A DNA stretch of 64,000 nt from Temperatibacter marinus (lineage in GTDB: Bacteria; Pseudomonadota; Alphaproteobacteria; Sphingomonadales; Kordiimonadaceae): assembly GCF_031598375.1 (NCBI RefSeq), contig NZ_CP123872.1, positions 1,550,001 through 1,614,000 of the forward strand, in the 5' to 3' direction. How positions within the stretch are numbered: the stretch's first letter is position 1; the number at the start of each line of letters is the position of its first letter. A program made the position numbers and the translations under genes. Positions 1-64,000 of the stretch are shown piece by piece. The notes beneath the pieces are model-generated. The model did no database searches. It had not been told where the DNA came from and saw only the letters and a program-made list of their open reading frames with translations.

Positions 1-1
1 C

Positions 2-709
2 CATGATATCGGCGCTGTTGGCGTTGATTTTCCAACCCCTGCTGCCACAGAAGGGGAATCTACAGCCAATTGTATGGTCCTGATTACTCCAGATGCTCAG
101 CGCACTATGAATACCTATTTAGGAGCATGCGGTGGCTTGTCAGTCGATGACATTGACGAAGCTTATATTGCTGGCGCTGAAATCATTTATGTTGAAGGAT
201 ATTTATGGGATAGGCCTGATGCAAAAGAGGCGGTGCTTAAGGCCTTTAAGATTGCAAAGGCTTCTAAGACCAAAGTAGCTCTTAGCCTATCAGATAGTTT
301 CTGTGTGGATCGGTTCAGAGATGAATTTATGCAGTTAATTGAAGAATATGTGGATATCTTGTTCGCCAATGAAGACGAGATTAAGTCTCTTTATGAAATT
401 GAAGACTTTTCTCGTGCTGCAAGCCTCGCCCGTGGCAGTGTAGAGATCGCAGCGCTAACCCGGGGTGATAAGGGCAGTACCATCATTGCGGAGGGGCAAA
501 CTTTTGCTATTCCGGCAGAACCTACATCTGTTGAAGACACAACAGGGGCAGGAGACCTCTATGCCGCCGGGTTTTTATATGGCCTGCAACAAGGCTACGG
601 TGCTGCTACCTGTGCCAGGATTGGGGGCATTTGTGCTGCCGAGGTGATTTCCCACGTGGGCCCTCGTCCGGAAGTTGATCTTAAAGACTTGATCGTGGGC
701 CTCACTTAG
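2..709 (+). CDS. PfkB-family (adenosine kinase-like) carbohydrate kinase, 5'-truncated
   Basis: C-terminal about 235 residues of a PfkB/ribokinase-fold kinase; the open frame runs in from position 2, so the true start lies outside the window. The signature DTTGAGD near the C-terminus holds the catalytic Asp and the anion hole (Gly-Ala-Gly). The preceding 'FANEDEI' motif is typical of the adenosine kinase/fructokinase-like branch that phosphorylates a sugar or nucleoside with ATP in the cytoplasm. In alphaproteobacteria this position is often annotated adenosine kinase, but the substrate cannot be settled from this fragment. Its stop codon overlaps by four bases the stop of the convergent GNAT gene. 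Confidence 0.9.
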   Translation, partial: HDIGAVGVDFPTPAATEGESTANCMVLITPDAQRTMNTYLGACGGLSVDDIDEAYIAGAEIIYVEGYLWDRPDAKEAVLKAFKIAKASKTKVALSLSDSFCVDRFRDEFMQLIEEYVDILFANEDEIKSLYEIEDFSRAASLARGSVEIAALTRGDKGSTIIAEGQTFAIPAEPTSVEDTTGAGDLYAAGFLYGLQQGYGAATCARIGGICAAEVISHVGPRPEVDLKDLIVGLT

Positions 710-1173
710 CTCAATTCTTTAATCAAATTAATTGTATCTTCTCCGTAGCCGAGGGCTTTGTAAAAGCCTCGGCCTTCGGTGTTTGAGGAAAAGACTTCTA
801 AATGTAAAAGACGATAGTCCTTTTTTCTTGCCCAAGACTCGGCCTCTTGCATTAAGGCCTTCCCGACGCCAGAGTGTTGAGCTTCTTTTTTAACAGCAAG
901 CAATGGAATGGTGCCACAAGCTTCGCCTGATACCTCGTCCTTAGACTTGCATGCATGTATAAAGCCCACAGGTTGAGTGTCTATTTCGGCTATTACTGTG
1001 TGACTTTCACTTTTCTCACACTCCAACATTTCAAGAATGTAAGCCTGTTGGAACATTTTTATAGCGGCATCGGAATGCCAAGCGAGTTTGATTGGTTCCG
1101 CAAGAATAGGCGAGAGAGAAAGGATAAATTCTCTGTCATTGGGAGTTGCGCTGCGCAGTGTTATTAAGGGCAT
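706..1173 (-). CDS. GNAT family N-acetyltransferase
   Basis: A 155-residue single-domain GNAT protein. The acetyl-CoA site is visible as the 'QHSGVGKALM' loop (Q-x-x-G-x-G/A pattern) at about residues 98-107. It is followed by the beta5-alpha4 'LEVFSSNTEGRGFYKALGY' segment, where the Asn and the aromatic Tyr are usual acetyltransferase features. The acceptor is unknown; size and sequence fit small-molecule or N-terminal amine acetylation. It lies downstream of purH in the same direction with a 59-base gap that contains a hairpin, so it may be transcribed separately or by readthrough. Confidence 0.85.
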   Translation of the reverse strand: MPLITLRSATPNDREFILSLSPILAEPIKLAWHSDAAIKMFQQAYILEMLECEKSESHTVIAEIDTQPVGFIHACKSKDEVSGEACGTIPLLAVKKEAQHSGVGKALMQEAESWARKKDYRLLHLEVFSSNTEGRGFYKALGYGEDTINLIKELS

Positions 1174-1200
1174 GAATTGTCCACATCAAAAAGATATGAT

Positions 1201-1217
1201 GCGGGAGGAGATCCCGC
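1201..1217 (-). terminator. Hairpin after purH, weak terminator candidate
   Basis: A perfect 6-bp GC stem (GCGGGA/TCCCGC) with a 5-nt loop lies 16 bases beyond the purH stop. On the minus strand the nearest T run (ATCTTTTTG) starts about 7 nt after the stem rather than immediately, so termination would be inefficient. It may attenuate readthrough into the GNAT gene. Confidence 0.4.
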
Positions 1218-1232
1218 AATATCGTATGTTTC

Positions 1233-2816
1233 TTAGTGTCTAAAGTGACGCATTCCTGTAAAGACCATCGCAAGACCGGCTTCATTTGCTGCATCAATCA
1301 CATCTTGGTCTCGCATAGATCCACCTGGTTGGATCACCGCAGTAGCGCCTGCTTCTGCCGCTGCGAGAAGTCCGTCAGCAAAGGGGAAGAAGGCATCCGA
1401 TGCGACCACAGAGCCTTTGGCAAGAGTTTCTGAATCTCCTGCCATTTCTGCTGCTTCTCCAGCACGAATGGCTGCAATCCGCGAACTGTCGCGACGATTC
1501 ATCTGGCCTGCCCCAATACCCACAGTCATACCATCACGTACATAAACAATCGCATTTGATTTCACATGTTTGCCAACTTGGAAAGCAAACAACATATCGG
1601 TGAGTTCTTGATCAGAAGGTTCACGGTCTGTTACTACTTTTAGATCCTCTCTGATGATGCGCCCTGTATCACGGTTTTGAACAAGAAAGCCGCCGGAAAC
1701 GGTTTTCACCATTTTTGCATCTTGTTTTGGATCCGCTAAGCCGCCGGTTACTAATAGACGTAAATTCTTTTTCGCTGCAATAATTTCTTTAGCGTCATCA
1801 CTCACAGAAGGAGCAATAATTACTTCTGTAAATACTTTTACAATTTCTGAAGCTGTTGTGGCATCAAGAGTGCCATTCAAAGCAACAATACCACCAAAGG
1901 CAGATACGGGGTCACATTTCAGCGCTTTTTTGTAGGCGTCTAGCAAGCTGTCAGCCTGGGCAACGCCGCAAGGGTTGGCATGTTTAATAATGGCAACCGT
2001 AGGTGTGGAAGGGTCAAATTCTGAAACCAATTCAAACGCGGCATCTGTATCGTTCAGATTATTATAGGAAAGCTCTTTTCCTTGGAGCTGAGTGGCGGTC
2101 GCTATGCCAGGGCGCTCTTCACTATTTTTATAGAAAGCGGCCACTTGATGTGGGTTTTCGCCGTAGCGGCATTCTTGGACTTTTGAGCCTGAAAAAGTGA
2201 CCCTGTCCGCAAAGGTTTCACCGTTTTGTTGCGCGTACCACTGACTGATCGCTGTATCGTATGCGGCTGTTCGGGCATAAGCTTTTGCGGCACATTTCAT
2301 ACGGGTTGCGTGCGTTGTACCCCCTTGCTCTGAAATTTCAGTGATAATGGTCTCATAATCGCATGGGTCAGTAACAATCGTTACAAAAGCATGGTTCTTG
2401 GCCGCAGAACGCACCATTGCAGGGCCGCCTATATCGATGTTTTCTATACAAGTATCAAAGTCAGCACCGGACGCCACAGTAGCTTCAAAAGGATAAAGGT
2501 TAACCGCTACAAGGTCGATGCCCCCAATGTCATGATCTTTCATGGCTGTGATATGATCTTCATTGTCACGAAGTGCAAGAAAACCACCATGAATTTTAGG
2601 ATGAAGTGTTTTGACACGACCATCCATCATTTCAGGAAATCCTGTATGGTCTGCAACTTCTTTTACGGGAATACCAGCGTCGCGGATGACTTTGGCAGAG
2701 CCGCCTGTTGAGAGTATTTCTGCCCCTTGGTCGGCGAGGGCTTTAGCGAGTTCTACAACGCCGCTTTTATCAGAAACAGAAATCAGAGCACGTTTTATTG
2801 TAACGATATTGGTCAT
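1233..2816 (-). CDS. purH: Bifunctional AICAR transformylase/IMP cyclohydrolase PurH
   Basis: A 527-residue protein, normal length for PurH, catalysing the last two steps of de novo IMP synthesis in the cytoplasm. The N-terminal MGS-like IMP cyclohydrolase domain starts at about residue 6 ([11 protein letters not shown]) and includes '[13 protein letters not shown]' and '[13 protein letters not shown]'. The AICAR formyltransferase half carries 'RYGENPHQ', 'IIKHANPCG' (Lys-His-x-Asn-Pro-Cys-Gly catalytic segment) and the C-terminal '[11 protein letters not shown]'. It stands in the alphaproteobacterial neighbourhood rsmB/heparinase-like/purH. The start ATG at 2816 follows a modest AAGG-containing leader. 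Confidence 0.97.
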
Positions 2817-2970
2817 TATCAGAGAGCCTTTTTACTTGGGTAGAGATCATGCCTGTACTCGTGGCCTTTAGGATAGATCTACACACTTGGAAAATTTACG
2901 CTGACGTAGCGGATTTTTCCCATTTCTGCAAGGGGTTTCATGGAAAAGCGCGTCATCAGAGTACTATAGT

Positions 2971-4734
2971 TTAAGAATTTATATCTTCTTTTGATAAGCG
3001 CCAGCGAATATAATCATTGATTAAGGTATCGGCTGAGGCTTGAATAACAATTTGCACAGATGGCTGTATGGACGCAGGTGTGTCCATATAAAGGCTTTCC
3101 TCTAAGTCACAGTCCGCACCGATGGACGAAAAGAGCCATGTACCAAAAGGACCTTGTATGCGGATGCGGCCATCATCTAATTTCTCGGCCGTGACCGAAG
3201 AGTGGAGATGAAATCGAAGTGAGGCTGATTGTTTTTCAGCTTTTTTAGGTTTTGATACGCGCCACTTTTCTTGACCTTTAACAGTTAAACCATCCTGTGA
3301 AAGCGTAATGCGTCTTTCGACTGAGACGCCAACACGCTTATCATAGCCATCGTGAGTTAGGCTAATTTCAAGAGCCCCGTTGTCATGGTTTTTACGGGTG
3401 AAATGAGTTGCAGTCACCCCGGCACCCATCTGGCCTGTCTCAGTAAATTTTGTACTATTTTTGTCACTTACAATGTGATTTGAGAAAGCGGCTGAGGTTC
3501 TGCTTAAGGGGGCGAGTTCGGGCATGGCTGTGCGGCTACCTGCAGGACCCATGCTCGTGATAATTCGGTATAAACTGTCCGAGAGTTCAAAAGCACCACA
3601 GCTTGCCCCTGCCTTTGCAGAAAAGGACGTCTGGGGTGCAGGACCCACATCCATTATAAGATTTGTTCTACCGTTGCTCAAACGCTGGTACCCTGTACGG
3701 GATGCACTTTCCATCGGACTGCCTTCAGCATCAGAGGCTTGAAGAATAGACTGTGTTCCAAATTGTCGTTCGGCGACGGATCCGCCTGAGGGCGATGTGC
3801 CCCCAAAAGCAGCCATGGATCCATCCTCAAACATTAGAGCTTTCACAAAAGGTCCAATCTTATCGAGCGTTGATTGAAGCCAAACAGGTTGCTCTGTCTC
3901 AGTTTCTTTATAGGCGCTTTTTAAAATGACCAATTGTTGCATGACTTTTATGGCATCAGCTGTACTACGCGATTGGGTGCCCCCGTCCGGATTAATAAAA
4001 TATGCCAACGTTTTCGAGAGAAAGTCTTCACCGCGCTGTGTCCATTTTTCTCCGACAGGCAAGATGAGGCCTGACAAGATAAGGGCTGTGCCTCCGTATA
4101 CTTCTCCCATGCCCTCAGAGCAATCTTTGGTTACTCGTTGAATATGACGGGCTTGGCAAGCCATGGTCAGCAATAATTTCGATTTATAAACCAGACAATT
4201 GCTTGATAATATAAGGGGCGCATGAACACACCAACTTATTTGACGGCGTGTAATGATATCGGGTTGCCAAACATCAATGTCAAAATCAGCATAATCCTCA
4301 AGCCAAAGACGCGTTAGATATTCAGCGGCTTCGCGAGCAAGGGGTTGATCGCCAACCTGGGCCAAATCCTCAAGAAAATTAAAACGATGAGCATGCGTGA
4401 TAAGCGCATCCGTCTTCCCATATATCGCGGCCCAAAAGCTTTCGTTTATATCTATCATTTCGTTTTCGAAATGATACTCACCTCCCAAAAGTTTTCGACC
4501 GATTACACCGTTACCGGCCGCAGGATCATCGGGGGAGGCAAGAATTTGAACGGGATGACGACCTTTGAGACGCCATCTATAGAGGGCCTGCCCATAGCCC
4601 CATTCACGAAAGCGACGGCCTATCTTTTTCATGAATTTAGCGAGTAAAGACCTATTGGCAGGCCGCAACAATCGATAGGATTGTTCGTTACTACTTGCCA
4701 TGATCTGAGCTCTTACTGATTCAGCCAGACTCAT
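2971..4734 (-). CDS. Heparinase II/III family protein
   Basis: A 587-residue protein of the heparinase II/III-like family. The N-terminal two thirds are helix-rich, as in the alpha/alpha-toroid ('LEDLAQVGDQPLAREAAEYL' region), and the C-terminal third is beta-rich. 'MFEDGSMAAFGG' and 'RLSNGRTNLIMDVGP' resemble the conserved core of alphaproteobacterial family members located beside rsmB and purH. Members are polysaccharide lyases or lyase-like; the substrate is unknown and I see no clear Sec signal peptide. Start ATG at 4734 has a strong AAGGGGTGAGG leader. It is followed by purH after 154 bases. Confidence 0.85.
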   Translation of the reverse strand: MSLAESVRAQIMASSNEQSYRLLRPANRSLLAKFMKKIGRRFREWGYGQALYRWRLKGRHPVQILASPDDPAAGNGVIGRKLLGGEYHFENEMIDINESFWAAIYGKTDALITHAHRFNFLEDLAQVGDQPLAREAAEYLTRLWLEDYADFDIDVWQPDIITRRQISWCVHAPLILSSNCLVYKSKLLLTMACQARHIQRVTKDCSEGMGEVYGGTALILSGLILPVGEKWTQRGEDFLSKTLAYFINPDGGTQSRSTADAIKVMQQLVILKSAYKETETEQPVWLQSTLDKIGPFVKALMFEDGSMAAFGGTSPSGGSVAERQFGTQSILQASDAEGSPMESASRTGYQRLSNGRTNLIMDVGPAPQTSFSAKAGASCGAFELSDSLYRIITSMGPAGSRTAMPELAPLSRTSAAFSNHIVSDKNSTKFTETGQMGAGVTATHFTRKNHDNGALEISLTHDGYDKRVGVSVERRITLSQDGLTVKGQEKWRVSKPKKAEKQSASLRFHLHSSVTAEKLDDGRIRIQGPFGTWLFSSIGADCDLEESLYMDTPASIQPSVQIVIQASADTLINDYIRWRLSKEDINS

Positions 4735-4792
4735 GCCTCACCCCTTATATAAATGCAGAAATTAAAGCTGCATTTGTTTACCCAAATTCTTT

Positions 4793-5458
4793 TTAGCTCT
4801 CGCCACGGAGCGCTTTCATATTCGTAGCATATTGATCAGGACCGCCCTTAAACGTAGCACTGCCAGCAACAAGTAAGTCTGCTCCTGCTGTGATGACCTG
4901 CGGGGCGGTTTCCATATTTACGCCGCCGTCAACTTGAAGATCAATCTCGCGACCAGATACATCAATGCGCCGGCGAGCCTCTTCAATTTTCTTCAATTGG
5001 GATGGTATGAAAGACTGCCCTCCAAAGCCAGGATTAACACTCATGACTAAAATTAGATCCAGCATATCGATCAGATAATCTAGACAGTCGAGCGGGGTGC
5101 CTGGATTAAATGAGAGGCCAGCTTTTTTACCAGTGGCCTTAATCATTTGCAGTGTGCGATGTACATGCGGCCCGGATTCAGCGTGAACGGTTATGATGTC
5201 AGAACCAGCATCAGCAAATGCTTGAATATAGCTGTCCACTGGGGCGACCATTAAATGGACATCGAAAATCTTCTGCGTATGGGGGCGAAGGCTTTTAACA
5301 ACGTCTGGACCGATAGTAATATTCGGCACAAAATGACCGTCCATTACATCAATGTGAACATAGTCGCACCCTGCGGCATCGATCGCGCGCACTTCTTCAC
5401 CTAATTTAGAAAAATCAGCAGACAGGATACTCGGGGCAATTCGAACTGGTTTTTGCAT
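4793..5458 (-). CDS. rpe: Ribulose-phosphate 3-epimerase
   Basis: A TIM-barrel epimerase of the pentose phosphate pathway interconverting ribulose-5-phosphate and xylulose-5-phosphate. Family motifs are present: '[10 protein letters not shown]' at the N-terminus, '[14 protein letters not shown]' (metal-binding His and catalytic Asp), 'HLMV', '[14 protein letters not shown]' and 'QVDGGV' (second catalytic Asp). I start it at the internal ATG (5458), because it has an AAAGAGTG leader and gives the usual N-terminus and 221 residues. The frame is open to 5524, but those 22 extra residues do not resemble the family. It lies 107 bases downstream of rsmB, same strand. Confidence 0.95.
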
Positions 5459-5565
5459 GGGACACTCTTTTAATGATGAATATGAATACGCCCCACTTGT
5501 ACAGGAATCTAGTCCGAGTCGCAACAGGGAACGAATCGAGAAATGAAAAAATTTTTCTCAGCTAA

Positions 5566-6897
5566 TTAGGCAGTTTTTGTAAGTCTTGCTGCGTAGAAAC
5601 CATCCATACCGCCTTCATCAGAGAGATAATGAGGCAGGCAGAGTAAATCACCATCTTCTGTAATCAATTCCTTGAGGCCGCCTACTTCAGAGCTTGTGAT
5701 GGGGCGCCGCTCGGCTGTCTTTGTTCGGCTAAGAAAATCTGTGATCGGATCAATAGATTCTGGGGCTTCAAGTGAGCAAACACAATAAATTAGTGTGCCG
5801 CCAACAGGTAGAAGATCAAAAGAGCGTTTCAGCATGCGCTTTTGAAGCCCTGCAAGTTTGATCACATCCTCGGGGTCTTTACACCACATCATGTCAGGAT
5901 TTCGTCTCAGGGTGCCTGTTGCAGTACAGGGGGCGTCTAGTAAAATATGATCAATTTCATAGTCACTCAGATCAACTGTCAGAGCATCATCTGTGATAAC
6001 TTTCGCTTTTAACCATGTACGTTTCATATTGGCATGAAGTCTTTTTAGACGCGGTTTAGAGCGATCTACTGCAATCACCTGAGCACCTGCTGCTGCAAGC
6101 TGCATGGTTTTGCCGCCAGGGGCAGCACAAAAATCGACGACTGTTTTACCTTTAATGTCCCCAAGTAGTGTGGCTGGAATGCTTGTGGCAAGGTCTTGCA
6201 CCCACCAAGCACCTTGATCGTAACCAGAGAGCTTAGAGACGTCTGTTGGGTCGATTCTGAGGTTGCCTGTAGGCATGATTTTGGCTTCTAACTCAAGGGC
6301 TAAATCGTCCCGATCCGCATCATTTTTTACGGTCAGATCAATTTTAGGGGGGTGGCGCAGGCATTGTGCAATTTTTGCGACAATCTCAGCCCCATATGTT
6401 TGGGTCCAACTGCTGGCAATCCAATGTGGTAGATCTTCTTCTGGCGTTGACTCCATATGGGAAAGTATTTCATCTCTCTCCCGAATAGAGCGCCGCAAAA
6501 TAGCATTGGCGATGCCCCTGTATCTTTCTCTTTTGCCGTATAGAAGATTTACGCTCTCATTCACTGCCGCATGATCATCCGTTCGCATGAAAAAAATCTG
6601 GGTCATTCCTAATAAGATAACGGCTCTTACATCAGTTGCATTTTCTTTGAAGGGCTTTTCCATCATGAAATCTAAAGTGCCAATCAAACTGCCGTATCGC
6701 CGCAAGGCCGTGCTGGTCAATTGCACAACAAAGGCTCGATCTCGACTATCTAATTTTTCCCTGTTTGCCGATTCCGTGATCGCATTCTCTAAAGTTTGTT
6801 GTTTTTCCAAGACGGCACGAAAGGCTTCGACTGCGACTTTTCTAGATATAGAAATTTTTGGAGACCGGCGGGGTTTTTGTGAGGAGTTTGACGTCAT
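5566..6897 (-). CDS. rsmB: 16S rRNA (cytosine(967)-C(5))-methyltransferase-like protein RsmB
   Basis: A 443-residue protein with an N-terminal NusB-like RNA-binding domain (about residues 15-150) and a C-terminal SAM-dependent methyltransferase domain. SAM motif I is 'VVDFCAAPGGKTMQLA'. The two catalytic cysteines of m5C RNA methyltransferases are in 'DAPCTATGT' and 'YCVCSLE'. The protein methylates a cytosine in 16S rRNA, probably C967 (E. coli numbering), by homology. First gene of the leftward rsmB-rpe-heparinase-purH set. Confidence 0.92.
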   Translation of the reverse strand: MTSNSSQKPRRSPKISISRKVAVEAFRAVLEKQQTLENAITESANREKLDSRDRAFVVQLTSTALRRYGSLIGTLDFMMEKPFKENATDVRAVILLGMTQIFFMRTDDHAAVNESVNLLYGKRERYRGIANAILRRSIRERDEILSHMESTPEEDLPHWIASSWTQTYGAEIVAKIAQCLRHPPKIDLTVKNDADRDDLALELEAKIMPTGNLRIDPTDVSKLSGYDQGAWWVQDLATSIPATLLGDIKGKTVVDFCAAPGGKTMQLAAAGAQVIAVDRSKPRLKRLHANMKRTWLKAKVITDDALTVDLSDYEIDHILLDAPCTATGTLRRNPDMMWCKDPEDVIKLAGLQKRMLKRSFDLLPVGGTLIYCVCSLEAPESIDPITDFLSRTKTAERRPITSSEVGGLKELITEDGDLLCLPHYLSDEGGMDGFYAARLTKTA

Positions 6898-7046
6898 AAT
6901 GATATCTTTATTCTAAGGTTCTATGGCAATGAAATGTAAAACAGTCCGTTAGGGCCTGATGAGAGGACAAGTGATGATCTTTACAGCTTGTCAATCTTTG
7001 ATCCCTGCTATAGACCTTTTATGAGGCTGGGGAAAGGGAAATTGCA

Positions 7047-7775
7047 ATGCAAGAGACTAGAGTTGTTATTGACAAACATTTTAATGGTCCAAATGTCAGT
7101 GCTAACGGTGGTTACGCCTGTGGCATGATGGCAGAAGTTTTACCGCAAGATCAGGCTGCTACAATGCGCCTGCTTGCCCCGCCACCCTTAGAGGTTGATC
7201 TGCGCCTTGTTGAGGATAATGGCCATGTTGAGCTCATTCACGGCAACACGGTGATTGGAACAGGTGAGAGCAGTCACCTTGATCCTGCGCGACCAGAATT
7301 ACCCGATAATGTGAATATTTATCAGGCAGCAGAGAACCCGATCAGCAGTAGTTTTGATTTTCTTCGGCAGTGTTATGTCTGCGGTCCAGATAGACAAGAA
7401 GACGGCTTGCATATTCATCCGGGGTCATTGATAGGGCGTGATGGGGAAGTGGCTTGTTTCTGGCAAACCGCTTTGGATCAGGCAGACCAGGCAGGATTTG
7501 TTGATGGCCTCAGGCTTTGGTCGGCGCTTGATTGTCCGGGATATTTTGCGTCGGCGGCGGGGAAACCGGCTTTGCTTGGCTCCATGACGGCTCAAATACT
7601 TGGCGCCGTAAAAGCGGGTGAGATTGTTACCGTTCATGCTTGGACAAAATCAATCTCAGGCCGCAAGCACCGGGCTGGCGTGGCCTTGTATGGTCCGAAT
7701 AGAGACTGTATTGCTCTCGCAGATCAAACATGGGTTGTGGTTAAAGATGAAATGTTTGATAGCCTGAGGGGGTAG
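7047..7775 (+). CDS. Putative hotdog-fold (thioesterase-like) protein
   Basis: A 242-residue protein without signal peptide. It carries 'NGPNVSANGGYACGMMA' near the N-terminus, like the glycine-rich helix start of PaaI/acyl-CoA thioesterase hotdog domains. A second block 'CYVCGPDRQEDGLHIHPG' is followed by a second hotdog-like half ('GLRLWSALDCPGYFA'). I infer a double-hotdog protein acting on an acyl thioester. No catalytic residue can be assigned with certainty and function is unproven. ATG at 7047 follows a GGAAAGGGA ribosome-binding region. An AmpG-like permease gene follows after 35 bases. Confidence 0.7.
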   Translation: MQETRVVIDKHFNGPNVSANGGYACGMMAEVLPQDQAATMRLLAPPPLEVDLRLVEDNGHVELIHGNTVIGTGESSHLDPARPELPDNVNIYQAAENPISSSFDFLRQCYVCGPDRQEDGLHIHPGSLIGRDGEVACFWQTALDQADQAGFVDGLRLWSALDCPGYFASAAGKPALLGSMTAQILGAVKAGEIVTVHAWTKSISGRKHRAGVALYGPNRDCIALADQTWVVVKDEMFDSLRG

Positions 7776-7810
7776 GCAGAGTCTTAAGAGAAAAATAGAG
7801 AGGATAGAAT

Positions 7811-9088
7811 GTGTCGCGCAGTCTAAAGCAAAGTGTTATTAACTTTACCAGAAAGCCAGTCTTAGCCACGTTTCTTTTTGGGATGTCTAGTGGTTTCCCA
7901 TTGACTCTTGTTTTTACATTGATGACTTATTGGCTCAGGGATTATGGTGTTAGTCGTACTGGTATTGGCCTTTTTGCCTTAATTGGTCTTGCCTATAACA
8001 TCAAATTTATCTGGTCTCCGATTTTAGATGGAGTGCAACTTGGCGTTTTTGCACGGCGTTTTGGTCACAGGCGAAGTTGGCTCTTTCTGATTTTGAGTCT
8101 TATGGCTGGACTTATGCTTCTTTTGGCTCAATTTGATCCAGTTGCAGATATCCAGATCGTGGCCCTGATCGCAGCCTTGATTGGGTTTCTTTCGGCTAGC
8201 CAAGATATTATCGTTGATGCTTACCGTATTGAAATACAACAAGATGAAGAACTTGGCCAAGGCGCAGCTATGTATGTATATGGATACCGCGTCGCGAACA
8301 TGCTGGCAGCCTTATCAGGTCTTTATCTCGCTGACTTATTCGGTTGGTCAGTCGCTCTCTCGATAATGCCTCTCTTTGCTTTTACGGGAATGATTGCTGC
8401 CATATGGGTTGGGGAGCCTTCCCAAACAGAAGAGCAAAAAGAACAGCGGAGAAATCAGACATACAAGAGTTTTATGATCAATAATGTTTATGAGCCCTTT
8501 AAAGATTTTTTAACACGAGATAATGCCATTCTTATTCTAGTGATGATCATTTTCCTAAAGGTCGGTGATGCTATGGCAGATATGATGATCGGAGTCTTTC
8601 ATATTGATCTGGGTTTTACAAAGATTGAAATAGCAGACTATAGTAAATTGGTTGGACAGATTGCGCTGTTTATAGGTATGGCGGCTGGGGCTGTACTCTA
8701 CGGCGCGATGGGAAAATATCGAGCACTCTTTATTGCCACCGTTGCGATGATGGTGACAAATTTAATCTTTATTTGGGCCTTCTATCAAGGCAATGATGTG
8801 ATAGCGCTGGCCATCAGTATGGCAACGGAGAAGTTCGCGACTGGCATGGGCGCAACAGTCATGGTGGCTTATATGTCTTCCCTTTGTAATCGTAATTTTA
8901 CGGCTACGCAATATGCCTTGCTTTCTTCCGCAGCTGGTGTTGGTCGGACAGTCATGGGATCAAGTGGGGGATTTATCGTTGATGCCGTAGGATGGGTCAA
9001 TTTCTTTTGGGTCACAACAGTTATTGCTATGCCAGGTGTGATCCTTTTGTATATTCTGTACAGAAGGAGCCCTGAGACAGAAGACTGA
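7811..9088 (+). CDS. AmpG-like MFS permease (muropeptide transporter family)
   Basis: A 425-residue inner-membrane protein with about 12 hydrophobic segments. The N-terminus ('FLFGMSSGFPLTLVF' followed by an 'IKFIWSPILDG' motif) is characteristic of the PAT/AmpG branch of the major facilitator superfamily. AmpG proteins import anhydromuropeptides for cell-wall recycling; the acetyl-CoA transporters are relatives. The GTG at 7811 is preferred, with AGAGAGGA upstream; the overlapping ATG two bases earlier is in a frame that stops after five codons. Downstream is an OlsB-like acyltransferase, and no ampC or ampD is in the window. Confidence 0.85.
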   Translation: MSRSLKQSVINFTRKPVLATFLFGMSSGFPLTLVFTLMTYWLRDYGVSRTGIGLFALIGLAYNIKFIWSPILDGVQLGVFARRFGHRRSWLFLILSLMAGLMLLLAQFDPVADIQIVALIAALIGFLSASQDIIVDAYRIEIQQDEELGQGAAMYVYGYRVANMLAALSGLYLADLFGWSVALSIMPLFAFTGMIAAIWVGEPSQTEEQKEQRRNQTYKSFMINNVYEPFKDFLTRDNAILILVMIIFLKVGDAMADMMIGVFHIDLGFTKIEIADYSKLVGQIALFIGMAAGAVLYGAMGKYRALFIATVAMMVTNLIFIWAFYQGNDVIALAISMATEKFATGMGATVMVAYMSSLCNRNFTATQYALLSSAAGVGRTVMGSSGGFIVDAVGWVNFFWVTTVIAMPGVILLYILYRRSPETED

Positions 9089-9155
9089 TTTAAGCCTCTA
9101 ATCCAGGTTGAAAGCTGTCATTAAAATGCAGTATTTCTATGAGAGAGTGCGAGCC

Positions 9156-10025
9156 ATGATGATGAAAGAATATGAAAAAATTTCGGGACTATCGCAGGAG
9201 GAAATCCTTAAGTCGACCCCAATATATGCTCAATCAGGCTCGCTGCAAGTGCGTTTAGCACGGTCCTTCAATGAGATTATGCAAGCGCAAAAACTTCGAT
9301 ATAAAATTTTCTATAAAGAAATGCAGGCGAAGCCAAGCTTTCTACAAAAAATCACCTTACGAGATATCGATGATTACGACCGAATCTGTGATCATCTTCT
9401 GGTCCTTGATAGGGGTCGCCCTATTAATAAACAAGTGGTGGGGACTTATCGCTTATTGCCGCAAAAAACCGCTGAGGCTCATTCTGGATTTTACTCAGCA
9501 GGTGAATATAATCTAGCTGGCCTAGTTGCTCACACGCAGTCAACGTTAAAAGGAAAACAATTGCTCGAATTGGGCCGTTCCTGTGTCCACAAAGACTATC
9601 GAGCAAGTTCGACAATCAGTCTTTTATGGCAAGGAATATCCTCTTTTATGAGAGATCAAAATATTGCATATCTTTTTGGGTGCGCGAGTTTTGAAGGAAC
9701 TGACCCAGGTGTACATGCAGAGGCGTTGTCATATCTGCATTATAATCACAGTGTTGAGCAAGAGATTGGAGTGGAAGTGCATCAAGGAATGGGGGTTTCT
9801 ATGGACTTGATGACTGAAGAGGCCATTGATGTTAGACGTGCTAAGCGTGCCATGCCACCGCTTGTTAGGGGATATATTCGGTTAGGAGCAAAGATTGGTC
9901 GCGGTGCTTATATTGATGATCAATTTGGGACAACAGATGTTTTTATCCTTATGGATGTGAACTCTATCAGTCGTCGCTACAGTAAACATTATAACATCGG
10001 TTCAGCTCAAAATGACACGCAGTGA
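9156..10025 (+). CDS. OlsB-like N-acyltransferase (ornithine lipid synthesis / hemolysin-like GNAT)
   Basis: A protein of about 290 residues of the OlsB/GNAT-like N-acyltransferase family, which transfers a 3-hydroxyacyl group from ACP to ornithine or a related amine to make an aminolipid. Family markers are 'LRYKIFYKEM' near the N-terminus, 'DHLLVLD', 'VGTYRLLP', 'LELGRSCVH' and 'YLFGCASFEG'. The frame is open from a TTG at 9108. I prefer the ATG at 9156 because GAGAG lies about 8 bases upstream; an ATG at 9126 is the alternative. The second enzyme of the pathway (OlsA) could be one of the two PlsC-domain proteins elsewhere in the window, which is speculation. Confidence 0.8.
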   Translation: MMMKEYEKISGLSQEEILKSTPIYAQSGSLQVRLARSFNEIMQAQKLRYKIFYKEMQAKPSFLQKITLRDIDDYDRICDHLLVLDRGRPINKQVVGTYRLLPQKTAEAHSGFYSAGEYNLAGLVAHTQSTLKGKQLLELGRSCVHKDYRASSTISLLWQGISSFMRDQNIAYLFGCASFEGTDPGVHAEALSYLHYNHSVEQEIGVEVHQGMGVSMDLMTEEAIDVRRAKRAMPPLVRGYIRLGAKIGRGAYIDDQFGTTDVFILMDVNSISRRYSKHYNIGSAQNDTQ

Positions 10026-10037
10026 TAGAATGTGGTC

Positions 10038-10391
10038 TTAGTCTTTAAATTCTTCGTTATAATAGGCTGCCGTTTTTTGTGCTTCTGTGATCATATTTTT
10101 GGTCAAAACATCCACATGATCAAGCATGCCAGCTTTGGTTGCCATTTCAACGGCTTTACATTTATTGCCAAGCGACGTGGCGCCAAAAGAATAGGCCGCG
10201 CTTTTGAGCGCATGAGATTTAATTTCCAACATATTCATGTCGCGGCTTTCAAGGATATCCTGAAAAAGTGTGATGTGATCCTCTATGTCCTCAATAAAGT
10301 TATCGATGAGCATGGAAAAACTATCTTCGCCCACTGTGTCGCGCATGACGTCTAGTTCTCTTGTACTTACTTCAGGTAGTGTATCAGACAT
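10038..10391 (-). CDS. HPt (histidine phosphotransfer) domain protein
   Basis: A 117-residue protein consisting essentially of one four-helix HPt domain. The phospho-accepting histidine is in 'KSHALKSAAYSFGA' (His-x-x-Lys-Ser/Gly pattern). HPt proteins shuttle phosphoryl groups between hybrid kinases and response regulators in the cytoplasm. No kinase or receiver gene is adjacent. Start ATG at 10391 sits 3 bases after the stop of the upstream DUF3253 gene, so the two are probably co-transcribed. Confidence 0.82.
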   Translation of the reverse strand: MSDTLPEVSTRELDVMRDTVGEDSFSMLIDNFIEDIEDHITLFQDILESRDMNMLEIKSHALKSAAYSFGATSLGNKCKAVEMATKAGMLDHVDVLTKNMITEAQKTAAYYNEEFKD

Positions 10392-10394
10392 AAA

Positions 10395-10694
10395 TCAGCT
10401 TTCGGGATTGTTTAATTCTGCAAGACTCTCTTTTGTGGCTCGCATCAATCTAAAAACACCTCGAACCCCCTCTGGAGATACTATTTTTCCTTTTCTCCAG
10501 AAATGAATTTCGTTGGCAAGAGCCGCTTCCTTGGCAACTTTTTTTATATTGGGAAGAATCTTACGCCAATCATCCTTCTCAGGATCCCCATATTTTTGCA
10601 CTAGGGTGAGGGCAATATCTCTGGGAGCAACTGTCTTATGTGCTTCAGTTAATTGAATAATTTCATCTAGAATTTTTTCAGGGTCAGTGTTCAC
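10395..10694 (-). CDS. DUF3253 family small protein
   Basis: A 99-residue protein resembling DUF3253, a small winged-helix-like domain common in proteobacteria. The pattern 'APRDIALTLV...W...LP.IKKVAKEAAL...I.FWRKGKIVSP...GVFRLMRA' matches my memory of the family core (helix-turn-helix, then a basic 'KGK' strand and a final 'R-L' strand). Molecular function is unknown. It is directly followed by the HPt gene, suggesting a two-gene transcript. Confidence 0.65.
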   Translation of the reverse strand: MNTDPEKILDEIIQLTEAHKTVAPRDIALTLVQKYGDPEKDDWRKILPNIKKVAKEAALANEIHFWRKGKIVSPEGVRGVFRLMRATKESLAELNNPES

Positions 10695-10796
10695 AGTTTT
10701 TCCTTTGCACTTTGAGGCAACAAAATGTAGTGTCCCGCAGCAAATAGGCGCTATATCGGTGTCTAAGTCAATAGGTAAACAACAGGTCTCACACCC

Positions 10797-12182
10797 ATGA
10801 AAAAAGATAATAACATTTGGATGGCAGCAACACTAGCTGCGGCACTGCTTTTAACAGCATGTAGCGACAGTTCTGAAAACGAAAAGAAAGAGGCGGAAGA
10901 TAAAGAAGCCTCAACTTCAATATCTGATATGAAAGATGACTATACAATGGCTCAAGAACAATATTTAGAAGAATACGCTCAAAAAGAAGGCGTTACTAAA
11001 ACTGAAAGCGGACTGCTCTATACAGTCCTCTCAAGCGGCGATGCAACAGGTGCTTCTCCTACAGGGTCGGATGTGGTCACTGCGCATTATGACGGCATGC
11101 TGATTGATGGCACTAAATTTGACAGCAGTTATGACCGGAATGAGCCACTTGAATTTCCTCTAGATCGTGTCATTCCTGGCTGGACTGAGGCGCTTAAATT
11201 AATGAAACCAGGGGATGTGTGGGAAGTTGTTATTCCTTCAGAACTTGGGTATGGCGATCAGGGCGCTGGAGCTTCTATACCGGGCGGCGCAACGCTAGTG
11301 TTTAAAGTAGAGTTGATCTCTTTTAAATCTGAAGAAGACATGAAACGTCAGGCGGAAGCTGCAGAAAAAGCATTTATGAAAGAGCAAGCAGATTTTCTTG
11401 AGAGCAATGCGAAGACAGACGGCGTAAAAGTGACGGAGTCAGGCCTGCAGTATAAAGTAGTAACCTCAGCCGAAGAAGGTAAAACAGTCTCCGAAGGTGA
11501 AATTGTTGTCGGTCATTTTACAATGAAAATGTTAAACGGCACAGTTCTGTCGGATAGTCGACAGGGAGGCAAGCCCATTGAATATCCAGTAGATGAAATT
11601 TTTCCTGGTTGGGCTGAAGCCGTTAAGTTGATGAAAGCTGGCGAAGCTTTCGAAGTAGCTATTCCTTCTGATCTTGCTTTTGGACCAGATGGTTTTCCAC
11701 GCGGTGGTATTCCAGGGCATGCAGTAATTTTGATGGAGCTTGAGGTCGTTGGCGTTAAAACAGCTGAAGAAATTCAGGCTGAATTCCAAGCAATGATTGC
11801 CTCAGAAAAACAATTTATCACTGACTATAAAGCCAAGCATGATGATGCTGTGACAACAGAAAGCGGACTTGTGTATCGCGTTCTAGAAGCCGGAGAAGGC
11901 CCAAAGCCTGCGGCAACAAATAGTGTGCGTGTTCACTATGCAGGCAGTCTCATCGATGGATCTGAATTTGACAGCAGTTACAAGCGCGGTGAACCTGCAG
12001 AGTTTGGCGTTACTCAAGTTATTCAAGGATGGATAGAAGGTCTCCAATTGATGTCTGTGGGTGCTAAGTTTGAATTTGTTATCCCATCAGAGATTGGATA
12101 CGGGGAGCGTGGCTCGGGCAGTGGCAGTATTCCGCCACATGCAACGTTGGTGTTCCAAGTAGAGTTGATTGAAATTAAATAA
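10797..12182 (+). CDS. Triple-FKBP peptidyl-prolyl isomerase lipoprotein
   Basis: A 461-residue lipoprotein: signal peptide residues 1-21 with lipobox LTAC (Cys22), a charged linker, then three consecutive FKBP-type domains at about residues 70-175, 205-320 and 355-461. Domains 1 and 3 keep the usual ligand-pocket residues (HYxGxLIDG, FDSS, VIPGW or VIQGW, GYG, IPxxATLVF). The middle domain is divergent (HFTMKML, LSDS, IFPGW, FG). FkpA/Mip-like PPIases catalyse prolyl isomerisation and act as chaperones in the periplasm. Three FKBP domains in one chain is unusual; FkpA has one plus a dimerisation region. Each domain is preceded by a similar Glu/Lys-rich helix. Confidence 0.93.
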   Translation: MKKDNNIWMAATLAAALLLTACSDSSENEKKEAEDKEASTSISDMKDDYTMAQEQYLEEYAQKEGVTKTESGLLYTVLSSGDATGASPTGSDVVTAHYDGMLIDGTKFDSSYDRNEPLEFPLDRVIPGWTEALKLMKPGDVWEVVIPSELGYGDQGAGASIPGGATLVFKVELISFKSEEDMKRQAEAAEKAFMKEQADFLESNAKTDGVKVTESGLQYKVVTSAEEGKTVSEGEIVVGHFTMKMLNGTVLSDSRQGGKPIEYPVDEIFPGWAEAVKLMKAGEAFEVAIPSDLAFGPDGFPRGGIPGHAVILMELEVVGVKTAEEIQAEFQAMIASEKQFITDYKAKHDDAVTTESGLVYRVLEAGEGPKPAATNSVRVHYAGSLIDGSEFDSSYKRGEPAEFGVTQVIQGWIEGLQLMSVGAKFEFVIPSEIGYGERGSGSGSIPPHATLVFQVELIEIK

Positions 12183-12206
12183 GCAATCCAATTTTCGAGA
12201 TATTAT

Positions 12207-12233
12207 AAAGGGGGGTCTTAGGGCCGCCCTTTT
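12207..12233 (+). terminator. Weak hairpin after the FKBP gene
   Basis: AAAGGG pairs with CCCTTT (plus two inner GC pairs after a mismatch), followed by a short T run, 24 bases after the stop. Plausible rho-independent terminator of modest strength. Confidence 0.5.
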
Positions 12234-12246
12234 CTATTAGGTATGC

Positions 12247-12450
12247 TTATTCAAAAAAACAGAGAAGAGCGTAACAGCTCTCTAGCCCGTGTGTGAACAG
12301 AACGTAGAAAATCAAATCCAGACCAAGCATCAGCAACATAAAAGGGACTATAATAGTAAATAACCCGACTTTAACCGCTCCTAACGTAAAGCGGGCGGGC
12401 GGAATTTTGTATCCCATAACTGAGTGAAGTTTATTGCCTTTTTTAAACAT
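12247..12450 (-). CDS. Small putative membrane protein
   Basis: A 67-residue frame starting at ATG 12450, with a short basic N-terminus ('MFKKGNKLH') and two close hydrophobic stretches (about residues 28-60). The frame stays open upstream to 12531, but those codons would overlap the next rightward gene. I do not recognise the family. The organised basic-then-hydrophobic layout and the absence of any gene on the other strand favour a real gene. The lack of a clear ribosome-binding site argues against it. Confidence 0.45.
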   Translation of the reverse strand: MFKKGNKLHSVMGYKIPPARFTLGAVKVGLFTIIVPFMLLMLGLDLIFYVLFTHGLESCYALLCFFE

Positions 12451-12498
12451 GCAGCTAAGGTAAGCGAGATATGAGCCAATGAAAAGGGTATTTATTTG

Positions 12499-13467
12499 AT
12501 GACCTCTCCTTTTACCATAGAGTTGATGCAAATCGGAGAACCCGGTTGGTTAGATTTATGGAAAGATTGGCCTCAGGATAAGCCTATTGCACTTCAGCAG
12601 CACCCACATTACCTGGCCGCGCTAACATCTCTTGGGGCTCATCTTGATATTGCCATCGTGAAAAAGAGAGATCAGGCTGTCGCCTTTGCGCCCCTCGCTC
12701 ATAATAAATTTTATAAACTCTTTCGTGTAACAAGTTGCTTTCGAGGGCCTGTATTTCTAGGGCCTTTGACACAAGATGATAAAATTCAAGTCTACAAGGT
12801 TTTGAAAAACCTTGGAAATAAGTTGAAATGGCATTTTATGAATATTCAACCTGATGAAGAGGCCAGTAAAGAGAATATTTTCGAGCTCAAAAAGGCGGGC
12901 CTGACTCAAGTGATGACGGGGTTCTCAACAGCTTGGCTGGACATTAGGCCAGAAGACCGTCTGCTGAGAGAGGGATTGAATGGCAAGTGGCGCAACCAGC
13001 TTAAGAATGCCGAGCAAGCCGACTTTGAGATTAGCCATAGTTTTGATAAGCAAAAAAATTATCAATGGCTTCTCTCAGCCGAAGCTATGCATGCCAAATT
13101 GAAAGGATATCCAAATACACCTCGTGCTTTGATTGAACAATATGAGCTAATTGCAAAGAATTTTAGTCAGGATCAAAAACCAGCGGTTCTAAATGTTAAT
13201 GCTTTTAAGCGGCGTGAGAAGCTAGCAGGAGGTCTCTTTCTCTTGCATGGACATAGTGCAACTTATCAGATTGGTTGGATCAGCGAAGAGGGGCGGAAAG
13301 TTAACGCCCTAAACCGTATCCTATGGGAAGCCATACTTCTATTAAAACTTCAGGGTATTTCCTTTTTTGACTTGGGAGGGCTGGAGACATCAAAATACGC
13401 CAACTTAGCTCGATTTAAACTAGGGACAGGGGCAATTCCAATTTCATATGCCGGATCTTTTACCTAA
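12499..13467 (+). CDS. FemAB-like / BioF2-type acyltransferase domain protein
   Basis: A 322-residue soluble protein resembling the FemAB/BioF2-like double-GNAT fold used by peptidoglycan bridge-forming and lipid-modifying transferases. Markers are 'LQQHPHYLAAL' near the N-terminus, 'LNGKWRNQLKNAE' in the middle (W-R-N-x-L-K-x-A motif) and 'FFDLGGLETSKYANLARFKLG' at the C-terminus. The acceptor is unknown; cross-linking of peptidoglycan peptides or exopolysaccharide aminoacylation are both possible. Start ATG at 12499 has AAAAGGG ten bases upstream. Confidence 0.75.
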   Translation: MTSPFTIELMQIGEPGWLDLWKDWPQDKPIALQQHPHYLAALTSLGAHLDIAIVKKRDQAVAFAPLAHNKFYKLFRVTSCFRGPVFLGPLTQDDKIQVYKVLKNLGNKLKWHFMNIQPDEEASKENIFELKKAGLTQVMTGFSTAWLDIRPEDRLLREGLNGKWRNQLKNAEQADFEISHSFDKQKNYQWLLSAEAMHAKLKGYPNTPRALIEQYELIAKNFSQDQKPAVLNVNAFKRREKLAGGLFLLHGHSATYQIGWISEEGRKVNALNRILWEAILLLKLQGISFFDLGGLETSKYANLARFKLGTGAIPISYAGSFT

Positions 13468-13564
13468 ACTCATGTTAAGAGATTGCCAAAATAGCAATGC
13501 TCGTGTAATAGTATAACACACACAACGAATCGCTGCCTTCACTGTGAAGGGGCGATCTTTTTAT

Positions 13565-14734
13565 ATGGAGCAAGACAGCGTGACGGGTGCCTTAATTGCC
13601 ATCATTATCGTAACTTTAACAGCGCCGCTCCTTGCGAAGTTGACTAAGAAGTTCGGGTATCTGAGAGCAGGGCTTGATGGCTTCGTGCTCATGTCTGTGA
13701 TTGGGTTGGTTATCCTCGTTCTTGTTCCTGATGCCCTTTTCCATAAAGGGAAGTGGGCACTTGTAGTCCTCTTGGTTGGATTTTTCCTCCCAGCTGTAGC
13801 AGAGTATTTTGGACATAAATATGCTCGGTATTTTAAGGGTGACTGTCATGCAGCTCAGCGTAAAACACATAAAATTGTGCTCCTTATTTCAGCCTTTGCA
13901 ATAATATTCCATGCTCTGACAGACGGTGCGATCTTGGCTTTGGCCAAATCTGATCATGCCACACCTTTCCTCAGTTTGGGAGTTGTGGCACACCGAGTTG
14001 GAGTTGCGATTACACTCTGGTGGTTGCTAGAGCCTTATATCTCAAGCCGTTCAAGTTATTTAATGCTCATCCTTTTTGCGCTTGTCACCTATCTAGGCTT
14101 TTCAATGGCGGGCTCCGTAAGTGCGGTTGTCGAGGCAGGGCTCGGGGGATATTGGCAGGCCTTTGCTGCAGGCTCTCTGTTGCATGTGGTCATGCACCCT
14201 CTACGTGAAAGAAATATTCCGCTTAAAACCATTCAAAATGCGCATCGTTTAGGGACTTGTATTGCTTTCTTTTTCTTGATTGCAAGCATTTTCTCAGCCC
14301 TGGAATTAACAACAAATCATATGCTCAGTCATCAAGTGCTGGATCCGTCTAATACGGCAGTGACACATGCAGGTATGGAGGAAAGTCTCTACATCTTAAA
14401 ACAGGCGGGCTTGATTGTCGCGCCTTGGTTACTTGCCTTTATCGTTGGCCTTGCTCTTTTCCGTGTGCGATCAAAATGGTCTCTAAAGAATTTTGTCTCA
14501 GCGAGCGCAAGGGTAGCGCCCATGACCTTTTTAATATGGTTAATAAGTGCGGCATTCTACGCATTGATGGGCACTCAGATGGTTGAAGATCATCCTTTGG
14601 GCATTGGCATAAAACATGTTGAGATTTTTTATCTGTGGTTGCTTCTTGTCTTTAGTGCTTTGCTCTATCAAGGAGCGCCAAAGTTTTTCACGTCAGTCAT
14701 GCCAGATTTTCTCTCCCATGATCATTCTCATTAA
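13565..14734 (+). CDS. Putative ZIP-like multi-pass membrane protein
   Basis: A 389-residue inner-membrane protein with about 9-11 hydrophobic segments. Two segments resemble the paired metal-binding helices of ZIP transporters: 'HALTDGAILA' (compare HNxxDGxA) and 'AHRVGVAITLWWLLEP' (compare HExPxxxGD). The protein ends 'SHDHSH', a possible metal-binding tail. This suggests a divalent-metal permease of a divergent kind, but the usual second-helix Glu-Pro is missing and the C-terminal half is not recognisable. A GTG at 13544 is an alternative start; I chose the ATG at 13565. Confidence 0.6.
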   Translation: MEQDSVTGALIAIIIVTLTAPLLAKLTKKFGYLRAGLDGFVLMSVIGLVILVLVPDALFHKGKWALVVLLVGFFLPAVAEYFGHKYARYFKGDCHAAQRKTHKIVLLISAFAIIFHALTDGAILALAKSDHATPFLSLGVVAHRVGVAITLWWLLEPYISSRSSYLMLILFALVTYLGFSMAGSVSAVVEAGLGGYWQAFAAGSLLHVVMHPLRERNIPLKTIQNAHRLGTCIAFFFLIASIFSALELTTNHMLSHQVLDPSNTAVTHAGMEESLYILKQAGLIVAPWLLAFIVGLALFRVRSKWSLKNFVSASARVAPMTFLIWLISAAFYALMGTQMVEDHPLGIGIKHVEIFYLWLLLVFSALLYQGAPKFFTSVMPDFLSHDHSH

Positions 14735-14777
14735 TTAGCGCTTTTCTTCTCTTGTTAATAAGAGTAAAGCCTATTTT

Positions 14778-15542
14778 ATGACGGATTGGACAGAACATAA
14801 AATTATTGTAACCGGTGGGTCTTCGGGCTTAGGGGCTGAGACAGTGAGTCTGGCTGCTGCAAAGGGCGCGGCTGTTCATTTTTGCGGTTTGGAGGCGGAC
14901 TGTCCCATAGATTTAAAGCATAATTCATCTGTTTATCATCAATGTGATGTGAGAGATGAAAGGGCTGTGGCTGTTTTCATTGAAAGTGCAGTGGACGAAA
15001 TGGGCGGCCTGACTGGAGCTGTAAATGCTGCCGCGATTAGTCATCATGCTCATAAACTTGCCGATATTAGACCAGCAATGGTGGAAGATGTTTGGCGGAC
15101 CAATGTGATGGGTGTTTGGTTTGCCATGCGTCATCAAATTAAGGCCATGCTTCCTTTAGGCGGTGGAGCCATTGTCAATGTAGCTTCCATTTTATCAAAC
15201 GAGCCAGCGCAGTGGATGGCAGCCTATGGGATGAGCAAATATGCTGTTGCAGGGATGAGTGAGACAGCGGCTCTGGATTATCGGGATAATGGCATCAGAA
15301 TTAACGCCGTCTCACCGGGGCCTGTTCGCACACCAATGTTGGAGAGGGCCCTAGAAGATGTTGGTGGTGACCTTAGTAAATTTGCCGGTGGTTTTCCAGA
15401 AGGGGGACCTGCAGAACCTCACGTGATCGCAGACATATTTTTGCGCCTTATAGGAGACGAAAAATTTTCTGTGACAGGCGAAAACATTCTTTTAAATGGG
15501 GATGGCTCGCTGCGCAGAGAAGACATTAAAACAATAGGCTAG
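14778..15542 (+). CDS. SDR family oxidoreductase
   Basis: A 254-residue classical short-chain dehydrogenase/reductase. Visible: the N-terminal Rossmann motif 'TGGSSGLGAE' (TGxxxGxG), 'NAAA' after beta4, the catalytic Ser region 'VNVASILS', the catalytic 'YGMSK' (Tyr-x-x-x-Lys) and 'SPGPVRTPM' after beta6. NAD(P)H-dependent; the substrate cannot be read from sequence. It stands alone between a membrane protein and an AI-2E permease, with short spacing on both sides. Confidence 0.9.
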   Translation: MTDWTEHKIIVTGGSSGLGAETVSLAAAKGAAVHFCGLEADCPIDLKHNSSVYHQCDVRDERAVAVFIESAVDEMGGLTGAVNAAAISHHAHKLADIRPAMVEDVWRTNVMGVWFAMRHQIKAMLPLGGGAIVNVASILSNEPAQWMAAYGMSKYAVAGMSETAALDYRDNGIRINAVSPGPVRTPMLERALEDVGGDLSKFAGGFPEGGPAEPHVIADIFLRLIGDEKFSVTGENILLNGDGSLRREDIKTIG

Positions 15543-15623
15543 GACTTGGCAAAGGGCCATAGAACTGCCATAGTTTATGAGATACTTAACGGATGATCCC
15601 TTTTTGATCAGGAGCACAGCTTT

Positions 15624-16700
15624 ATGAATATGATTAATGTCTGGTTTAGACGTATCTTTGCTGATCCGCAGATGGTTCTACTTCTGTTGGTTGTTGGGCT
15701 TATGATCATCAGTGCTTTTTTATTCGCTGAAATGCTTGCGCCTGCTATTGCAGCCCTTGTGATCGCCTTTCTTTTAGATGGAGCTGTGGAATGGTTAAAA
15801 AAACGTGGGTCGACCCATATGATGGCGGTTTCATTGGTTTTTATCTCCTTTATGCTCGGCGCGCTTGTGGTGACATTAACCATTCTGCCGCTTTTGCTTG
15901 ATCAGATTGGTCAGTTCTTTAATGAAATCCCTAAGATGTTCAATTTCTTACAGCGAGAACTTTTGGCATTCTCTCAGAGTTTCCCTGACGTGGTTTCGGA
16001 AGACCAGATTAGAGGCTGGTTCGCTAAACTGGGGGATGAAGTAGCGAATTTAGGCCCGAAATTTATTGAAGTTTCTCTCTCTGGTGTCAGCAGTGCAATG
16101 ACAACTGCTGTTTATGCAGTCATTATACCCGTGATGATCTTTTTCTTCCTTAAGGATAAGCAAGATATTCTTGTCTGGGGTAGTGGGTTCCTACCTCGCA
16201 ACCGAGCCGTGTTAGAACAAGTTTGGTCAGAAGCTATTCAACGTGCAGGGGATTACGCTCGAGGTAAAGTATATGAGATTATCATTGTCGGAACCGTGAG
16301 TTTTGTGGTCTATCAGGCCATCGGCATTAATTATGCGACCTTGCTGGCCGTTGCGACAGGATTAAGTGTGATTATTCCTTACATTGGGGCTGCGGCAATT
16401 ACGTTGCCTGTGGCTTTGGTTGCTTTTGTTCAATGGGGTACAGGCTCTGACCTTGCGATCGCAGTGGGGGCTTACTTGATTATTCAAGCTCTCGACGGGA
16501 ATTTACTTGCCCCACTTCTTTTCTCTGAGGTGATGAATATTCACCCGAATGCAATCATTATTGCTATCCTTGTTTTTGGCGGAATATGGGGGCTTTGGGG
16601 GGTCTTTTTTGCGATCCCACTGGCAACTGTCGCCAATTCAATCCTTAGAGTTTGGCGAGAAAGAATGGCCACATTGCAGAGTGAAGAAGCGGCAGAATAA
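15624..16700 (+). CDS. AI-2E family transporter (PerM/TqsA family)
   Basis: A 358-residue inner-membrane protein with about eight hydrophobic segments and a long amphipathic central region (residues about 95-150), typical of AI-2E/PerM permeases. The C-terminal 'PYIGAAAITLPVALVAF' and 'HPNAIIIAILVFGGIWGLWGVFFAIPL' blocks contain the conserved family motifs (the second given here in part as GxxWGxxGxxxAxPL). Members export autoinducer-2 or act as sodium/proton antiporters; the cargo here is unknown. AGGAG precedes the ATG. Confidence 0.88.
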   Translation: MNMINVWFRRIFADPQMVLLLLVVGLMIISAFLFAEMLAPAIAALVIAFLLDGAVEWLKKRGSTHMMAVSLVFISFMLGALVVTLTILPLLLDQIGQFFNEIPKMFNFLQRELLAFSQSFPDVVSEDQIRGWFAKLGDEVANLGPKFIEVSLSGVSSAMTTAVYAVIIPVMIFFFLKDKQDILVWGSGFLPRNRAVLEQVWSEAIQRAGDYARGKVYEIIIVGTVSFVVYQAIGINYATLLAVATGLSVIIPYIGAAAITLPVALVAFVQWGTGSDLAIAVGAYLIIQALDGNLLAPLLFSEVMNIHPNAIIIAILVFGGIWGLWGVFFAIPLATVANSILRVWRERMATLQSEEAAE

Positions 16701-16809
16701 GTTCGTGTCTTTTGGGTCACTGCATGAGCTAAATTAACTAAAATCGGTTGTATTTTCTCACCAGTTGTATAAGTTAATGGAATAAAGATAATAAATTAAT
16801 GAGATTAAA

Positions 16810-17139
16810 ATGATACTTGAATCAAGAAGCATTATTTTTTCCGAAGAAGAGCTGGTTATCGCCCTTAAGCCTCTTCTTTCTTCGAGAGAGCTTAGTGAAG
16901 ACTATGAGCCTCAAGAAATCCTGACAGGCCTTGATACAGACGGTGATGTCGTTGTGACGTATAAAGGTGAAGATGCAGGTGAAGTGATTTTTGAAAGCCA
17001 AGAGTTGGGCGCCGCAATTTTAAATCACTGTATTGAGAGCGAAATTCCTCTGCCAAGAGGATCCTATAAGGAATTAGCTCTAAGGGGGGATCATGTTGCC
17101 TTGATTGTCCGCATTGAGACAAGAGGGTCAGCACATTAG
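16810..17139 (+). CDS. Hypothetical 109-residue protein
   Basis: An acidic soluble protein without recognised motifs, signal peptide or membrane segment. It alternates short helices and beta strands ('GDVVVTYKGEDAGEVIF', 'DHVALIVRIETRG'). Its own strong terminator follows immediately and a 109-base upstream gap could hold its promoter, so it is probably a monocistronic gene. Function unknown. Confidence 0.7.
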   Translation: MILESRSIIFSEEELVIALKPLLSSRELSEDYEPQEILTGLDTDGDVVVTYKGEDAGEVIFESQELGAAILNHCIESEIPLPRGSYKELALRGDHVALIVRIETRGSAH

Positions 17140-17167
17140 TTTGTATTTCCAATAAAAAAAAGAATAG

Positions 17168-17195
17168 GCTCTCACACGTTTTGAGAGCGTTTTTT
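17168..17195. terminator. Bidirectional rho-independent terminator
   Basis: A perfect 7-bp stem GCTCTCA/TGAGAGC with a 7-nt loop, followed on the plus strand by TTTTTT and preceded by a run of As that becomes a T tract on the minus strand. It serves both the 109-residue protein gene and the convergent plsC-like gene, whose stop codon overlaps the T tract. Confidence 0.88.
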
Positions 17196-17940
17196 ATGAA
17201 TTTTTAAAGGTTTCAGGACTAACGCCGCCTTCGATCATTAAGGCTTCACTTTCCTTAATAATTTTTTCATTAGCTAATTTCATGAAAGCCTCTTTTGTCA
17301 AACCAGTTGGAAAGGGATCGCCAACTTGATAAATGGCTGTGCCTGACTTATGCCAAAACCCCTTGCCCCAAAAAACTCCCGCATTTGTTGATATTGGATA
17401 AACGGGAATATCCAAATCCTTTTGAAGGTAATAGGCCCCAGATTTTAATTTTCGTTTTTCACCAACAGGCACTCTTGTTGCCTCTGGATAAACCACGAGA
17501 GCCAGATTGCTTTCCGCGACCTTTTTGCCAGCTTCGGGCATCGCTTCGTGGGCTTTTCGGGATTGTCGATCTACTTTAATGACACTCATCTTTCTGAAGA
17601 TTGTGCGCATGAAGGGGAAAAAGAGCTCTTTTTTTGCCAGTGCCGTTAGGTCTCGTCGGCCTTTAAAAGCGAGAATAGGATCAAAGTTACTCTGATGTTT
17701 GCTGAGCATGATAATGGCGCCTTCGCTTGGGAGCTTATCAAGGCCTCGATATTCATAGCGAATGCCCATAAAAATACGAGCAATGATTTTCGATCCGTTG
17801 CAGAAGCCAGCGACTCCTTTTCGAGCCCATTTTTCATTGGCAACAAAACAAAATATGCCCAAGCCAGGGATCCAAATTAAAGCAAAACAATAAAAAACGA
17901 TATTGAAAATAATAGAACGAATGACGTTGAGAATAGACAT
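17194..17940 (-). CDS. 1-acyl-sn-glycerol-3-phosphate acyltransferase (PlsC-type)
   Basis: A 248-residue membrane-bound acyltransferase. An N-terminal hydrophobic anchor (residues about 8-30) is followed by the PlsC/LPLAT motifs: HQSNFD (H-x4-D, catalytic His and Asp) at about residue 82, and 'YPEATRVPVGE' (motif III, phosphate binding) at about residue 155. It transfers an acyl group to lysophosphatidic acid in phospholipid synthesis. A second PlsC-domain protein is encoded at 39131, so one could serve ornithine-lipid synthesis instead. AGGAAT precedes the ATG. Confidence 0.88.
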   Translation of the reverse strand: MSILNVIRSIIFNIVFYCFALIWIPGLGIFCFVANEKWARKGVAGFCNGSKIIARIFMGIRYEYRGLDKLPSEGAIIMLSKHQSNFDPILAFKGRRDLTALAKKELFFPFMRTIFRKMSVIKVDRQSRKAHEAMPEAGKKVAESNLALVVYPEATRVPVGEKRKLKSGAYYLQKDLDIPVYPISTNAGVFWGKGFWHKSGTAIYQVGDPFPTGLTKEAFMKLANEKIIKESEALMIEGGVSPETFKNS

Positions 17941-18090
17941 GCTATAATTCCTAGAGTTGAGTTCCTTCTGTCTTACTAAGGGAGTTCTTTTCCTGCAACT
18001 GCTAAATTAAGCTTTGGTCAGCTTAAGATAAGAACCTTGACATCTTTGCAGACACGCGCAACTCTACTTAAAGAATAAATGAGGTCTAGT

Positions 18091-18429
18091 ATGAGTGAAA
18101 ATCCAGAAAATCAAAATGTACGTCGTGACGACAGACAACCTGTTGTGTGGACAGCCACCCTAATCAAAGAAGATGATAGTGAGCATGCTTGTTCCATCCT
18201 TGATGTGGCTTTTGCAGGCACATTAATTGAAACGGATGCATCCCTTGATGTGAATGAAGAAATTCTTCTACGCATTGACGGTCTTGGAGAATTCGCTGGT
18301 AAGGTTAAGTGGTCAAAAGAAAACAATAAGGGGTTATTGTTGATGGCAGGTCCAGATTTACTGCTTAAAGAATTTTCAACAGCAAGTGGGTCTGAAATCT
18401 CAACCTCCCCTAAGAAATTGACGGAGTGA
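18091..18429 (+). CDS. PilZ-domain protein (predicted c-di-GMP receptor)
   Basis: A 112-residue single-domain protein. The PilZ signature is recognisable: basic 'RRDDRQPV' (RxxxR) at about residues 10-17, then 'ILDVAFAGTLIE' (D-x-A/S-x-x-G) at about residue 40, followed by a small beta barrel with 'GKVKW'. Such proteins bind c-di-GMP and alter partner activity. I start it at the second ATG (18091), which has GAGGT five bases upstream, although an ATG at 18079 also fits. No target gene is adjacent. Confidence 0.78.
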   Translation: MSENPENQNVRRDDRQPVVWTATLIKEDDSEHACSILDVAFAGTLIETDASLDVNEEILLRIDGLGEFAGKVKWSKENNKGLLLMAGPDLLLKEFSTASGSEISTSPKKLTE

Positions 18430-18442
18430 TCAGAGGCTGATC

Positions 18443-18459
18443 CCTCTAAGAGAGGTTTT
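18443..18459. terminator. Short hairpin between convergent genes
   Basis: CCTCT/AGAGG stem with AAG loop, then TTTT, lying 13 bases past the pilZ-like stop and overlapping the last codon of the convergent flavoprotein gene. Small, so termination strength is uncertain. Confidence 0.42.
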
Positions 18460-19660
18460 CTGTGATGGATTCTGCTGCGGCGGCTGCGCTGGCCCAGGCC
18501 CACTGGAAATTATAGCCACCTAGCCAGCCCGTGACGTCCACACACTCTCCGATAAAGTATAATCCAGGCTGAGTAAGGGCTGCCATTGTCTTTGAGCTTA
18601 AGGCATTGGGATCGACGCCTCCTTTCGTGACTTCAGCTGTTCGGTATCCCTCGCTACCATTGGGAGTGAGTGTCCAGTGGTGGATTATCTCTAAAAAGCC
18701 TTCTAATTTTTTATTGCTGATTTGAGTGAGAGGAATATTTTCAAGATATTTTTCTGTGAAGGCTTTAGCGAAACGCGCTGGGAAAAAATCACTCAAGAAA
18801 GTGGCTAATTGTTGCTTGGGGCGCGTTTGCCGGGCATTTATCAAAGCCTCTTTAAGCGAGCCAGAGGGGTGTAGATCGATATGAATAGGTCTTCCAAGAG
18901 ACCAGAAACTTGAAATTTGTAGGATTGCAGGGCCACTGATACCCCGGTGTGTAAATAGAATATTTTCCCTGAAAGACGTCGTGCCGACTGTAACCAGGCT
19001 ATCAATTGAAACGCCTGTTAATTCTTTCATGAAGGTCAAATCATCAGATGTGAACGTGAGAGGCACCAATGCAGGCTCGGTCTTGGTTACTGGTATATTG
19101 AATTGCCGTGCAACGTCGTATGCAAACCCTGTTGCACCCATTTTAGGGATAGAGAGGCCGCCAGTGGCAATGACAAGTTGGTTTGATTGAAAGCTGCGGC
19201 CTTCTTTTGTGACTAACGTATATCCTTCTTGATGCTCTATAGAATGAATTGAACAGTCTACAGCGATTTCTACGGCGGCCTCTTCGCATTCTTTGATGAG
19301 GGCTTCAACAACCGCTTTCGACCCTTGATCACAGAAAAGCTGGCCCAGTTTCTTTTCGTTATAGGTGAGACCATGTGCCGAGAGGAGGTCAATAAAATCC
19401 CATGGTGTGTACCGTTTCATCGCAGATTTCATGTAATGTGGGTTCGAAGAGATATAATTGCTGGGCCCTGCATCCATATTTGTGAAATTACATCGCCCCC
19501 CCCCGGAAATAAGGATTTTAGCACCAATTTTTTTTGTATGTTCAATTAACAAAACTTTGACGCCTTTTTTACCTAGAAGTGAAGCGCAGAGCAATCCAGC
19601 AGCCCCAGCTCCAATTATAAGACAATCATAGGGTGAATTATTTGTTGAATGATTGGTCAT
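18446..19660 (-). CDS. BaiN/RdsA (HI0933/YhiN) family NAD(P)/FAD-dependent oxidoreductase
   Basis: A 404-residue flavoprotein. N-terminal FAD-binding motif 'IIGAGAAGLLCASLLGKKG' (GxGxxG), then 'GAKILISGGGRCNFTN', diagnostic for the HI0933-like family, 'ATGGLSIPKMGATG' in the middle, and the C-terminal 'GYNFQWAWASAAAAAE'. Family members reduce or process unknown substrates; BaiN acts on bile acid intermediates in gut bacteria, which need not apply here. ATG at 19660; no clear operon partner. Confidence 0.92.
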   Translation of the reverse strand: MTNHSTNNSPYDCLIIGAGAAGLLCASLLGKKGVKVLLIEHTKKIGAKILISGGGRCNFTNMDAGPSNYISSNPHYMKSAMKRYTPWDFIDLLSAHGLTYNEKKLGQLFCDQGSKAVVEALIKECEEAAVEIAVDCSIHSIEHQEGYTLVTKEGRSFQSNQLVIATGGLSIPKMGATGFAYDVARQFNIPVTKTEPALVPLTFTSDDLTFMKELTGVSIDSLVTVGTTSFRENILFTHRGISGPAILQISSFWSLGRPIHIDLHPSGSLKEALINARQTRPKQQLATFLSDFFPARFAKAFTEKYLENIPLTQISNKKLEGFLEIIHHWTLTPNGSEGYRTAEVTKGGVDPNALSSKTMAALTQPGLYFIGECVDVTGWLGGYNFQWAWASAAAAAESITENLS

Positions 19661-19835
19661 GCAATTGATCTCATGTTTCTGTTAATCCTTGATAAATAGC
19701 AAAAAAATGACTGTTAGTAAGTATTTTTTAACCTATTTTTCGGTATAACGCTTGTAACTTATATAAAAGCGATTAGTATAAGTCCATGTATGTGGGGAAA
19801 GCATATTTACGCAAGTAATAATTAATGAGGGTACC

Positions 19836-22070
19836 ATGACGAATTATCTAACGTCATTAGTCAATAATAAATTTTTCACTGTTCGAAATGCGCTCTTGGT
19901 TGTGACCATTGCATTGGTGATTTTTGTATTTATGATGGCAGGCAATAGAATTGTTGACGCTAATGCGCGCAGTTCTGAAGCAGAGCAGGCAAATGAAATC
20001 AATTTAATTATTGATAAAATTTCTCAGATGAAGTTGGCAATTGGTGGATTAAGAACAAATGTTCTTTCTGCCATTGGTTACAAGGACGGCACAGGGGCTG
20101 ACCTAGTAGACATTATTGAGGCAAACGGGGAATTTATCAGCGATAGTTTTCAAGATATTCTTGATGGCGTTAATTCACTTGAATTGGGGGGTAAAAGCGA
20201 ATTCGTTGAGACCTACAGAAATTCTTTTAATGCTTATAAGGCTGGAATTTCTTTATCTGTCTCTTACCTAAATGATCCTGAAAGTGCCGAAGTGAGTAGA
20301 GGTAAGCTTACCCGGCAAGTTATCCGGGAAGCTGGGACAATCATTGAGAGCTTACTGGATATTCGCAGTGCGATCGAGAATGAGTATCGCCCGAGTAACC
20401 CTAAACTTGCTGCAGTTGCAGACTTGAAGCATCAGCTCTGGTATTTGATTGATTATTCTTCGCTTGAGGCTGCGCAAATCGCAAATAAAATTTCTGGTCA
20501 TGAACCAATTGATTTTGACACGCTGAATACGTTAACTCGCTATGTTGGGCATATGCAGGCGTCTTGGAAATTAGCAACAGGCATTACAGCCAGTGCAGAC
20601 CTTGGACCTTCTGTTACAGAGCTTGTCAGTAAAATTGAGCAAGAATTTTTCGAAGACTATACTTATGAAAAAGATGATGTGTACGGCGAAGGGGAAGAAG
20701 ACCCTGAAGCTGAAGAGCAGGCAATCGAATATTCTGTCACACCGGATGACTGGAAGCAGTCTTATTCGACTGCTACACAATCAATGAATGCGATGAATAG
20801 TGCTGCGACCACTCTGGCCGAAGAATTAAATATGGCAGCCTTGTCTGATGCTAATGGCGATGTGGTGAATGCAACTGTTCTGATGGTGGTTGCTCTTCTT
20901 TTAGCTGCCTTTGCGATTTGGGTCGTCTTCAGTCGGGTGGTTAATCCAATTAATGCACTCTCTGATACTATGATTGTTCTGGCAGATGGTAATCTAGAAG
21001 TTGAGATCCCAAATGCCGATCGTGTAGATGAAGTCGGTAGTATGGCTCGCTCCGTTGAAACTTTTAAAGAAAATGCTTTAGAGCGCCGTCGCATGGAAAC
21101 AGAACAACGCGAACGTGAAGAAGCAGAACGGGTTGCTGAAGCAGAACGTAAAGAAGATCAACGTCGCAGAGATGAAGAACAACGTGTTGCAGATGAACGT
21201 CGTGAACAAGAAGAACGGGAAAATCGCCGTGATGAAATGCTCAAGCTAGCGGATCAGTTTGAAGCATCTGTCATGGGCGTAGTGTCAGCTGTTGGTGAAA
21301 GCGCCAGTGGCATGGAAAGTGCTGCCCGGGGTCTCACTGGGATTGCAGATAACACTTCTCAGCAATCTGGCAACGTGGCTGATGCTGCACAACAAGCATC
21401 AAATAACGCAAATATGGTGGCAAGTGCTGCTGAAGAGTTGTCAGCCTCTGTTCGTGAAATCACAGGCCAAACGACGCAGTCTAGTGTGAAAGCCCGCGAT
21501 GCTGTGACTCGGACAGAAAATGCAGGCCATGATATTGCACAATTGGTTGATGCAGCTCAGAAGATTGGAGATGTTGTCAAACTGATTAATGATATTGCTG
21601 AGCAGACCAACTTGTTGGCGCTTAATGCAACAATCGAGGCAGCACGTGCTGGGGATGCTGGTAAAGGCTTTGCCGTTGTTGCCAGTGAGGTGAAATCACT
21701 TGCGAATCAAACTGCCAGTGCCACACAAGAAATTAGCGAGCAAGTTGCAGGCATGCAAGAAGCAACAAATCTTGCTGTGAAAGCCATGGACGAGATCAAG
21801 ACAATTATTAGTGATATCGACAGTACGGCAGTTTCTATTGCCACTGCTGTTGAAGAGCAAGATGCTTCTACTCAGGAAATCGCTCGTAATGTCGCAGAAG
21901 TATCTGCTGGGACAGAAGAAGTGACCTCTAATATTACGAATGTTAGTATGGGAGCGAATATGACGGGAACTGAAGCAACTACAGTTCTTGAATCTGCTCA
22001 AGCGCTTTCTTCACAGGCTGCTGATCTTAGAACGGAAGTTGAAAGTTTCCTTACAACGATCCGATCATAA
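19836..22070 (+). CDS. Methyl-accepting chemotaxis protein
   Basis: A 744-residue transmembrane chemoreceptor: TM1 at about residues 17-36, a helical periplasmic sensor domain (about 37-340), TM2 near 345-367, HAMP domain (about 368-420), a long Glu/Arg-rich coiled coil (about 415-475) and the cytoplasmic signalling domain with the hairpin tip '[20 protein letters not shown]'. No C-terminal CheR-binding pentapeptide is seen. It signals to CheA/CheW, which are not encoded here. The sensor contains an acidic insert (about residues 280-300). Ligand unknown. GAGGG precedes the ATG and a strong terminator follows, so it is monocistronic. Confidence 0.94.
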
Positions 22071-22089
22071 GAGACATAATAAGCTGGAT

Positions 22090-22123
22090 AAAGGGCTGCT
22101 CTTTTGGGCAGCCCTTTTTTTTT
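22090..22123 (+). terminator. Rho-independent terminator after the chemoreceptor gene
   Basis: Perfect 10-bp stem AAAGGGCTGC/GCAGCCCTTT with an 8-nt loop, continuing into a T tract of nine, 20 bases after the stop. Confidence 0.93.
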
Positions 22124-22217
22124 GGGATACGTATTTTCGCCTTAATGTTCCTTGAAATATACAGTAGTGTAAATTTTAATAGGCCCTTCTTAAGCAGACT
22201 TTATACAAGGACGATCC

Positions 22218-24338
22218 GTGGCGAATAAAAAAAATACGAAAGGATCTAGCGCATCTGGTTCTAAGAAAACACCAGCTGAGAAAAGAACCCCGAAAAAGGC
22301 TTCTCCTAAAAAAAAGGCTGCTCCTAAAAAAAAGGCAGCTCCTAAAAAAGCAGGCGTAATCTATAAAAAAGCGCCTGCGAAGAAAAAGGTGAAGAGAAAC
22401 AAGAAGGCATCCTCTAAATCTAGCCTGAGTCACTCACCTCAATCGAGTATAACTCAAGACGGTAAGTCTAAAAAATCAATCTTGAAGAAGCTCTTTTATT
22501 ACGCAGCTGTTGCGGGTGTTTGGGGGGTTATTGCGGTAATTTTTTTAATCGCTTTTCTCGCACGTGAAATTCCAGATCTTGATAATCCGCCAGCGCCTGG
22601 TGCTGAGACGCCGACTGTCATTGTAAAGGCGCGAAATGGCTATACTCTTGTCCGCTCAGGCCCTATTTACGGAGACTGGCTTGCTTTTGACCAAATCCCC
22701 GAAATCATGGTGAAAAGTTTAATGGCCACAGAAGATAAGAATTTTTTCAAACATTCTGGCATCGATGGTATGGGGCTTATGAGGGCCATTTATGTGAATT
22801 TGTCAGCAGGCGGCGTCAGAGCCGGCGGCAGTACAATTACCCAGCAGTTGGCTAAAAATCTTTTTTTGACGGAGCGTCGAACCTTAACTCGTAAAGCCCA
22901 GGAGCTATTGCTGACTTTCTGGTTAGAGCAGAAATTCACTAAGAAGCAAATCATGACTCTTTACCTTAACAGGGTGTATTTTGGTGGTGGGACATATGGA
23001 CTTGATGCTGCTTCGCGTAAATATTTCGGACATGAGGGCGCGAGTTTATCTGTTACTGAAGCGGCAATGCTTACAGGATTGTTGAAAGCCCCAAGTCGCT
23101 ATGCGCCTCATATCAATCCTGAGGGCGCTTGGAAAAGAGCACAGGTTGTTCTCCTTCGTATGGCAAAGGAAGGCGTGATTACCAATGAGGCTCGCCGTAG
23201 TCTCGCTGAAACACCGCCTATAACACTGAAAAATCAACAAGGGTTGGAAGCTCGATATTTCTCAGACTGGGTAACGAAAGAAGCCAGAAAGGTTGTGAAT
23301 GTTGCTGGCAAGTCTATTATTATTCACACGACGTTGGACCCAGGCAGTCAACGTGCTGCTGCGGAAAGTCTTAAGAAGGGGCTGAAGCGAGAGGGCGAAA
23401 AATATGCTGTAAGTGAAGGAGCGTTACTTTCTCTTGATCATGATGGTGCTGTGAGGGCGATGATCGGAGGCTCGGGATATGGACGGACTCAGTATAATAG
23501 AGCTGTACAAGCCAAAAGACAGCCAGGCTCTGCCTTTAAAGTATTCCCCTATATTGCTGCTCTAGAACAAGGGGTGAAACCCACAGACACCTATATTGAC
23601 GAACCGATTGATATTGATGGTTATAAACCGATGAATTATAGTAAAAAATATTTCGGGGCACTCACTGTCAAACAAGCATTTATCGGGTCCACCAATACTG
23701 TTGCTGTAAAGTTGGCAGAAAAAGTCGGCCGTGAAAATGTTGTAGAAGTTGCCAAACGACTAGGGATTAAAACGACTGTTCTGCCGCATGCGAGCCTACC
23801 CCTTGGAACAGAAGAAGTAAGACTGCTAGATCTGGCAGCTGCTTATGCGTCCTTAGCAAATGGCGGTTATAGTGTTCATCCATATGCCATTCTTGAAGTC
23901 AATACGTTGGAAGGTGAAATAATTTACCGACATGAGGTCCAACCTCAATTGCCCGTGTTGACACACCCCATTGTTCGTCAAATGACGACTATGTTGTCTG
24001 CTGTTCTGACGGAAGGCACAGGAAAGAATGCGCGTATTGATCGTCCTGCAGCAGGGAAGACGGGGACAAGTCAAGACAGTCGAGACGCTGTCTTTGCAGG
24101 ATTTACAAGTGACATGACAACCGTTGTTTGGGTTGGTAATGATAATGGGAGCCCGATGAAACTCGTGACAGGAGGGGGATTGCCTGCTCGCGTCTGGAAA
24201 GACTATAATATTATGGCCCATGCAGGCAGTCCCGTTAGGCCTCTTCTCGCAGATGCAGGCTATTTGGATGATCAAAATAAAGGTCGGGACCAGAGGAAAA
24301 AAAAGAAGAAGTCTTTCTTTAAGCGGCTCTTTAATTAA
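22218..24338 (+). CDS. Class A penicillin-binding protein (PBP1A family) with lysine-rich N-terminal tail
   Basis: A 706-residue bifunctional peptidoglycan synthase. Cytoplasmic residues 1-88 are very rich in Lys, Ala, Pro and Ser with a repeated 'KKKAAP' unit. A TM helix lies at about 91-115, then the GT51 glycosyltransferase ('EDKNFFKHSGID', 'GGSTITQQLAKNLFL'). The transpeptidase motifs are SAFK (SxxK, catalytic Ser), STN (SxN) and KTGTS (KTG). It polymerises and cross-links lipid II in the periplasm. GTG start at 22218 has AAGGA seven bases upstream. It ends with a basic tail and its stop overlaps the convergent metalloprotease stop. Confidence 0.94.
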   Translation: MANKKNTKGSSASGSKKTPAEKRTPKKASPKKKAAPKKKAAPKKAGVIYKKAPAKKKVKRNKKASSKSSLSHSPQSSITQDGKSKKSILKKLFYYAAVAGVWGVIAVIFLIAFLAREIPDLDNPPAPGAETPTVIVKARNGYTLVRSGPIYGDWLAFDQIPEIMVKSLMATEDKNFFKHSGIDGMGLMRAIYVNLSAGGVRAGGSTITQQLAKNLFLTERRTLTRKAQELLLTFWLEQKFTKKQIMTLYLNRVYFGGGTYGLDAASRKYFGHEGASLSVTEAAMLTGLLKAPSRYAPHINPEGAWKRAQVVLLRMAKEGVITNEARRSLAETPPITLKNQQGLEARYFSDWVTKEARKVVNVAGKSIIIHTTLDPGSQRAAAESLKKGLKREGEKYAVSEGALLSLDHDGAVRAMIGGSGYGRTQYNRAVQAKRQPGSAFKVFPYIAALEQGVKPTDTYIDEPIDIDGYKPMNYSKKYFGALTVKQAFIGSTNTVAVKLAEKVGRENVVEVAKRLGIKTTVLPHASLPLGTEEVRLLDLAAAYASLANGGYSVHPYAILEVNTLEGEIIYRHEVQPQLPVLTHPIVRQMTTMLSAVLTEGTGKNARIDRPAAGKTGTSQDSRDAVFAGFTSDMTTVVWVGNDNGSPMKLVTGGGLPARVWKDYNIMAHAGSPVRPLLADAGYLDDQNKGRDQRKKKKKSFFKRLFN
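22305..22350 (+). repeat. Tandem 18-bp repeat with A8 tracts in the PBP tail
   Basis: Two 18-bp units (22305-22322 and 22323-22340) differing by one base, plus a partial third, each with an uninterrupted A8 run, encode the repeated PKKKAA. A further A8 run lies at 22227-22234 just after the start codon. Confidence 0.85.
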
Positions 24339-25036
24339 AATTGAAAAGCTTGGAGGACAGCAGCTTGGTCTTTTAGTGCGCGTCTTAATGTTTTATAGTC
24401 GGGGCAAAAGTCTTCGACGAGGGCCCAAAAAGATGTACTGTGATCCATATGCACTCTGTGGGCTAACTCATGTACAACCACATAATCAAGTAAGGTTTGG
24501 TCTGCCATGATCAGCCTGAAATTAAACCGAAGATCCCCCTTCACGGAGCAACTTCCCCATCTGGTTTTCGTATCGCTTATGCTCACAGATCGGTATGATA
24601 AATTCATAACAGAAGCGTAATAAAGCAGGCTTTCCTCAATATTCTTGCGTGCTTCTTGGATGAGCCAACGTTTTACTCGACTCCCAATAAGAGTCCTATC
24701 CTCTGACGGGACATAGAGAATCTGACCCTCCCGACTGCAGCCTCTGCGACGTGACGGGTCTTCTTTAATGATAATTTCTTCGCCCTGAAAGGGAAAGGAT
24801 TTATTCGATGTGATTTCTGCAAGGGGAACACTGTTGTGAAATTCTTCAATGATCCAATTTTTATGCTCATGTATAAAAGCTTGTGCTTTTCTAAGGGGGA
24901 GTTTAGGCGGGATGGTTACTTTCACCTCGCCTCCAGCTTTGCTGATACGAAGTTTGATTTTACGAGCCCTTGCGTGGCGGATGACCTTTATGGGGATCAA
25001 GAGGTCTTTGTGGATGATATCTAATGTTTCTGCCAT
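24335..25036 (-). CDS. YgjP-like (SprT-type) zinc metallopeptidase domain protein
   Basis: About 233 residues. The C-terminal half carries 'VVHELAHRVHMDHS' (HExxH zinc site with third His nearby) and 'TRWGSCSVKGDLRFNFRLI', both diagnostic of the YgjP/DUF45 metallopeptidase family. The N-terminal half has 'KIKLRISKAGGEVKVTIPP', typical of the same family. Substrate unknown. The frame is open to 25138, but I start at the ATG 25036, 10 bases after the YcgN-like stop; no clear ribosome-binding site. Last gene of the SCO1-YcgN-YgjP set. Confidence 0.88.
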   Translation of the reverse strand: MAETLDIIHKDLLIPIKVIRHARARKIKLRISKAGGEVKVTIPPKLPLRKAQAFIHEHKNWIIEEFHNSVPLAEITSNKSFPFQGEEIIIKEDPSRRRGCSREGQILYVPSEDRTLIGSRVKRWLIQEARKNIEESLLYYASVMNLSYRSVSISDTKTRWGSCSVKGDLRFNFRLIMADQTLLDYVVVHELAHRVHMDHSTSFWALVEDFCPDYKTLRRALKDQAAVLQAFQF

Positions 25037-25046
25037 GGATTGATCG

Positions 25047-25505
25047 CTATGTTTTTTGATGGTCTTGAAGAGGCCATTCAACAAGATGGTCTTCAAAATC
25101 ACCAGCCACTCTTTCATCGACCACGCGTCCAATGACACTCATGCCGGCTTCTTTGACGCTATGGTGAGACCCTGAAATCAGAGGATGCCACTCATAAAGT
25201 GATTTCCCTTCAGCTAGTAATCGATAGGCACAGGTGTTGGGCAACCACTTAAAACTATCAATTTTATCTCGAGTGAGGACGGCACAGTTGGCTACAAATC
25301 TTTTCCGGTTCGCATAATTGCTGCACAAAGCCGTTTCTAAGTTTAAAAGACGACAAGCGACATTTGTCACATGGACAGTCCCTGTTTCTTCATCTTCCAT
25401 TTTATGAAGACAGCATTTACCGCATCCATCACAAAGAGATTCCCATTCATCATTGGTCATCTCTTCTAGGGTTTTCTCCTCCCAATATGACGGCGTGCTT
25501 GTCAT
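25047..25505 (-). CDS. YcgN family cysteine-cluster protein (UPF0260)
   Basis: A 152-residue soluble protein with a conserved cysteine cluster: 'CDGCGKCC' at about residues 25-32, 'CRLLN', 'C.NY.NR', 'C' and 'LPNTCAYR', as in UPF0260/YcgN and the YkgJ-type Zn/Fe-chelating families. Exact function unknown; metal binding is inferred. Its ATG (25505) directly abuts the stop codon of the upstream SCO1 gene (TAAATG), indicating translational coupling. Confidence 0.9.
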   Translation of the reverse strand: MTSTPSYWEEKTLEEMTNDEWESLCDGCGKCCLHKMEDEETGTVHVTNVACRLLNLETALCSNYANRKRFVANCAVLTRDKIDSFKWLPNTCAYRLLAEGKSLYEWHPLISGSHHSVKEAGMSVIGRVVDERVAGDFEDHLVEWPLQDHQKT

Positions 25506-26114
25506 TTATTGTTGAACCAGTTGGGTCAAGGTCGTTGCGATTTGCTGCGGCGTATCAATTGCAGTGAATAATTTTAGAAAGGAACCCTCTTTATTCATCA
25601 GGATGATATAATTACTATGGTTCACAAGATAATCATTATTGCCAGTACCGCCTGTTTTTGTGAAGTAGATTTTATATTGGGGTGCAACTTTTTGAATGGT
25701 CTCCAAATCGCTCGTCAATCCAATAAAGTTGGGGTGAAAACCGGGCATGAAGTTGGCGAGTTCAGCAACCGTATCTCGCTCAGGATCTACTGTTATGAAG
25801 AGAGGTTGGATAGCAGATGTGTCAACATTCTTTTCTTCCATCATCTTTAGTGCGGCGGTCATTTTTTGCAATTCTATAGGACAAACATCTGGGCAAAAGC
25901 TATACCCAAAATAAATGAACTGAAATTTTCCCTTGAAGTCCGTATTTTTGACGGTCACTCCTGTATGGGCAGTCAGGGTGTATGAGCCACCAATCGAATC
26001 GCCACTGGAAAGGATTTGCCGCCCACTGTCTTTCTTTTGAGAGAAGACCTGGCCGAGAAGGATTGCTGTGACAAGAATAACGATTGACCAAAGAATATAC
26101 CGGAGGACTTTCAT
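25506..26114 (-). CDS. SCO1/SenC family copper chaperone
   Basis: A 202-residue protein with an N-terminal membrane anchor (residues about 5-24) and a thioredoxin-like periplasmic domain. The copper ligands are CPDVC (CxxxC) in 'YFGYSFCPDVCPIEL' and the distal His in 'VNHSNYII'. SCO1 proteins insert copper in the CuA site of cytochrome c oxidase. No cytochrome oxidase genes are in the window. Upstream is a 126-base gap with its promoter; downstream the YcgN-like gene follows with no gap. Confidence 0.93.
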   Translation of the reverse strand: MKVLRYILWSIVILVTAILLGQVFSQKKDSGRQILSSGDSIGGSYTLTAHTGVTVKNTDFKGKFQFIYFGYSFCPDVCPIELQKMTAALKMMEEKNVDTSAIQPLFITVDPERDTVAELANFMPGFHPNFIGLTSDLETIQKVAPQYKIYFTKTGGTGNNDYLVNHSNYIILMNKEGSFLKLFTAIDTPQQIATTLTQLVQQ

Positions 26115-26240
26115 ATTTTTTACTGACCTTTCATTTAACCTTTGCCTATCTAGACAGGGTGCTTATATACTGTAGGCTAGTGTCATGTCATTAGTTTTAT
26201 GACCCATCAACCGATTGTTATATAGAGCAAGAGTAAATCC

Positions 26241-26789
26241 ATGAAACAGTTTTTAACACCATTCCTATTATTGATTTTTATCACGTCTCCCTCTGTGGCA
26301 ATGCAAAGTAAACAATATGATTTACTCAAGGCGATTGAAGATAAGAACGTAACCGAAGTAAAGAAGCTTTTGAAGGAAGGGGTGTCTCCTAATACACGGA
26401 CATATAGTGAAGGCATTCCGGCACTTATTGTTGCCGCCCGTTCTGGTCACGCAGAAATATTGGAATTACTCTTGAAAAATGGCGCGCGCCCTGACATTGC
26501 GACACGAGATAGACGAGAAACGGCTTTAATGATTAGATCGTTCTCGCGTAATTCGAGGCTTGTTAAAATACTGTTGGATAATAAAGCCGATCCGGACCGT
26601 GTTGATCGATCCAATGAAACGGCCCTAATTAAGGCAGCACGGGCTCGGCAATTTAAAAATGTTCAGCTTCTTATCGAGGCAGGTGCTGATCCTACAATTC
26701 AAGACTTAACTGGCAAATCTGCTCTTGATTATGCTGTGATCAATAGGTCAAGAAGGATTGTAAGCCTACTAGAAAAAGCTGGCGCATAA
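26241..26789 (+). CDS. Exported ankyrin-repeat protein
   Basis: A 182-residue protein with a signal peptide (residues 1-20, cleavage probably after SVA) followed by about four ankyrin repeats (helix-turn-helix units containing 'GIPALIVAARSGHAEILELLLKNG' split over residues 50-73, 'ETALMIRS', 'ETALIKAARARQ', 'KSALDYAV'). It presumably mediates protein-protein contacts in the periplasm. It converges with the degenerate-EAL gene with only 16 bases between stops. Confidence 0.88.
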   Translation: MKQFLTPFLLLIFITSPSVAMQSKQYDLLKAIEDKNVTEVKKLLKEGVSPNTRTYSEGIPALIVAARSGHAEILELLLKNGARPDIATRDRRETALMIRSFSRNSRLVKILLDNKADPDRVDRSNETALIKAARARQFKNVQLLIEAGADPTIQDLTGKSALDYAVINRSRRIVSLLEKAGA

Positions 26790-26805
26790 GCCTTCTTTAA
26801 ATGGG

Positions 26806-28065
26806 TTAAGGAAGAGCCGTTCCTTGCATTAAGGTAAGCCCACAGGTCCTCCCAAAGGAGATTGCTTTCTGAGAATCACAGCCTGCTAAAATGACTTTTA
26901 CTTTATCAATTGAATTTAAGGCCCAAGTCAGCCGAGCGATCAGTGCCTCATCGTCGAGGGTGACTTCGTCCGCTTCAGTCAGTTGAATCTTATAAAATTC
27001 TACGTCAAACTGACTTAAATTTAGCCAGTCTATGGCCTGAGGGGTTATCCCAGCGAGGCATGTTCGATACCCGTCCGTATGAAGCGTTTTCATCGCTTGC
27101 CTAAACATGTCAGGGTTTTGGATGGCATCTGAAAGATCAAATTCCAAAACAAGCTTGCTCTTTTGCAAACTTCGTACATGCTGACTAAACTCTTTAAACA
27201 TATCGCTTTGCAGGACATCTAGCGAGAGGGTCAAGCTGGATATGATCCCTTTTTCATTAGAGAGATTTGGCTTGTTTTTTAACAGCTGACTTTCTAGCTT
27301 TGCCATTAGATATCGGCTTAAAAAACGATCAGGCGTTGCTTCTAATGAAGGCATCAAGCGCTGAATAGCTTGTGTAAAATTCACTGTATGATTTATCATG
27401 ACAGTCACAGCTTTTTTCCCAGGTAGCGAGGCATAGACTTTTTGTTTCTGCATTAAGCCTTCTAGATCCGTCACTTGAATCGTTTGAACCAATTGATGAA
27501 GGCGTTCAGGGTCTAGAGGCGTGTCTTTTGCCCGGGCACTTGGGGCTTGCACGGGCACCATTTTTAAGCCGGAAGACATGCTTTTCGTCTCTGGCTGTGC
27601 TGTTGGTTTGAGAGGCTTTCGCTTGGTTTGCTCTGCTAGAGTTTCTATAGCTGAGGGCAAGAGCAACTTTCCTGCAATCAACCCCTTCATTTCTGACAGA
27701 AAAAGAGCATAGTCATCGGCCAAATCATACCAAACTGTAAATAGATCGCTCTGTCCCTGAATAGGGTCCAATCCTTGAATGACCTGAGAGTCTTTCATGA
27801 GCATCCGTAAGGAATGAATAGAGGTATCGATACTTTCACTCGGAGCATCTTTCAGAATGAGCAGGCCGTCTTTGTTGGGCAGTAAAAAATACCGGCCTTC
27901 ATAAGTTTGCGTTAAGCCTTTGCACGCTTTCGCCATTTGTTGGCGGTAATGACTTTCATGAAACTGTTTTTCAAGTGCCGAGAGGCGCAACAAAATAGCC
28001 TGGCGACCTTCGGTATGGCGCTTTAGTTGATTGAGATAATCTAATGTTTCTTGTATCATTGGCAT
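26806..28065 (-). CDS. Degenerate EAL-domain-like cytoplasmic protein
   Basis: About 419 residues without signal peptide or TM segment. The C-terminal 200 residues fit an EAL-domain skeleton: 'SSLTLSLDVL', 'KLVLEFDLSDAI' (compare LxxEITE), 'AIDWLNLSQFDVEFYKIQ' (compare LPxDxxKID) and 'GLTLMQGTALP' (compare GxxxxQG). The catalytic signatures are gone: the DDFGTG position reads AGIT and AEGVET reads LAGCDS. No EAL triad is visible. I infer an inactive phosphodiesterase domain acting as a sensor or scaffold. It lies 33 bases or less downstream of the LapG-like protease gene. The frame is also open from a GTG at 28086. Confidence 0.7.
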   Translation of the reverse strand: MPMIQETLDYLNQLKRHTEGRQAILLRLSALEKQFHESHYRQQMAKACKGLTQTYEGRYFLLPNKDGLLILKDAPSESIDTSIHSLRMLMKDSQVIQGLDPIQGQSDLFTVWYDLADDYALFLSEMKGLIAGKLLLPSAIETLAEQTKRKPLKPTAQPETKSMSSGLKMVPVQAPSARAKDTPLDPERLHQLVQTIQVTDLEGLMQKQKVYASLPGKKAVTVMINHTVNFTQAIQRLMPSLEATPDRFLSRYLMAKLESQLLKNKPNLSNEKGIISSLTLSLDVLQSDMFKEFSQHVRSLQKSKLVLEFDLSDAIQNPDMFRQAMKTLHTDGYRTCLAGITPQAIDWLNLSQFDVEFYKIQLTEADEVTLDDEALIARLTWALNSIDKVKVILAGCDSQKAISFGRTCGLTLMQGTALP

Positions 28066-28098
28066 TGTTGTTATCCATACTCCCACATGTCAATGAGA

Positions 28099-28956
28099 TC
28101 AATTAAACCGCCGCTGTCTTAAAAAACGCCACCATGCTTCTTCATTAATGGCATAGACTGGCGTGAAATGGCGGATCTTTGTATGAGGTAACACTTCATT
28201 GACTTGGTTATCAAGGATATAATCTAGACCCTCTATTTTTACAGCTAAGACAGCATGTTCTACACGTGAATTGTTATCTTGCCCGACGAGAAGGCGCATA
28301 TTGCCAGCTTCTAACCCTATTCTTTTAAGGGTGACATATTTACTAATTGCATAGTCTTCACAGTCTCCGTCTTTAAAGAAAAACTCTGTGGGGGTCGCCC
28401 AATAATCTGGCACGCCCCAATTTCTTGGGTCGACGATATAGGGTGTGTTATTCATGAAGAGATTAACCGCATCAAGGACCTCTTTTTTTGATCCCCCAGC
28501 TTTTATTGCTGTAATCTGGTTCGCGATCAGAGTGTTCCACTCATTTTTTCTACAAGCCACTCGATTAAAGCGTGAACAGTCAGTTTGTCCTTTTTTCTCT
28601 GCAAGAGTGCGACCATTAAAACTGTTAGGGAGGCGAATTGTATTGCGCCCCTTTACTGTCGACTTCGTTTTAGCGACGCGAATTTGCTCTTGTGCTGGGA
28701 CATTTTGACGCTCAAGAACATTAAGCCATTTTTTAAAGCCCCCCATTTTTGTATAGCGAAGTTCTCTATAACCAAATAGTCCTGTTGCCTTAGGTTGATC
28801 TGATGAAGGCCGAAAGAAGGATGTTCCTTTTGCTTGCTCAGTTTTGCTCTTGTCTTGGCTATGGGCTAAAAAAGGTGCGCACAGCGTATAAAGGATAACT
28901 GCAAAGAGGATGCCTGCTTTAGGAAGAGACGTATGGGACAATTTTAGCATAGTCAT
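28099..28956 (-). CDS. LapG-like bacterial transglutaminase-like cysteine peptidase (BTLCP)
   Basis: A 285-residue protein with signal peptide (residues about 1-33) and a BTLCP domain. The catalytic triad is visible as Cys199 in 'KDGDCEDYA', His234 in 'RVEHAVLA' and Asp249 in 'YILDNQ'. LapG cleaves the N-terminus of large adhesins in the periplasm and is held inactive by LapD when c-di-GMP is high. No LapA-type adhesin or typical LapD is in the window; the downstream degenerate EAL protein lacks membrane segments. Upstream is the intergenic region shared with the divergent HD-GYP-like gene. Confidence 0.88.
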   Translation of the reverse strand: MTMLKLSHTSLPKAGILFAVILYTLCAPFLAHSQDKSKTEQAKGTSFFRPSSDQPKATGLFGYRELRYTKMGGFKKWLNVLERQNVPAQEQIRVAKTKSTVKGRNTIRLPNSFNGRTLAEKKGQTDCSRFNRVACRKNEWNTLIANQITAIKAGGSKKEVLDAVNLFMNNTPYIVDPRNWGVPDYWATPTEFFFKDGDCEDYAISKYVTLKRIGLEAGNMRLLVGQDNNSRVEHAVLAVKIEGLDYILDNQVNEVLPHTKIRHFTPVYAINEEAWWRFLRQRRFN

Positions 28957-29047
28957 CTAGATGGAAACCTCTTTACGGATCTTAAAACAAAACTCAAGTC
29001 AGTCCTTCATTGATTAGCACGATAATATGTACCATAAAAGAAAGATG

Positions 29048-29059
29048 ATACAATTGTAT
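29048..29059. promoter_or_regulatory. 12-bp perfect palindrome before the HD-GYP-like gene
   Basis: ATACAATTGTAT lies 30 bases upstream of the ATG at 29089 in the divergent intergenic region. AT-rich palindromes of this size can be operators but also arise by chance. Confidence 0.3.
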
Positions 29060-29088
29060 GCAAAATGTGATCCATAAGGGGACATCAA

Positions 29089-31140
29089 ATGTCTGAACAA
29101 TCAAAAGCAATATCAAATCCCATAGGTGGACTGAGGGGTGTGTTTATATCTTTATGCCTAGCTTTAGTTGTTGGATTTTATTTTATCTTCTCTTTTGCTA
29201 ACAGTCAGCGAGATCAAGATATTGATGCATGGTATGATCGTTTAGATTTGGTTGCTGAATCTAGAAGTGTTGTTCTCTCAGCTTGGCTTAATCGCCATTT
29301 AAAAGAGGTTGAGGAAATCTCGCGAAATGCGACATTGGGTCTTTATGCGGGTGAAATTGCCATGGCAGGGGAGAGCGAGCAACGGGGATATACTTTTAAT
29401 TTTCTTAATGCGGCCGCCGCGAGGTCTGGGTTTCACGAGAAAACACCACTCGACCAAATTGCGGCGAATATAAATAGACCGAGACGAGCAGGACTCGGGA
29501 TCTTCAAGGCCGATGCTTCAGCTTTATTGCAGACATCTGGCATGCCCATGATTGAAGCTGAGGATTGGAACGCTGCTGCGATACAGTCCTTTATATCGGT
29601 TCGTGTGATTAATAAATCTCCTGTTCTGATTATAGGGGCTCCTATAAAAGTGATTGATGGAATGGATAGTGGCGGCTCTCCTTTGTGGTTAATCGGCGCG
29701 CGGCACTTAGGAGAAGACTTCTTTTCTTTATTAGAGCAGCCAGGTGACTTTAGCCAGACCGCAGAAAGTTACCTGGTGGTTGCAGGCAATACAGATCGAC
29801 AAATTCGTCCTCTAACCCCTTTAAAGGATGGTGGCCGTATTGGCGATAATTATGATGATAGGGCGGCGGCTTTTGCCTTGAAAAGACCCGGCGCTAGAGG
29901 GCAGTTTCCGAATTACGCCGAGAAAGATGTTCTAGTGACAGGACGCGAGCTTTCAGCACCTGTAGATTGGATTTTAGTCAGGTCCATTACGGCTGAGGAA
30001 GCATTGGCTGACATTAATAGTAGGCGCAATGGACTCATCATAACTCTATCGCTCGCCGTATTTGCTCTCTTAGTAGTGCTTGTAATGGTGTGGCGCCACG
30101 GCGTTTCTTCACGCTTGGAACAGGCATATGGAGCTCAGCGCTTATTAACAGCGGAAAATGAAAAGCTCAGCCATTTCTTGCAACGGGTGAGCGACAGCCA
30201 GCCTGCAGCGGTCGCAGCCATCGATGAAGATAAAAAGATAACTTTTGCCAATGAAAAGTTGGGAGATCTTGTTGACTTGCCTGCTTCAGACCTTGTCGGC
30301 AGGCGCTTTGAAACAGCTTTTAAAGCTGAGGAGGCCGCATTCTTTGAAACTTCATTAATGCAGGCAATGCGAGGGAAGGCTCAGTCTCAAGTTGTGGATC
30401 TTTCAACTGCAGAAAGCATCATGAATATGCAAGTGGATACATTGCCTCTCTCAAGGGATGAAAGTGATGATCAACAAGCTTTGTTGGTTTTACAAGACAT
30501 TACTGATCTGGTTACGGCGCAGAAGACTGCTGAGCAAAATTTGCAACAATTGGTAAAAACCCTCACACAAATTATTGATGCTCGTGACCCGTGGAGCCAA
30601 TATCATTCAGCACGAGTGGCAGAGGTGGCTCCCGTGATTATGGCAGAGATGGGTTTTGATGAGCGCGCCGCAGAAACTGTAAGGACAGCAGGACAGTTGA
30701 TGAATCTTGGTAAGATTTTTGTTCCTCCGGAAATTCTCACTAAAACCACACCTCTGGACGATTCAGAATTGGCATTGGTTCGTGAAAGTATGGATAAAGG
30801 GGCTGATCTACTGAGAGGATTAGAGTTTGGTGGCCCTGTCGAAGCTACTCTGCGCCAAGTCAGAGAGCATTGGGATGGCTCGGGTGCCCCTGAAGGGCTA
30901 TCTGAGGATGGGATTTTGACAGAAGCTCGGGTCTTGGCTGTTGCCAATGCTTTTGTGGGCATGGTTTCATCGCGTGCACATCGAGACGGATTTAGTTTCG
31001 ATAAAGCCTTGGATTTCTTATTGGAAGATTCTGGGAAGAAATATCAGCGCCGGGTTGTAGCGGCGCTTCAAAATGTCATTGAAAATAAAGGCGGACGGCA
31101 AGAGTGGCACCATTATGGGGATCGTGTAAAAGATTTATAG
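29089..31140 (+). CDS. Membrane receptor with degenerate HD-GYP domain
   Basis: A 683-residue protein: TM1 at about 17-37, extracytoplasmic sensor of Cache type (about 40-310), TM2 at about 315-335, PAS-like domain (about 365-475), then an HD-GYP-like domain (about 485-665). Key residues are altered: the HD pair reads Met538-Asn539 ('LMNLGK' instead of LHDIGK), the next ligand His is Asp569, the GYP motif is GAP (599-601) and a later Asp is Asn620 ('VANAF'). His506 and His594 remain. Probably catalytically inactive toward c-di-GMP; a sensing or docking role is inferred. AAGGGG precedes the ATG. Confidence 0.86.
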   Translation: MSEQSKAISNPIGGLRGVFISLCLALVVGFYFIFSFANSQRDQDIDAWYDRLDLVAESRSVVLSAWLNRHLKEVEEISRNATLGLYAGEIAMAGESEQRGYTFNFLNAAAARSGFHEKTPLDQIAANINRPRRAGLGIFKADASALLQTSGMPMIEAEDWNAAAIQSFISVRVINKSPVLIIGAPIKVIDGMDSGGSPLWLIGARHLGEDFFSLLEQPGDFSQTAESYLVVAGNTDRQIRPLTPLKDGGRIGDNYDDRAAAFALKRPGARGQFPNYAEKDVLVTGRELSAPVDWILVRSITAEEALADINSRRNGLIITLSLAVFALLVVLVMVWRHGVSSRLEQAYGAQRLLTAENEKLSHFLQRVSDSQPAAVAAIDEDKKITFANEKLGDLVDLPASDLVGRRFETAFKAEEAAFFETSLMQAMRGKAQSQVVDLSTAESIMNMQVDTLPLSRDESDDQQALLVLQDITDLVTAQKTAEQNLQQLVKTLTQIIDARDPWSQYHSARVAEVAPVIMAEMGFDERAAETVRTAGQLMNLGKIFVPPEILTKTTPLDDSELALVRESMDKGADLLRGLEFGGPVEATLRQVREHWDGSGAPEGLSEDGILTEARVLAVANAFVGMVSSRAHRDGFSFDKALDFLLEDSGKKYQRRVVAALQNVIENKGGRQEWHHYGDRVKDL

Positions 31141-31165
31141 GATCTGCAGAATTGGATTTGACTCG

Positions 31166-31543
31166 TTAGGATGCTGCAGCTGTTTTTTCGCGCATGCGCG
31201 CGACTATGGCCTGTCCTTTTTCTCCGCCATCCCCAGAAATACGGTGCTCAATAATGAGATTGAAAACCTTGCAATAGTCAGCCAGTAAATTCGCATCGGC
31301 ATCCGATTTTGTCTTTAATTCTTTGATGTATTTACAGCAATCCGCACCGATCTCTGTTAAGAGATTGTATCCAAAGGTCATGCCCATGCCCTTTAGATTA
31401 TGGGCGACACCATAAAAGCCTTCGACTTGATCCTCTGGCACGGATTCAGCCTTCATAATCGCTTCAGTATGAGATTTTAAATCTGCTGCAGATCCATCTA
31501 AATAATCTAGAAACTGCTGCAGCATTTCATCGTCGAATTCCAT
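31166..31543 (-). CDS. HPt (histidine phosphotransfer) domain protein
   Basis: A 125-residue single-domain protein with the phosphorylatable histidine in 'GVAHNLKGMGMTFGY' (H-N-x-K-G), about residue 66. It resembles stand-alone HPt proteins that relay phosphoryl groups. It lies convergent to the degenerate HD-GYP gene, 25 bases away. No histidine kinase or receiver is nearby. AAAGGG precedes the ATG. Confidence 0.85.
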   Translation of the reverse strand: MEFDDEMLQQFLDYLDGSAADLKSHTEAIMKAESVPEDQVEGFYGVAHNLKGMGMTFGYNLLTEIGADCCKYIKELKTKSDADANLLADYCKVFNLIIEHRISGDGGEKGQAIVARMREKTAAAS

Positions 31544-31735
31544 AAATACCCTTTAAGCGTTTAATATGTTGACTATTTTAGCTCTGGTTTTACGAGTTGC
31601 AAGTCTTCTATTTGAAAATCGTATCTTTGTCTCTGCTTTGACTTGCAAAAAGAAAGATTTTCGCTCATAACCATGATTAATATTCAGGGGGAGTTCCCTT
31701 TGAAAAGGTTGATATATAGGGAATAGGAGCTATTC

Positions 31736-31948
31736 GTGAAAGCATCTGAAATTACTAACCTTCAAGGCTATTTAAGATCTAGCCTTAGCAATAATCTCAT
31801 TAAAGTAATGAAACGCCCCAATGCAAGCGATTCTGTAGAAGTGATGATCGGCGACGAATTTGTCGGTGTTATCTATAGAGATGATGATGAGGACGAAGTA
31901 TCATATCAATTCCACATGACAATCCTAGAAGAAGATTTACCCGGTTAG
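31736..31948 (+). CDS. DUF3126 family protein
   Basis: A 70-residue protein matching the small alphaproteobacterial DUF3126 family ('LQGYLRSSL', 'DSVEVMIGDEFVGVIYRDD', 'SYQFHMTILEEDL'). Function unknown. GTG start at 31736 with AGGAGC five bases upstream. It sits 17 bases before the aminotransferase gene and is probably co-transcribed with it. Confidence 0.88.
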   Translation: MKASEITNLQGYLRSSLSNNLIKVMKRPNASDSVEVMIGDEFVGVIYRDDDEDEVSYQFHMTILEEDLPG

Positions 31949-31965
31949 TAGTTAAAGAGGTTTAA

Positions 31966-33309
31966 ATGAGTGCTCAAAATCAAGCCGAGAATATTATAAA
32001 GAATGATGATCTTTCCGCCTATTGGATGCCCTTTACTCCCAATAAAGCTTTTAAAGATAATCCCCGTCTCATTGATCGCGCTGAAGGCCTTTATTACTAT
32101 ACGACAGATGGTCGAAAAATATTAGATGGCTTTGCAGGACTGTGGTGTTCCAACCTTGGCCATGGTCACCCTAAAATTACAGAAGCAATTCAAGATCAAG
32201 CAGCTAAACTTGATTATGTAACAGGGTTCAATTTTGCACATCCACAAGCCTTTGAACTAGCCCACATTATCCAAGAGCAATTTCCGGGGCAGCTCAATCA
32301 TGTATTTTTTACCAATTCCGGATCAGAAGCCGTTGATACAGCGTTGAAAGTCGCGCTTGCATATCACCGTACCAATGGCGAGGCAAGCCGTACTCGGTTG
32401 ATCGGGCGCGTGGGGGGATATCATGGTGTTGGGTTCGGCGGAATTTCTGTGGGTGGGATGGTAAACAATAGAAAAATGTTTGGATCGCTTCTCTCTGGTG
32501 TTGATCACATGCCATTTCCTTATGATGCGTCAAAGGATGCGTTTTCAAAAGGGGAAGCAACTTCTGACCCACTCGTCTATTTAAAGCCTTTTGAAGAGAT
32601 GATAGCCTTACATGATGAAAGCACAATTGCTGCCGTGATCGTAGAGCCTATGATTGGTTCAAACGGTGTCTTCTTACCGCCAAAAGGGTATTTGCAAGCG
32701 CTGCGTGCGATCACTAAAAAACATGGTATTTTGTTGATATTTGATGAAGTCATCACTGCTTTTGGACGCCTTGGTCAGGCGAATGGCGCCTCCTATTTTG
32801 GTGTTGAGCCGGACATGTGTACTTTTGCTAAAGGTGTGAATAACGGCGCAGTCCCAATGGGAGGAGTTGTTGTTTCATCAGATATTTATTCTTGTTTTAT
32901 GGAAAAAAGCGCCCCAGGCATTGAACTTTTTCATGGTTATACCTACTCTTCCCATCCCCTTGCAACAGCTGCGGGTCTTGCAGCACAAGCGGTCTATAAA
33001 GAGGAGGCTGTTTATGATCAAGTCAGTGCCCGAAGCCCTTTCTTTGAAGAGGCAATTCACAGTCTCAAGGGGGAACCTTATGTTGAGGATATTCGCAATA
33101 TGGGTTTTGCTGCTGGGATTACGATTGAAAGGCGTGGAGACGCTGTAGGAGCTCGTGCTTTTGATGTTTTCATGAAATGCTACGAGCTGGGGGTTATGGT
33201 TCGCTCAAACGGCGACAATTTAGCTTTATCCCCCATATTAACCAGTGATGAAACGGTGCTTGAAACGCTAGTTGAAACTGTTCGTAAAGCATTGCGGACT
33301 GTCGCCTAG
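31966..33309 (+). CDS. Omega-amino acid--pyruvate aminotransferase (class III)
   Basis: A 447-residue PLP enzyme of class III aminotransferases. 'LSAYWMPFTPNKAFKDNPR' near the N-terminus is the usual start of beta-alanine/omega-amino-acid:pyruvate transaminases. PLP site elements are 'FTNSGSEAVDTALK' (phosphate binding), 'IFDEVITAFGRLG' (Asp to pyridine N) and the Schiff-base Lys in 'FAKGVNNG'. It moves an amino group from beta-alanine or another omega-amine to pyruvate. A RutE-like malonic semialdehyde reductase is encoded at 36090, a possible partner because deamination of beta-alanine gives malonic semialdehyde. Confidence 0.9.
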   Translation: MSAQNQAENIIKNDDLSAYWMPFTPNKAFKDNPRLIDRAEGLYYYTTDGRKILDGFAGLWCSNLGHGHPKITEAIQDQAAKLDYVTGFNFAHPQAFELAHIIQEQFPGQLNHVFFTNSGSEAVDTALKVALAYHRTNGEASRTRLIGRVGGYHGVGFGGISVGGMVNNRKMFGSLLSGVDHMPFPYDASKDAFSKGEATSDPLVYLKPFEEMIALHDESTIAAVIVEPMIGSNGVFLPPKGYLQALRAITKKHGILLIFDEVITAFGRLGQANGASYFGVEPDMCTFAKGVNNGAVPMGGVVVSSDIYSCFMEKSAPGIELFHGYTYSSHPLATAAGLAAQAVYKEEAVYDQVSARSPFFEEAIHSLKGEPYVEDIRNMGFAAGITIERRGDAVGARAFDVFMKCYELGVMVRSNGDNLALSPILTSDETVLETLVETVRKALRTVA

Positions 33310-33360
33310 ATATAGGCAGTGAGGTGCTTAAGCTCTCATTGGCTGAGGTTCTCTTTTATT

Positions 33361-33378
33361 ACCGACCGATCGGTTGGT
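33361..33378. promoter_or_regulatory. TetR-type operator candidate 1
   Basis: ACCGACCGATCGGTTGGT is an 18-bp palindrome with one mismatched pair, 175 bases upstream of the tetR-type gene. It has the ACCG(A)CCG..CGGT look of many TetR operators. Confidence 0.6.
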
Positions 33379-33453
33379 TTAGAAATTTCGCAGCAATGCA
33401 TTCATAGTGATCTTAATAGATATCAAGAAGGTGTTCTGATTCAGTTGATATTT

Positions 33454-33469
33454 TACCGAATGTTTGGTA
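33454..33469. promoter_or_regulatory. TetR-type operator candidate 2
   Basis: TACCGAATGTTTGGTA is a 16-bp imperfect palindrome (one mismatched pair) 84 bases upstream of the tetR-type ATG. It shares the ACCGA/TNGGT half-site with candidate 1. Confidence 0.5.
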
Positions 33470-33553
33470 GGGTATTTTCCAGGCGATAGAGTCAGCTGAT
33501 TTGTAGGGGAATAGTGAGAATTTTTTCAGCTATTCGTAATAGGTATTCGAAGA

Positions 33554-34114
33554 ATGAAGAAACAAAGATTGTCTAAAACTGGACTGGCGAGAGTGCTTTT
33601 TCCTTTCTTTCAACAATATGGCTATGAAGCGGCATCTCTCTCAATGCTTTCTAAAGCCTGCGGATTATCCAAAGCGAGTTTATATTATCATTTCCCAAAA
33701 GGAAAAATTGATATGGCTCATTATGTAATGGCGTATGCCGGGCGCCAGATGCAGCAAATGATTTTAGCGCCGCTTAATAATCAGAGTTTAAGTGGTGAAG
33801 ATGCTATTTCTCAGTCCCTGGAAGGTGTCATGGCCTATTATGATGGGGACACACCTACTTGTTTGATGAATAGTTTGATGGTTGGGAAAGGGGCTAGCCT
33901 TTTTGGAGAGCAAGTGAAACAAGCCATAGACAACTGGACAGAAGCTTTGGCAAACGCGCTTGTACGCAAAGGGATAGCACCTGAAAAGAGCGTGACTCAA
34001 AGCAGACAAATCATTGAGACAATCCAAGGTGCTCTTATTGTTAATCGGTTGCACCAGGGCCGGGGTTATTTTGACACCAGTCTCAAGTCTTTAGAAAAAA
34101 CCATGCTCAAATGA
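33554..34114 (+). CDS. TetR/AcrR family transcriptional regulator
   Basis: A 186-residue repressor-type protein. The N-terminal HTH is 'LSMLSKACGLSKASLYYHFPKGK' (given in part: SKACGLSKASLYYHF), standard for TetR. The C-terminal ligand domain resembles the LmrA/YxaF-type group ('CLMNSLMVGKGASLFGEQVK'). The region upstream has two palindromes, and the gene is in the same direction as the aminotransferase before it, so autoregulation is the simplest reading. Target and inducer unknown. Confidence 0.88.
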   Translation: MKKQRLSKTGLARVLFPFFQQYGYEAASLSMLSKACGLSKASLYYHFPKGKIDMAHYVMAYAGRQMQQMILAPLNNQSLSGEDAISQSLEGVMAYYDGDTPTCLMNSLMVGKGASLFGEQVKQAIDNWTEALANALVRKGIAPEKSVTQSRQIIETIQGALIVNRLHQGRGYFDTSLKSLEKTMLK

Positions 34115-34221
34115 GAGAAGTTTTGCCGGGTGTGATTGAAATTAGAAATTTAGATGCTATATGACAGACATGACAGATGGAAAACTTCAGGAAAAGTTTT
34201 CGATGCAAAATGATTGGACCC

Positions 34222-34779
34222 ATGATGTTTATTGAAACAGAGTTAACGCCGAACCCAGAAACACAAAAATTTTTACCAGGTCAAGCTGTCCTGCCAACAG
34301 GCTCTATGACTTTTGAAACAGACGAAGAAGCGGCTGTGTCTCCTCTCGCGACTGCCTTGCTCGCAGTTGAAGGTGTTAAATCTATTTTTCTTGGAGCAGA
34401 TTTTATTGCGGTCACTAAGGAAGAGGCTGAAGATTGGATTGATTTAAAACCTCTTGTCCTCTCTTCTATTATGCAGTTTTTTACGACAGGACAGCCCGTA
34501 ATCGAGGGCTCAATCGAAGTCGCAGGTGGGATGGAAGATAATCCTGAAGATGCTGAAATCATTTTGCAAATTAAAGATTTATTGGATCAAAAAATTCGAC
34601 CAGCAGTTGCGCAGGACGGTGGGGATATTCTCTATCATGGGTTTCAGGAAGGGGTCGTTTATCTCAAAATGCAGGGCGCCTGCTCTGGATGTCCCAGTGC
34701 AACGATTACATTAAAGCAGGGCGTTGAAAATCTTTTGAAGTATTACATCCCGGAAATTGTGGATGTTCAAGCCATATAA
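34222..34779 (+). CDS. NifU-family Fe-S scaffold/carrier (Nfu)
   Basis: A protein of about 185 residues with an N-terminal Nfu_N domain starting 'FIETELTPNPETQKFLPG' and a C-terminal NifU domain with CSGCPSA (the CxxC that binds a 4Fe-4S cluster). It delivers Fe-S clusters to target enzymes such as MiaB or aconitase. The frame is open to 34177, but the conserved N-terminus points to the ATG at 34222 or 34225. Followed by a strong terminator. It precedes the tsaB-rimI region, as in other alphaproteobacteria. Confidence 0.92.
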   Translation: MMFIETELTPNPETQKFLPGQAVLPTGSMTFETDEEAAVSPLATALLAVEGVKSIFLGADFIAVTKEEAEDWIDLKPLVLSSIMQFFTTGQPVIEGSIEVAGGMEDNPEDAEIILQIKDLLDQKIRPAVAQDGGDILYHGFQEGVVYLKMQGACSGCPSATITLKQGVENLLKYYIPEIVDVQAI

Positions 34780-34803
34780 AGCTGAGATATCGAGGAAAAG
34801 ATT

Positions 34804-34827
34804 AAGCGGCATATGCCGCTTTTTTTG
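34804..34827 (+). terminator. Rho-independent terminator after nfu
   Basis: Perfect 7-bp stem AAGCGGC/GCCGCTT with ATAT loop, continuing into eight Ts, 25 bases after the stop. Confidence 0.92.
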
Positions 34828-34844
34828 AGACAACTTCTATAATG

Positions 34845-35966
34845 CTAGTCTAATTTTCCTCCTGGGACGAGAAAATATCGGCTATACCAATACCACCGTT
34901 TATTGCCAGCCAATAAAGTACAGTTTAACCGACTGCGTCCTTTGGGAAGTGGCTTTTCGAATCTTATCTCATAGCGCGAATTTGTTGGTTTAAGAATGGT
35001 TGCTGTTTCACCGCCTAAATGGCTAGGAAAGCAGGTCATGGCTGCCGCATCAATGTCTTTCTCTAGAGTGAAGCCGATCATCGGCGGGTTTTGCGCTGGG
35101 TTCTCGATGTATGGATCTTCAGGTGTCACGGCAGAAACTGGGAGGGCGATTGACCGAGAGATCAGTTGAAAGCGGCCAATTTTTCCATACCGCTCGTTAA
35201 CAGCAAAGCGGGGTAAACTCATCAAATCTGAATTCAAGCCAGCAGCCCCTGAATATTGGGCAAAGGCAAGGTCAAATCCTTTTGTTGCAACCATATTGCG
35301 GATATCTTTGCTGTATTCACCGTAGGGATATGCAAATGCTTTGGGAACAAAGCCCAATTCTTCCATAAATCTTTTACTGGCTTTATCTAGATCTTTTTCG
35401 GCTGCTTCAATGCCGCGATGCACCATATGCATGTGAGCTGCCCCGTGGTGCGCTATGGCTACACCCTCCTGCATGAGAAAACGAATATCATCCCATGACA
35501 TATAGCCGGGAATTTTTTGATCGATAATGTCAGTTGAAACAAAGAGAGCGAGTGGGATGCCTGCAGCCTTTAGCCTTGGCCACGCTTCTGTTAGGACGGA
35601 TTTATAAGCGTCGTCAACTGTAAAAAGCACGCTTTTATGCGGGAAGGGCTTGTCTGCGGTCATATGATGAATGAACTGCTCTAAGCTTAAAAAATTGAAG
35701 GGTTCAGATTGAAGGAAGGCAATTTGCGCCTCTATTTGCTCAAGGCGTGTATTTGTTGATGGATATTTATCTTCCCCAAAACGGTGATAAACATAAACAA
35801 CTGCCGAGCGATCTTCCAGTCCCGTGACTTGGGCAGTGACTTGGGCAGTGTCTTGGGCAGTGTCTTGGGCACTGACCTGGGCAATGACTCTGAGGGATAG
35901 GGCAAAATGACAGAGGCACAAAAGGCCTATCATGACGAAAGTAACGGGTGAGAAGGATGTCTTCAC
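34845..35966 (-). CDS. Polysaccharide deacetylase family protein (exported)
   Basis: A 373-residue protein with signal peptide (residues about 1-30) and a carbohydrate esterase 4 (NodB-like) domain: 'VLFTVDDAYKSVLTEAWP' (TxDDxY/F, metal Asp pair), 'AHHGAAHMHM' (H-x-x-x-H variant), 'FAYPYGEYSKD' (R/YPYG). It removes acetyl groups from peptidoglycan or another polysaccharide in the periplasm. After the signal peptide is an AQVT/AQDT linker encoded by five 12-bp repeats. GTG start at 35966. Located between nfu and a RutE-like gene; role in the cluster unclear. Confidence 0.88.
   Translation of the reverse strand: MKTSFSPVTFVMIGLLCLCHFALSLRVIAQVSAQDTAQDTAQVTAQVTGLEDRSAVVYVYHRFGEDKYPSTNTRLEQIEAQIAFLQSEPFNFLSLEQFIHHMTADKPFPHKSVLFTVDDAYKSVLTEAWPRLKAAGIPLALFVSTDIIDQKIPGYMSWDDIRFLMQEGVAIAHHGAAHMHMVHRGIEAAEKDLDKASKRFMEELGFVPKAFAYPYGEYSKDIRNMVATKGFDLAFAQYSGAAGLNSDLMSLPRFAVNERYGKIGRFQLISRSIALPVSAVTPEDPYIENPAQNPPMIGFTLEKDIDAAAMTCFPSHLGGETATILKPTNSRYEIRFEKPLPKGRSRLNCTLLAGNKRWYWYSRYFLVPGGKLD
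35824..35883. repeat. Five tandem 12-bp repeats inside the deacetylase gene
   Basis: Units gtgacttgggca, gtgacttgggca, gtgtcttgggca, gtgtcttgggca and ctgacctgggca run head to tail and encode AQVT/AQDT repeats on the minus strand, just after the signal peptide. Being a multiple of three, copy-number change would keep the frame. Confidence 0.92.
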
Positions 35967-36089
35967 TGCTTTTTCTTTCCGGTTTCTCTGATATCTTATA
36001 AAAATTGACTGAAAGTGAATAGAATGTAAAGAAGCATTTGAATTTCAATAAAATAGATTTATTCTGCTCTAAACAGGGAAGAGAGAGCC

Positions 36090-36677
36090 ATGACTGAATT
36101 ATCCCAAGCATCTTTAGACCAACTTTTCATGTCTGCACGAAGTATGAATGGCTGGCATGATACCCCTATCGCTCTAGAAAAAATTCATAAGCTTTATGAT
36201 TTAGTCAAGCTAGCCCCCACAAGTGCTAACTGTTCTCCTGCGCGTTTTGTTTTTGTACAGTCGTTAGAAAAGAAGAAACTTTTGGCTGACTGTGCTATGG
36301 AGGGTAACAAAGCAAAAATATTAGCTGCGCCTGTAACTGTAATTATTGGGCATGATATGAATTTTGCAACCAACCTGCCTAAGCTTTTTCCCCATGATTC
36401 TACAGCACCCTCATGGTTCGAGGATAGAAATGTTAAGGAGCTGACAGCCTTTAGGAATGGAACCTTGCAAGGGGGATATCTGATGTTGGCGGCTCGCGCG
36501 CTAGGGCTTGATTGTGGTCCCATGTCTGGTTTTGATAATACAATGGTCGATTCTCTGTTTTTTGAAGGGACTGAGATACGATCAAATTTCATTTGTGGTT
36601 TAGGATATGGGGATCCTGCATCTCTTTTTCCAAGATCTCCTCGACTAGACTTTGCTGAAGCAGCATCCCTTGTGTAA
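36090..36677 (+). CDS. RutE/malonic semialdehyde reductase-type nitroreductase
   Basis: A 195-residue flavoprotein of the nitroreductase superfamily. '[19 protein letters not shown]' near residue 35 (APTSxNxQP/SPxRF) and '[15 protein letters not shown]' near 150 are signatures of the RutE/HadB subgroup, which reduces malonic semialdehyde to 3-hydroxypropionate with NAD(P)H in pyrimidine breakdown. No other rut genes are adjacent. An omega-aminotransferase at 31966 could supply malonic semialdehyde; this link is inference. Confidence 0.88.
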
Positions 36678-36697
36678 ACCACCTGAAAGGCCAGATC

Positions 36698-37438
36698 ATG
36701 ACTTTATGCCTAGCCATTGATACCAGCGGTGAGTGGTGCTCTGTTGGAGTGTCTGACAAAGCAGGAGAGACATCTGCTCATCTTTCTCAGCACCTCAAAC
36801 GCGGCCATGCAGAACATCTGTTGCCAGCGATTGAACAACTCTTTGCTGATCTTGGCTTTGACTCAACGGAAGAGGGTTATCGATCTCTAGAGCGCGTGGC
36901 TGTGACAATTGGCCCCGGTTCTTTTACAGGACTGCGTGTGGGATTATCCGCAGCAAGAGGTATCGCCCTTGCGCGCTCAATTCCCTGTATTGGGATAAGC
37001 AGTTTGATGGCTGCTGCGCTTTCAGAGGTTAAGGATGACGGCGCAGCAAAGGCAATATTTCATGTGGCGCTTCTCGGCCGAGGGGGACAAGTTTTTTATC
37101 AACCATTCATATCTGGCCCTCATTTAAAGAGTCTCAAAAATGCAGAGAATCTCTTTCCAGAAGAGATAGATTTTACCTTCTGTGAAGACTTTAGCGAAGC
37201 CCATTATCTTGTTGGTTCGGGTGCTGGGCTTTTGAAAGAAGTCTTTCCTCAGCTATCCTGTTCTTCTATTCAACTAGGGAAAGATCATGCTGACCTTCAG
37301 CGGATTGCTCATGCTGCTTTTGACTTGGATCCTGAACAATTTTTGCCAGTCCCGCACTATATGAGAGAGGCAGATGCGATTAAGGCAAAAAGCCTCTTTC
37401 CATTGTCGCCTGAGATGATGAAACATGACGCGCCTTAA
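36698..37438 (+). CDS. tsaB: tRNA threonylcarbamoyladenosine synthesis protein TsaB
   Basis: A 246-residue ASKHA-fold protein, partner of TsaD in forming t6A37 in tRNA. 'LAIDTSGEWCSVGV' at the N-terminus and 'VTIGPGSFTGLRVGLSAARGIA' in the middle (GPGSFTGLR is diagnostic) identify it. It lacks the metal site of TsaD, as the family does. It overlaps rimI by 14 bases. Confidence 0.95.
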   Translation: MTLCLAIDTSGEWCSVGVSDKAGETSAHLSQHLKRGHAEHLLPAIEQLFADLGFDSTEEGYRSLERVAVTIGPGSFTGLRVGLSAARGIALARSIPCIGISSLMAAALSEVKDDGAAKAIFHVALLGRGGQVFYQPFISGPHLKSLKNAENLFPEEIDFTFCEDFSEAHYLVGSGAGLLKEVFPQLSCSSIQLGKDHADLQRIAHAAFDLDPEQFLPVPHYMREADAIKAKSLFPLSPEMMKHDAP

Positions 37439-37913
37439 AGCCCGTATTTCTCTTTTTCCTGTTCTCAAGGATAATCTGCAGGCCCTCACGCTATTGGCGC
37501 AGTTGCATAAAAAAATCTTCGGCCCACACCGTGAAAGAATTTGGTCTGTGAATGATTTTTCAGCTTTGGCGATTTTGCCAACATCGGCTTTAAATATTGT
37601 TTATGTGGGGGAAGAGCCGATCGGTTTAGTAACTTTTAGTTGTGTTGCTGGGGAGGCGGAATTGCTTTCTCTAGGCCTAGAAGTAGCCTATGAAGGGCAG
37701 GGGCTTGCTGGGGAAGTCATGCATCTTTTAAGGCGGTATTTGAAGGATAATGGGATTCAAGATTTATATCTTGAAGTGAGAGAAAATAATGAGCGAGCCA
37801 TAAATTTCTATGAAGGACATGGATTTTATCAGACTGGCTTACGGAGAAATTATTATACCCTAACAGATGGAACGAAAGTCCATGCGGTCACCATGGCTTT
37901 AAAAATAGTATAA
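37425..37913 (+). CDS. rimI: Ribosomal protein S18-alanine N-acetyltransferase (RimI)
   Basis: A 162-residue GNAT protein. The acetyl-CoA binding loop is 'YEGQGLAGEVMHLL' (variant of QGxGxG/A), followed by 'LEVRENNERAINFYEGHGF', a hallmark of RimI (LEVRxxNxxAxxxYxxxGF). It acetylates the N-terminus of ribosomal protein S18 and perhaps others. Translationally coupled to tsaB by a 14-base overlap, as in many alphaproteobacteria. Confidence 0.9.
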   Translation: MTRLKARISLFPVLKDNLQALTLLAQLHKKIFGPHRERIWSVNDFSALAILPTSALNIVYVGEEPIGLVTFSCVAGEAELLSLGLEVAYEGQGLAGEVMHLLRRYLKDNGIQDLYLEVRENNERAINFYEGHGFYQTGLRRNYYTLTDGTKVHAVTMALKIV

Positions 37914-37935
37914 CTTGTATTTTCACTTAAGGTTT

Positions 37936-37967
37936 ACAACAGCTTGACTTCGCTTCGTTGTTTTTTT
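37936..37967 (+). terminator. Probable terminator after rimI
   Basis: ACAAC-AGC pairs with GCT-GTTGT (two-base bulge) and is followed at once by a run of seven Ts, 22 bases past the rimI stop. Confidence 0.55.
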
Positions 37968-37968
37968 A

Positions 37969-37989
37969 TTTTACTCCTTAAGAGTAAAA
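37969..37989. promoter_or_regulatory. Perfect palindrome upstream of mucR
   Basis: TTTTACTC and GAGTAAAA flank CTTAA: a perfect inverted repeat with 8-bp arms, 117 bases before the mucR-type ATG. AT-rich operators are plausible for autoregulation, but binding is not shown. Confidence 0.4.
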
Positions 37990-38105
37990 GGGAATTTAGT
38001 CTTATTACATAAAAGTCATTCATGATTCACGGAAACTATCTGACGGGTTAAGGGAAATAACACGGACCCAGGTAGGTCTTTCTGAATTATTTTGAGGAGA
38101 CGCTG

Positions 38106-38513
38106 ATGAGTAGCGTGGACACGAATAAGGATGAATTATTAGAATATACGGTGGATATTGTATCCTCTTATGTTTCAAATAATTCACTGCCTAAAAGTGA
38201 CCTTTCTGAGATGATTACCTCTGTGTACACAGTGTTATCGGAGCTAGAAGGTGCAAAAAAAACCAGCGATCTGGCATTGATGCCTGCTGTTTCGGTTGAA
38301 GAATCGATTACGGACGATTATTTGGTCTGTTTAGAAGATGGCAAGAAGCTCAAACTCTTGAAACGTCATCTTAAAGCCCGTTACAATATGTCGCCAGATG
38401 ACTATCGCTCTAAATGGGGGCTGCCGTCATCCTATCCAATGGTTGCGCCAAATTATGCCTTAAGACGGCGGTCGCTTGCAAAGGAAATTGGTCTTGGTAA
38501 AAAGGCCTCTTGA
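38106..38513 (+). CDS. MucR/Ros family transcriptional regulator
   Basis: A 135-residue zinc-finger-type DNA-binding protein of the Ros/MucR family, restricted mostly to alphaproteobacteria, acting as an H-NS-like silencer of envelope, motility and virulence genes. The C-terminal domain shows 'LVCLEDGKKLKLLKRHLKA' followed by 'SPDDYRSKWGLP' and 'PMVAPNYALRRRSLAK', all family-typical. Compared with Ros, the second Cys ligand is Asp and the last His is Tyr. GAGGAG precedes the ATG. Placed between rimI and fur. Confidence 0.92.
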   Translation: MSSVDTNKDELLEYTVDIVSSYVSNNSLPKSDLSEMITSVYTVLSELEGAKKTSDLALMPAVSVEESITDDYLVCLEDGKKLKLLKRHLKARYNMSPDDYRSKWGLPSSYPMVAPNYALRRRSLAKEIGLGKKAS

Positions 38514-38659
38514 TAAAATATGAGTAAATCACTCTTTTTCCACCAGTAATATTTGACCCTGCACAGCAATAGGGTTACATAAAGACGGAAGCGAGAGATG
38601 TGGGGGCTTATACTTTCATGTCCAATTTTTATAAAAAAGATCAATGTAAGGGTAGGGCC

Positions 38660-39094
38660 ATGACGGGTATTTCAGATCAGCCAAGTACAATTGAGAAACT
38701 TTGCTTGGAAAAAGGCATGCGTATGACTGATCAACGCAGAGTCATTGCCCGTATTCTTAGTGATGCGGATGATCATCCTGATGTTGAAGAAGTGCATCGC
38801 CGTGCCAACGAAGTTGATAGTGGGATCTCAATTGCCACAGTCTATAGAACTGTCCGACTTTTTGAAGAAGCGAGTATTCTAGAGCGCCATGATTTCAGAG
38901 ATGGACGCAGTCGGTATGAGCCTGTCTCTGATGAACATCATGATCACTTGATTAATCTTGAGAGCGGAGAAGTTTTAGAATTTCATAATGACGAAATTGA
39001 AAAGCTTCAGGAAGAAATCGCCCGCAAGCTTGGGTTTAAATTGATTGATCATCGAATGGAGCTCTACGGTGTTCCTCTTAAGAGTGGCGAATAA
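38660..39094 (+). CDS. fur: Fur family transcriptional regulator
   Basis: A 144-residue metal-responsive repressor: winged HTH with 'MTDQRRVIARIL', 'HPDVEEVHRRA', 'SIATVYRTVRLFEEA', then the dimerisation domain with 'HHDHLI' metal site and 'EFHNDEIEKLQ'. The CxxC structural zinc site of E. coli Fur is absent, as in many alphaproteobacterial Fur/Mur proteins, which may sense Mn or Fe. The ATG at 38660 is chosen for AGGGTAGGG upstream; the frame extends to 38600. Followed by plsC and miaB. Confidence 0.92.
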   Translation: MTGISDQPSTIEKLCLEKGMRMTDQRRVIARILSDADDHPDVEEVHRRANEVDSGISIATVYRTVRLFEEASILERHDFRDGRSRYEPVSDEHHDHLINLESGEVLEFHNDEIEKLQEEIARKLGFKLIDHRMELYGVPLKSGE

Positions 39095-39130
39095 ACTCGA
39101 TAAGCCTGCTGCATTTTGAAGGATTTCCTT

Positions 39131-39949
39131 GTGACAGAGAAAGCGAATAGTTCTGATCCTGCTTTGTCACTGCGTGGATATTTTCGTCTGTTTCTTCTCT
39201 TATTTGTTGTTGTGATCACTGTGCCACTTGCTTTTGTTTTTCGGTTTTTGTTGCCGTGGTTCTGGTGGATCATTCCCAATTGGTTTCATCGCTCTATTTG
39301 TAGTGTTCTTGGGTTAACTATTGACGTGAGTGGGCAGCCTCTTCGGGGGCGAGGTGCCATCTATGTGAGTAATCATATCAGCTGGAAAGATATATTCATT
39401 TTAGGGGCTGTCGTAAAGCATGCTAGTTTTGTCTCTAAAGCAGAAGTAGGCTCTAACCCTGTGATGAAATCTGTGGTGGATCTGCAGAAAACGATTTATG
39501 TACGGCGGGACAAACGCTCAGACTCTAAGCGTCAGAGCGAAGAGATGGCCCAAAGGATTTCAAATGGCGATCGGCTTATTTTCTTTCCGGAAGGCACGAC
39601 AACAAGAGGTGTGCATGTTCAACGGTTCAAATCGACGCTCTTTGCTGTGGTTGAAATGATCCTCTCTAGACAGGACGGGGACCTGCCTGTCCAACCCATA
39701 ACACTCAGCTTCACACATGCCAATAACTTAGCTGTTCTGCGTGCAAAACGGACCCATATAGGCTGGATCGGTGAAGTGGGGTTTTGGTCACATTTTAAAT
39801 TAGCCCTTAATCGTGTTTCTACTCGGGTGCGCGTTGATTTCCATGAGCCAATCTTCTGTGAAAAAGGTGTGTGTCGCAAAGAATTAGCTCAGCAATGTGA
39901 GGCCGTCATTGCCGAAGGGTTATCTCAGACTCACAGAGATCGTGCTTAA
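39131..39949 (+). CDS. plsC: 1-acyl-sn-glycerol-3-phosphate acyltransferase (PlsC-type)
   Basis: About 272 residues with an N-terminal hydrophobic helix (about 16-45) and the LPLAT motifs 'NHISWKDIF' (H-x4-D), 'FFPEGTTTRG' (motif III) and 'VQPITLSF' (motif IV). It acylates lysophosphatidic acid; the fur-plsC-miaB order is standard in alphaproteobacteria. GTG at 39131 is preferred, with AAGGA seven bases upstream; a TTG at 39116 is the alternative. Confidence 0.9.
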   Translation: MTEKANSSDPALSLRGYFRLFLLLFVVVITVPLAFVFRFLLPWFWWIIPNWFHRSICSVLGLTIDVSGQPLRGRGAIYVSNHISWKDIFILGAVVKHASFVSKAEVGSNPVMKSVVDLQKTIYVRRDKRSDSKRQSEEMAQRISNGDRLIFFPEGTTTRGVHVQRFKSTLFAVVEMILSRQDGDLPVQPITLSFTHANNLAVLRAKRTHIGWIGEVGFWSHFKLALNRVSTRVRVDFHEPIFCEKGVCRKELAQQCEAVIAEGLSQTHRDRA

Positions 39950-40089
39950 TTTTGAGTAAAAAGTCTGCTTTGCCGCGACTTTACTTGACTCTTCTATGTA
40001 AAATGATAGGTTCCGCGCAAATTTCCAACGATAGGCAAAGCATGGCCTAGTGCTATTATCTAGCCTGAATAAAGAGACGAGAATAGACC

Positions 40090-41484
40090 GTGAGCAAGAA
40101 GCTTTATATTAAGACCTATGGCTGTCAAATGAATGTCTATGACAGTGAGCGGATGGAAGACGTATTACGGCCTGAGGGTTATCAAATTACTGAGCAGCCT
40201 GACGATGCTGATTTGGTGATCTTGAATACGTGTCACATTCGTGAAAAAGCGGCGGAGAAGGTTTATTCTGACATTGGTCGTCTGCGCCCCCATAAAGATG
40301 GGAAAACCAAAAACGGGGAAGAAATGGTTATTGCGGTCGCTGGTTGCGTTGGGCAGGCTGAAGGTGCAGAAATGATGCGCCGTGCGCCAGTCGTAGACAT
40401 GGTAATAGGCCCCCAAACATATCACCGACTGCCTGAACTTCTTAAAGATGTAAAAGAGCAGAGAAAAGATAAATCCTCTGCCCGCGTTCTTGATACAGAC
40501 TTTCCGGTTGAAGCAAAATTTGATCATTTGCCTAAAGTTGAAAAAGCCAAGGGTCCTGCGGCCTTTCTTACTGTTCAAGAAGGCTGTGATAAATTTTGTG
40601 CATTTTGCGTCGTCCCTTATACCCGCGGTGCAGAATATTCACGGCCATCGGCAGATATTATTCGCGATGCAAAACGTATGGCCAGTGAGGGTGTTGTCGA
40701 AATTACATTGCTCGGTCAAAATGTTTCCGCATATCACGGCGATGATGGAAACGGCGGAGAGACAACTTTAGGGACACTCATTCGGGAATTAGATAAAATC
40801 GATGGCATTGAACGGTTGCGTTACACAACCTCTCATCCGACTGAAATTGACGATGAATTGTTGACGGCTCATAGAGATGTTGAGAGTTGTATGCCGTACC
40901 TTCATTTGCCTATTCAAAGTGGGTCGGATAAAATTTTGAAAGCAATGAATCGTCGACATACTGGCGATGAGTATCGGTCGACGATTGGGCGCTTGCGAGA
41001 AATGCGCCCTGATATTGCCCTCTCCGGTGATTTCATCGTGGGCTTTCCGGGTGAAACAGATCAGGATTTTGAAGATACATTACAACTGGTGAGGGATGTC
41101 AAATACTCTCAGGCCTATAGTTTTAAATATAGTCAAAGACCTGGGACCCCTGCTGCTACTGACGAAGATCAAGTACCAGAAGAAGTGAAAGCAGAACGTT
41201 TGGCTCGCTTGCAAGCCTTGCTAACAGAGCAACAAATTGAATTTAATTCAACGTCTGTCGGTAAAAAGATGAAGATTTTACTGGAACGACCGGGCAAACA
41301 AGAGGGCCAACTTATTGGCCGTTCCCCTTATTTGCAGGCCGTGCATGTGGATCTTTCTAAAGAGAATATTGCACTGGACGAGACAGGGAATAAAGCATAC
41401 AATAGTTTCATGGGACGAATGGTTGAGGTGGAAATTCTTGAAGCTGGACCCCATAGTCTCAAAGCCGTTCTAGTCGCTGACTAA
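40090..41484 (+). CDS. miaB: tRNA-2-methylthio-N6-dimethylallyladenosine synthase MiaB
   Basis: A 464-residue radical-SAM methylthiotransferase. The N-terminal UPF0004 domain has three cluster cysteines ('YGCQMN', 'NTCHIRE', 'AGCVGQ'). The radical SAM cluster is '[15 protein letters not shown]' (CxxxCxxC). The C-terminus (about 385-460) is a TRAM RNA-binding domain. It thiomethylates i6A37 in tRNAs reading UNN codons. GTG start at 40090 with GAGACGAG upstream. Nfu at 34222 may feed its clusters. Confidence 0.96.
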
Positions 41485-41522
41485 TGGGGTTGGCGAGGAA
41501 CGCCAGGAGATGATGAATAGGT

Positions 41523-42620
41523 ATGCAAAGCAAACCTTATCCCGCTAATGGGAATAGCAAGTCAAACCGCGCTGGCGGTCAAAAAGATCAAGGGTCGCTT
41601 CAATCAAGCATGAATGAGACGACTCCCATTTCCAAAAAAATTGCTTTTGAAGATAATAGGCTCTTGTCGACTGTTTTTGGTCAACATGATTGTCATTTGG
41701 CGCATTTAGAAGAAAAGCTTGGCATTGTTCTTATTAATAGAGGCAATCAAGTCACTTTAAATGGCAGTCAAGCGGGGTGCACTCTTGCAGAAAAAGCGCT
41801 GAGGGATCTCTATCAAATGGCTAAACAAGGCCACGCCCTTGATATTGCAGATGTGGACGGTGTTGTCAGGATGATTAGCGGCGACCGCAATAGTCCAGAA
41901 CAGAAGGTTATTCAGGGCCGTGGCAGTAAACGGATCAAAGAAGATGATCAGGGTAGCCTGAAAATTAATACTCGAAATCGTGTCATTCAGCCGAGAACAC
42001 CTGCACAGGCTTATTATATTCGTTCGATGCTTAAAGAAGACATGGTTTTTGGTGTTGGCCCTGCAGGAACAGGGAAAACGTATCTTGCAGTTGCACTGGC
42101 AGTTTCAAATATGATTGCGGGCAATGTTGATCGTATCATTTTGTCACGCCCTGCTGTTGAAGCGGGTGAGAGCTTGGGCTTTTTGCCAGGCGATCTAAAG
42201 GATAAAATTGATCCATATTTGCGGCCCCTTTATGATGCTCTTTATGATATGTTACCTGCGGAACAAGTGGCCAAAAAAATGGCCTCTGGCGAAATCGAGA
42301 TTGCGCCTCTTGCTTATATGAGGGGACGAACTCTTTCCAATAGCTTTGTCATTTTGGATGAAGCCCAAAATACGACTTCAATGCAGATGAAAATGATCCT
42401 GACTCGATTTGGTGAAAACAGTCGTATGGTAATCTGCGGTGACCCTTCGCAGGTAGATTTACCTGGAGGGTGTCGGTCAGGCTTAGGGCAGGCGCTCGAT
42501 TTATTAAAAGAAACAAAGGGCATTGCTGTGACACGCTTTACAAGTAAAGACGTGGTGAGACATCCTTTAGTCGCTCGTATTGTTGATGCTTATGATAATG
42601 ATCCACGTAGAGATGACTAA
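41523..42620 (+). CDS. PhoH family protein
   Basis: A 365-residue ATPase with the Walker A motif 'GPAGTGKTYLA' (about residue 178), Walker B 'FVILDEAQNTT' and 'ICGDPSQVDLP', typical of PhoH/YbeZ. An N-terminal KH-like region (about 40-120) precedes it. YbeZ works with YbeY in rRNA processing and RNA metabolism. It lies between miaB and ybeY in the conserved order. Confidence 0.93.
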   Translation: MQSKPYPANGNSKSNRAGGQKDQGSLQSSMNETTPISKKIAFEDNRLLSTVFGQHDCHLAHLEEKLGIVLINRGNQVTLNGSQAGCTLAEKALRDLYQMAKQGHALDIADVDGVVRMISGDRNSPEQKVIQGRGSKRIKEDDQGSLKINTRNRVIQPRTPAQAYYIRSMLKEDMVFGVGPAGTGKTYLAVALAVSNMIAGNVDRIILSRPAVEAGESLGFLPGDLKDKIDPYLRPLYDALYDMLPAEQVAKKMASGEIEIAPLAYMRGRTLSNSFVILDEAQNTTSMQMKMILTRFGENSRMVICGDPSQVDLPGGCRSGLGQALDLLKETKGIAVTRFTSKDVVRHPLVARIVDAYDNDPRRDD

Positions 42621-42652
42621 GTCTGTTGAAAGTATCTTGATCGGATCGACCG

Positions 42653-43219
42653 GTGGGTGATATTTCTCAAGTGGAAGAGGGGTTTTATTCTTCTGACCCT
42701 GATAGTACTTCATTTGTAGCCGCTGAGATCATCATGGACGAGTCTCCTTGGCGAACTTTGACTGAGTCTATTCCCAAATTTTATCAATTAATTGAAACAG
42801 CCTATTGTAAGGCTGCGCCAGATGCCTCAGTCGCTGCTGAAGTGAGTATAATGTTTCAACTGGACGAGGCCGTCCACCACTTAAATAGAGACTATCGCCA
42901 TAAAGATAAAGCAACCAATGTGCTTTCCTTCAATAGCTACGAAAGAGAAGATCTGGATGCTGTTTATACACAGGCTAAAACAGGGGGGCCTCCGGTTCTC
43001 TTGGGCGATATTTTTATTGCTTATGAGACTTGTAAAAGGGAAGCGGAAGAACAATCTAAGAGTCTGTTGGATCATACAATGCATCTGGTTGTTCACGGAA
43101 TGCTCCATCTGCTTGGCCATGATCACATTGAAGATAAAGAAGCAGAAATCATGGAAGCGCTAGAGCGAGATATTTTAACATGCTATGGGATCGATGACCC
43201 TTATAAAGGAGAGAGATAA
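42653..43219 (+). CDS. ybeY: rRNA maturation RNase YbeY
   Basis: A 188-residue metalloendoribonuclease with the zinc motif 'HGMLHLLGHDH' (HxxxHxxxxxH) near residue 143. Upstream is 'HHLNRDYRHKDKATNVLSF' (N-x-x-Y/F-R-x-x-x-x-x-T-x-V-L-S-F), diagnostic for the family. It processes 16S rRNA 3' ends and helps ribosome quality control. GTG start at 42653 is the first in-frame codon after phoH; the first 20 residues are poorly conserved, so a later start is possible. It overlaps corC by one base. Confidence 0.93.
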   Translation: MGDISQVEEGFYSSDPDSTSFVAAEIIMDESPWRTLTESIPKFYQLIETAYCKAAPDASVAAEVSIMFQLDEAVHHLNRDYRHKDKATNVLSFNSYEREDLDAVYTQAKTGGPPVLLGDIFIAYETCKREAEEQSKSLLDHTMHLVVHGMLHLLGHDHIEDKEAEIMEALERDILTCYGIDDPYKGER

Positions 43220-44187
43220 TGTCTGAGCCACAGAAAAGTGGGCTTAACGGCAAAGAAAATAGCTTGCCTCCCGCACAAGGGGGGTTTTGGGGAGGTCTCA
43301 AGTCTCTCTTTAGAAAAGGGAGTGAACCTACGCTTAGGGAAAGTGTAGAGGAAGCCCTTGAAGAACATGAGGAAGACACCAATGGCAAGTCCTTAGGGGC
43401 TGATGAAAAGGAAATGCTTTTTAATGTTCTTAATTACGGAGAACTACGGGTTGATGATGTCATGGTTCCTCGCGCTGATATTATCTCTGTTGATATGGAA
43501 ATTGGGTTAAAAGATTTATTGAAGACTTTCTCTAAAGCAGGACATTCAAGGTTCCCTGTATACCGGGGTAATCTGGATGATGTTATGGGGATGGTTCATG
43601 TGAAAGATGCGCTGAAACTTTTGACGGAAAATGATTACTCTAAAGCTGGTTTTGATGGGTTCTCTTTGATGACCATACAACGGTCAGTTCTTTTTGTGCC
43701 GGCCTCAATGCGTGTCATGGATTTGCTAGCAAAGATGCGCCAAAATAGAACTCATATGGCCATCGTCGTTGATGAGTATGGCGGGACAGATGGGATTGTG
43801 ACAATTGAGGATCTTGTAGAAGAAATCGTTGGGGAAATTGAAGATGAACATGATGACGATGTGACTCAACAAGTGCGTAAAATGGGTAAAGATACATGGC
43901 TTGTAGATGCCCGGCTTGAAATGGAAGACCTTGAAGATGCCTTGTCGCAGTCCTTCATGGATATTGATGATGATGAGGACATCGATACAGTCGGTGGCTT
44001 AGTCTTTGCGCTCGCAGGCAGTGTTCCTGAGATTGGCGAACGTGTTAAACACGAAAACGGCTACCAGTTTGAAGTCGTTGATGCTGATCCGCGACGCATT
44101 CATAAAGTGCGTATCATGAGCCCCAAAGCAACTCTTACAAAAAACGCAACCAAGAAACTCTCTAAGAGAAAAGAAAAACAGATTTAA
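43219..44187 (+). CDS. CorC/HlyC family CBS-domain protein
   Basis: A 322-residue cytoplasmic protein with two CBS domains (about 80-205; '[10 protein letters not shown]' and '[28 protein letters not shown]' motifs, the second quoted in part as [19 protein letters not shown]) and a C-terminal CorC_HlyC domain (about 215-300, '[12 protein letters not shown]'). It is involved in magnesium/cobalt efflux or membrane-stress functions by homology. The start codon shares a base with the ybeY stop. In front of lnt, as in other proteobacteria. Confidence 0.92.
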
Positions 44188-44268
44188 TTTTGCTTTTTAC
44201 TGAGAGATCAGGCACTCTTAAAAAAAACAACTATATTACGACAACGAGCTGAGGCCTGTGAAAGCGCT

Positions 44269-45888
44269 ATGACCTCCTTTATAAAGACTGTAGAGCAAAA
44301 AATTTCTGGCTCAGGCATCTGGGTTGTACGCCTGGTACTGTTCTTCACAGGCATGCTATATGCTTTGGCCTTTGCGCCTTATGATTTCGCACCGGTCATT
44401 TTCATCACATTTCCACTCTTGTACATCTTTGTCTCTCATGCAGACACACCGCGGCTTGCTTTTGATCGAGGGTGGTGGTTCGGGTTTGGCTTTTTGCTTA
44501 TCGGGCTACATTGGATAGGGGATAGTTTTGCTAAGCAAGATCAATTTCCTGCGATACTGGCACCATTTGCTGTTATGTTGCTTGTTTCCATCCTTGCCTT
44601 TTATTATGGATTTATGGCGGCAGCCTTTCATAAATTATGCAAAAGACCATCGCACTCTCTCCACTCTTATTTAATGTTTGTTTGTATATGGATGATCTTT
44701 GAAGTTTTGAGAAGCAGTCTCTTTACAGGGTTTCCTTGGCATATAACGGCTTCCCTATGGGGGAATTGGTTGCCTATTGCTCAGTCTGTTTATTATATCT
44801 CGGTAATAGGATTAGGAGCCATAACTGTATTGGTTGCCCTGTTGCCGCTTATGATAGTTCAGTTGAATAAAGGCGATACGAAACAGAAGCGCCTAATCTC
44901 ACTATTGATCATGGTGATTACACTTTTATTTGGTAGCTTGGCCCAGCTGGGGCTTCATCGCTTAAAAACATCAGAGACCTCCTTTCATGTGGGGGTCAGC
45001 TTGCGCCTAGTACAAGCAAATATTCCGCAGCAGCTAAAATGGCGCAAACATCTTATAGACAATCATTTTTATAAACATACACAGTTATCAAGGCAGAAAA
45101 GTGAGAGCGGCAAGGCTGAAGGCATAACACTCTTGATTTGGCCGGAAACCGCAGTGCAGACAGAAAATTTCGATCGCATCAATTCATTGGAGCGTTACAG
45201 TGTCTCGCGACTGCTTGAACGTGGTTCTTTCGCTGTTACAGGGGTGCCGCGTGTCGATGTGAAAGATGGCATTGTCCACTATTATAATAGCATGATGGTT
45301 ATCGACAAAGAGGGGAAACTTTATGCACGATATGATAAAAGTCATCTTGTCCCTTTTGGAGAATATATTCCCTTTCCAGACTTTCTCAGTGCAATTGGTT
45401 TAGGCAGCATGACAGGGGGGTATTTCACCCCGGGGGACGGGCCGAAAATCATTTCTTTACCAAACATTCCGCCTTTCTCGCCCTTGATTTGTTATGAGAT
45501 CATTTTCCCGGGAGCAACCACAAAAGTACCTAGTGAGGGGCGCCCTCGCGCTGAATGGTTGTTGAATATTACCAATGATGCATGGTTCAGTGCGGGTGAG
45601 GCTCATCAGCACTTAACATTGTCTCGAATGCGTGCCATCGAAGAAGGTTTGCCAGTGGTCCGTTCCGCTAACACAGGCATTAGTGCCGTGATAGATCCTT
45701 ACGGTCGGAGTATTCGTGAAATTCCTTTGAATATCGCCGCTGTTATGGATGTGCCCCTGCCTAAAGCAATTCCTCAATCCGGCTATACTAGTCAGATGAA
45801 ATTGATTCTTGCCTTATGCCTGTTACTCATTCTCCCTTTGTTTGCGATTATAACGTTAGTTACCTCGAGACTAAATGCTAATAAGTAG
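44269..45888 (+). CDS. lnt: Apolipoprotein N-acyltransferase
   Basis: A 539-residue inner-membrane enzyme: about six N-terminal TM segments (residues about 15-225), a periplasmic nitrilase-fold domain (about 240-505), and a C-terminal TM segment. The Glu-Lys-Cys triad is in 'WPETAV', 'DKSHLVPFGEYIP' and 'PLICYEIIFPG'. It attaches the third acyl chain to lipoproteins. Candidate clients in the window are the FKBP lipoprotein and the M1 aminopeptidase lipoprotein. Confidence 0.95.
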   Translation: MTSFIKTVEQKISGSGIWVVRLVLFFTGMLYALAFAPYDFAPVIFITFPLLYIFVSHADTPRLAFDRGWWFGFGFLLIGLHWIGDSFAKQDQFPAILAPFAVMLLVSILAFYYGFMAAAFHKLCKRPSHSLHSYLMFVCIWMIFEVLRSSLFTGFPWHITASLWGNWLPIAQSVYYISVIGLGAITVLVALLPLMIVQLNKGDTKQKRLISLLIMVITLLFGSLAQLGLHRLKTSETSFHVGVSLRLVQANIPQQLKWRKHLIDNHFYKHTQLSRQKSESGKAEGITLLIWPETAVQTENFDRINSLERYSVSRLLERGSFAVTGVPRVDVKDGIVHYYNSMMVIDKEGKLYARYDKSHLVPFGEYIPFPDFLSAIGLGSMTGGYFTPGDGPKIISLPNIPPFSPLICYEIIFPGATTKVPSEGRPRAEWLLNITNDAWFSAGEAHQHLTLSRMRAIEEGLPVVRSANTGISAVIDPYGRSIREIPLNIAAVMDVPLPKAIPQSGYTSQMKLILALCLLLILPLFAIITLVTSRLNANK

Positions 45889-46021
45889 GTATTCTACGTC
45901 ATCTGGTTGAATTATGGGTGTGTTTCGTGTGAATATGTCACTTATTACTTGCATTTTTTTCAGAGACGTTCTTCAATATGCATAGTCATGGGGTATGTCA
46001 GTTTATTTTTTGGGAAGTGTT

Positions 46022-46453
46022 ATGCCAGATCCTATCGATGTTCATGTAGGCGGAAGAGTTCGAATGCAGCGAACATTAAAAGGTTATACTCAGCAAGGAT
46101 TGGGTGAGGTTGTTGGGCTAACCTTCCAGCAAATCCAAAAATATGAACGGGGAACTAATCGCATTGGATCCAGCCGTTTGTTTAGGATTGCACGCGCTCT
46201 TGAAACACCGATTGGATTCTTTTTCGATGATATGCCGCAAGAGATTTGTGGTTATGGCAAAAAGGGTATGGCTGAGCACGCAGCGGATTTTGAAATTGAT
46301 CGCACTGTTCTTAGAAGAGCGACACTTGAATTCGTCAGGGCCTATTATCAAATTAGCGATGATAATGTGCGTGATCATTTTAGAATGCTTATTCTTGCAA
46401 TCTCTAAGAGTGAGATTGAATTTGGTGGCCACGACGAGGATGACGCACCTTAA
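46022..46453 (+). CDS. XRE family helix-turn-helix regulator
   Basis: A 143-residue protein with an N-terminal HTH_3 domain (about 10-65: 'GYTQQGLGEVVGLTFQQIQKYERG', quoted here in part) and a C-terminal helical part. It resembles the alphaproteobacterial regulator commonly found downstream of lnt. The ATG at 46022 is chosen because GGGAAG lies just upstream; the frame is open to 45995. Its stop overlaps by 4 bases that of the convergent M1 peptidase. Target unknown. Confidence 0.88.
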   Translation: MPDPIDVHVGGRVRMQRTLKGYTQQGLGEVVGLTFQQIQKYERGTNRIGSSRLFRIARALETPIGFFFDDMPQEICGYGKKGMAEHAADFEIDRTVLRRATLEFVRAYYQISDDNVRDHFRMLILAISKSEIEFGGHDEDDAP

Positions 46454-48921
46454 TTCTCTTTAGATTTCGTCTTTTTTTCCGCCAAAATAGATTTCTTGAT
46501 TTTAACCTTCCTGCGCACAAGGTCTGTAGGTTGAAGAATTTTCAACCTCAATTGGGCATTATATTGTCGCCGTTCTTGTAAAAACCTTCTGATGGTTTTC
46601 TCAACTTTTGAACTGCTATGATACTTTAGTGTATTTTGGATGAAACGCGTGGGAAAGAAAATGCTCCCCGTAAGCTGAATGTCGCGCATGAGCAGTAAAC
46701 TTGACAAAATTAATTTTTCGGCTTCTTCGCGTCTTAGTGGATGGTGTAGATAGGAAATGCCAGATAATACCCAACGTTCAGTGTAGCGATTTTCAAGATA
46801 CTGCAAGTTATAAAACCATTGCAAGCGCTCCCGCTTGCTTGAAGATAATGTGGGGCGTAAATAATCAAACCGACTTAGGCGATCTTTATTTTTGATTCGA
46901 CTTCTCTGAGTATCAAGATAGGCAGATGCACGCGCAGGCTGTTTGATGGCAAGGATAGCTGTAAGGGCAATTAAGTCATCTTCAGAGAGACGTAATCCAG
47001 GAACAGTCAGATCCTTCTCCCATAATCGTGTTAGTCGCTTAAGCCCTCTCTCTGTCATGGCAATGGATTGATAGGCGCGGAAGAAAATACCTTTGAGAGA
47101 GCGATCCGGTGTATGGACCATATGCGTCCATAGAGTTTCCTCTAGAAAGGCGCCTTTAGCATGTCTTTGCCGCTCTCCTAGAAAGCCCCAAAATAGTGTC
47201 TCAATCTGTTTGACAGCCTCGGTGATCAGAAGGGTGTTTTTTTCCTGTTCGAGAATGTAAACTGAAGCATTTAATAGATCTAGGGGTCTGACAAGGGGGT
47301 TATTCTCCAACATTTGTTCATAAAGGTTAATGAAAAGAGTGCCTTTTTCTATATCAGAATAGTGTCCCCAATTATCATATAGCGACTCTATGTTTGCTGG
47401 AAAAAGACCATAACCTAGATTGTCATCAATCTTCTGTGGCCATATTCGTCCTTGGCTTTTGCTGTCATATTGCTGCAGAGTTTGAGCGTTGTTTTTATAT
47501 GACGGACGTCCCGCACTATTCACCCAGACATCGGACCAGCTTTTAACGTCAATATCAGTATAACGATCAAAAATCTCAATAAGCTGTGGCCATGTGGCAT
47601 TTTTATTTGCAAAAGTCTTCAAGTAATCTTGAATCCCTTTTTGAAAATTATCTTTACCAAGTAAAAGTTCTAATTGGCGCATCATGATGGGTGCTTTTTT
47701 GTAGATAATCGCCCCATACAAAGAGCCTGCTTCATTTAAATTCTCTAGATTTTGATAAATAGAATTTGCGCCGATCGTGCGATCAACCGCATAGGCATCT
47801 GGGTAATGATCAAGGAAGAAGTTTAAATTGTGGTCTACGTCAGGAAAGCTGGGATTGATGATTTTCGCTGCCATGAAATTAGCATAAACTTCCTTGGTCC
47901 AGACATCATCAAACCAGTTCATAGTGACAAGATTTCCAAACCACATATGGGCTACTTCGTGACTTATGAGAGAGGCCCTAGATAAAAGGGCGGCTTGAGA
48001 TGGATTTTCAGGTAAAAATAATGATGCGTCCCGGTATTGGATTGCCCCAGTATGTTCCATACCGCCAAAAGGAAAGCCAGGAAGGACAGCAAATCCAAAT
48101 TTCATAAAGGGGTACTTAATTCCAGTATATTCTTCTAACCAATCTATAGCCTGTGCGTGCAAAGTAAAAAGGGCATCAATATTCCTATCTACTTTCGCAG
48201 TGTCGCTTTCTCTGTGGAGCAGAGTCATCAGGCGACCCTTAATTGTTTTCTCAATAGTATGAAATTTTCCAGCAACAAAAGAAAATAAGTAGCTGCTCAT
48301 CAAATCCGACTCTTCAAATTGAATTATCTTACTCTTATCTGTTGACTCGATCTTTAGAATTGGCGCGGCTGACAAGGCAGTCCACTCTTTGGGCATGCTG
48401 AGGGTGAGTGTATATCTTGCCTTTAGATTTGGTTGGTCAAAAATAGGGAAAGCAGTTCGCGCGCGATCGGGGACAAAGAGGGTATATAAAAATTCAGAAT
48501 TTCTATTCAGAGCAGACTCGCCAACAAGGTGACGAATTTCAATAACATTTTCACCTAGGGTGAGGGCTTCTTTCTGGATTATGAGGTGTTCTTTCTCATG
48601 TTGAACGGGATGACGTGTTCCGTTCACGCTCAGGAAAAGCAGCTGAGAAGATCGCTCTTGAAAATCAATTTGCAAATCCTGCGATACGGCAGTTAAGTTG
48701 ACATTTATCACTGTGGTTGCGGAAATATCTTGCTCATATGAAGCAGGGATCGAGACAGAAATTGTATAACGAAGATCAGTAATGACCGATTTTCTGTGGG
48801 CCATTAAATCTGCTGAGACGCCCTCTTTGACTTTAATGAAAGCGCGACCTTCACCATCGATTTTAGGCATTGATGTGCATGCCGACAAACAGAGCACAAA
48901 GATAATAAGGATGAACCGCAT
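46450..48921 (-). CDS. M1 family metallopeptidase lipoprotein
   Basis: About 823 residues with a lipoprotein signal peptide (lipobox LSAC, about residue 15). The aminopeptidase N-type N-terminal beta domain spans about 40-230 and the catalytic domain about 240-480. The zinc site is 'HEVAHMWFGNLVT' with the third ligand Glu 18 residues after the second His ('WTKEVYANF'), as in M1. The exopeptidase motif is GGMEH rather than GAMEN. A C-terminal HEAT-like region follows. It probably trims peptides in the periplasm. The ATG at 48921 follows GGGAG. Confidence 0.9.
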   Translation of the reverse strand: MRFILIIFVLCLSACTSMPKIDGEGRAFIKVKEGVSADLMAHRKSVITDLRYTISVSIPASYEQDISATTVINVNLTAVSQDLQIDFQERSSQLLFLSVNGTRHPVQHEKEHLIIQKEALTLGENVIEIRHLVGESALNRNSEFLYTLFVPDRARTAFPIFDQPNLKARYTLTLSMPKEWTALSAAPILKIESTDKSKIIQFEESDLMSSYLFSFVAGKFHTIEKTIKGRLMTLLHRESDTAKVDRNIDALFTLHAQAIDWLEEYTGIKYPFMKFGFAVLPGFPFGGMEHTGAIQYRDASLFLPENPSQAALLSRASLISHEVAHMWFGNLVTMNWFDDVWTKEVYANFMAAKIINPSFPDVDHNLNFFLDHYPDAYAVDRTIGANSIYQNLENLNEAGSLYGAIIYKKAPIMMRQLELLLGKDNFQKGIQDYLKTFANKNATWPQLIEIFDRYTDIDVKSWSDVWVNSAGRPSYKNNAQTLQQYDSKSQGRIWPQKIDDNLGYGLFPANIESLYDNWGHYSDIEKGTLFINLYEQMLENNPLVRPLDLLNASVYILEQEKNTLLITEAVKQIETLFWGFLGERQRHAKGAFLEETLWTHMVHTPDRSLKGIFFRAYQSIAMTERGLKRLTRLWEKDLTVPGLRLSEDDLIALTAILAIKQPARASAYLDTQRSRIKNKDRLSRFDYLRPTLSSSKRERLQWFYNLQYLENRYTERWVLSGISYLHHPLRREEAEKLILSSLLLMRDIQLTGSIFFPTRFIQNTLKYHSSSKVEKTIRRFLQERRQYNAQLRLKILQPTDLVRRKVKIKKSILAEKKTKSKEN

Positions 48922-49031
48922 ATAATTTCTCCCATACACATAGAGCTATAGTTATGTGATGCTCTTTCAATGGGGTCAACTGAAGAAATTAATCACTGGA
49001 TTTGACTCACAGAATTCGATAAAGAGAGCCC

Positions 49032-49754
49032 ATGACTGATGACCGTAAACAAAAAAGTGACTTTCAACGACCTGAGCAACGATTTTTTGGGCGTCGAAAA
49101 GGTAATAAACTATCTTCCCGTAAACAAGAGTTGATGGAAACTCTTTTGCCGCGCCTAATGGTACCCCTTGATGAAGATGCGGAAGGCAATCTTGACGCCT
49201 TCAGTCTTTTTCCAGAAGGCATTAAAAAAATATGGTTTGAAATTGGCTTTGGTAAGGGTGAGCATATGTCTTGGCAGGCCCGTCATAATCCGGATGTGGG
49301 GTTGATTGGCTGTGAACCTTTTTTAAATGGGGTTGCTGGCTTGCTGACCGATATTGAAGAGCAAGACTTAAAAAATATTCGGATTTATAGCGATGATGCT
49401 CGTCATGTTATGAAAGCGTTGCCAGATGAAAGTGTGGACCGCCTCTTTCTCTTGCAGCCAGATCCTTGGCCGAAAGCCAGGCATGCTCGTAGACGATTCG
49501 TCAATTCTTATAATTTAGACGAGATCTCACGCATTTTAGTTTGTGGGGCTGAATTTAGGATTAGCACGGATCATCCCATCTACAGAGAGTGGGTGAATAT
49601 TCAAATGAGCGAGCGACCAGATTTCGAATGGACAGCTGAAGGCCCCCAAGATTGGCAAAACCGCCCGGCGGACTGGCCTGAAACACGTTATGTTCGTAAA
49701 GCCCTTGAAGGACAAGCGACCTATTTCATCTTTAAACGGCGCCCTAGAAAGTGA
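49032..49754 (+). CDS. trmB: tRNA (guanine-N7)-methyltransferase
   Basis: A 240-residue SAM-dependent methyltransferase forming m7G46 in tRNA. Visible are 'WFEIGFGKGEHMSWQA' (SAM motif I), 'IGCEPF', 'LLQPDPWPKARHARRR' (the PDPWPKxRHxKRR signature) and the C-terminal 'RPADWPETRYVRKAL'. In alphaproteobacteria trmB usually follows metK and precedes rimP. Here an oppositely oriented aminopeptidase gene occupies the upstream slot. Confidence 0.96.
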   Translation: MTDDRKQKSDFQRPEQRFFGRRKGNKLSSRKQELMETLLPRLMVPLDEDAEGNLDAFSLFPEGIKKIWFEIGFGKGEHMSWQARHNPDVGLIGCEPFLNGVAGLLTDIEEQDLKNIRIYSDDARHVMKALPDESVDRLFLLQPDPWPKARHARRRFVNSYNLDEISRILVCGAEFRISTDHPIYREWVNIQMSERPDFEWTAEGPQDWQNRPADWPETRYVRKALEGQATYFIFKRRPRK

Positions 49755-49890
49755 TGAAGAGGGGGATCCGTTATACTGGAACAGATCCTCTGCAGGCTTT
49801 CTCAGACCAAAGAGGGTAGAATCTTCTTGTCAAAGCGGTTCCAATCTTATATAGAAGCTCCAGTTCTCCTGAAAAACTAAGCTTCATGGA

Positions 49891-49914
49891 GTGGGCCTGA
49901 CGGTCCACCTTTTG
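49891..49914 (+). promoter_or_regulatory. Leader hairpin upstream of rimP
   Basis: GTGGGCC pairs with GGTCCAC (7 bp including one G-T pair, TGAC loop), followed by CTTTT, 62 bases before the rimP start. It looks like an attenuator or weak terminator in the leader of the rimP-nusA-infB operon. CTCC at 49867 and GGAG at 49888 could form a competing pair. Confidence 0.5.
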
Positions 49915-49975
49915 GTGCTGGACTAAAAACTTAGTCATTCATTTTCAGGTGTTGAGAAAAAAGAAAGGCAATGGC

Positions 49976-50494
49976 GTGAGCGATCCAGCCATAACAGTAA
50001 CCGAGATTATCGAAACTGCCGTTAAAGAATTAGGCTTTGAATTGGTGCGTGTCACATATGGTGGCGGCAGAAAGCCTACTCTACAGATTATGGCAGAACG
50101 CGAAGACGGCACAATGTCAGTTGATGATTGTGCCAAGCTATCACGGGAAGTTTCAGCCATTCTTGATGTGGAAGACCCTCTGGATGGAGAGTATCTTCTT
50201 GAGGTGAGTTCGCCTGGTATCGATCGACCTTTAACGCGCCCGAAAGATTTTTCGCGCTGGGTAGGGTTCGATGCAAAAGTAGAGTTGTTAGAGGCTGTGG
50301 ATGGTCGACGTCGGTTTAGAGGGAAAATCCTCTCAGCTGATGATGTGATTACAACGCTTGAAGTAGCCGATCTAAAAGAGATAGTAGAAATTTCCTATGG
50401 CGAGATTTCTAAAGCAAAACTAATTCTTACCGACGAACTGATTGATGCAGTTCAAAACGGTCTGGTTGGTCCTGGGGGGCGAAGCGACATATAG
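49976..50494 (+). CDS. rimP: Ribosome maturation factor RimP
   Basis: A 172-residue protein needed for 30S maturation. 'LVRVTYGGGRKPTLQIMAER', 'SVDDCAKLSREVSAILDVEDP' and 'LEVSSPGIDRPLTRPKDF' are the family core, followed by the SH3-like C-terminal domain. I choose the GTG at 49976 because AAAGG lies seven bases upstream; the frame is open to a GTG at 49949. First gene of the rimP-nusA-ylxR-infB-rbfA-truB-rpsO-pnp block. Confidence 0.94.
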   Translation: MSDPAITVTEIIETAVKELGFELVRVTYGGGRKPTLQIMAEREDGTMSVDDCAKLSREVSAILDVEDPLDGEYLLEVSSPGIDRPLTRPKDFSRWVGFDAKVELLEAVDGRRRFRGKILSADDVITTLEVADLKEIVEISYGEISKAKLILTDELIDAVQNGLVGPGGRSDI

Positions 50495-50556
50495 TCACTT
50501 CTTCATACGGACTTATAAGTGCAGGGTGAAAAGCTGTACGCAACAATGGAGTAAAT

Positions 50557-52197
50557 ATGATGGCTACTGCTGTCAGTGCAAACCGCTTAGAATTACTACA
50601 GATCGCAGATGCTGTAGCACGTGAGAAATCAATTGATCGGGATATCGTTCTTGAGGCGATGGAAGAGGCTATTCAAAAAGCTGCACGTTCGCGCTATGGC
50701 GTTGAAAATGAAATTCGTGCTCAGATTGATAAGAAGACTGGTGATATTCGCTTGTTCCGTGTCATCCAAGTTGTGGAAGAAGTTGAAGAGCCTGCAACGC
50801 AGATTTCACTCGAAGAGGCTCGCTTAGACAAGGAAGATGCTGAGATTGGCGACTTCTTGGCGTCACCATTGCCGCCAATGGATTTTGGACGAATTGCAGC
50901 GCAAACAGCGAAGCAAGTGATTGTACAAAAAGTCCGTGATGCAGAGCGAGAGCGTCAGTACAATGAATTCAAAGACAAGGTCGGTGAGGTTATTACGGGC
51001 GTTGTGAAGCGGGTTGAGTACGGTAATGTGATTGTTGATCTAGGCCGTGCAGAAGCTGTAATGCGTCGTGATCAAGTGATCCCGCGTGAGCATATTAGAA
51101 ATAACGAACGCATCCGCGGCATCATCTATGATGTGCGCCGCGAAAATCGCGGCCCACAAATTTTCATGAGCCGCACAAAGCCTGACTATATGGCAGCCCT
51201 TTTTGCTCAAGAAGTACCTGAGATTTATGACAATGTGATTGAAATTCTTTCTGTTGCTCGTGATCCAGGCTCGCGTGCAAAAATAGCTGTGAATGCAAAT
51301 GATGCATCTATTGATCCTGTGGGAGCCTGTGTGGGGATGCGTGGATCTCGTGTTCAGGCCGTTGTTAACGAGCTTCAAGGTGAGAAGATTGATATCATTC
51401 AGTGGAATCCAGATGTTGCGTCCTTTATTGTGAACGCACTAGCGCCTGCTATCGTGACCAAAGTGGTAATGGATGAAGAGCGGAACCGTGTAGAAGTGGT
51501 TGTGCCTGACGACAATCTATCTCTTGCGATTGGTCGTCGCGGTCAGAATGTGCGTCTTGCATCGCAGCTTACGGGCTGGACAATCGATATCATGACAGAG
51601 GCTCAAGAATCTGAGCGTCGTCAAGAAGAGTTTATGGCTATGTCTAATCGCTTCATTGAAGCTTTGGATGTTGATGATACATTGGCGCATCTACTTGTTG
51701 CTGAAGGCTTCACCGAAGTTGAGGAAGTTGCTTACGTTGCAGCGGAAGAGCTCTTGGGTGTTGAAGGCTTTGAAGAAGAGCTAGTCTCTGAGCTTCAGCG
51801 CCGGGCTACGGATTACCTTGAGCGCGCAAACCGTGAAGCTGACGATAAGCGTCGCGAGCTTGGTGTCTCTGACGAGTTATTGGATGTAGAAGGATTAAAT
51901 CCTCGCATGCTGGTGGCCTTGGGTGAAGAAGAGGTGAAAACTCTTGAGGATTTTGCTTACTGTGCCGCTGATGAGCTCACAAGTAAGGAAGATGGAATTC
52001 TCCGCAGCTTTAGTCTCAGTGAAGAAGATGCGAGTCAGATGATTATGTCTGCTCGTATGGCTTTGGGCTGGTTGGATGAAGCTGACCTTGCTGAAGGTGA
52101 TGCCACTAAAGAAGGTGGTGATGCTGAAGGCGAAGAGGCTGTCGAGGCTGAAACTGCGACGGAAGAGGCTGCTGAAGAGGCTGTCTCGAAAGAGTAG
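50557..52197 (+). CDS. nusA: Transcription termination/antitermination factor NusA
   Basis: A 546-residue protein: N-terminal RNAP-binding domain (1-125), S1 domain (about 135-200, 'VITGVVKRVEYGNVIVDLGRAE' in part), two KH domains (about 205-345, 'DPVGACVGMRGSRVQ' and 'AIGRRGQNVRLA'), and C-terminal acidic helix-hairpin repeats (about 360-510), then an Ala/Glu-rich tail. It modulates pausing, termination and antitermination. GGAGTAAAT precedes the ATG. Confidence 0.97.
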   Translation: MMATAVSANRLELLQIADAVAREKSIDRDIVLEAMEEAIQKAARSRYGVENEIRAQIDKKTGDIRLFRVIQVVEEVEEPATQISLEEARLDKEDAEIGDFLASPLPPMDFGRIAAQTAKQVIVQKVRDAERERQYNEFKDKVGEVITGVVKRVEYGNVIVDLGRAEAVMRRDQVIPREHIRNNERIRGIIYDVRRENRGPQIFMSRTKPDYMAALFAQEVPEIYDNVIEILSVARDPGSRAKIAVNANDASIDPVGACVGMRGSRVQAVVNELQGEKIDIIQWNPDVASFIVNALAPAIVTKVVMDEERNRVEVVVPDDNLSLAIGRRGQNVRLASQLTGWTIDIMTEAQESERRQEEFMAMSNRFIEALDVDDTLAHLLVAEGFTEVEEVAYVAAEELLGVEGFEEELVSELQRRATDYLERANREADDKRRELGVSDELLDVEGLNPRMLVALGEEEVKTLEDFAYCAADELTSKEDGILRSFSLSEEDASQMIMSARMALGWLDEADLAEGDATKEGGDAEGEEAVEAETATEEAAEEAVSKE

Positions 52198-52208
52198 GAA
52201 GTTAGTTA

Positions 52209-52838
52209 GTGAAAGAGAAACGGGATAAATCCCCAGAGAGAAAGTGTATCTTATCTGGGGACGTGATGGACAAGGATTTAATGATCCGATTTGTTCTGTC
52301 TCCTGAAAATCTTTTAACGCCTGACCTTGCGGCAAAACTCCCAGGAAGAGGGGTTTGGATAAAGACAGATCGCTCCCTCATCGAGGAAGCGATTGACAAA
52401 AAAACAATACTAAAGGCGGTTGCACGGTCCCTAAAGACCCAAGTAACCCCCCAGATGCTTCCAGAGGCACTGCTCGTTCTTTTGGAAAATCTTCTTAAAA
52501 AGAGGGTGCTGGATCGTCTTGGTATAGAACAAAGGGCGGGTCATGTTGTGACAGGCTTTGATAAAATCAAAGCAGCGCTCGGTAAGAAAAGTAAGCCAGT
52601 TTATCTGTTTCAGGCAAATGATGCAGGAGAAGATGGGCGGAAAAAGATTAAGTTCAGTGTGCAAGGGTACACTGATACGCCAGTAGCAGAGTGTGATATA
52701 TTTACACGTGACGATTTGTCCTCTGCGCTGGGAAGAGATAATGCAGTGCATGTTCTTTTGCTAAAAGGGGCAGCACTTGGTAAACTAGAAGCGGATTTGA
52801 GCCGTTTGAATGGAATCGCAGGATTGGTGGAAGAGTAA
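52209..52838 (+). CDS. YlxR (DUF448) / L7Ae-like RNA-binding protein
   Basis: A 209-residue protein with an N-terminal YlxR domain (about 8-85: 'PERKCILSG', 'MIRFVLSPEN', 'PGRGVWIKTD') and a C-terminal L7Ae-like region (about 90-205). This fused form sits between nusA and infB in alphaproteobacteria. Function in RNA binding or nucleoid association is inferred from family. The GTG at 52209 follows GGAAG, only 11 bases after the nusA stop. Confidence 0.88.
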   Translation: MKEKRDKSPERKCILSGDVMDKDLMIRFVLSPENLLTPDLAAKLPGRGVWIKTDRSLIEEAIDKKTILKAVARSLKTQVTPQMLPEALLVLLENLLKKRVLDRLGIEQRAGHVVTGFDKIKAALGKKSKPVYLFQANDAGEDGRKKIKFSVQGYTDTPVAECDIFTRDDLSSALGRDNAVHVLLLKGAALGKLEADLSRLNGIAGLVEE

Positions 52839-52871
52839 CGACCCCGCTTGCTGAAGGAAAAAGAGTATACT

Positions 52872-55484
52872 ATGAGTGACGATAAGAAGCTGACATTAAC
52901 ACCAAAATTAGGTGTCGGAAAAGGCGTTGAAACTGGCCAAGTCCGTCAGAGCTTTAGTCATGGTCGCAGTAAGGCGGTTGTGGTAGAACGGAAAAAGAAA
53001 CGCGTTCTTAAAAATGCGCCGGGTACAACGGCTCCAGCGGGAGAGAGTAAATCCTCTGGTCAGTCTAAGCCTGCAGGGTTTCAGCCTAAAAAGCGATCAA
53101 ATCCAGGAGGGCTTTCCGATACAGAGATGGAAAAGCGTGCACTGGTTTTAGAGCAAGCTAAAAAGGATGCCGAGCGCAAGGCTGAAGAGGCGAAGAAGCA
53201 GGCTGCTCTTGATGCAGAGCGTAAAAAGCTTGAAGAGGCCGAAGCCGCAAAGCGCAGCGTAGAAGAACAAGCTGAGCGGAAAGCCGCTGAAGCTGCTCAG
53301 AAGAAAGCTGAAGAAGAAGCGCGTGTTAAAGCTGAGAAAGAATCGGCAAAGCGCACTGAGGCTGAAGCTGCTGCACGCGAAAAAGAAGAAGATGAAGCGA
53401 AGAAAAAGTCAGAGCTTGAAGCGCGCGCTGTGCAACTTAGAAAAGCCTCTGAAGCGCGTAAGGCTGATATGAGTGCCGCTGCCACTGCTACAGAAGGCGA
53501 TGAAAAACGCCGTGGTAAGCAAAAGAGAACCAAAGACAAACGTAAAACTGAAGAAAACCGTCGTGGAGCTGGTCGTGGAAATAATGACCGTCGCGGAGGA
53601 AAACTTACAATTGCGAAAGCAACTTCTGGTGATGAGGGCGGTCGTCAACGCTCAATTGCGGCGATGAAACGGGCGCAAGCAAAAGCAAAACGCCAGCAAG
53701 GGGATCAACAAGAAGCTAAGAAACAGAGCCGTGAAATTACAATTCCTGAAGTGATTACAGTTCAAGAATTGGCAAACCGAATGGCTGAAAAAGGCGTTGC
53801 CTTAGTTAAAGTCCTTATGGGTATGGGTGTTATGGCCACTATTAATGAGGTTCTTGATCAAGATACTGCCCAATTGGTGGTTGAAGAATTTGGCCATAAG
53901 CCAAAACGTGTTCTTGATTCTGATGTTGAGATTGGTATCTCTGGGGCTGAAGATGATGAAACAGATCTAGCATCTCGTGCACCAGTTGTCACAGTGATGG
54001 GTCACGTTGATCATGGTAAAACATCCCTCTTGGATGCTCTTCGTAAGGCGAATGTTGTGTCAGGTGAAGCTGGTGGTATTACTCAGCATATTGGTGCCTA
54101 TCAAGTCGAAGTTTCGGGTCAGAAAATTACTTTCTTAGATACACCAGGTCACGCAGCCTTTACGGAAATGCGTGCACGCGGTGCATCTGTTACAGATATT
54201 TGTATTGTCGTTGTTGCAGCAGATGACGGCGTTATGCCTCAAACAAAAGAAGCAATTGCACATGCAAAAGCTGCGGGTGTTCCTTTGATTATCGCCATCA
54301 ATAAAATGGATCGCGAGGGCGCTAACCCTGATCGTGTGAGACAAGAGCTTCTTCAGGAAGAAGTTGTCGTAGAAAGCTTCTCTGGGGATGTTCAGGAAGT
54401 TGAAATTTCAGCCCTAACAGGTTTGGGCCTAGATAATTTGAAAGAACAAATTCTTTTACAAGCTGAACTTCTGGAGTTGAAAGCAAACCCAAGTCGTGCT
54501 GCAAACGGTGTGGTTGTTGAAGCCAAGTTGGATAAAGGTCGTGGTTCTGTAACAACCACTCTTATTCAAAAAGGGACAGTGAAAATTGGTGATATCTTTG
54601 TTGCTGGTGCTGAATGGGGCCGCGTGAGAGCGTTGGTCAACGATAAAGGACAGCAAGTGAAAGAAGCTGGACCGTCTGTGCCTGTTGAGGTTCTCGGTGC
54701 TGGTGGCGTTCCTTCTGCAGGAGATGACTTTGCTGTTGTTTCTAACGAGGCAAGAGCCCGTGAGATTGTTGATTATCGTCAAGAGCAGATCAAAAAGAAA
54801 AGAGCCTTGGCAGCTGCCGGTCCAAAAACAATGGAAGCAATGTTTACTCAGCTTAAAGAATCTGGAGAAACACAATCTTTCCAAGTGGTCTTGAAGGCAG
54901 ATGTTCAAGGGTCAGTTGAAGCAATTACAGCGGCTCTTGAAAAAGCAGGGAATGACGACATTGCTTGTCGTGTCCTACACGGGGCTGTCGGTGGTATTAC
55001 TGAATCTGACATTACTTTGGCGAATGCTTCAGATGCTATGGTTATAGGCTTTAATGTGCGTCCGAATAAGCAAGCCCGTGAAAGTGCGGAAAGTTTAGGA
55101 ACTGCTATGAAGTTCTATAGCGTCATTTATGATTTGATCGATGATGTGAAGGCGGCAATGGCTGGCCAACTTGGTCCAGAATTTAAAGAGAATGTAATTG
55201 GCTCTGCTGAAATTCTAGATGTCTTTACGGCCGGCAAAAAAGGCAAGGCTGCAGGGTGTCGTGTTCTTGAAGGTAATATTAGGAACGACCTTAAGGCGCG
55301 CATTCTTCGGGACGGCGTCATTGTCTATGAAGGTCAAATTGAAAACCTTCGTCGTTTCAAAGACGATGTTAAGAAGGTTGAAAGTGGCCAAGAGTGTGGT
55401 CTTACTTTTGAGGACTTCCATGAGATGCGTGCTGGCGATGAACTGCAAGTTTATGAGCTGGAAGAAGTTGAAAGAAAGCTATAA
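52872..55484 (+). CDS. infB: Translation initiation factor IF-2
   Basis: About 870 residues: a highly charged Glu/Lys/Ala-rich N-terminal region (about 50-290), IF2_N domain (about 295-345), GTPase G domain ('GHVDHGKTSLLD', 'DTPGHAAF', 'NKMD'), then domains II, III and IV. It recruits fMet-tRNA to the 30S subunit. The start at 52872 gives the conserved 'MSDDKKLTLTPKLGV'; GGAAAAAGAG is upstream and the frame is open to 52848. Confidence 0.97.
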   Translation: MSDDKKLTLTPKLGVGKGVETGQVRQSFSHGRSKAVVVERKKKRVLKNAPGTTAPAGESKSSGQSKPAGFQPKKRSNPGGLSDTEMEKRALVLEQAKKDAERKAEEAKKQAALDAERKKLEEAEAAKRSVEEQAERKAAEAAQKKAEEEARVKAEKESAKRTEAEAAAREKEEDEAKKKSELEARAVQLRKASEARKADMSAAATATEGDEKRRGKQKRTKDKRKTEENRRGAGRGNNDRRGGKLTIAKATSGDEGGRQRSIAAMKRAQAKAKRQQGDQQEAKKQSREITIPEVITVQELANRMAEKGVALVKVLMGMGVMATINEVLDQDTAQLVVEEFGHKPKRVLDSDVEIGISGAEDDETDLASRAPVVTVMGHVDHGKTSLLDALRKANVVSGEAGGITQHIGAYQVEVSGQKITFLDTPGHAAFTEMRARGASVTDICIVVVAADDGVMPQTKEAIAHAKAAGVPLIIAINKMDREGANPDRVRQELLQEEVVVESFSGDVQEVEISALTGLGLDNLKEQILLQAELLELKANPSRAANGVVVEAKLDKGRGSVTTTLIQKGTVKIGDIFVAGAEWGRVRALVNDKGQQVKEAGPSVPVEVLGAGGVPSAGDDFAVVSNEARAREIVDYRQEQIKKKRALAAAGPKTMEAMFTQLKESGETQSFQVVLKADVQGSVEAITAALEKAGNDDIACRVLHGAVGGITESDITLANASDAMVIGFNVRPNKQARESAESLGTAMKFYSVIYDLIDDVKAAMAGQLGPEFKENVIGSAEILDVFTAGKKGKAAGCRVLEGNIRNDLKARILRDGVIVYEGQIENLRRFKDDVKKVESGQECGLTFEDFHEMRAGDELQVYELEEVERKL

Positions 55485-55516
55485 TTTAGCTTTCTGATTG
55501 TTCTAAGGACAAAATC

Positions 55517-55978
55517 ATGAGAAATGAGCGTGAAAGAAAAGGGGGAGGCGGGCTCCGCCTTTTAAGAGTGGGGGAAAATATCCGTCACAGCCTTTCTTCT
55601 TTTCTAAGCCGGGGTGATGTATCCGTTGAGAGTTTATCCTCTGCTTCTATCACTGTCTCTGAAGTGCGTGTTAGCCCTGATCTTAGAAATGCGACGATTT
55701 TCTACATGCCACTAGGGGGGCGTGACTTAGAAGCTGTTGCTACAGGATTGAAAGAGGCGGCGCCAGAGATGCGTAAACATCTCTCAAAAACGGTTCATAT
55801 GAAATATATCCCAAATTTGAAATTCAAATTGGATGAAAGCTTTGATGAGGCTTCCCACATTGATGGATTGCTGCGCAATCCAAAAGTTCAAAGGGACCTA
55901 AAGTCATCAGATCTTTCTGAAAACGGAGGGTCTCCTGAAAGTACAGATTCTCCTGAGATTTCAGGTTCTGGCGAGTAG
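55517..55978 (+). CDS. rbfA: 30S ribosome-binding factor RbfA
   Basis: A 153-residue KH-type protein needed for late 16S maturation and cold adaptation. Conserved blocks are 'LRVGENIRHSLSSFL', 'SEVRVSPDLRNATIFYMPL', 'LSKTVHMKYIPNLKFKLDES' and 'IDGLL' (the third quoted in full at 20 residues). It has a Ser/Pro/Glu-rich tail. AAGGAC precedes the ATG; truB starts three bases after its stop. Confidence 0.95.
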   Translation: MRNERERKGGGGLRLLRVGENIRHSLSSFLSRGDVSVESLSSASITVSEVRVSPDLRNATIFYMPLGGRDLEAVATGLKEAAPEMRKHLSKTVHMKYIPNLKFKLDESFDEASHIDGLLRNPKVQRDLKSSDLSENGGSPESTDSPEISGSGE

Positions 55979-55981
55979 TTC

Positions 55982-56896
55982 ATGGGAAGAAAGCGCAAGG
56001 GTGAAAAGCTCGACGGTTGGATTATTATCGATAAAGCGCTGAACCTATCCAGTAGCCAGGTCGTTGGAAAAGTTCGCTGGTTAACCAAAGCTCAAAAAGC
56101 CGGACATGCAGGGACGTTAGACCCGCTTGCAACAGGTGTGCTGCCCATCGGACTTGGGGAAGCAACAAAAACGATGCCCTTCATCGTTGATGCCTCAAAA
56201 ACATATGAGTTTAAAATGAAGTGGGGATCTTCCACCACGACCGATGATCTTGAGGGCGAGGTTGTTGATGTCAGCGATGTCTTTCCTTCAAAAGCCGAGC
56301 TAGAAGCTCAGTTGCCTATTTTTACAGGTCTTATAAGTCAGACACCTCCCATCTATAGTGCAATTAAAGTAGATGGCAAAAGAGCCTATGATCTAGCACG
56401 GGCAGGGGAAGAGGTCGTCCTCAAAAGCCGTCTGGTTCAAATCGATTCGATACAAATCCTTTGTCATGATAGTGATTCGCTTGAAACACACCTGCGTGTT
56501 GAATGCGGAAAAGGAACATATATAAGGTCACTTGCGCGGGATATTGCTGAGAAATGCAGCTCTAGAGCGCATGTTTCTTATTTGCGGCGAACACGTGTGG
56601 GCCCTTTTCAGGAAAAAGATGCGATTTCGCTGGAAAAACTAGAAGAATTAAGCCATAGTGCGCCGGCTCAGAGCCTTCTGCTCTCGCTTATGACTGCACT
56701 GGACGACATCCCGGTGGTAGCCGTAAGTGGAAGTGAAGCGGAAGATTTATCTTTTGGTCGTCAGATCAAAGGAGAATTGCTTCAAGGTGCTGAGAGCGTG
56801 CAGGGCACAGTGATTTTGGTTTTTGATAACCGTCCAGTAGCAATTGCTGAGACAATCGAAACCGGGTTTCAGCCTCTGCGTGTCTTCAATATGTAA
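55982..56896 (+). CDS. truB: tRNA pseudouridine(55) synthase TruB
   Basis: A 304-residue enzyme making pseudouridine 55 in the T-loop. The motif '[22 protein letters not shown]' (quoted in part: [12 protein letters not shown]) carries the catalytic Asp; '[21 protein letters not shown]' (PPxYSAxKxxGxxxY) and '[13 protein letters not shown]' complete the family core. Coupled to rbfA with a two-base gap. Confidence 0.96.
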
Positions 56897-56918
56897 CGTT
56901 TTTAAAAAGGAGAAGACG

Positions 56919-57188
56919 ATGTCGATTACTGCTGAGCGTAAAGCTGAAGTTATTAAAGAGTATGCTGTAAAAGAAGGTGACACAGGATCACCAGAAGTAC
57001 AGGTTGCTATTCTGACAGATCGTATTGTTACACTGACAGATCACTTCAAGTCTCACAAAAAAGATAACCACTCTCGTCGTGGTCTTCTGAAAATGGTTAA
57101 CTCGCGCCGTAGCTTGCTTGATTATTTGAAGAAAAAAGACGAAGCACGTTACCAGAGCCTTATTAAGCGTCTGGGTCTACGTAAGTAA
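56919..57188 (+). CDS. rpsO: 30S ribosomal protein S15
   Basis: An 89-residue four-helix ribosomal protein, exact S15 length. '[17 protein letters not shown]', '[20 protein letters not shown]' and C-terminal 'LIKRLGLRK' are family hallmarks. AAAAGGAG lies upstream of ATG 56919. It ends in a strong terminator, with pnp downstream as usual. Confidence 0.98.
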
Positions 57189-57194
57189 TCTAAG

Positions 57195-57227
57195 ATAGGG
57201 TTGGTCTCATACCAGCCCTATTTTTTT
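57195..57227 (+). terminator. Rho-independent terminator after rpsO
   Basis: 10-bp stem ATAGGGTTGG/CCAGCCCTAT (one G-T pair), 7-nt loop, followed by a run of Ts, 6 bases after the stop. It separates rpsO from pnp. Confidence 0.9.
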
Positions 57228-57277
57228 AAGGGGAGTGGTCATGTCTCAGACACTCTATTGCCCCTAATTTTGTAAAT

Positions 57278-57297
57278 CACGGCAAGGGCCGTGTTTT
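57278..57297 (+). promoter_or_regulatory. Hairpin in the rpsO-pnp spacer
   Basis: CACGGC/GCCGTG perfect 6-bp stem with AAGG loop, followed by TTTT. It is a terminator-like element 124 bases upstream of the pnp start, consistent with attenuation or RNase III processing of the pnp leader. Confidence 0.5.
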
Positions 57298-57370
57298 ATT
57301 GATTCAGCAGGATGACGATCCGGTCGCCTGTGTAGTTTTGAAATGGTGTATTGTCATGGGGACAATGCAA

Positions 57371-57408
57371 GAAGTCGAAGAGTAGAGAAACTTTTATTTC
57401 GCGACTTC
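57371..57408 (+). promoter_or_regulatory. Stem-loop next to the pnp ribosome-binding site
   Basis: GAAGTCG (57371-57377) pairs perfectly with CGACTTC (57402-57408), with further inner pairing (AA/TT near the stem). It ends immediately before the GGAAGG Shine-Dalgarno region of pnp. In E. coli, PNPase autoregulates through an RNase III-cleaved leader stem; this could be the counterpart. Confidence 0.5.
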
Positions 57409-57420
57409 GGAAGGTTAAAT

Positions 57421-59604
57421 ATGTTTAATATTACAAGAGAAGAAATTCAATGGGGTGATAGCACCCTTGTTTTAGAAACTGGCCACGTTGCGCGCCAGGC
57501 AACCGGTGCTGTAATGGCATCTATGGGTGAGACCACAGTCCTTTGTACTGTTGTTGGTGCTCGCTCTCCAAAACCAGGTCAGGACTTTTTCCCTCTGACC
57601 GTTAACTATCAAGAAAAATTCTATGCTGCGGGTAAAATTCCTGGCGGCTATTTCAAGCGTGAAGGACGTCCGACTGAAGCAGAGACACTGATCTGCCGTT
57701 TGATTGACCGTCCTATCCGCCCTCTTTTTCCAGAAGGTTTCAAAAACGAAGTTCAGGTGATCTGTACGGTCGTTTCTTATGACGGTGAAAACCAACCTGA
57801 TGTTGTTGCTATGGTCGGCGCTTCTGCAGCCCTAACAATTTCGGGAATTCCATTCATGGGCCCAATCGGTTGTGCGCGGGTTGGATATAAAGATGGTGAA
57901 TATATTCTTAACCCAAGTAAGGAAGCACTAGAAGATAGTGAGCTTGATCTTGTTGTTTCTGGAACACATGACGCCGTTCTTATGGTTGAATCAGAAGCGA
58001 ATGAGCTTTCTGAAGATGTGATGCTAGGTGCAGTGGTTTATGGCCATGACCAGCAGCAAGCTGTCATCAATGGGATCATTAATCTTGCAGAAAAATGTGC
58101 CAAAGAACCTTGGGATCTTGCTGAGGCGCCAGAGTGGAAAGAAGAAAAAGCTGAGATTGCTAAAATCGGTGAAGCTGGCCTTCGTGATGCCTATGCTACT
58201 GTTGATAAAGTAGACCGTGTGGCTAAGATTTCTGCTGTTAAAGCCGATGTTGCCGCTGCCTTTGAAGCCCGTATCGCAGATGAGAACAGCCCAATGACAG
58301 GCGTGATCATGGGCGACTTGGTTAAGAAGCTTGAGAAAGATATTGTACGCGGTGATATCATTAAAACTGGTAAGCGTATTGATGGTCGTAAACTTGACGA
58401 TGTGCGTGACATTGAAGCACAAGCTGGTGTCCTTCCTCGTGCCCATGGTTCTGCCTTGTTTACACGGGGTGAAACACAGGGTCTTGTTGTCGCGACACTT
58501 GGAACTTCCGATGACGTTCAATATGTTGATAGTTTAGATGGCACTAATAAAAATGGTTTCATGCTTCACTATAACTTCCCTCCTTACTCTGTAGGTGAGT
58601 GTGGTCGTCTTGGTGGCGCAGGCCGTCGCGAAATTGGCCATGGTAAATTGGCATGGCGTGCTGTTCATGCAGTAATGCCTGAAGATGATAGCTTCCCTTA
58701 TACAATTCGCCTTGTTTCTGAAATCACAGAATCTAATGGGTCTTCTTCGATGGCATCTGTATGTGGTGCCTCCCTCGCTATGATGGATGCCGGTGTTCCA
58801 ATTAAACGCCCTGTCTCTGGTATTGCAATGGGTCTGATCAAAGAAGGCGATGATTTTGCTGTTCTTTCTGATATCCTAGGTGACGAAGATCATCTTGGTG
58901 ATATGGACTTTAAAGTTGCGGGCACCGAAAAGGGCCTGACAGCACTTCAGATGGATATTAAGATTACAGGTATTACACGAGAAATTATGGAAGTTGCTCT
59001 GGAGCAAGCTGGCCGTGGTCGCGGGTATATCCTTGATGAAATGAGCAAGGGCCTTTCCGGTACACGTACTGAAATGTCTGCTCATGCTCCTCGTATCGAA
59101 ACCATGAAAATTCCTGTGGACAAAATTCGTGAAGTGATTGGTACTGGCGGTAAAGTGATCCGTGAAATCGTTGAGCAAACTGGTGCTAAAGTGAGCATTG
59201 AAGACGATGGTACAATCAACATTGCTTCTTCAAATGCTGAAGAAATTGATGCAGCTAAAGCTTGGATTACAGGCATTGTTGCTGAACCAGAAGTGGGCGT
59301 TATCTACAAAGGTAAAGTAGTTCGCTTGATGGATTTTGGTGCCTTTGTGAACTTCATGGGGTCTAAAGATGGTCTTGTGCACATCTCTGAGCTTAAAGAA
59401 GAGCGCGTAGAGAATGTGACAGACGTTGTCAAAGAAGGCGACGAAGTTTACGTCAAGTGTCTTGAAATTGATCCTCGCGGAAAAGTACGTCTTTCTATGC
59501 GTGTGGTTGACCAAGAAACTGGTGAAACTGATCCGAATGCAGCGCCTCCAAAAGAAGCGCCTAAAGGTGGTGGAAAACGCGGTCCGCGTCGTCCACGTGA
59601 CTAA
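57421..59604 (+). CDS. pnp: Polyribonucleotide nucleotidyltransferase
   Basis: A 727-residue 3'-5' phosphorolytic exoribonuclease: two RNase PH domains (about 1-230 and 310-545, with '[19 protein letters not shown]' and '[20 protein letters not shown]'), KH domain ('[20 protein letters not shown]') and S1 domain (about 620-690), then a basic Gly-rich tail. Core enzyme of RNA decay. The ATG at 57421 gives the conserved '[12 protein letters not shown]' and follows GAAGG; the frame extends upstream to 57343 without family similarity. Confidence 0.98.
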
Positions 59605-59611
59605 AAAGTTC

Positions 59612-59647
59612 GAAGAGCGGGGTGAGGCTTCAGCCCGCTCTTCACTT
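59612..59647 (+). terminator. Terminator hairpin after pnp
   Basis: 10-bp perfect stem GAAGAGCGGG/CCCGCTCTTC with a 12-nt loop, 8 bases after the stop. The T run is short (ACTTTAA), so termination may be partial. Confidence 0.7.
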
Positions 59648-59726
59648 TAATATGTACTAGTAATTCTTAGGTGTTTTTTCTCTATTGATAACAGGTGAAA
59701 CTGTTGCAAATCCTAAGAAATCGGGT

Positions 59727-59746
59727 TTATACATACAATGTATAAT
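59727..59746 (+). promoter_or_regulatory. Perfect palindrome overlapping a TATAAT -10 box
   Basis: TTATACAT and ATGTATAA flank ACA: an inverted repeat with 8-bp arms and no mismatch. The consensus -10 hexamer TATAAT (59741-59746) overlaps the right arm, 22 bases before the next ATG. No good -35 box is seen at the proper distance, fitting an operator that controls the promoter. Confidence 0.6.
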
Positions 59747-59767
59747 GGACCCATAAGGGAAGTGTAA

Positions 59768-61159
59768 ATGTCAATTATTGATCCGATCCGCTTAGGCGGT
59801 AAAGAAGTCTATCCTCTTATCGAAGGTGGTAAAGGTGTCTCAATTTCTACTGGAGCGAGTTCTGGTGCTTGGGCTGCAGCCGGCGGCATAGGAACTATTT
59901 CTGCCGTTATCGCAGATTGTTATGATGAGAATGGTGAAGTTATACCACACGAATATAAAGGCCGCACACGCAGAGAGCGCCATGATGAGATGGTGCAATA
60001 TTCGATTGATGGGACCATTGATCAAATTCGTAAAGCTTGGGAAATTTCCAAGGGTGAAGGCCTCATCAATATCAATATGTTATGGGAACTTGGTGGTGCT
60101 CAAAGAGCGCTTCATGGCATTTTAGAAAAAACTAAAGACATGGTGCACGGTGTTACATGCGGCGCCGGAATGCCTTTTAAACTTGGCGAGTTAGCGGCAA
60201 GTTATGGCGTGCATTATTACCCAATTATTTCTTCGGGTCGGGCATTTAAACTGCTGTGGATGCGTGCCTTTAAAAAATACGGCGACTTGCTTGGCGGCGT
60301 TGTGTATGAAGACCCATGGCGCGCTGGCGGTCATAATGGCTTGTCAAATGCAGAAGATCCCGAAGCGCCAGGTGATCCATATCCACGGGTGGTAGAGCTC
60401 AGAAAAATTATGGATAAATTTGGCCTACAGAATGTCCCCATTATTATGGCAGGCGGTGTATGGAAGCTTGATGAATGGAAGGATTGGATTAATAATCCTG
60501 AAGTTGGCAAGATTTCTTTCCAGTTTGGTACGCGACCTCTTCTAACAAAAGAAAGCCCTATTTCTGATAAATGGAAAGATCTTCTGCGTACCTTAAAAGA
60601 GGGCGATGTGTTGTTGCAAAATTTCTCTCCTACAGGCTTTTTCTCAAGTGCTGTGAAAAACAGTTTCCTTGGGGAACTTGTGGAGCGTGCTCAGCGTCAA
60701 ATTTCTTTCGCGAAATCACAGTGTGAAGAACATAATTCTTTGCTTGAAGTCGCGCGCAAGAAATTCTGGGTTAAAGGCGATGATAAAGCCGATGCCGAAA
60801 AATGGATTGCTGCTGGACACGATACAGCGATGAAAACACCTGATGACACACTCATTTTTGTAGGTGATGAGAAATCTGCTGAAATTCGAAAAGATCAAGC
60901 GGATTGTGTTGGATGTCTCAGTCAGTGCCGCTTTTCAAGCTGGGCAGATAACGAGAAGAATTCCACAGGACGTCTTGCTGATCCTCGCTCTTTCTGTATT
61001 CAGAAAACGCTTGACGATATTGCCCACGATGGCTCGGTTGATCATAACCTTGCCTTTGCCGGACATAATGCTTTCCGCTTTGCAACGGATCCTTTTTATT
61101 CGAACGGGTATACACCGTCAGTGAAGGAATTGTTCGATCGCATTAAAGAAGGCTTATAG
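59768..61159 (+). CDS. Nitronate monooxygenase / NAD(P)H-dependent flavin oxidoreductase-like protein
   Basis: A 463-residue FMN TIM-barrel protein related to 2-nitropropane dioxygenase. Visible are 'GGAQRALHG', the active-site-like 'RAGGHNGL' (His), 'IIMAGGVWKLDEW' (FMN phosphate loop) and 'FQFGTRPLLT'. The C-terminus has a cysteine cluster C-x2-C-x3-C ('CVGCLSQC') and a later Cys ('RSFC'), not part of the usual enzyme. Substrate unknown. GGGAAG precedes the ATG; a palindrome overlaps its promoter. Confidence 0.87.
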   Translation: MSIIDPIRLGGKEVYPLIEGGKGVSISTGASSGAWAAAGGIGTISAVIADCYDENGEVIPHEYKGRTRRERHDEMVQYSIDGTIDQIRKAWEISKGEGLININMLWELGGAQRALHGILEKTKDMVHGVTCGAGMPFKLGELAASYGVHYYPIISSGRAFKLLWMRAFKKYGDLLGGVVYEDPWRAGGHNGLSNAEDPEAPGDPYPRVVELRKIMDKFGLQNVPIIMAGGVWKLDEWKDWINNPEVGKISFQFGTRPLLTKESPISDKWKDLLRTLKEGDVLLQNFSPTGFFSSAVKNSFLGELVERAQRQISFAKSQCEEHNSLLEVARKKFWVKGDDKADAEKWIAAGHDTAMKTPDDTLIFVGDEKSAEIRKDQADCVGCLSQCRFSSWADNEKNSTGRLADPRSFCIQKTLDDIAHDGSVDHNLAFAGHNAFRFATDPFYSNGYTPSVKELFDRIKEGL

Positions 61160-61180
61160 GATTAAACCTATCAATGATTT

Positions 61181-61212
61181 GAGCGGCCCGATTTTGAGGC
61201 CGCTCTTTTTTT
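61181..61212 (+). terminator. Rho-independent terminator
   Basis: Perfect 8-bp stem GAGCGGCC/GGCCGCTC with a 9-nt loop, followed by TTTTTTT, 21 bases after the stop of the flavin oxidoreductase. Confidence 0.93.
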
Positions 61213-61239
61213 GTCCTCTATCTTTTTGCTAAGATCTAT

Positions 61240-61467
61240 TTACCTACGTCTCTTTTTTTTGCCTTTTGTCTTTTTTTCACCGCCCAGATCAATGCGGTTT
61301 AAAGGATATGTCACAAGCATGAGCAAAAGCCATACTCCAATAATCACAGAAAGCAATTCTCTTTGAGTGAGAGTGAAGACAAAAGCATGAATACCAACAG
61401 CTGTGGCAAATGCGATAACAAAGGATAGAATATATCTTAAAAAGCGTCTTTTTTGACCATTTGCCAT
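61240..61467 (-). CDS. Small two-TM membrane protein
   Basis: A 75-residue protein with two hydrophobic helices (about residues 11-32 and 38-55) and a Lys/Arg-rich C-terminal tail ('KKTKGKKKRRR'), giving a likely cytoplasmic basic end. No family recognised. It follows the tandem GNAT gene by ten bases, same strand, so it is the last gene of the SH3-GNAT set. Confidence 0.7.
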   Translation of the reverse strand: MANGQKRRFLRYILSFVIAFATAVGIHAFVFTLTQRELLSVIIGVWLLLMLVTYPLNRIDLGGEKKTKGKKKRRR

Positions 61468-61477
61468 AGTTACTTTC

Positions 61478-62416
61478 CTACAATTTTTTGCTCATATAGG
61501 TTACATCATCTTCCGGGTTTTCATTATAGGGATCACATTCCTTAAAGCCGAGAGACTGATAGAGCCTTACGGCAGGAGCAAGGCGCTTGAGACTGTCCAG
61601 GCGCATTGTATGATACCCGTAATTTTTTGCCCTGTTCATAATACAAATACTTAAAGCTTTTCCAATACCCGATTTTTGTACATTTGGTTTAACCCACAAT
61701 CTCTTCATCTCACAAATGGTAGGATCATGATCAAGGAGGGCCACAGCCCCGACCGGTTTTTTGTTTTGATAAGCAAGCAGTAAACAGCGGTATTTTGATG
61801 GAAAGGTTGCCATTTCCTCTGAAAAGCCCTGAAATTCTAGAGAAAGACCCGTTTGACTTTCAAGCCAGAGAGCATAATCCCTGAAAAACCCTTTCACGAG
61901 TGCAATTTCTCCAGCTGTTTCTACAGGGCTAATGTTAACAGGCGTTGGTGAATCGTTTTCATATTCCATATACACATTTGCTCGTTCGAAGTGGCTGTCG
62001 AACGGGAAGGGTTTATGATGAAACCCATGCTTTTCATAAAGATAGATTGCTGCCCGTAAAATGTCATTGCTCTCAAGATAGAGAGTGCGGCCTTTTAATT
62101 CATGAAAGCGTTTTATCACATGCTTGATCATAAGAGCACCAGCCCCTAATCCTTGTGCGGCAGGTGTAACGCCCATCTTAGAGAGCTCATAGAGGCCATT
62201 TCCTTGGTGCTTAAGAGAGATTGCGCCAACGATAGACTGCTGATCGAGTTGGGCAAAATAAATCTCTCCACCCTTATCGAGAATATGCTGTTCAGGATCA
62301 TTTAAGACAGTTTCATCAACTTCTTCAACACGAAAAAATTGAGTGAGCCATTCTAAATTGATCTGGGCAAAATCATTTCTATAGTCTGATGTGTAAGGGA
62401 TAATTTCTATACGCAT
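61478..62416 (-). CDS. Two-domain GNAT acetyltransferase
   Basis: A 312-residue protein made of two GNAT domains in tandem. Domain 1 (about 1-155) has 'AAQGLGAGALMIKH' (QGxGxG/A), and domain 2 (about 165-312) has 'VQKSGIGKALSICI' plus 'MRLDSLKRLAPAVRLYQSLGF'. Substrates unknown. The ATG at 62416 is chosen for AGGT six bases upstream; a TTG at 62431 would overlap the upstream gene by eight bases. Confidence 0.85.
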   Translation of the reverse strand: MRIEIIPYTSDYRNDFAQINLEWLTQFFRVEEVDETVLNDPEQHILDKGGEIYFAQLDQQSIVGAISLKHQGNGLYELSKMGVTPAAQGLGAGALMIKHVIKRFHELKGRTLYLESNDILRAAIYLYEKHGFHHKPFPFDSHFERANVYMEYENDSPTPVNISPVETAGEIALVKGFFRDYALWLESQTGLSLEFQGFSEEMATFPSKYRCLLLAYQNKKPVGAVALLDHDPTICEMKRLWVKPNVQKSGIGKALSICIMNRAKNYGYHTMRLDSLKRLAPAVRLYQSLGFKECDPYNENPEDDVTYMSKKL

Positions 62417-62423
62417 AACAAAC

Positions 62424-62945
62424 CTAATCAATGACTTCGTTTGGATAGACGCCGTACAAAGTCGAAGTTTTGGCCCATGCTTTTACATTGTCAATCTCAA
62501 GACGGCACCAAGAAGTGGCACATGAGAGGATGCGACCGATAACGCCCTTATCGGCAATTATAGCTTTTTCGCTGCCTAGTATGGGTTCTTTGGTCAAGCT
62601 ATGCCCATCTTTAGTGATCAATACTGTTCTTCTCCCTGACAAGACCTGTGTATGCATCCACCCAACGGTTCCGTCTAAGTCGCGAACTTTTCTCCATGGT
62701 CCATACTCGTCAATCACTTCGAGCGGGTAATATTTACGATGATAGACCCATTTGATTGGATAGTCCGTGCTAGGGCCCGTTCTCATATTGGCCACATTAT
62801 GGGCTATGGAGACGAATCGAGGAAGAGGGTATCCAGAAGCGCCTCTTTCTTGTGCGTGACTTGGATTAGAAGCAATAAACAGACTGAAAAATGTAAAAAT
62901 GACAGCGATATTTATTTGGAAGCAATTTTTTAAAGAAAAATCCAT
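62424..62945 (-). CDS. Exported SH3-domain protein
   Basis: A 173-residue protein with a signal peptide (about 1-31, ending SHA-QE) and two bacterial SH3-like segments ('VANMRTGPSTDYPIKWVY' and 'GVIGRILSCATSWCRLEID'). Such proteins bind peptidoglycan or protein partners in the periplasm. It lies 7 bases upstream of the tandem GNAT gene. The ATG at 62945 follows AGAGGAT; the frame is open to 62996. Confidence 0.86.
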   Translation of the reverse strand: MDFSLKNCFQINIAVIFTFFSLFIASNPSHAQERGASGYPLPRFVSIAHNVANMRTGPSTDYPIKWVYHRKYYPLEVIDEYGPWRKVRDLDGTVGWMHTQVLSGRRTVLITKDGHSLTKEPILGSEKAIIADKGVIGRILSCATSWCRLEIDNVKAWAKTSTLYGVYPNEVID

Positions 62946-63145
62946 TTTATCCTCTTTATCCAGGGCTTGGGCGTGCAACAATGTTTGCACCATCAAGCAC
63001 GATCTGCTAGAGACATCTAAACCAGTGGCTTAGAATGATCTTCTGTGAATAAGCATGTTATCATTGCGAATAAGGAAGAGAACATCAAGCCTTTTAATAG
63101 GATAATCGATAGGAATTTTTTCGGAATTCCTGAGGGTATGAGTAG

Positions 63146-64000
63146 ATGAATTCTTCACTTCAAAGACCAAAAGTTATTGTAACAAGAAGACTGCCTGATG
63201 TTGTTGAAACGCGCATGGCGGAACTTTTTGATGTGACTTTGAATTTAACGGATACACCCTATACTCGAGAGCAGTTGATTGAGGCCGTTCAGACTGCGGA
63301 TGTTCTAGTTCCGACAGTTACGGATAAAATCGATAGGCAGGTTATTGAGGCGGCAGGGCCGCAGCTTAAACTCATTGCTAATTTTGGGGCTGGTACCAAT
63401 CATATTGATATGAAAGCAATTGGCGAAAAGAAAATTCCTGTGACGAATACTCCAGGGGTTTTGACAAATGATACGGCTGACTTGGCCCTATCGCTGCTGC
63501 TTGCTGTCCCGCGACGCATTCTTGAGGGTGAAAAAATCCTCCGTGAAGGCAAGTGGACAGGCTGGACTCCAACCTTTTTGATGGGCCAAAGATTACAAGG
63601 CAAGCGCCTGGGTATTGTGGGCATGGGGCGCATCGGGCAGGCAGTCGCGAAACGTGCCAAGGCATTTGATATCGCTGTTCATTATCATAATAGAAGCCGC
63701 CTCCCTCAGGAAATTGAAGCAGATTTAGAGGCTACATTCTGGGCAGATCTAGATCAAATGATTGGACGTATGGATTTCATCTCCATTAACTGTCCTCTCA
63801 CGGAAGAGACACATCACCTTTTCAATCGTGAACGTCTCAAGAAGCTACAATCTCATGCGATTTTGATTAATACGGCACGCGGAGAGATTATTGATGAAGA
63901 AGCTCTTGCAGACATGCTTGAAATGAAGCGTATCGCAGGGGCAGGCCTTGATGTTTTTGAGCAAGAACCTGAGATCAACCCTAAGCTTTTGGAATTAGAT
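63146..64000 (+). CDS. D-2-hydroxyacid (glycerate-type) dehydrogenase, 3'-truncated
   Basis: 285 codons of a D-isomer-specific 2-hydroxyacid dehydrogenase, cut by the window end. The N-terminal catalytic domain includes 'LIANFGAGTNHIDMKA' and 'VTNTPGVLTNDTADLALSLL'. The NAD(P)-binding domain has 'GIVGMGRIGQAVAKRAKAF' (GxGxxG), and the catalytic Arg segment is 'NTARGEIIDEEAL'. It closely resembles glycerate/glyoxylate reductases of the D-glycerate dehydrogenase type. The catalytic His would be beyond the window. GAGGG lies about ten bases before the ATG. Confidence 0.93.
   Translation, partial: MNSSLQRPKVIVTRRLPDVVETRMAELFDVTLNLTDTPYTREQLIEAVQTADVLVPTVTDKIDRQVIEAAGPQLKLIANFGAGTNHIDMKAIGEKKIPVTNTPGVLTNDTADLALSLLLAVPRRILEGEKILREGKWTGWTPTFLMGQRLQGKRLGIVGMGRIGQAVAKRAKAFDIAVHYHNRSRLPQEIEADLEATFWADLDQMIGRMDFISINCPLTEETHHLFNRERLKKLQSHAILINTARGEIIDEEALADMLEMKRIAGAGLDVFEQEPEINPKLLELD

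Follow-up and report, generated by a model that had tools for sequence, protein, structure and literature searches.

Which of the genes surrounding a LapG-like protease gene in Temperatibacter marinus form a system with it, and how might this protease be controlled? Within the window, i.e., the whole stretch of 64,000 nucleotides analyzed here, the original prediction had described a cluster of four genes, encoding the protease, a soluble EAL-like protein, a membrane receptor with a dead HD-GYP domain and a stand-alone HPt protein, and had proposed that the two degenerate proteins sense c-di-GMP or relay phosphorylation to control proteolysis. Checking of the open reading frames located all four genes at the predicted coordinates, and both the EAL-like and the HD-GYP domain were found to be degenerate, with motif residues lost. 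Based on the results presented below, the functional unit most likely is the divergent protease/receptor pair. It is considered fairly probable that this pair represents an inside-out switch of the DvhD/DvhG kind, with the EAL-like and HPt genes being conserved neighbors having a role of their own.

Genes and proteins of the locus

The LapG-like protease (BTLCP, Peptidase_C93; 285 aa) is encoded on the minus strand at positions 28099-28956. It represents the sole C93 match in the genome and reached 65.7 bits in the Pfam search (cut-off 27). Its NCBIfam LapG score of 83.5 is far below the cut-off of 320, and the protein is therefore regarded as a LapG relative and not as a LapG equivalog. An export signal, namely an N-terminal hydrophobic segment, is encoded at 28858-28956 (minus strand). 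The intact Cys-His-Asp triad noted previously was confirmed, since Cys199 (codon at 28360-28362), His234 (28255-28257) and Asp249 (28210-28212; all on the minus strand) are invariant in 21/21 aligned sequences, the window's own counted. The D-C-E motif, which has a calcium role in LapG-type proteases, is also invariant in the protease.

The divergently oriented receptor gene (29089-31140, plus strand) encodes a DvhD-like membrane protein of 683 aa featuring a first transmembrane segment, a periplasmic dCache domain, a second transmembrane segment, a PAS domain and a degenerate HD-GYP domain. Two hydrophobic segments as well as Pfam matches to PAS_4 and HD_5 were observed, and Pfam returned no match to LapD_MoxY_N, GGDEF or EAL in this protein. 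LapD_MoxY_N was matched in 0/59 genomes of the order, a search in which the controls gave no match either, and the domain may therefore still occur elsewhere in these genomes. In the predicted model, the periplasmic dCache-like domain comprises residues 46-309 (29224-30015, plus strand). The intergenic region between the two genes (28957-29088, assigned to neither strand) presumably contains a bidirectional promoter. CtrA-type sites near the genes provided no signal (52 found vs. 47 expected in the window).

Within the HD-GYP domain of the receptor (30541-31098, plus strand), the HD pair is replaced by MN (30700-30705, plus strand) and GYP reads GAP, in agreement with the predicted loss of both motifs. 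Neither H nor D occurs at the HD pair in any of 21 aligned receptors including the one from the window, the second position being N in 20 and an undetermined X in one of them. This position is also N in 29/29 further, more distant receptor sequences. Fitting these added rows to a fixed alignment left a gap at the GYP position in 28 of the 29, and loss of GYP is therefore claimed just for the 21-row alignment.

Downstream of the protease gene, a soluble EAL-like protein of 426 aa is encoded (26806-28086, minus strand), which is a conserved neighbor whose membership in the switch is doubtful. Since an unrelated protein would have contradicted the module idea, its descent was of importance. The protein is truly EAL-derived: its Pfam EAL score is 32.8 bits (cut-off 31.3), profile-profile comparison with eight other EAL domains encoded in this genome gave 96.7% probability (E 4e-10), a Pfam EAL match was obtained for 27/33 sequences of its family, and its model aligned with the FimX and LapD EAL domains at Z about 15, the VIA-align comparison covering mainly residues 184-423. 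The EAL-derived C-terminal domain (residues 190-425; 26812-27519, minus strand) contains neither DDFGTG nor EG[VI]E, as predicted for this protein; the window protein has lost the residues of DDFG and EG[VI]E, and these positions vary across the family. Of the 33 family members, 29 retain the first E of ExTE, 31 the K and 31 the Q of QG.

Furthermore, the N-terminal part of the EAL-like protein forms an additional domain, about 125 residues long, that had been missing from the original prediction (residues 14-137; 27676-28047, minus strand). In the predicted model, its elements follow the beta-alpha-alpha-beta-beta-alpha-beta-alpha order of GGDEF domains, and GGDEF-EAL tandems occupied the top Foldseek rows for the whole protein. 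Profile comparison with nine GGDEF domains of the genome gave 2%, leaving a GGDEF identity unsupported, and Pfam GGDEF was matched in 0/33 family sequences. Searching the PDB with the sequence of the EAL-like protein gave no match at E values of up to 10. The protein has no hydrophobic segment for export or membrane insertion, and direct contact with the exported protease is therefore not expected; any link to the protease would run via the cytoplasmic part of the receptor.

The HPt gene (31166-31543, minus strand) is present as described, although the Pfam score of its product (20.7) is below the cut-off of 24.6; four relatives scored 30.9, 25.3, 24.5 and 14.9. The phospho-acceptor His48 (31400-31402, minus strand) is invariant in 13/13 sequences. 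As to the proposed phosphorelay role, no support was found apart from gene adjacency.

Conservation of the pair and of its neighbors

Conservation of the neighborhood in related genomes had been named as a test that could refute the proposed module. Screening of 59 genomes of the order revealed that the receptor gene divergently adjoins the protease gene in all 41 receptor-bearing genomes, and both genes are absent from 14 of the 59. The raw search with the receptor model had matched 45/59 genomes, of which G029, G036, G045 and G046 were left out because their matches were short HD-GYP-only stretches; secondary HD-GYP-only matches elsewhere and one below-cut-off C93 match in G033 were also dropped. 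Receptors located on contig ends in G006 and G040 were counted as fragments. Protease genomes without a scored receptor amounted to 4/45 in the order set: in G042 and G046 the protease gene adjoins the EAL-like gene and the receptor is absent, in G057 a distant C93 protein stands by itself, and G030 shows, at the end of a contig, part of a receptor, whose shortness kept it from being scored and hence from being counted among the 41. Moreover, in G033, G052 and G058 receptor and protease genes occur together outside the syntenic block and without an adjacent EAL-like gene.

Among the named LapG loci, 23 of 24 likewise have the divergent pair, as do 24 of 29 class-wide receptor loci; at the remaining five, a protease was not found within about 1.5 kb. 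Matches to the receptor model were obtained in 44 genomes out of a class sample of 289, that of the window among them. If the alphaproteobacterial pair works like DvhDG, such control of periplasmic proteolysis would be far more widespread, and the alphaproteobacterial BTLCP proteases would gain a testable candidate partner.

In 37 of the 39 genomes having both genes, the EAL-like gene comes directly after the protease gene in the same orientation, and it is commoner in LapG genomes (39/45) than in LapG-less ones (7/14; Fisher p 0.008, uncorrected for kinship). Together with the retained EAL fold, some retained pocket residues and the two genomes keeping protease and EAL-like protein without a receptor, these observations would fit a four-gene module, in which the EAL-like protein and HPt also control the protease and the former binds c-di-GMP and docks on the cytoplasmic side of the receptor. 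Such a module is judged rather unlikely, however. In six genomes lacking a C93 protease, the EAL-like gene has kept its place in the block, next to RegA/RegB-like or Ank genes, and in 7/41 genomes no EAL-like gene adjoins the pair. Outside the order, the EAL-like gene was found beside LapG in 4/24 divergent pairs (within a short flank), three named loci have lost the EAL half and encode the N-terminal domain alone (139 aa), and HPt is also present at three pair-less loci (G005, G036 and G056).

The outcome of the conservation test is thus split: the receptor-protease pair is kept as a unit, whereas the EAL-like and HPt genes are part of an older syntenic block persisting also where the pair is missing. 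The EAL-like gene is probably just a neighbor of the pair.

Ligand site, proposed mechanism and substrate

The best sequence match of the receptor in the PDB was the PAS/HD-GYP structure of DvhD (E 2.5e-36), followed by the DvhD HD-GYP domain (E 4.4e-31), with HD-GYP phosphodiesterases ranking behind (E 9.7e-19 and weaker). Comparison of the receptor model with DvhD yielded a Foldseek E value of 1.6e-14 and a Z-score of 24.5 over 294 residues. Since DvhD is the closest solved relative by both sequence and fold, the pair most likely functions in the manner of DvhDG. Control of the LapG-like protease by a dead HD-GYP receptor, one part of the original prediction, is accordingly well supported by the tight linkage of the pair and its best PDB match; the other part, extending the system to the EAL-like and HPt genes, is considered rather unlikely.

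Out of the 11 c-di-GMP contacts of DvhD, four are identical in the window receptor (Leu577, Met646, Arg650 and Pro567, DvhD numbering), three are conservatively changed (E668D, Y523W and K520R), and Tyr621, Lys582 and Arg569 are lost, Tyr652 being replaced by His. The ligand could consequently be weaker, different or absent. Tyr621 and Lys582 hold a c-di-GMP phosphate in DvhD according to the accessible part of the report (PMC13090378). The periplasmic model of the receptor matched DvhD (9rc2) at Z 16.7 over 235 residues with an rmsd of 3.5, a match tied with those to unrelated dCache receptors; amino-acid chemoreceptors fitted almost as well as DvhD. Domains of the dCache type usually bind small ligands. 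Loss of the two phosphate contacts and the likeness to chemoreceptors would therefore suit a pure periplasmic sensor, in which a dCache ligand in place of c-di-GMP sets protease activity and HD-GYP serves as a dimerizing scaffold. This explanation appears unlikely: Leu577 and Arg650 of the nucleotide site and Pro567 of the bridging site are identical in 21/21 aligned receptors, in spite of metal ligands being lost throughout the same sequences. Moreover, Lys520 is Arg in 21/21. The HD-GYP domain of the receptor may bind c-di-GMP.

For a switch of the DvhD/DvhG kind, the following course of events is proposed. Binding of c-di-GMP by the dead HD-GYP domain would change the packing of the PAS domain and the stalk helices, as described for DvhD (PMC13090378, accessible part). 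The packing change would then be relayed across the membrane, and the dCache domain would hold or release the exported protease; in models of DvhD, helix alpha1' is used for the contact with the protease. At low c-di-GMP, the protease would cut a surface or periplasmic protein other than a recognizable LapA-type adhesin.

In regard to this substrate, the LapA retention module (NF033682) had no match in this genome and none over the cut-off across the 59 genomes (one below); the 14 controls likewise gave none over the cut-off (Caulobacter below), and this model may overlook retention domains that have diverged. The LapB-type exporter (TIGR03375) exceeded the cut-off in 5/59 genomes, the best score in this genome being 327.6 vs. 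693.1. Matches below the cut-off were general ABC exporters, occurring in 14/14 control genomes, and for this reason matches over the cut-off alone were used. Consequently, the known substrate class is missing here. Elsewhere, the genome encodes RTX proteins, the longest having 3491 aa, and the [TPQ]AAG motif occurs once each in those of 3491 and 1894 aa; a rough estimate allows these occurrences by chance, and no RTX protein is named as substrate.

If the pair works like DvhDG, the lack of a LapA-type adhesin over the cut-off in the order would raise the question of what BTLCP proteases cut in its absence. Regulation of a capsule or another envelope process instead of adhesin release is, in view of this lack, a tentative possibility, less probable than not; it is a matter of the substrate and does not conflict with a DvhDG-type switch. 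HvyA, an alphaproteobacterial BTLCP, prevents capsulation in Caulobacter (PMC4241560, accessible part), and the gene at 34845-35966 of the window is, by eye, a candidate polysaccharide deacetylase-like gene. On the other hand, no capsule-export locus was recognized by eye in the open frames of 22-44 kb, and in G052 the pair adjoins a LapB/HlyD-type exporter (type I). Taking the interpretation further, many Alphaproteobacteria may carry a dead-HD-GYP, c-di-GMP-dependent inside-out protease switch with a non-LapA surface target, and in one order the receptor may in addition be tuned by a dead GGDEF/EAL-like protein of the cytosol; this generalization is speculative and regarded as doubtful.

Comparison with known systems

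Among the matches listed, comprising titles and abstract openings and excluding subscription papers and preprints, no description of the pair in Alphaproteobacteria was found, and the accessible part of a five-order c-di-GMP census (PMC9756655) mentions neither LapD nor 'degenerate'. The EAL-like protein model resembles GGDEF-EAL tandems and the EAL domains of FimX and LapD best, its GGDEF part not being recognizable by sequence. The LapD/LapG system of Pseudomonas fluorescens shares the BTLCP protease with C-H-D triad and D-C-E motif as well as dead c-di-GMP domains in the receptor. It differs in that the window receptor features none of the LapD domains searched for and the protease is no LapG equivalog. 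HvyA is, like the window protease, an exported alphaproteobacterial BTLCP; according to the accessible text, it is encoded in a capsule-export locus and controlled mainly by transcription, translation and its own instability, with no c-di-GMP receptor (PMC4241560).

DvhD of Desulfovibrio vulgaris, a c-di-GMP receptor, combines a periplasmic dCache domain with a catalytically dead PAS/HD-GYP part and controls the protease DvhG, a mechanism described in 2026 for sulfate reducers. DvhDG has also been introduced into a laboratory strain of Pseudomonas fluorescens devoid of LapD and LapG. The accessible text concerns Desulfovibrionales, and a class-level distribution figure (9b) may already show part of the spread (PMC13090378). 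Unlike DvhD/DvhG, the window pair is a divergent two-gene unit from a different class of bacteria, with neither adhesin nor type I exporter beside it and no retention-module adhesin in the genome; several c-di-GMP contacts are changed, and the periplasmic domain is alike in fold alone. Nevertheless, both systems (PDB 9rc0, 9rbz and 9rc2 for DvhD/DvhG) share the receptor order dCache-PAS-HD-GYP, the loss of metal ligands and a BTLCP protease encoded close by, and DvhD is the best PDB match by sequence and fold.

Linkage of a LapG-like protease and a divergent receptor

All four genes of the original prediction are present in the window: a LapG-like Peptidase_C93 (C93) protease (28099-28956, minus strand), a divergent receptor with a degenerate HD-GYP domain (29089-31140, plus strand), a degenerate EAL-like protein of 426 aa (26806-28086, minus strand) and a stand-alone HPt gene (31166-31543, minus strand). 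The Temperatibacter marinus genome consists of one contig of 3.18 Mb, and the window protease is its only C93 match. Among 59 genomes of the order, the receptor was detected in 41, a C93 protease in 45 and neither in 14. In all 41 receptor-bearing genomes, the receptor lies divergently beside the protease (co-occurrence: Fisher p 2e-10 over 59 genomes, kinship ignored). Divergent pairing was also observed in 23 of 24 named loci found via the protease, the exception being Rhodospira (L054), and, class-wide, in 24 of 29 loci with the receptor. This linkage is the strongest evidence in the case, though imperfect from the protease side, where four genomes contain no scored receptor. In G030, a receptor start is visible at the contig end, and in G057 the gene of a distantly related C93 protein is located close to a type I exporter. 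G042 (L112:7795-8517) and G046 (L113:6897-7589) show the reverse of the usual pairing, namely a LapG-like protease beside an EAL-like gene and no receptor. Furthermore, receptor-family genes at L118, L119, L123, L142 and L144 have no protease within about 1.5 kb and represent either unpaired receptors or receptors with other partners.

An intact protease and a dead HD-GYP receptor

The predicted intact protease triad was confirmed and is invariant in 21/21 aligned sequences; moreover, the protein carries a hydrophobic export signal at its N-terminus. Its solved relatives are two, 4u65 and 4fgo, both LapG structures. Since its NCBIfam LapG score is far under the cut-off (83.5 vs. 320), the window protease is classed, as judged from sequence, as a relative of LapG and not as LapG itself. 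N-terminal to the protease core, a conserved LFG..E...F.KW stretch (residues 60-77) was observed, in which L60, F61, E65, F74, K76 and W77 are invariant (21/21 sequences); it may form a family-specific contact surface.

The receptor (683 aa) features two hydrophobic segments, at residues 10-40 and 312-341, as well as PAS and HD_5 domains. Its top PDB sequence match is the PAS/HD-GYP fragment of Desulfovibrio vulgaris DvhD (E 2.5e-36, residues 361-670), followed by the DvhD HD-GYP domain alone (E 4.4e-31), while HD-GYP phosphodiesterases matched at 9.7e-19 and weaker. The AlphaFold model, built from 19 sequences (mean pLDDT 82.6, pTM 0.47), likewise has DvhD as its best fold match (Foldseek E 1.6e-14; Z 24.5, rmsd 4.8, 294 residues). 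Its periplasmic part resembles that of DvhD (Z 16.7, rmsd 3.5, 235 residues), in a tie with amino-acid chemoreceptors (Z 16).

In place of the HD pair, 21 aligned receptor sequences have [MVL]N (in one row, the second residue reads X), and 29/29 more distant ones have [ML]N. As the replacement extends throughout both sets, these sequences form a family of dead HD-GYP receptors and do not reflect decay in a single genome. In DvhD, 11 residues touch c-di-GMP (PMC13090378); in the window receptor, four of these are identical and three conservative. Tyr621, Lys582 and Arg569 are missing and Tyr652 is changed to His. Arg650, Leu577 and Pro567 (DvhD numbering) are invariant and Lys520 is replaced by Arg in 21/21 sequences. 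Binding of c-di-GMP by the window receptor is plausible.

EAL and HPt genes as probable long-standing neighbours

Pfam, profile comparison and fold all identify the C-terminal half of the EAL-like protein as a genuine EAL domain, in line with the original prediction. The signatures predicted to be missing, at the DDFG and EG[VI]E positions, are indeed lost in the window protein and variable across the family. No hydrophobic export or membrane segment was found in this protein. In its model (mean pLDDT 79.4, pTM 0.53), the N-terminal domain follows the element order of a GGDEF domain. Foldseek ranked GGDEF-EAL tandems first for the whole model, with LapD in the top six; by sequence, a GGDEF identity of the N-terminal domain was not recovered (profile probability 2%; Pfam GGDEF 0/33). 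Stand-alone 139 aa versions of this domain, having no EAL half, occupy the same neighbourhood position at L033:10674-11093, L035:10672-11091 and L036:10674-11093.

The EAL gene follows the protease in 37 of the 39 genomes having both. Seven genomes (G005, G029, G036, G039, G045, G050, G056) encode it without any C93 protease, and in six of them it lies in the same syntenic block, beside RegA/RegB-like or Ank-SCO genes; around the EAL gene of G029, no block gene was seen. RegA and RegB are used here as labels for a response regulator and a histidine kinase. The pair occurs within the block with EAL missing in G001, G012 and G013, and outside the block with no adjacent EAL gene in G033, G052 and G058. 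The ancestral order was probably HPt-MmcB-[receptor/protease]-EAL-RegA-RegB-Ank-SCO. Of the proposed four-gene module, the receptor-protease pair is conserved as a unit (41/41), and the best explanation of the EAL and HPt genes is therefore that they are neighbours of long standing. As a counter-argument, EAL is commoner with the protease (39/45) than without (7/14; p 0.008, uncorrected) and is kept beside the receptor-less proteases of G042 and G046, so that a functional link between EAL-like protein and protease may exist.

SCO1/SenC-like, CxxCxxCC and ankyrin-repeat genes are located at 25047-26789 of the window, and many relatives show these genes and the EAL-like gene in the same arrangement. 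In relatives, a RegA/RegB-like two-component pair often lies between these genes and the EAL-like gene; it is absent there in the window.

Candidate substrates and comparison with the Lap and Dvh systems

Substrates of the Lap and Dvh systems are large adhesins with a retention module and type I export. The retention-module model passed its cut-off in none of the 59 genomes (one weak match, G046) and in none of 14 control genomes, so its sensitivity is unproven. A LapB-type exporter exceeded the cut-off in 5/59 genomes (G030, G046, G051, G052, G057) and was not found above it in T. marinus. In G052, the genes after the pair encode a further HD-GYP receptor, a LapG-like protein with the catalytic Cys replaced by Gly, an HlyD-type adaptor and a LapB-type exporter, an arrangement that offers a genomic hint from one relative. 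The Cys-to-Gly protein (L108:12960-13637), encoded next to the intact pair, may be an inactive paralogue of the protease that serves as a decoy or adaptor. RTX proteins are present in the T. marinus genome, with no evidence linking any to the pair; one of them, an RTX-repeat protein of 3491 aa, is encoded some 53 kb past the end of the window (G000:C1, about 1667378-1677853; L091:3379-13854).

Because the adhesin and the exporter were searched for and not found in the T. marinus genome, the pair was not classed as a complete adhesin system of the Lap or Dvh type. Switches of the DvhDG kind, in which the catalytically dead c-di-GMP receptor DvhD controls the protease DvhG, have been known since 2026 (PMC13090378). 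At an E threshold of 1e-70, the receptor model matched 44 of 289 genomes of the class, including the window's own and some partial matches. As far as the papers listed in literature searches show, the regular presence of such pairs in Alphaproteobacteria is new, as are the divergent stand-alone form of the pair and the lack of the known substrate. The linkage, the intact protease triad, the loss of the HD-GYP metal ligands and the architecture common to DvhD and the window receptor are direct observations of this study. By analogy, the pair most likely works like DvhDG: c-di-GMP would be bound by the present receptor, the bound receptor would restrain the protease via its dCache domain, and low c-di-GMP would release the protease.
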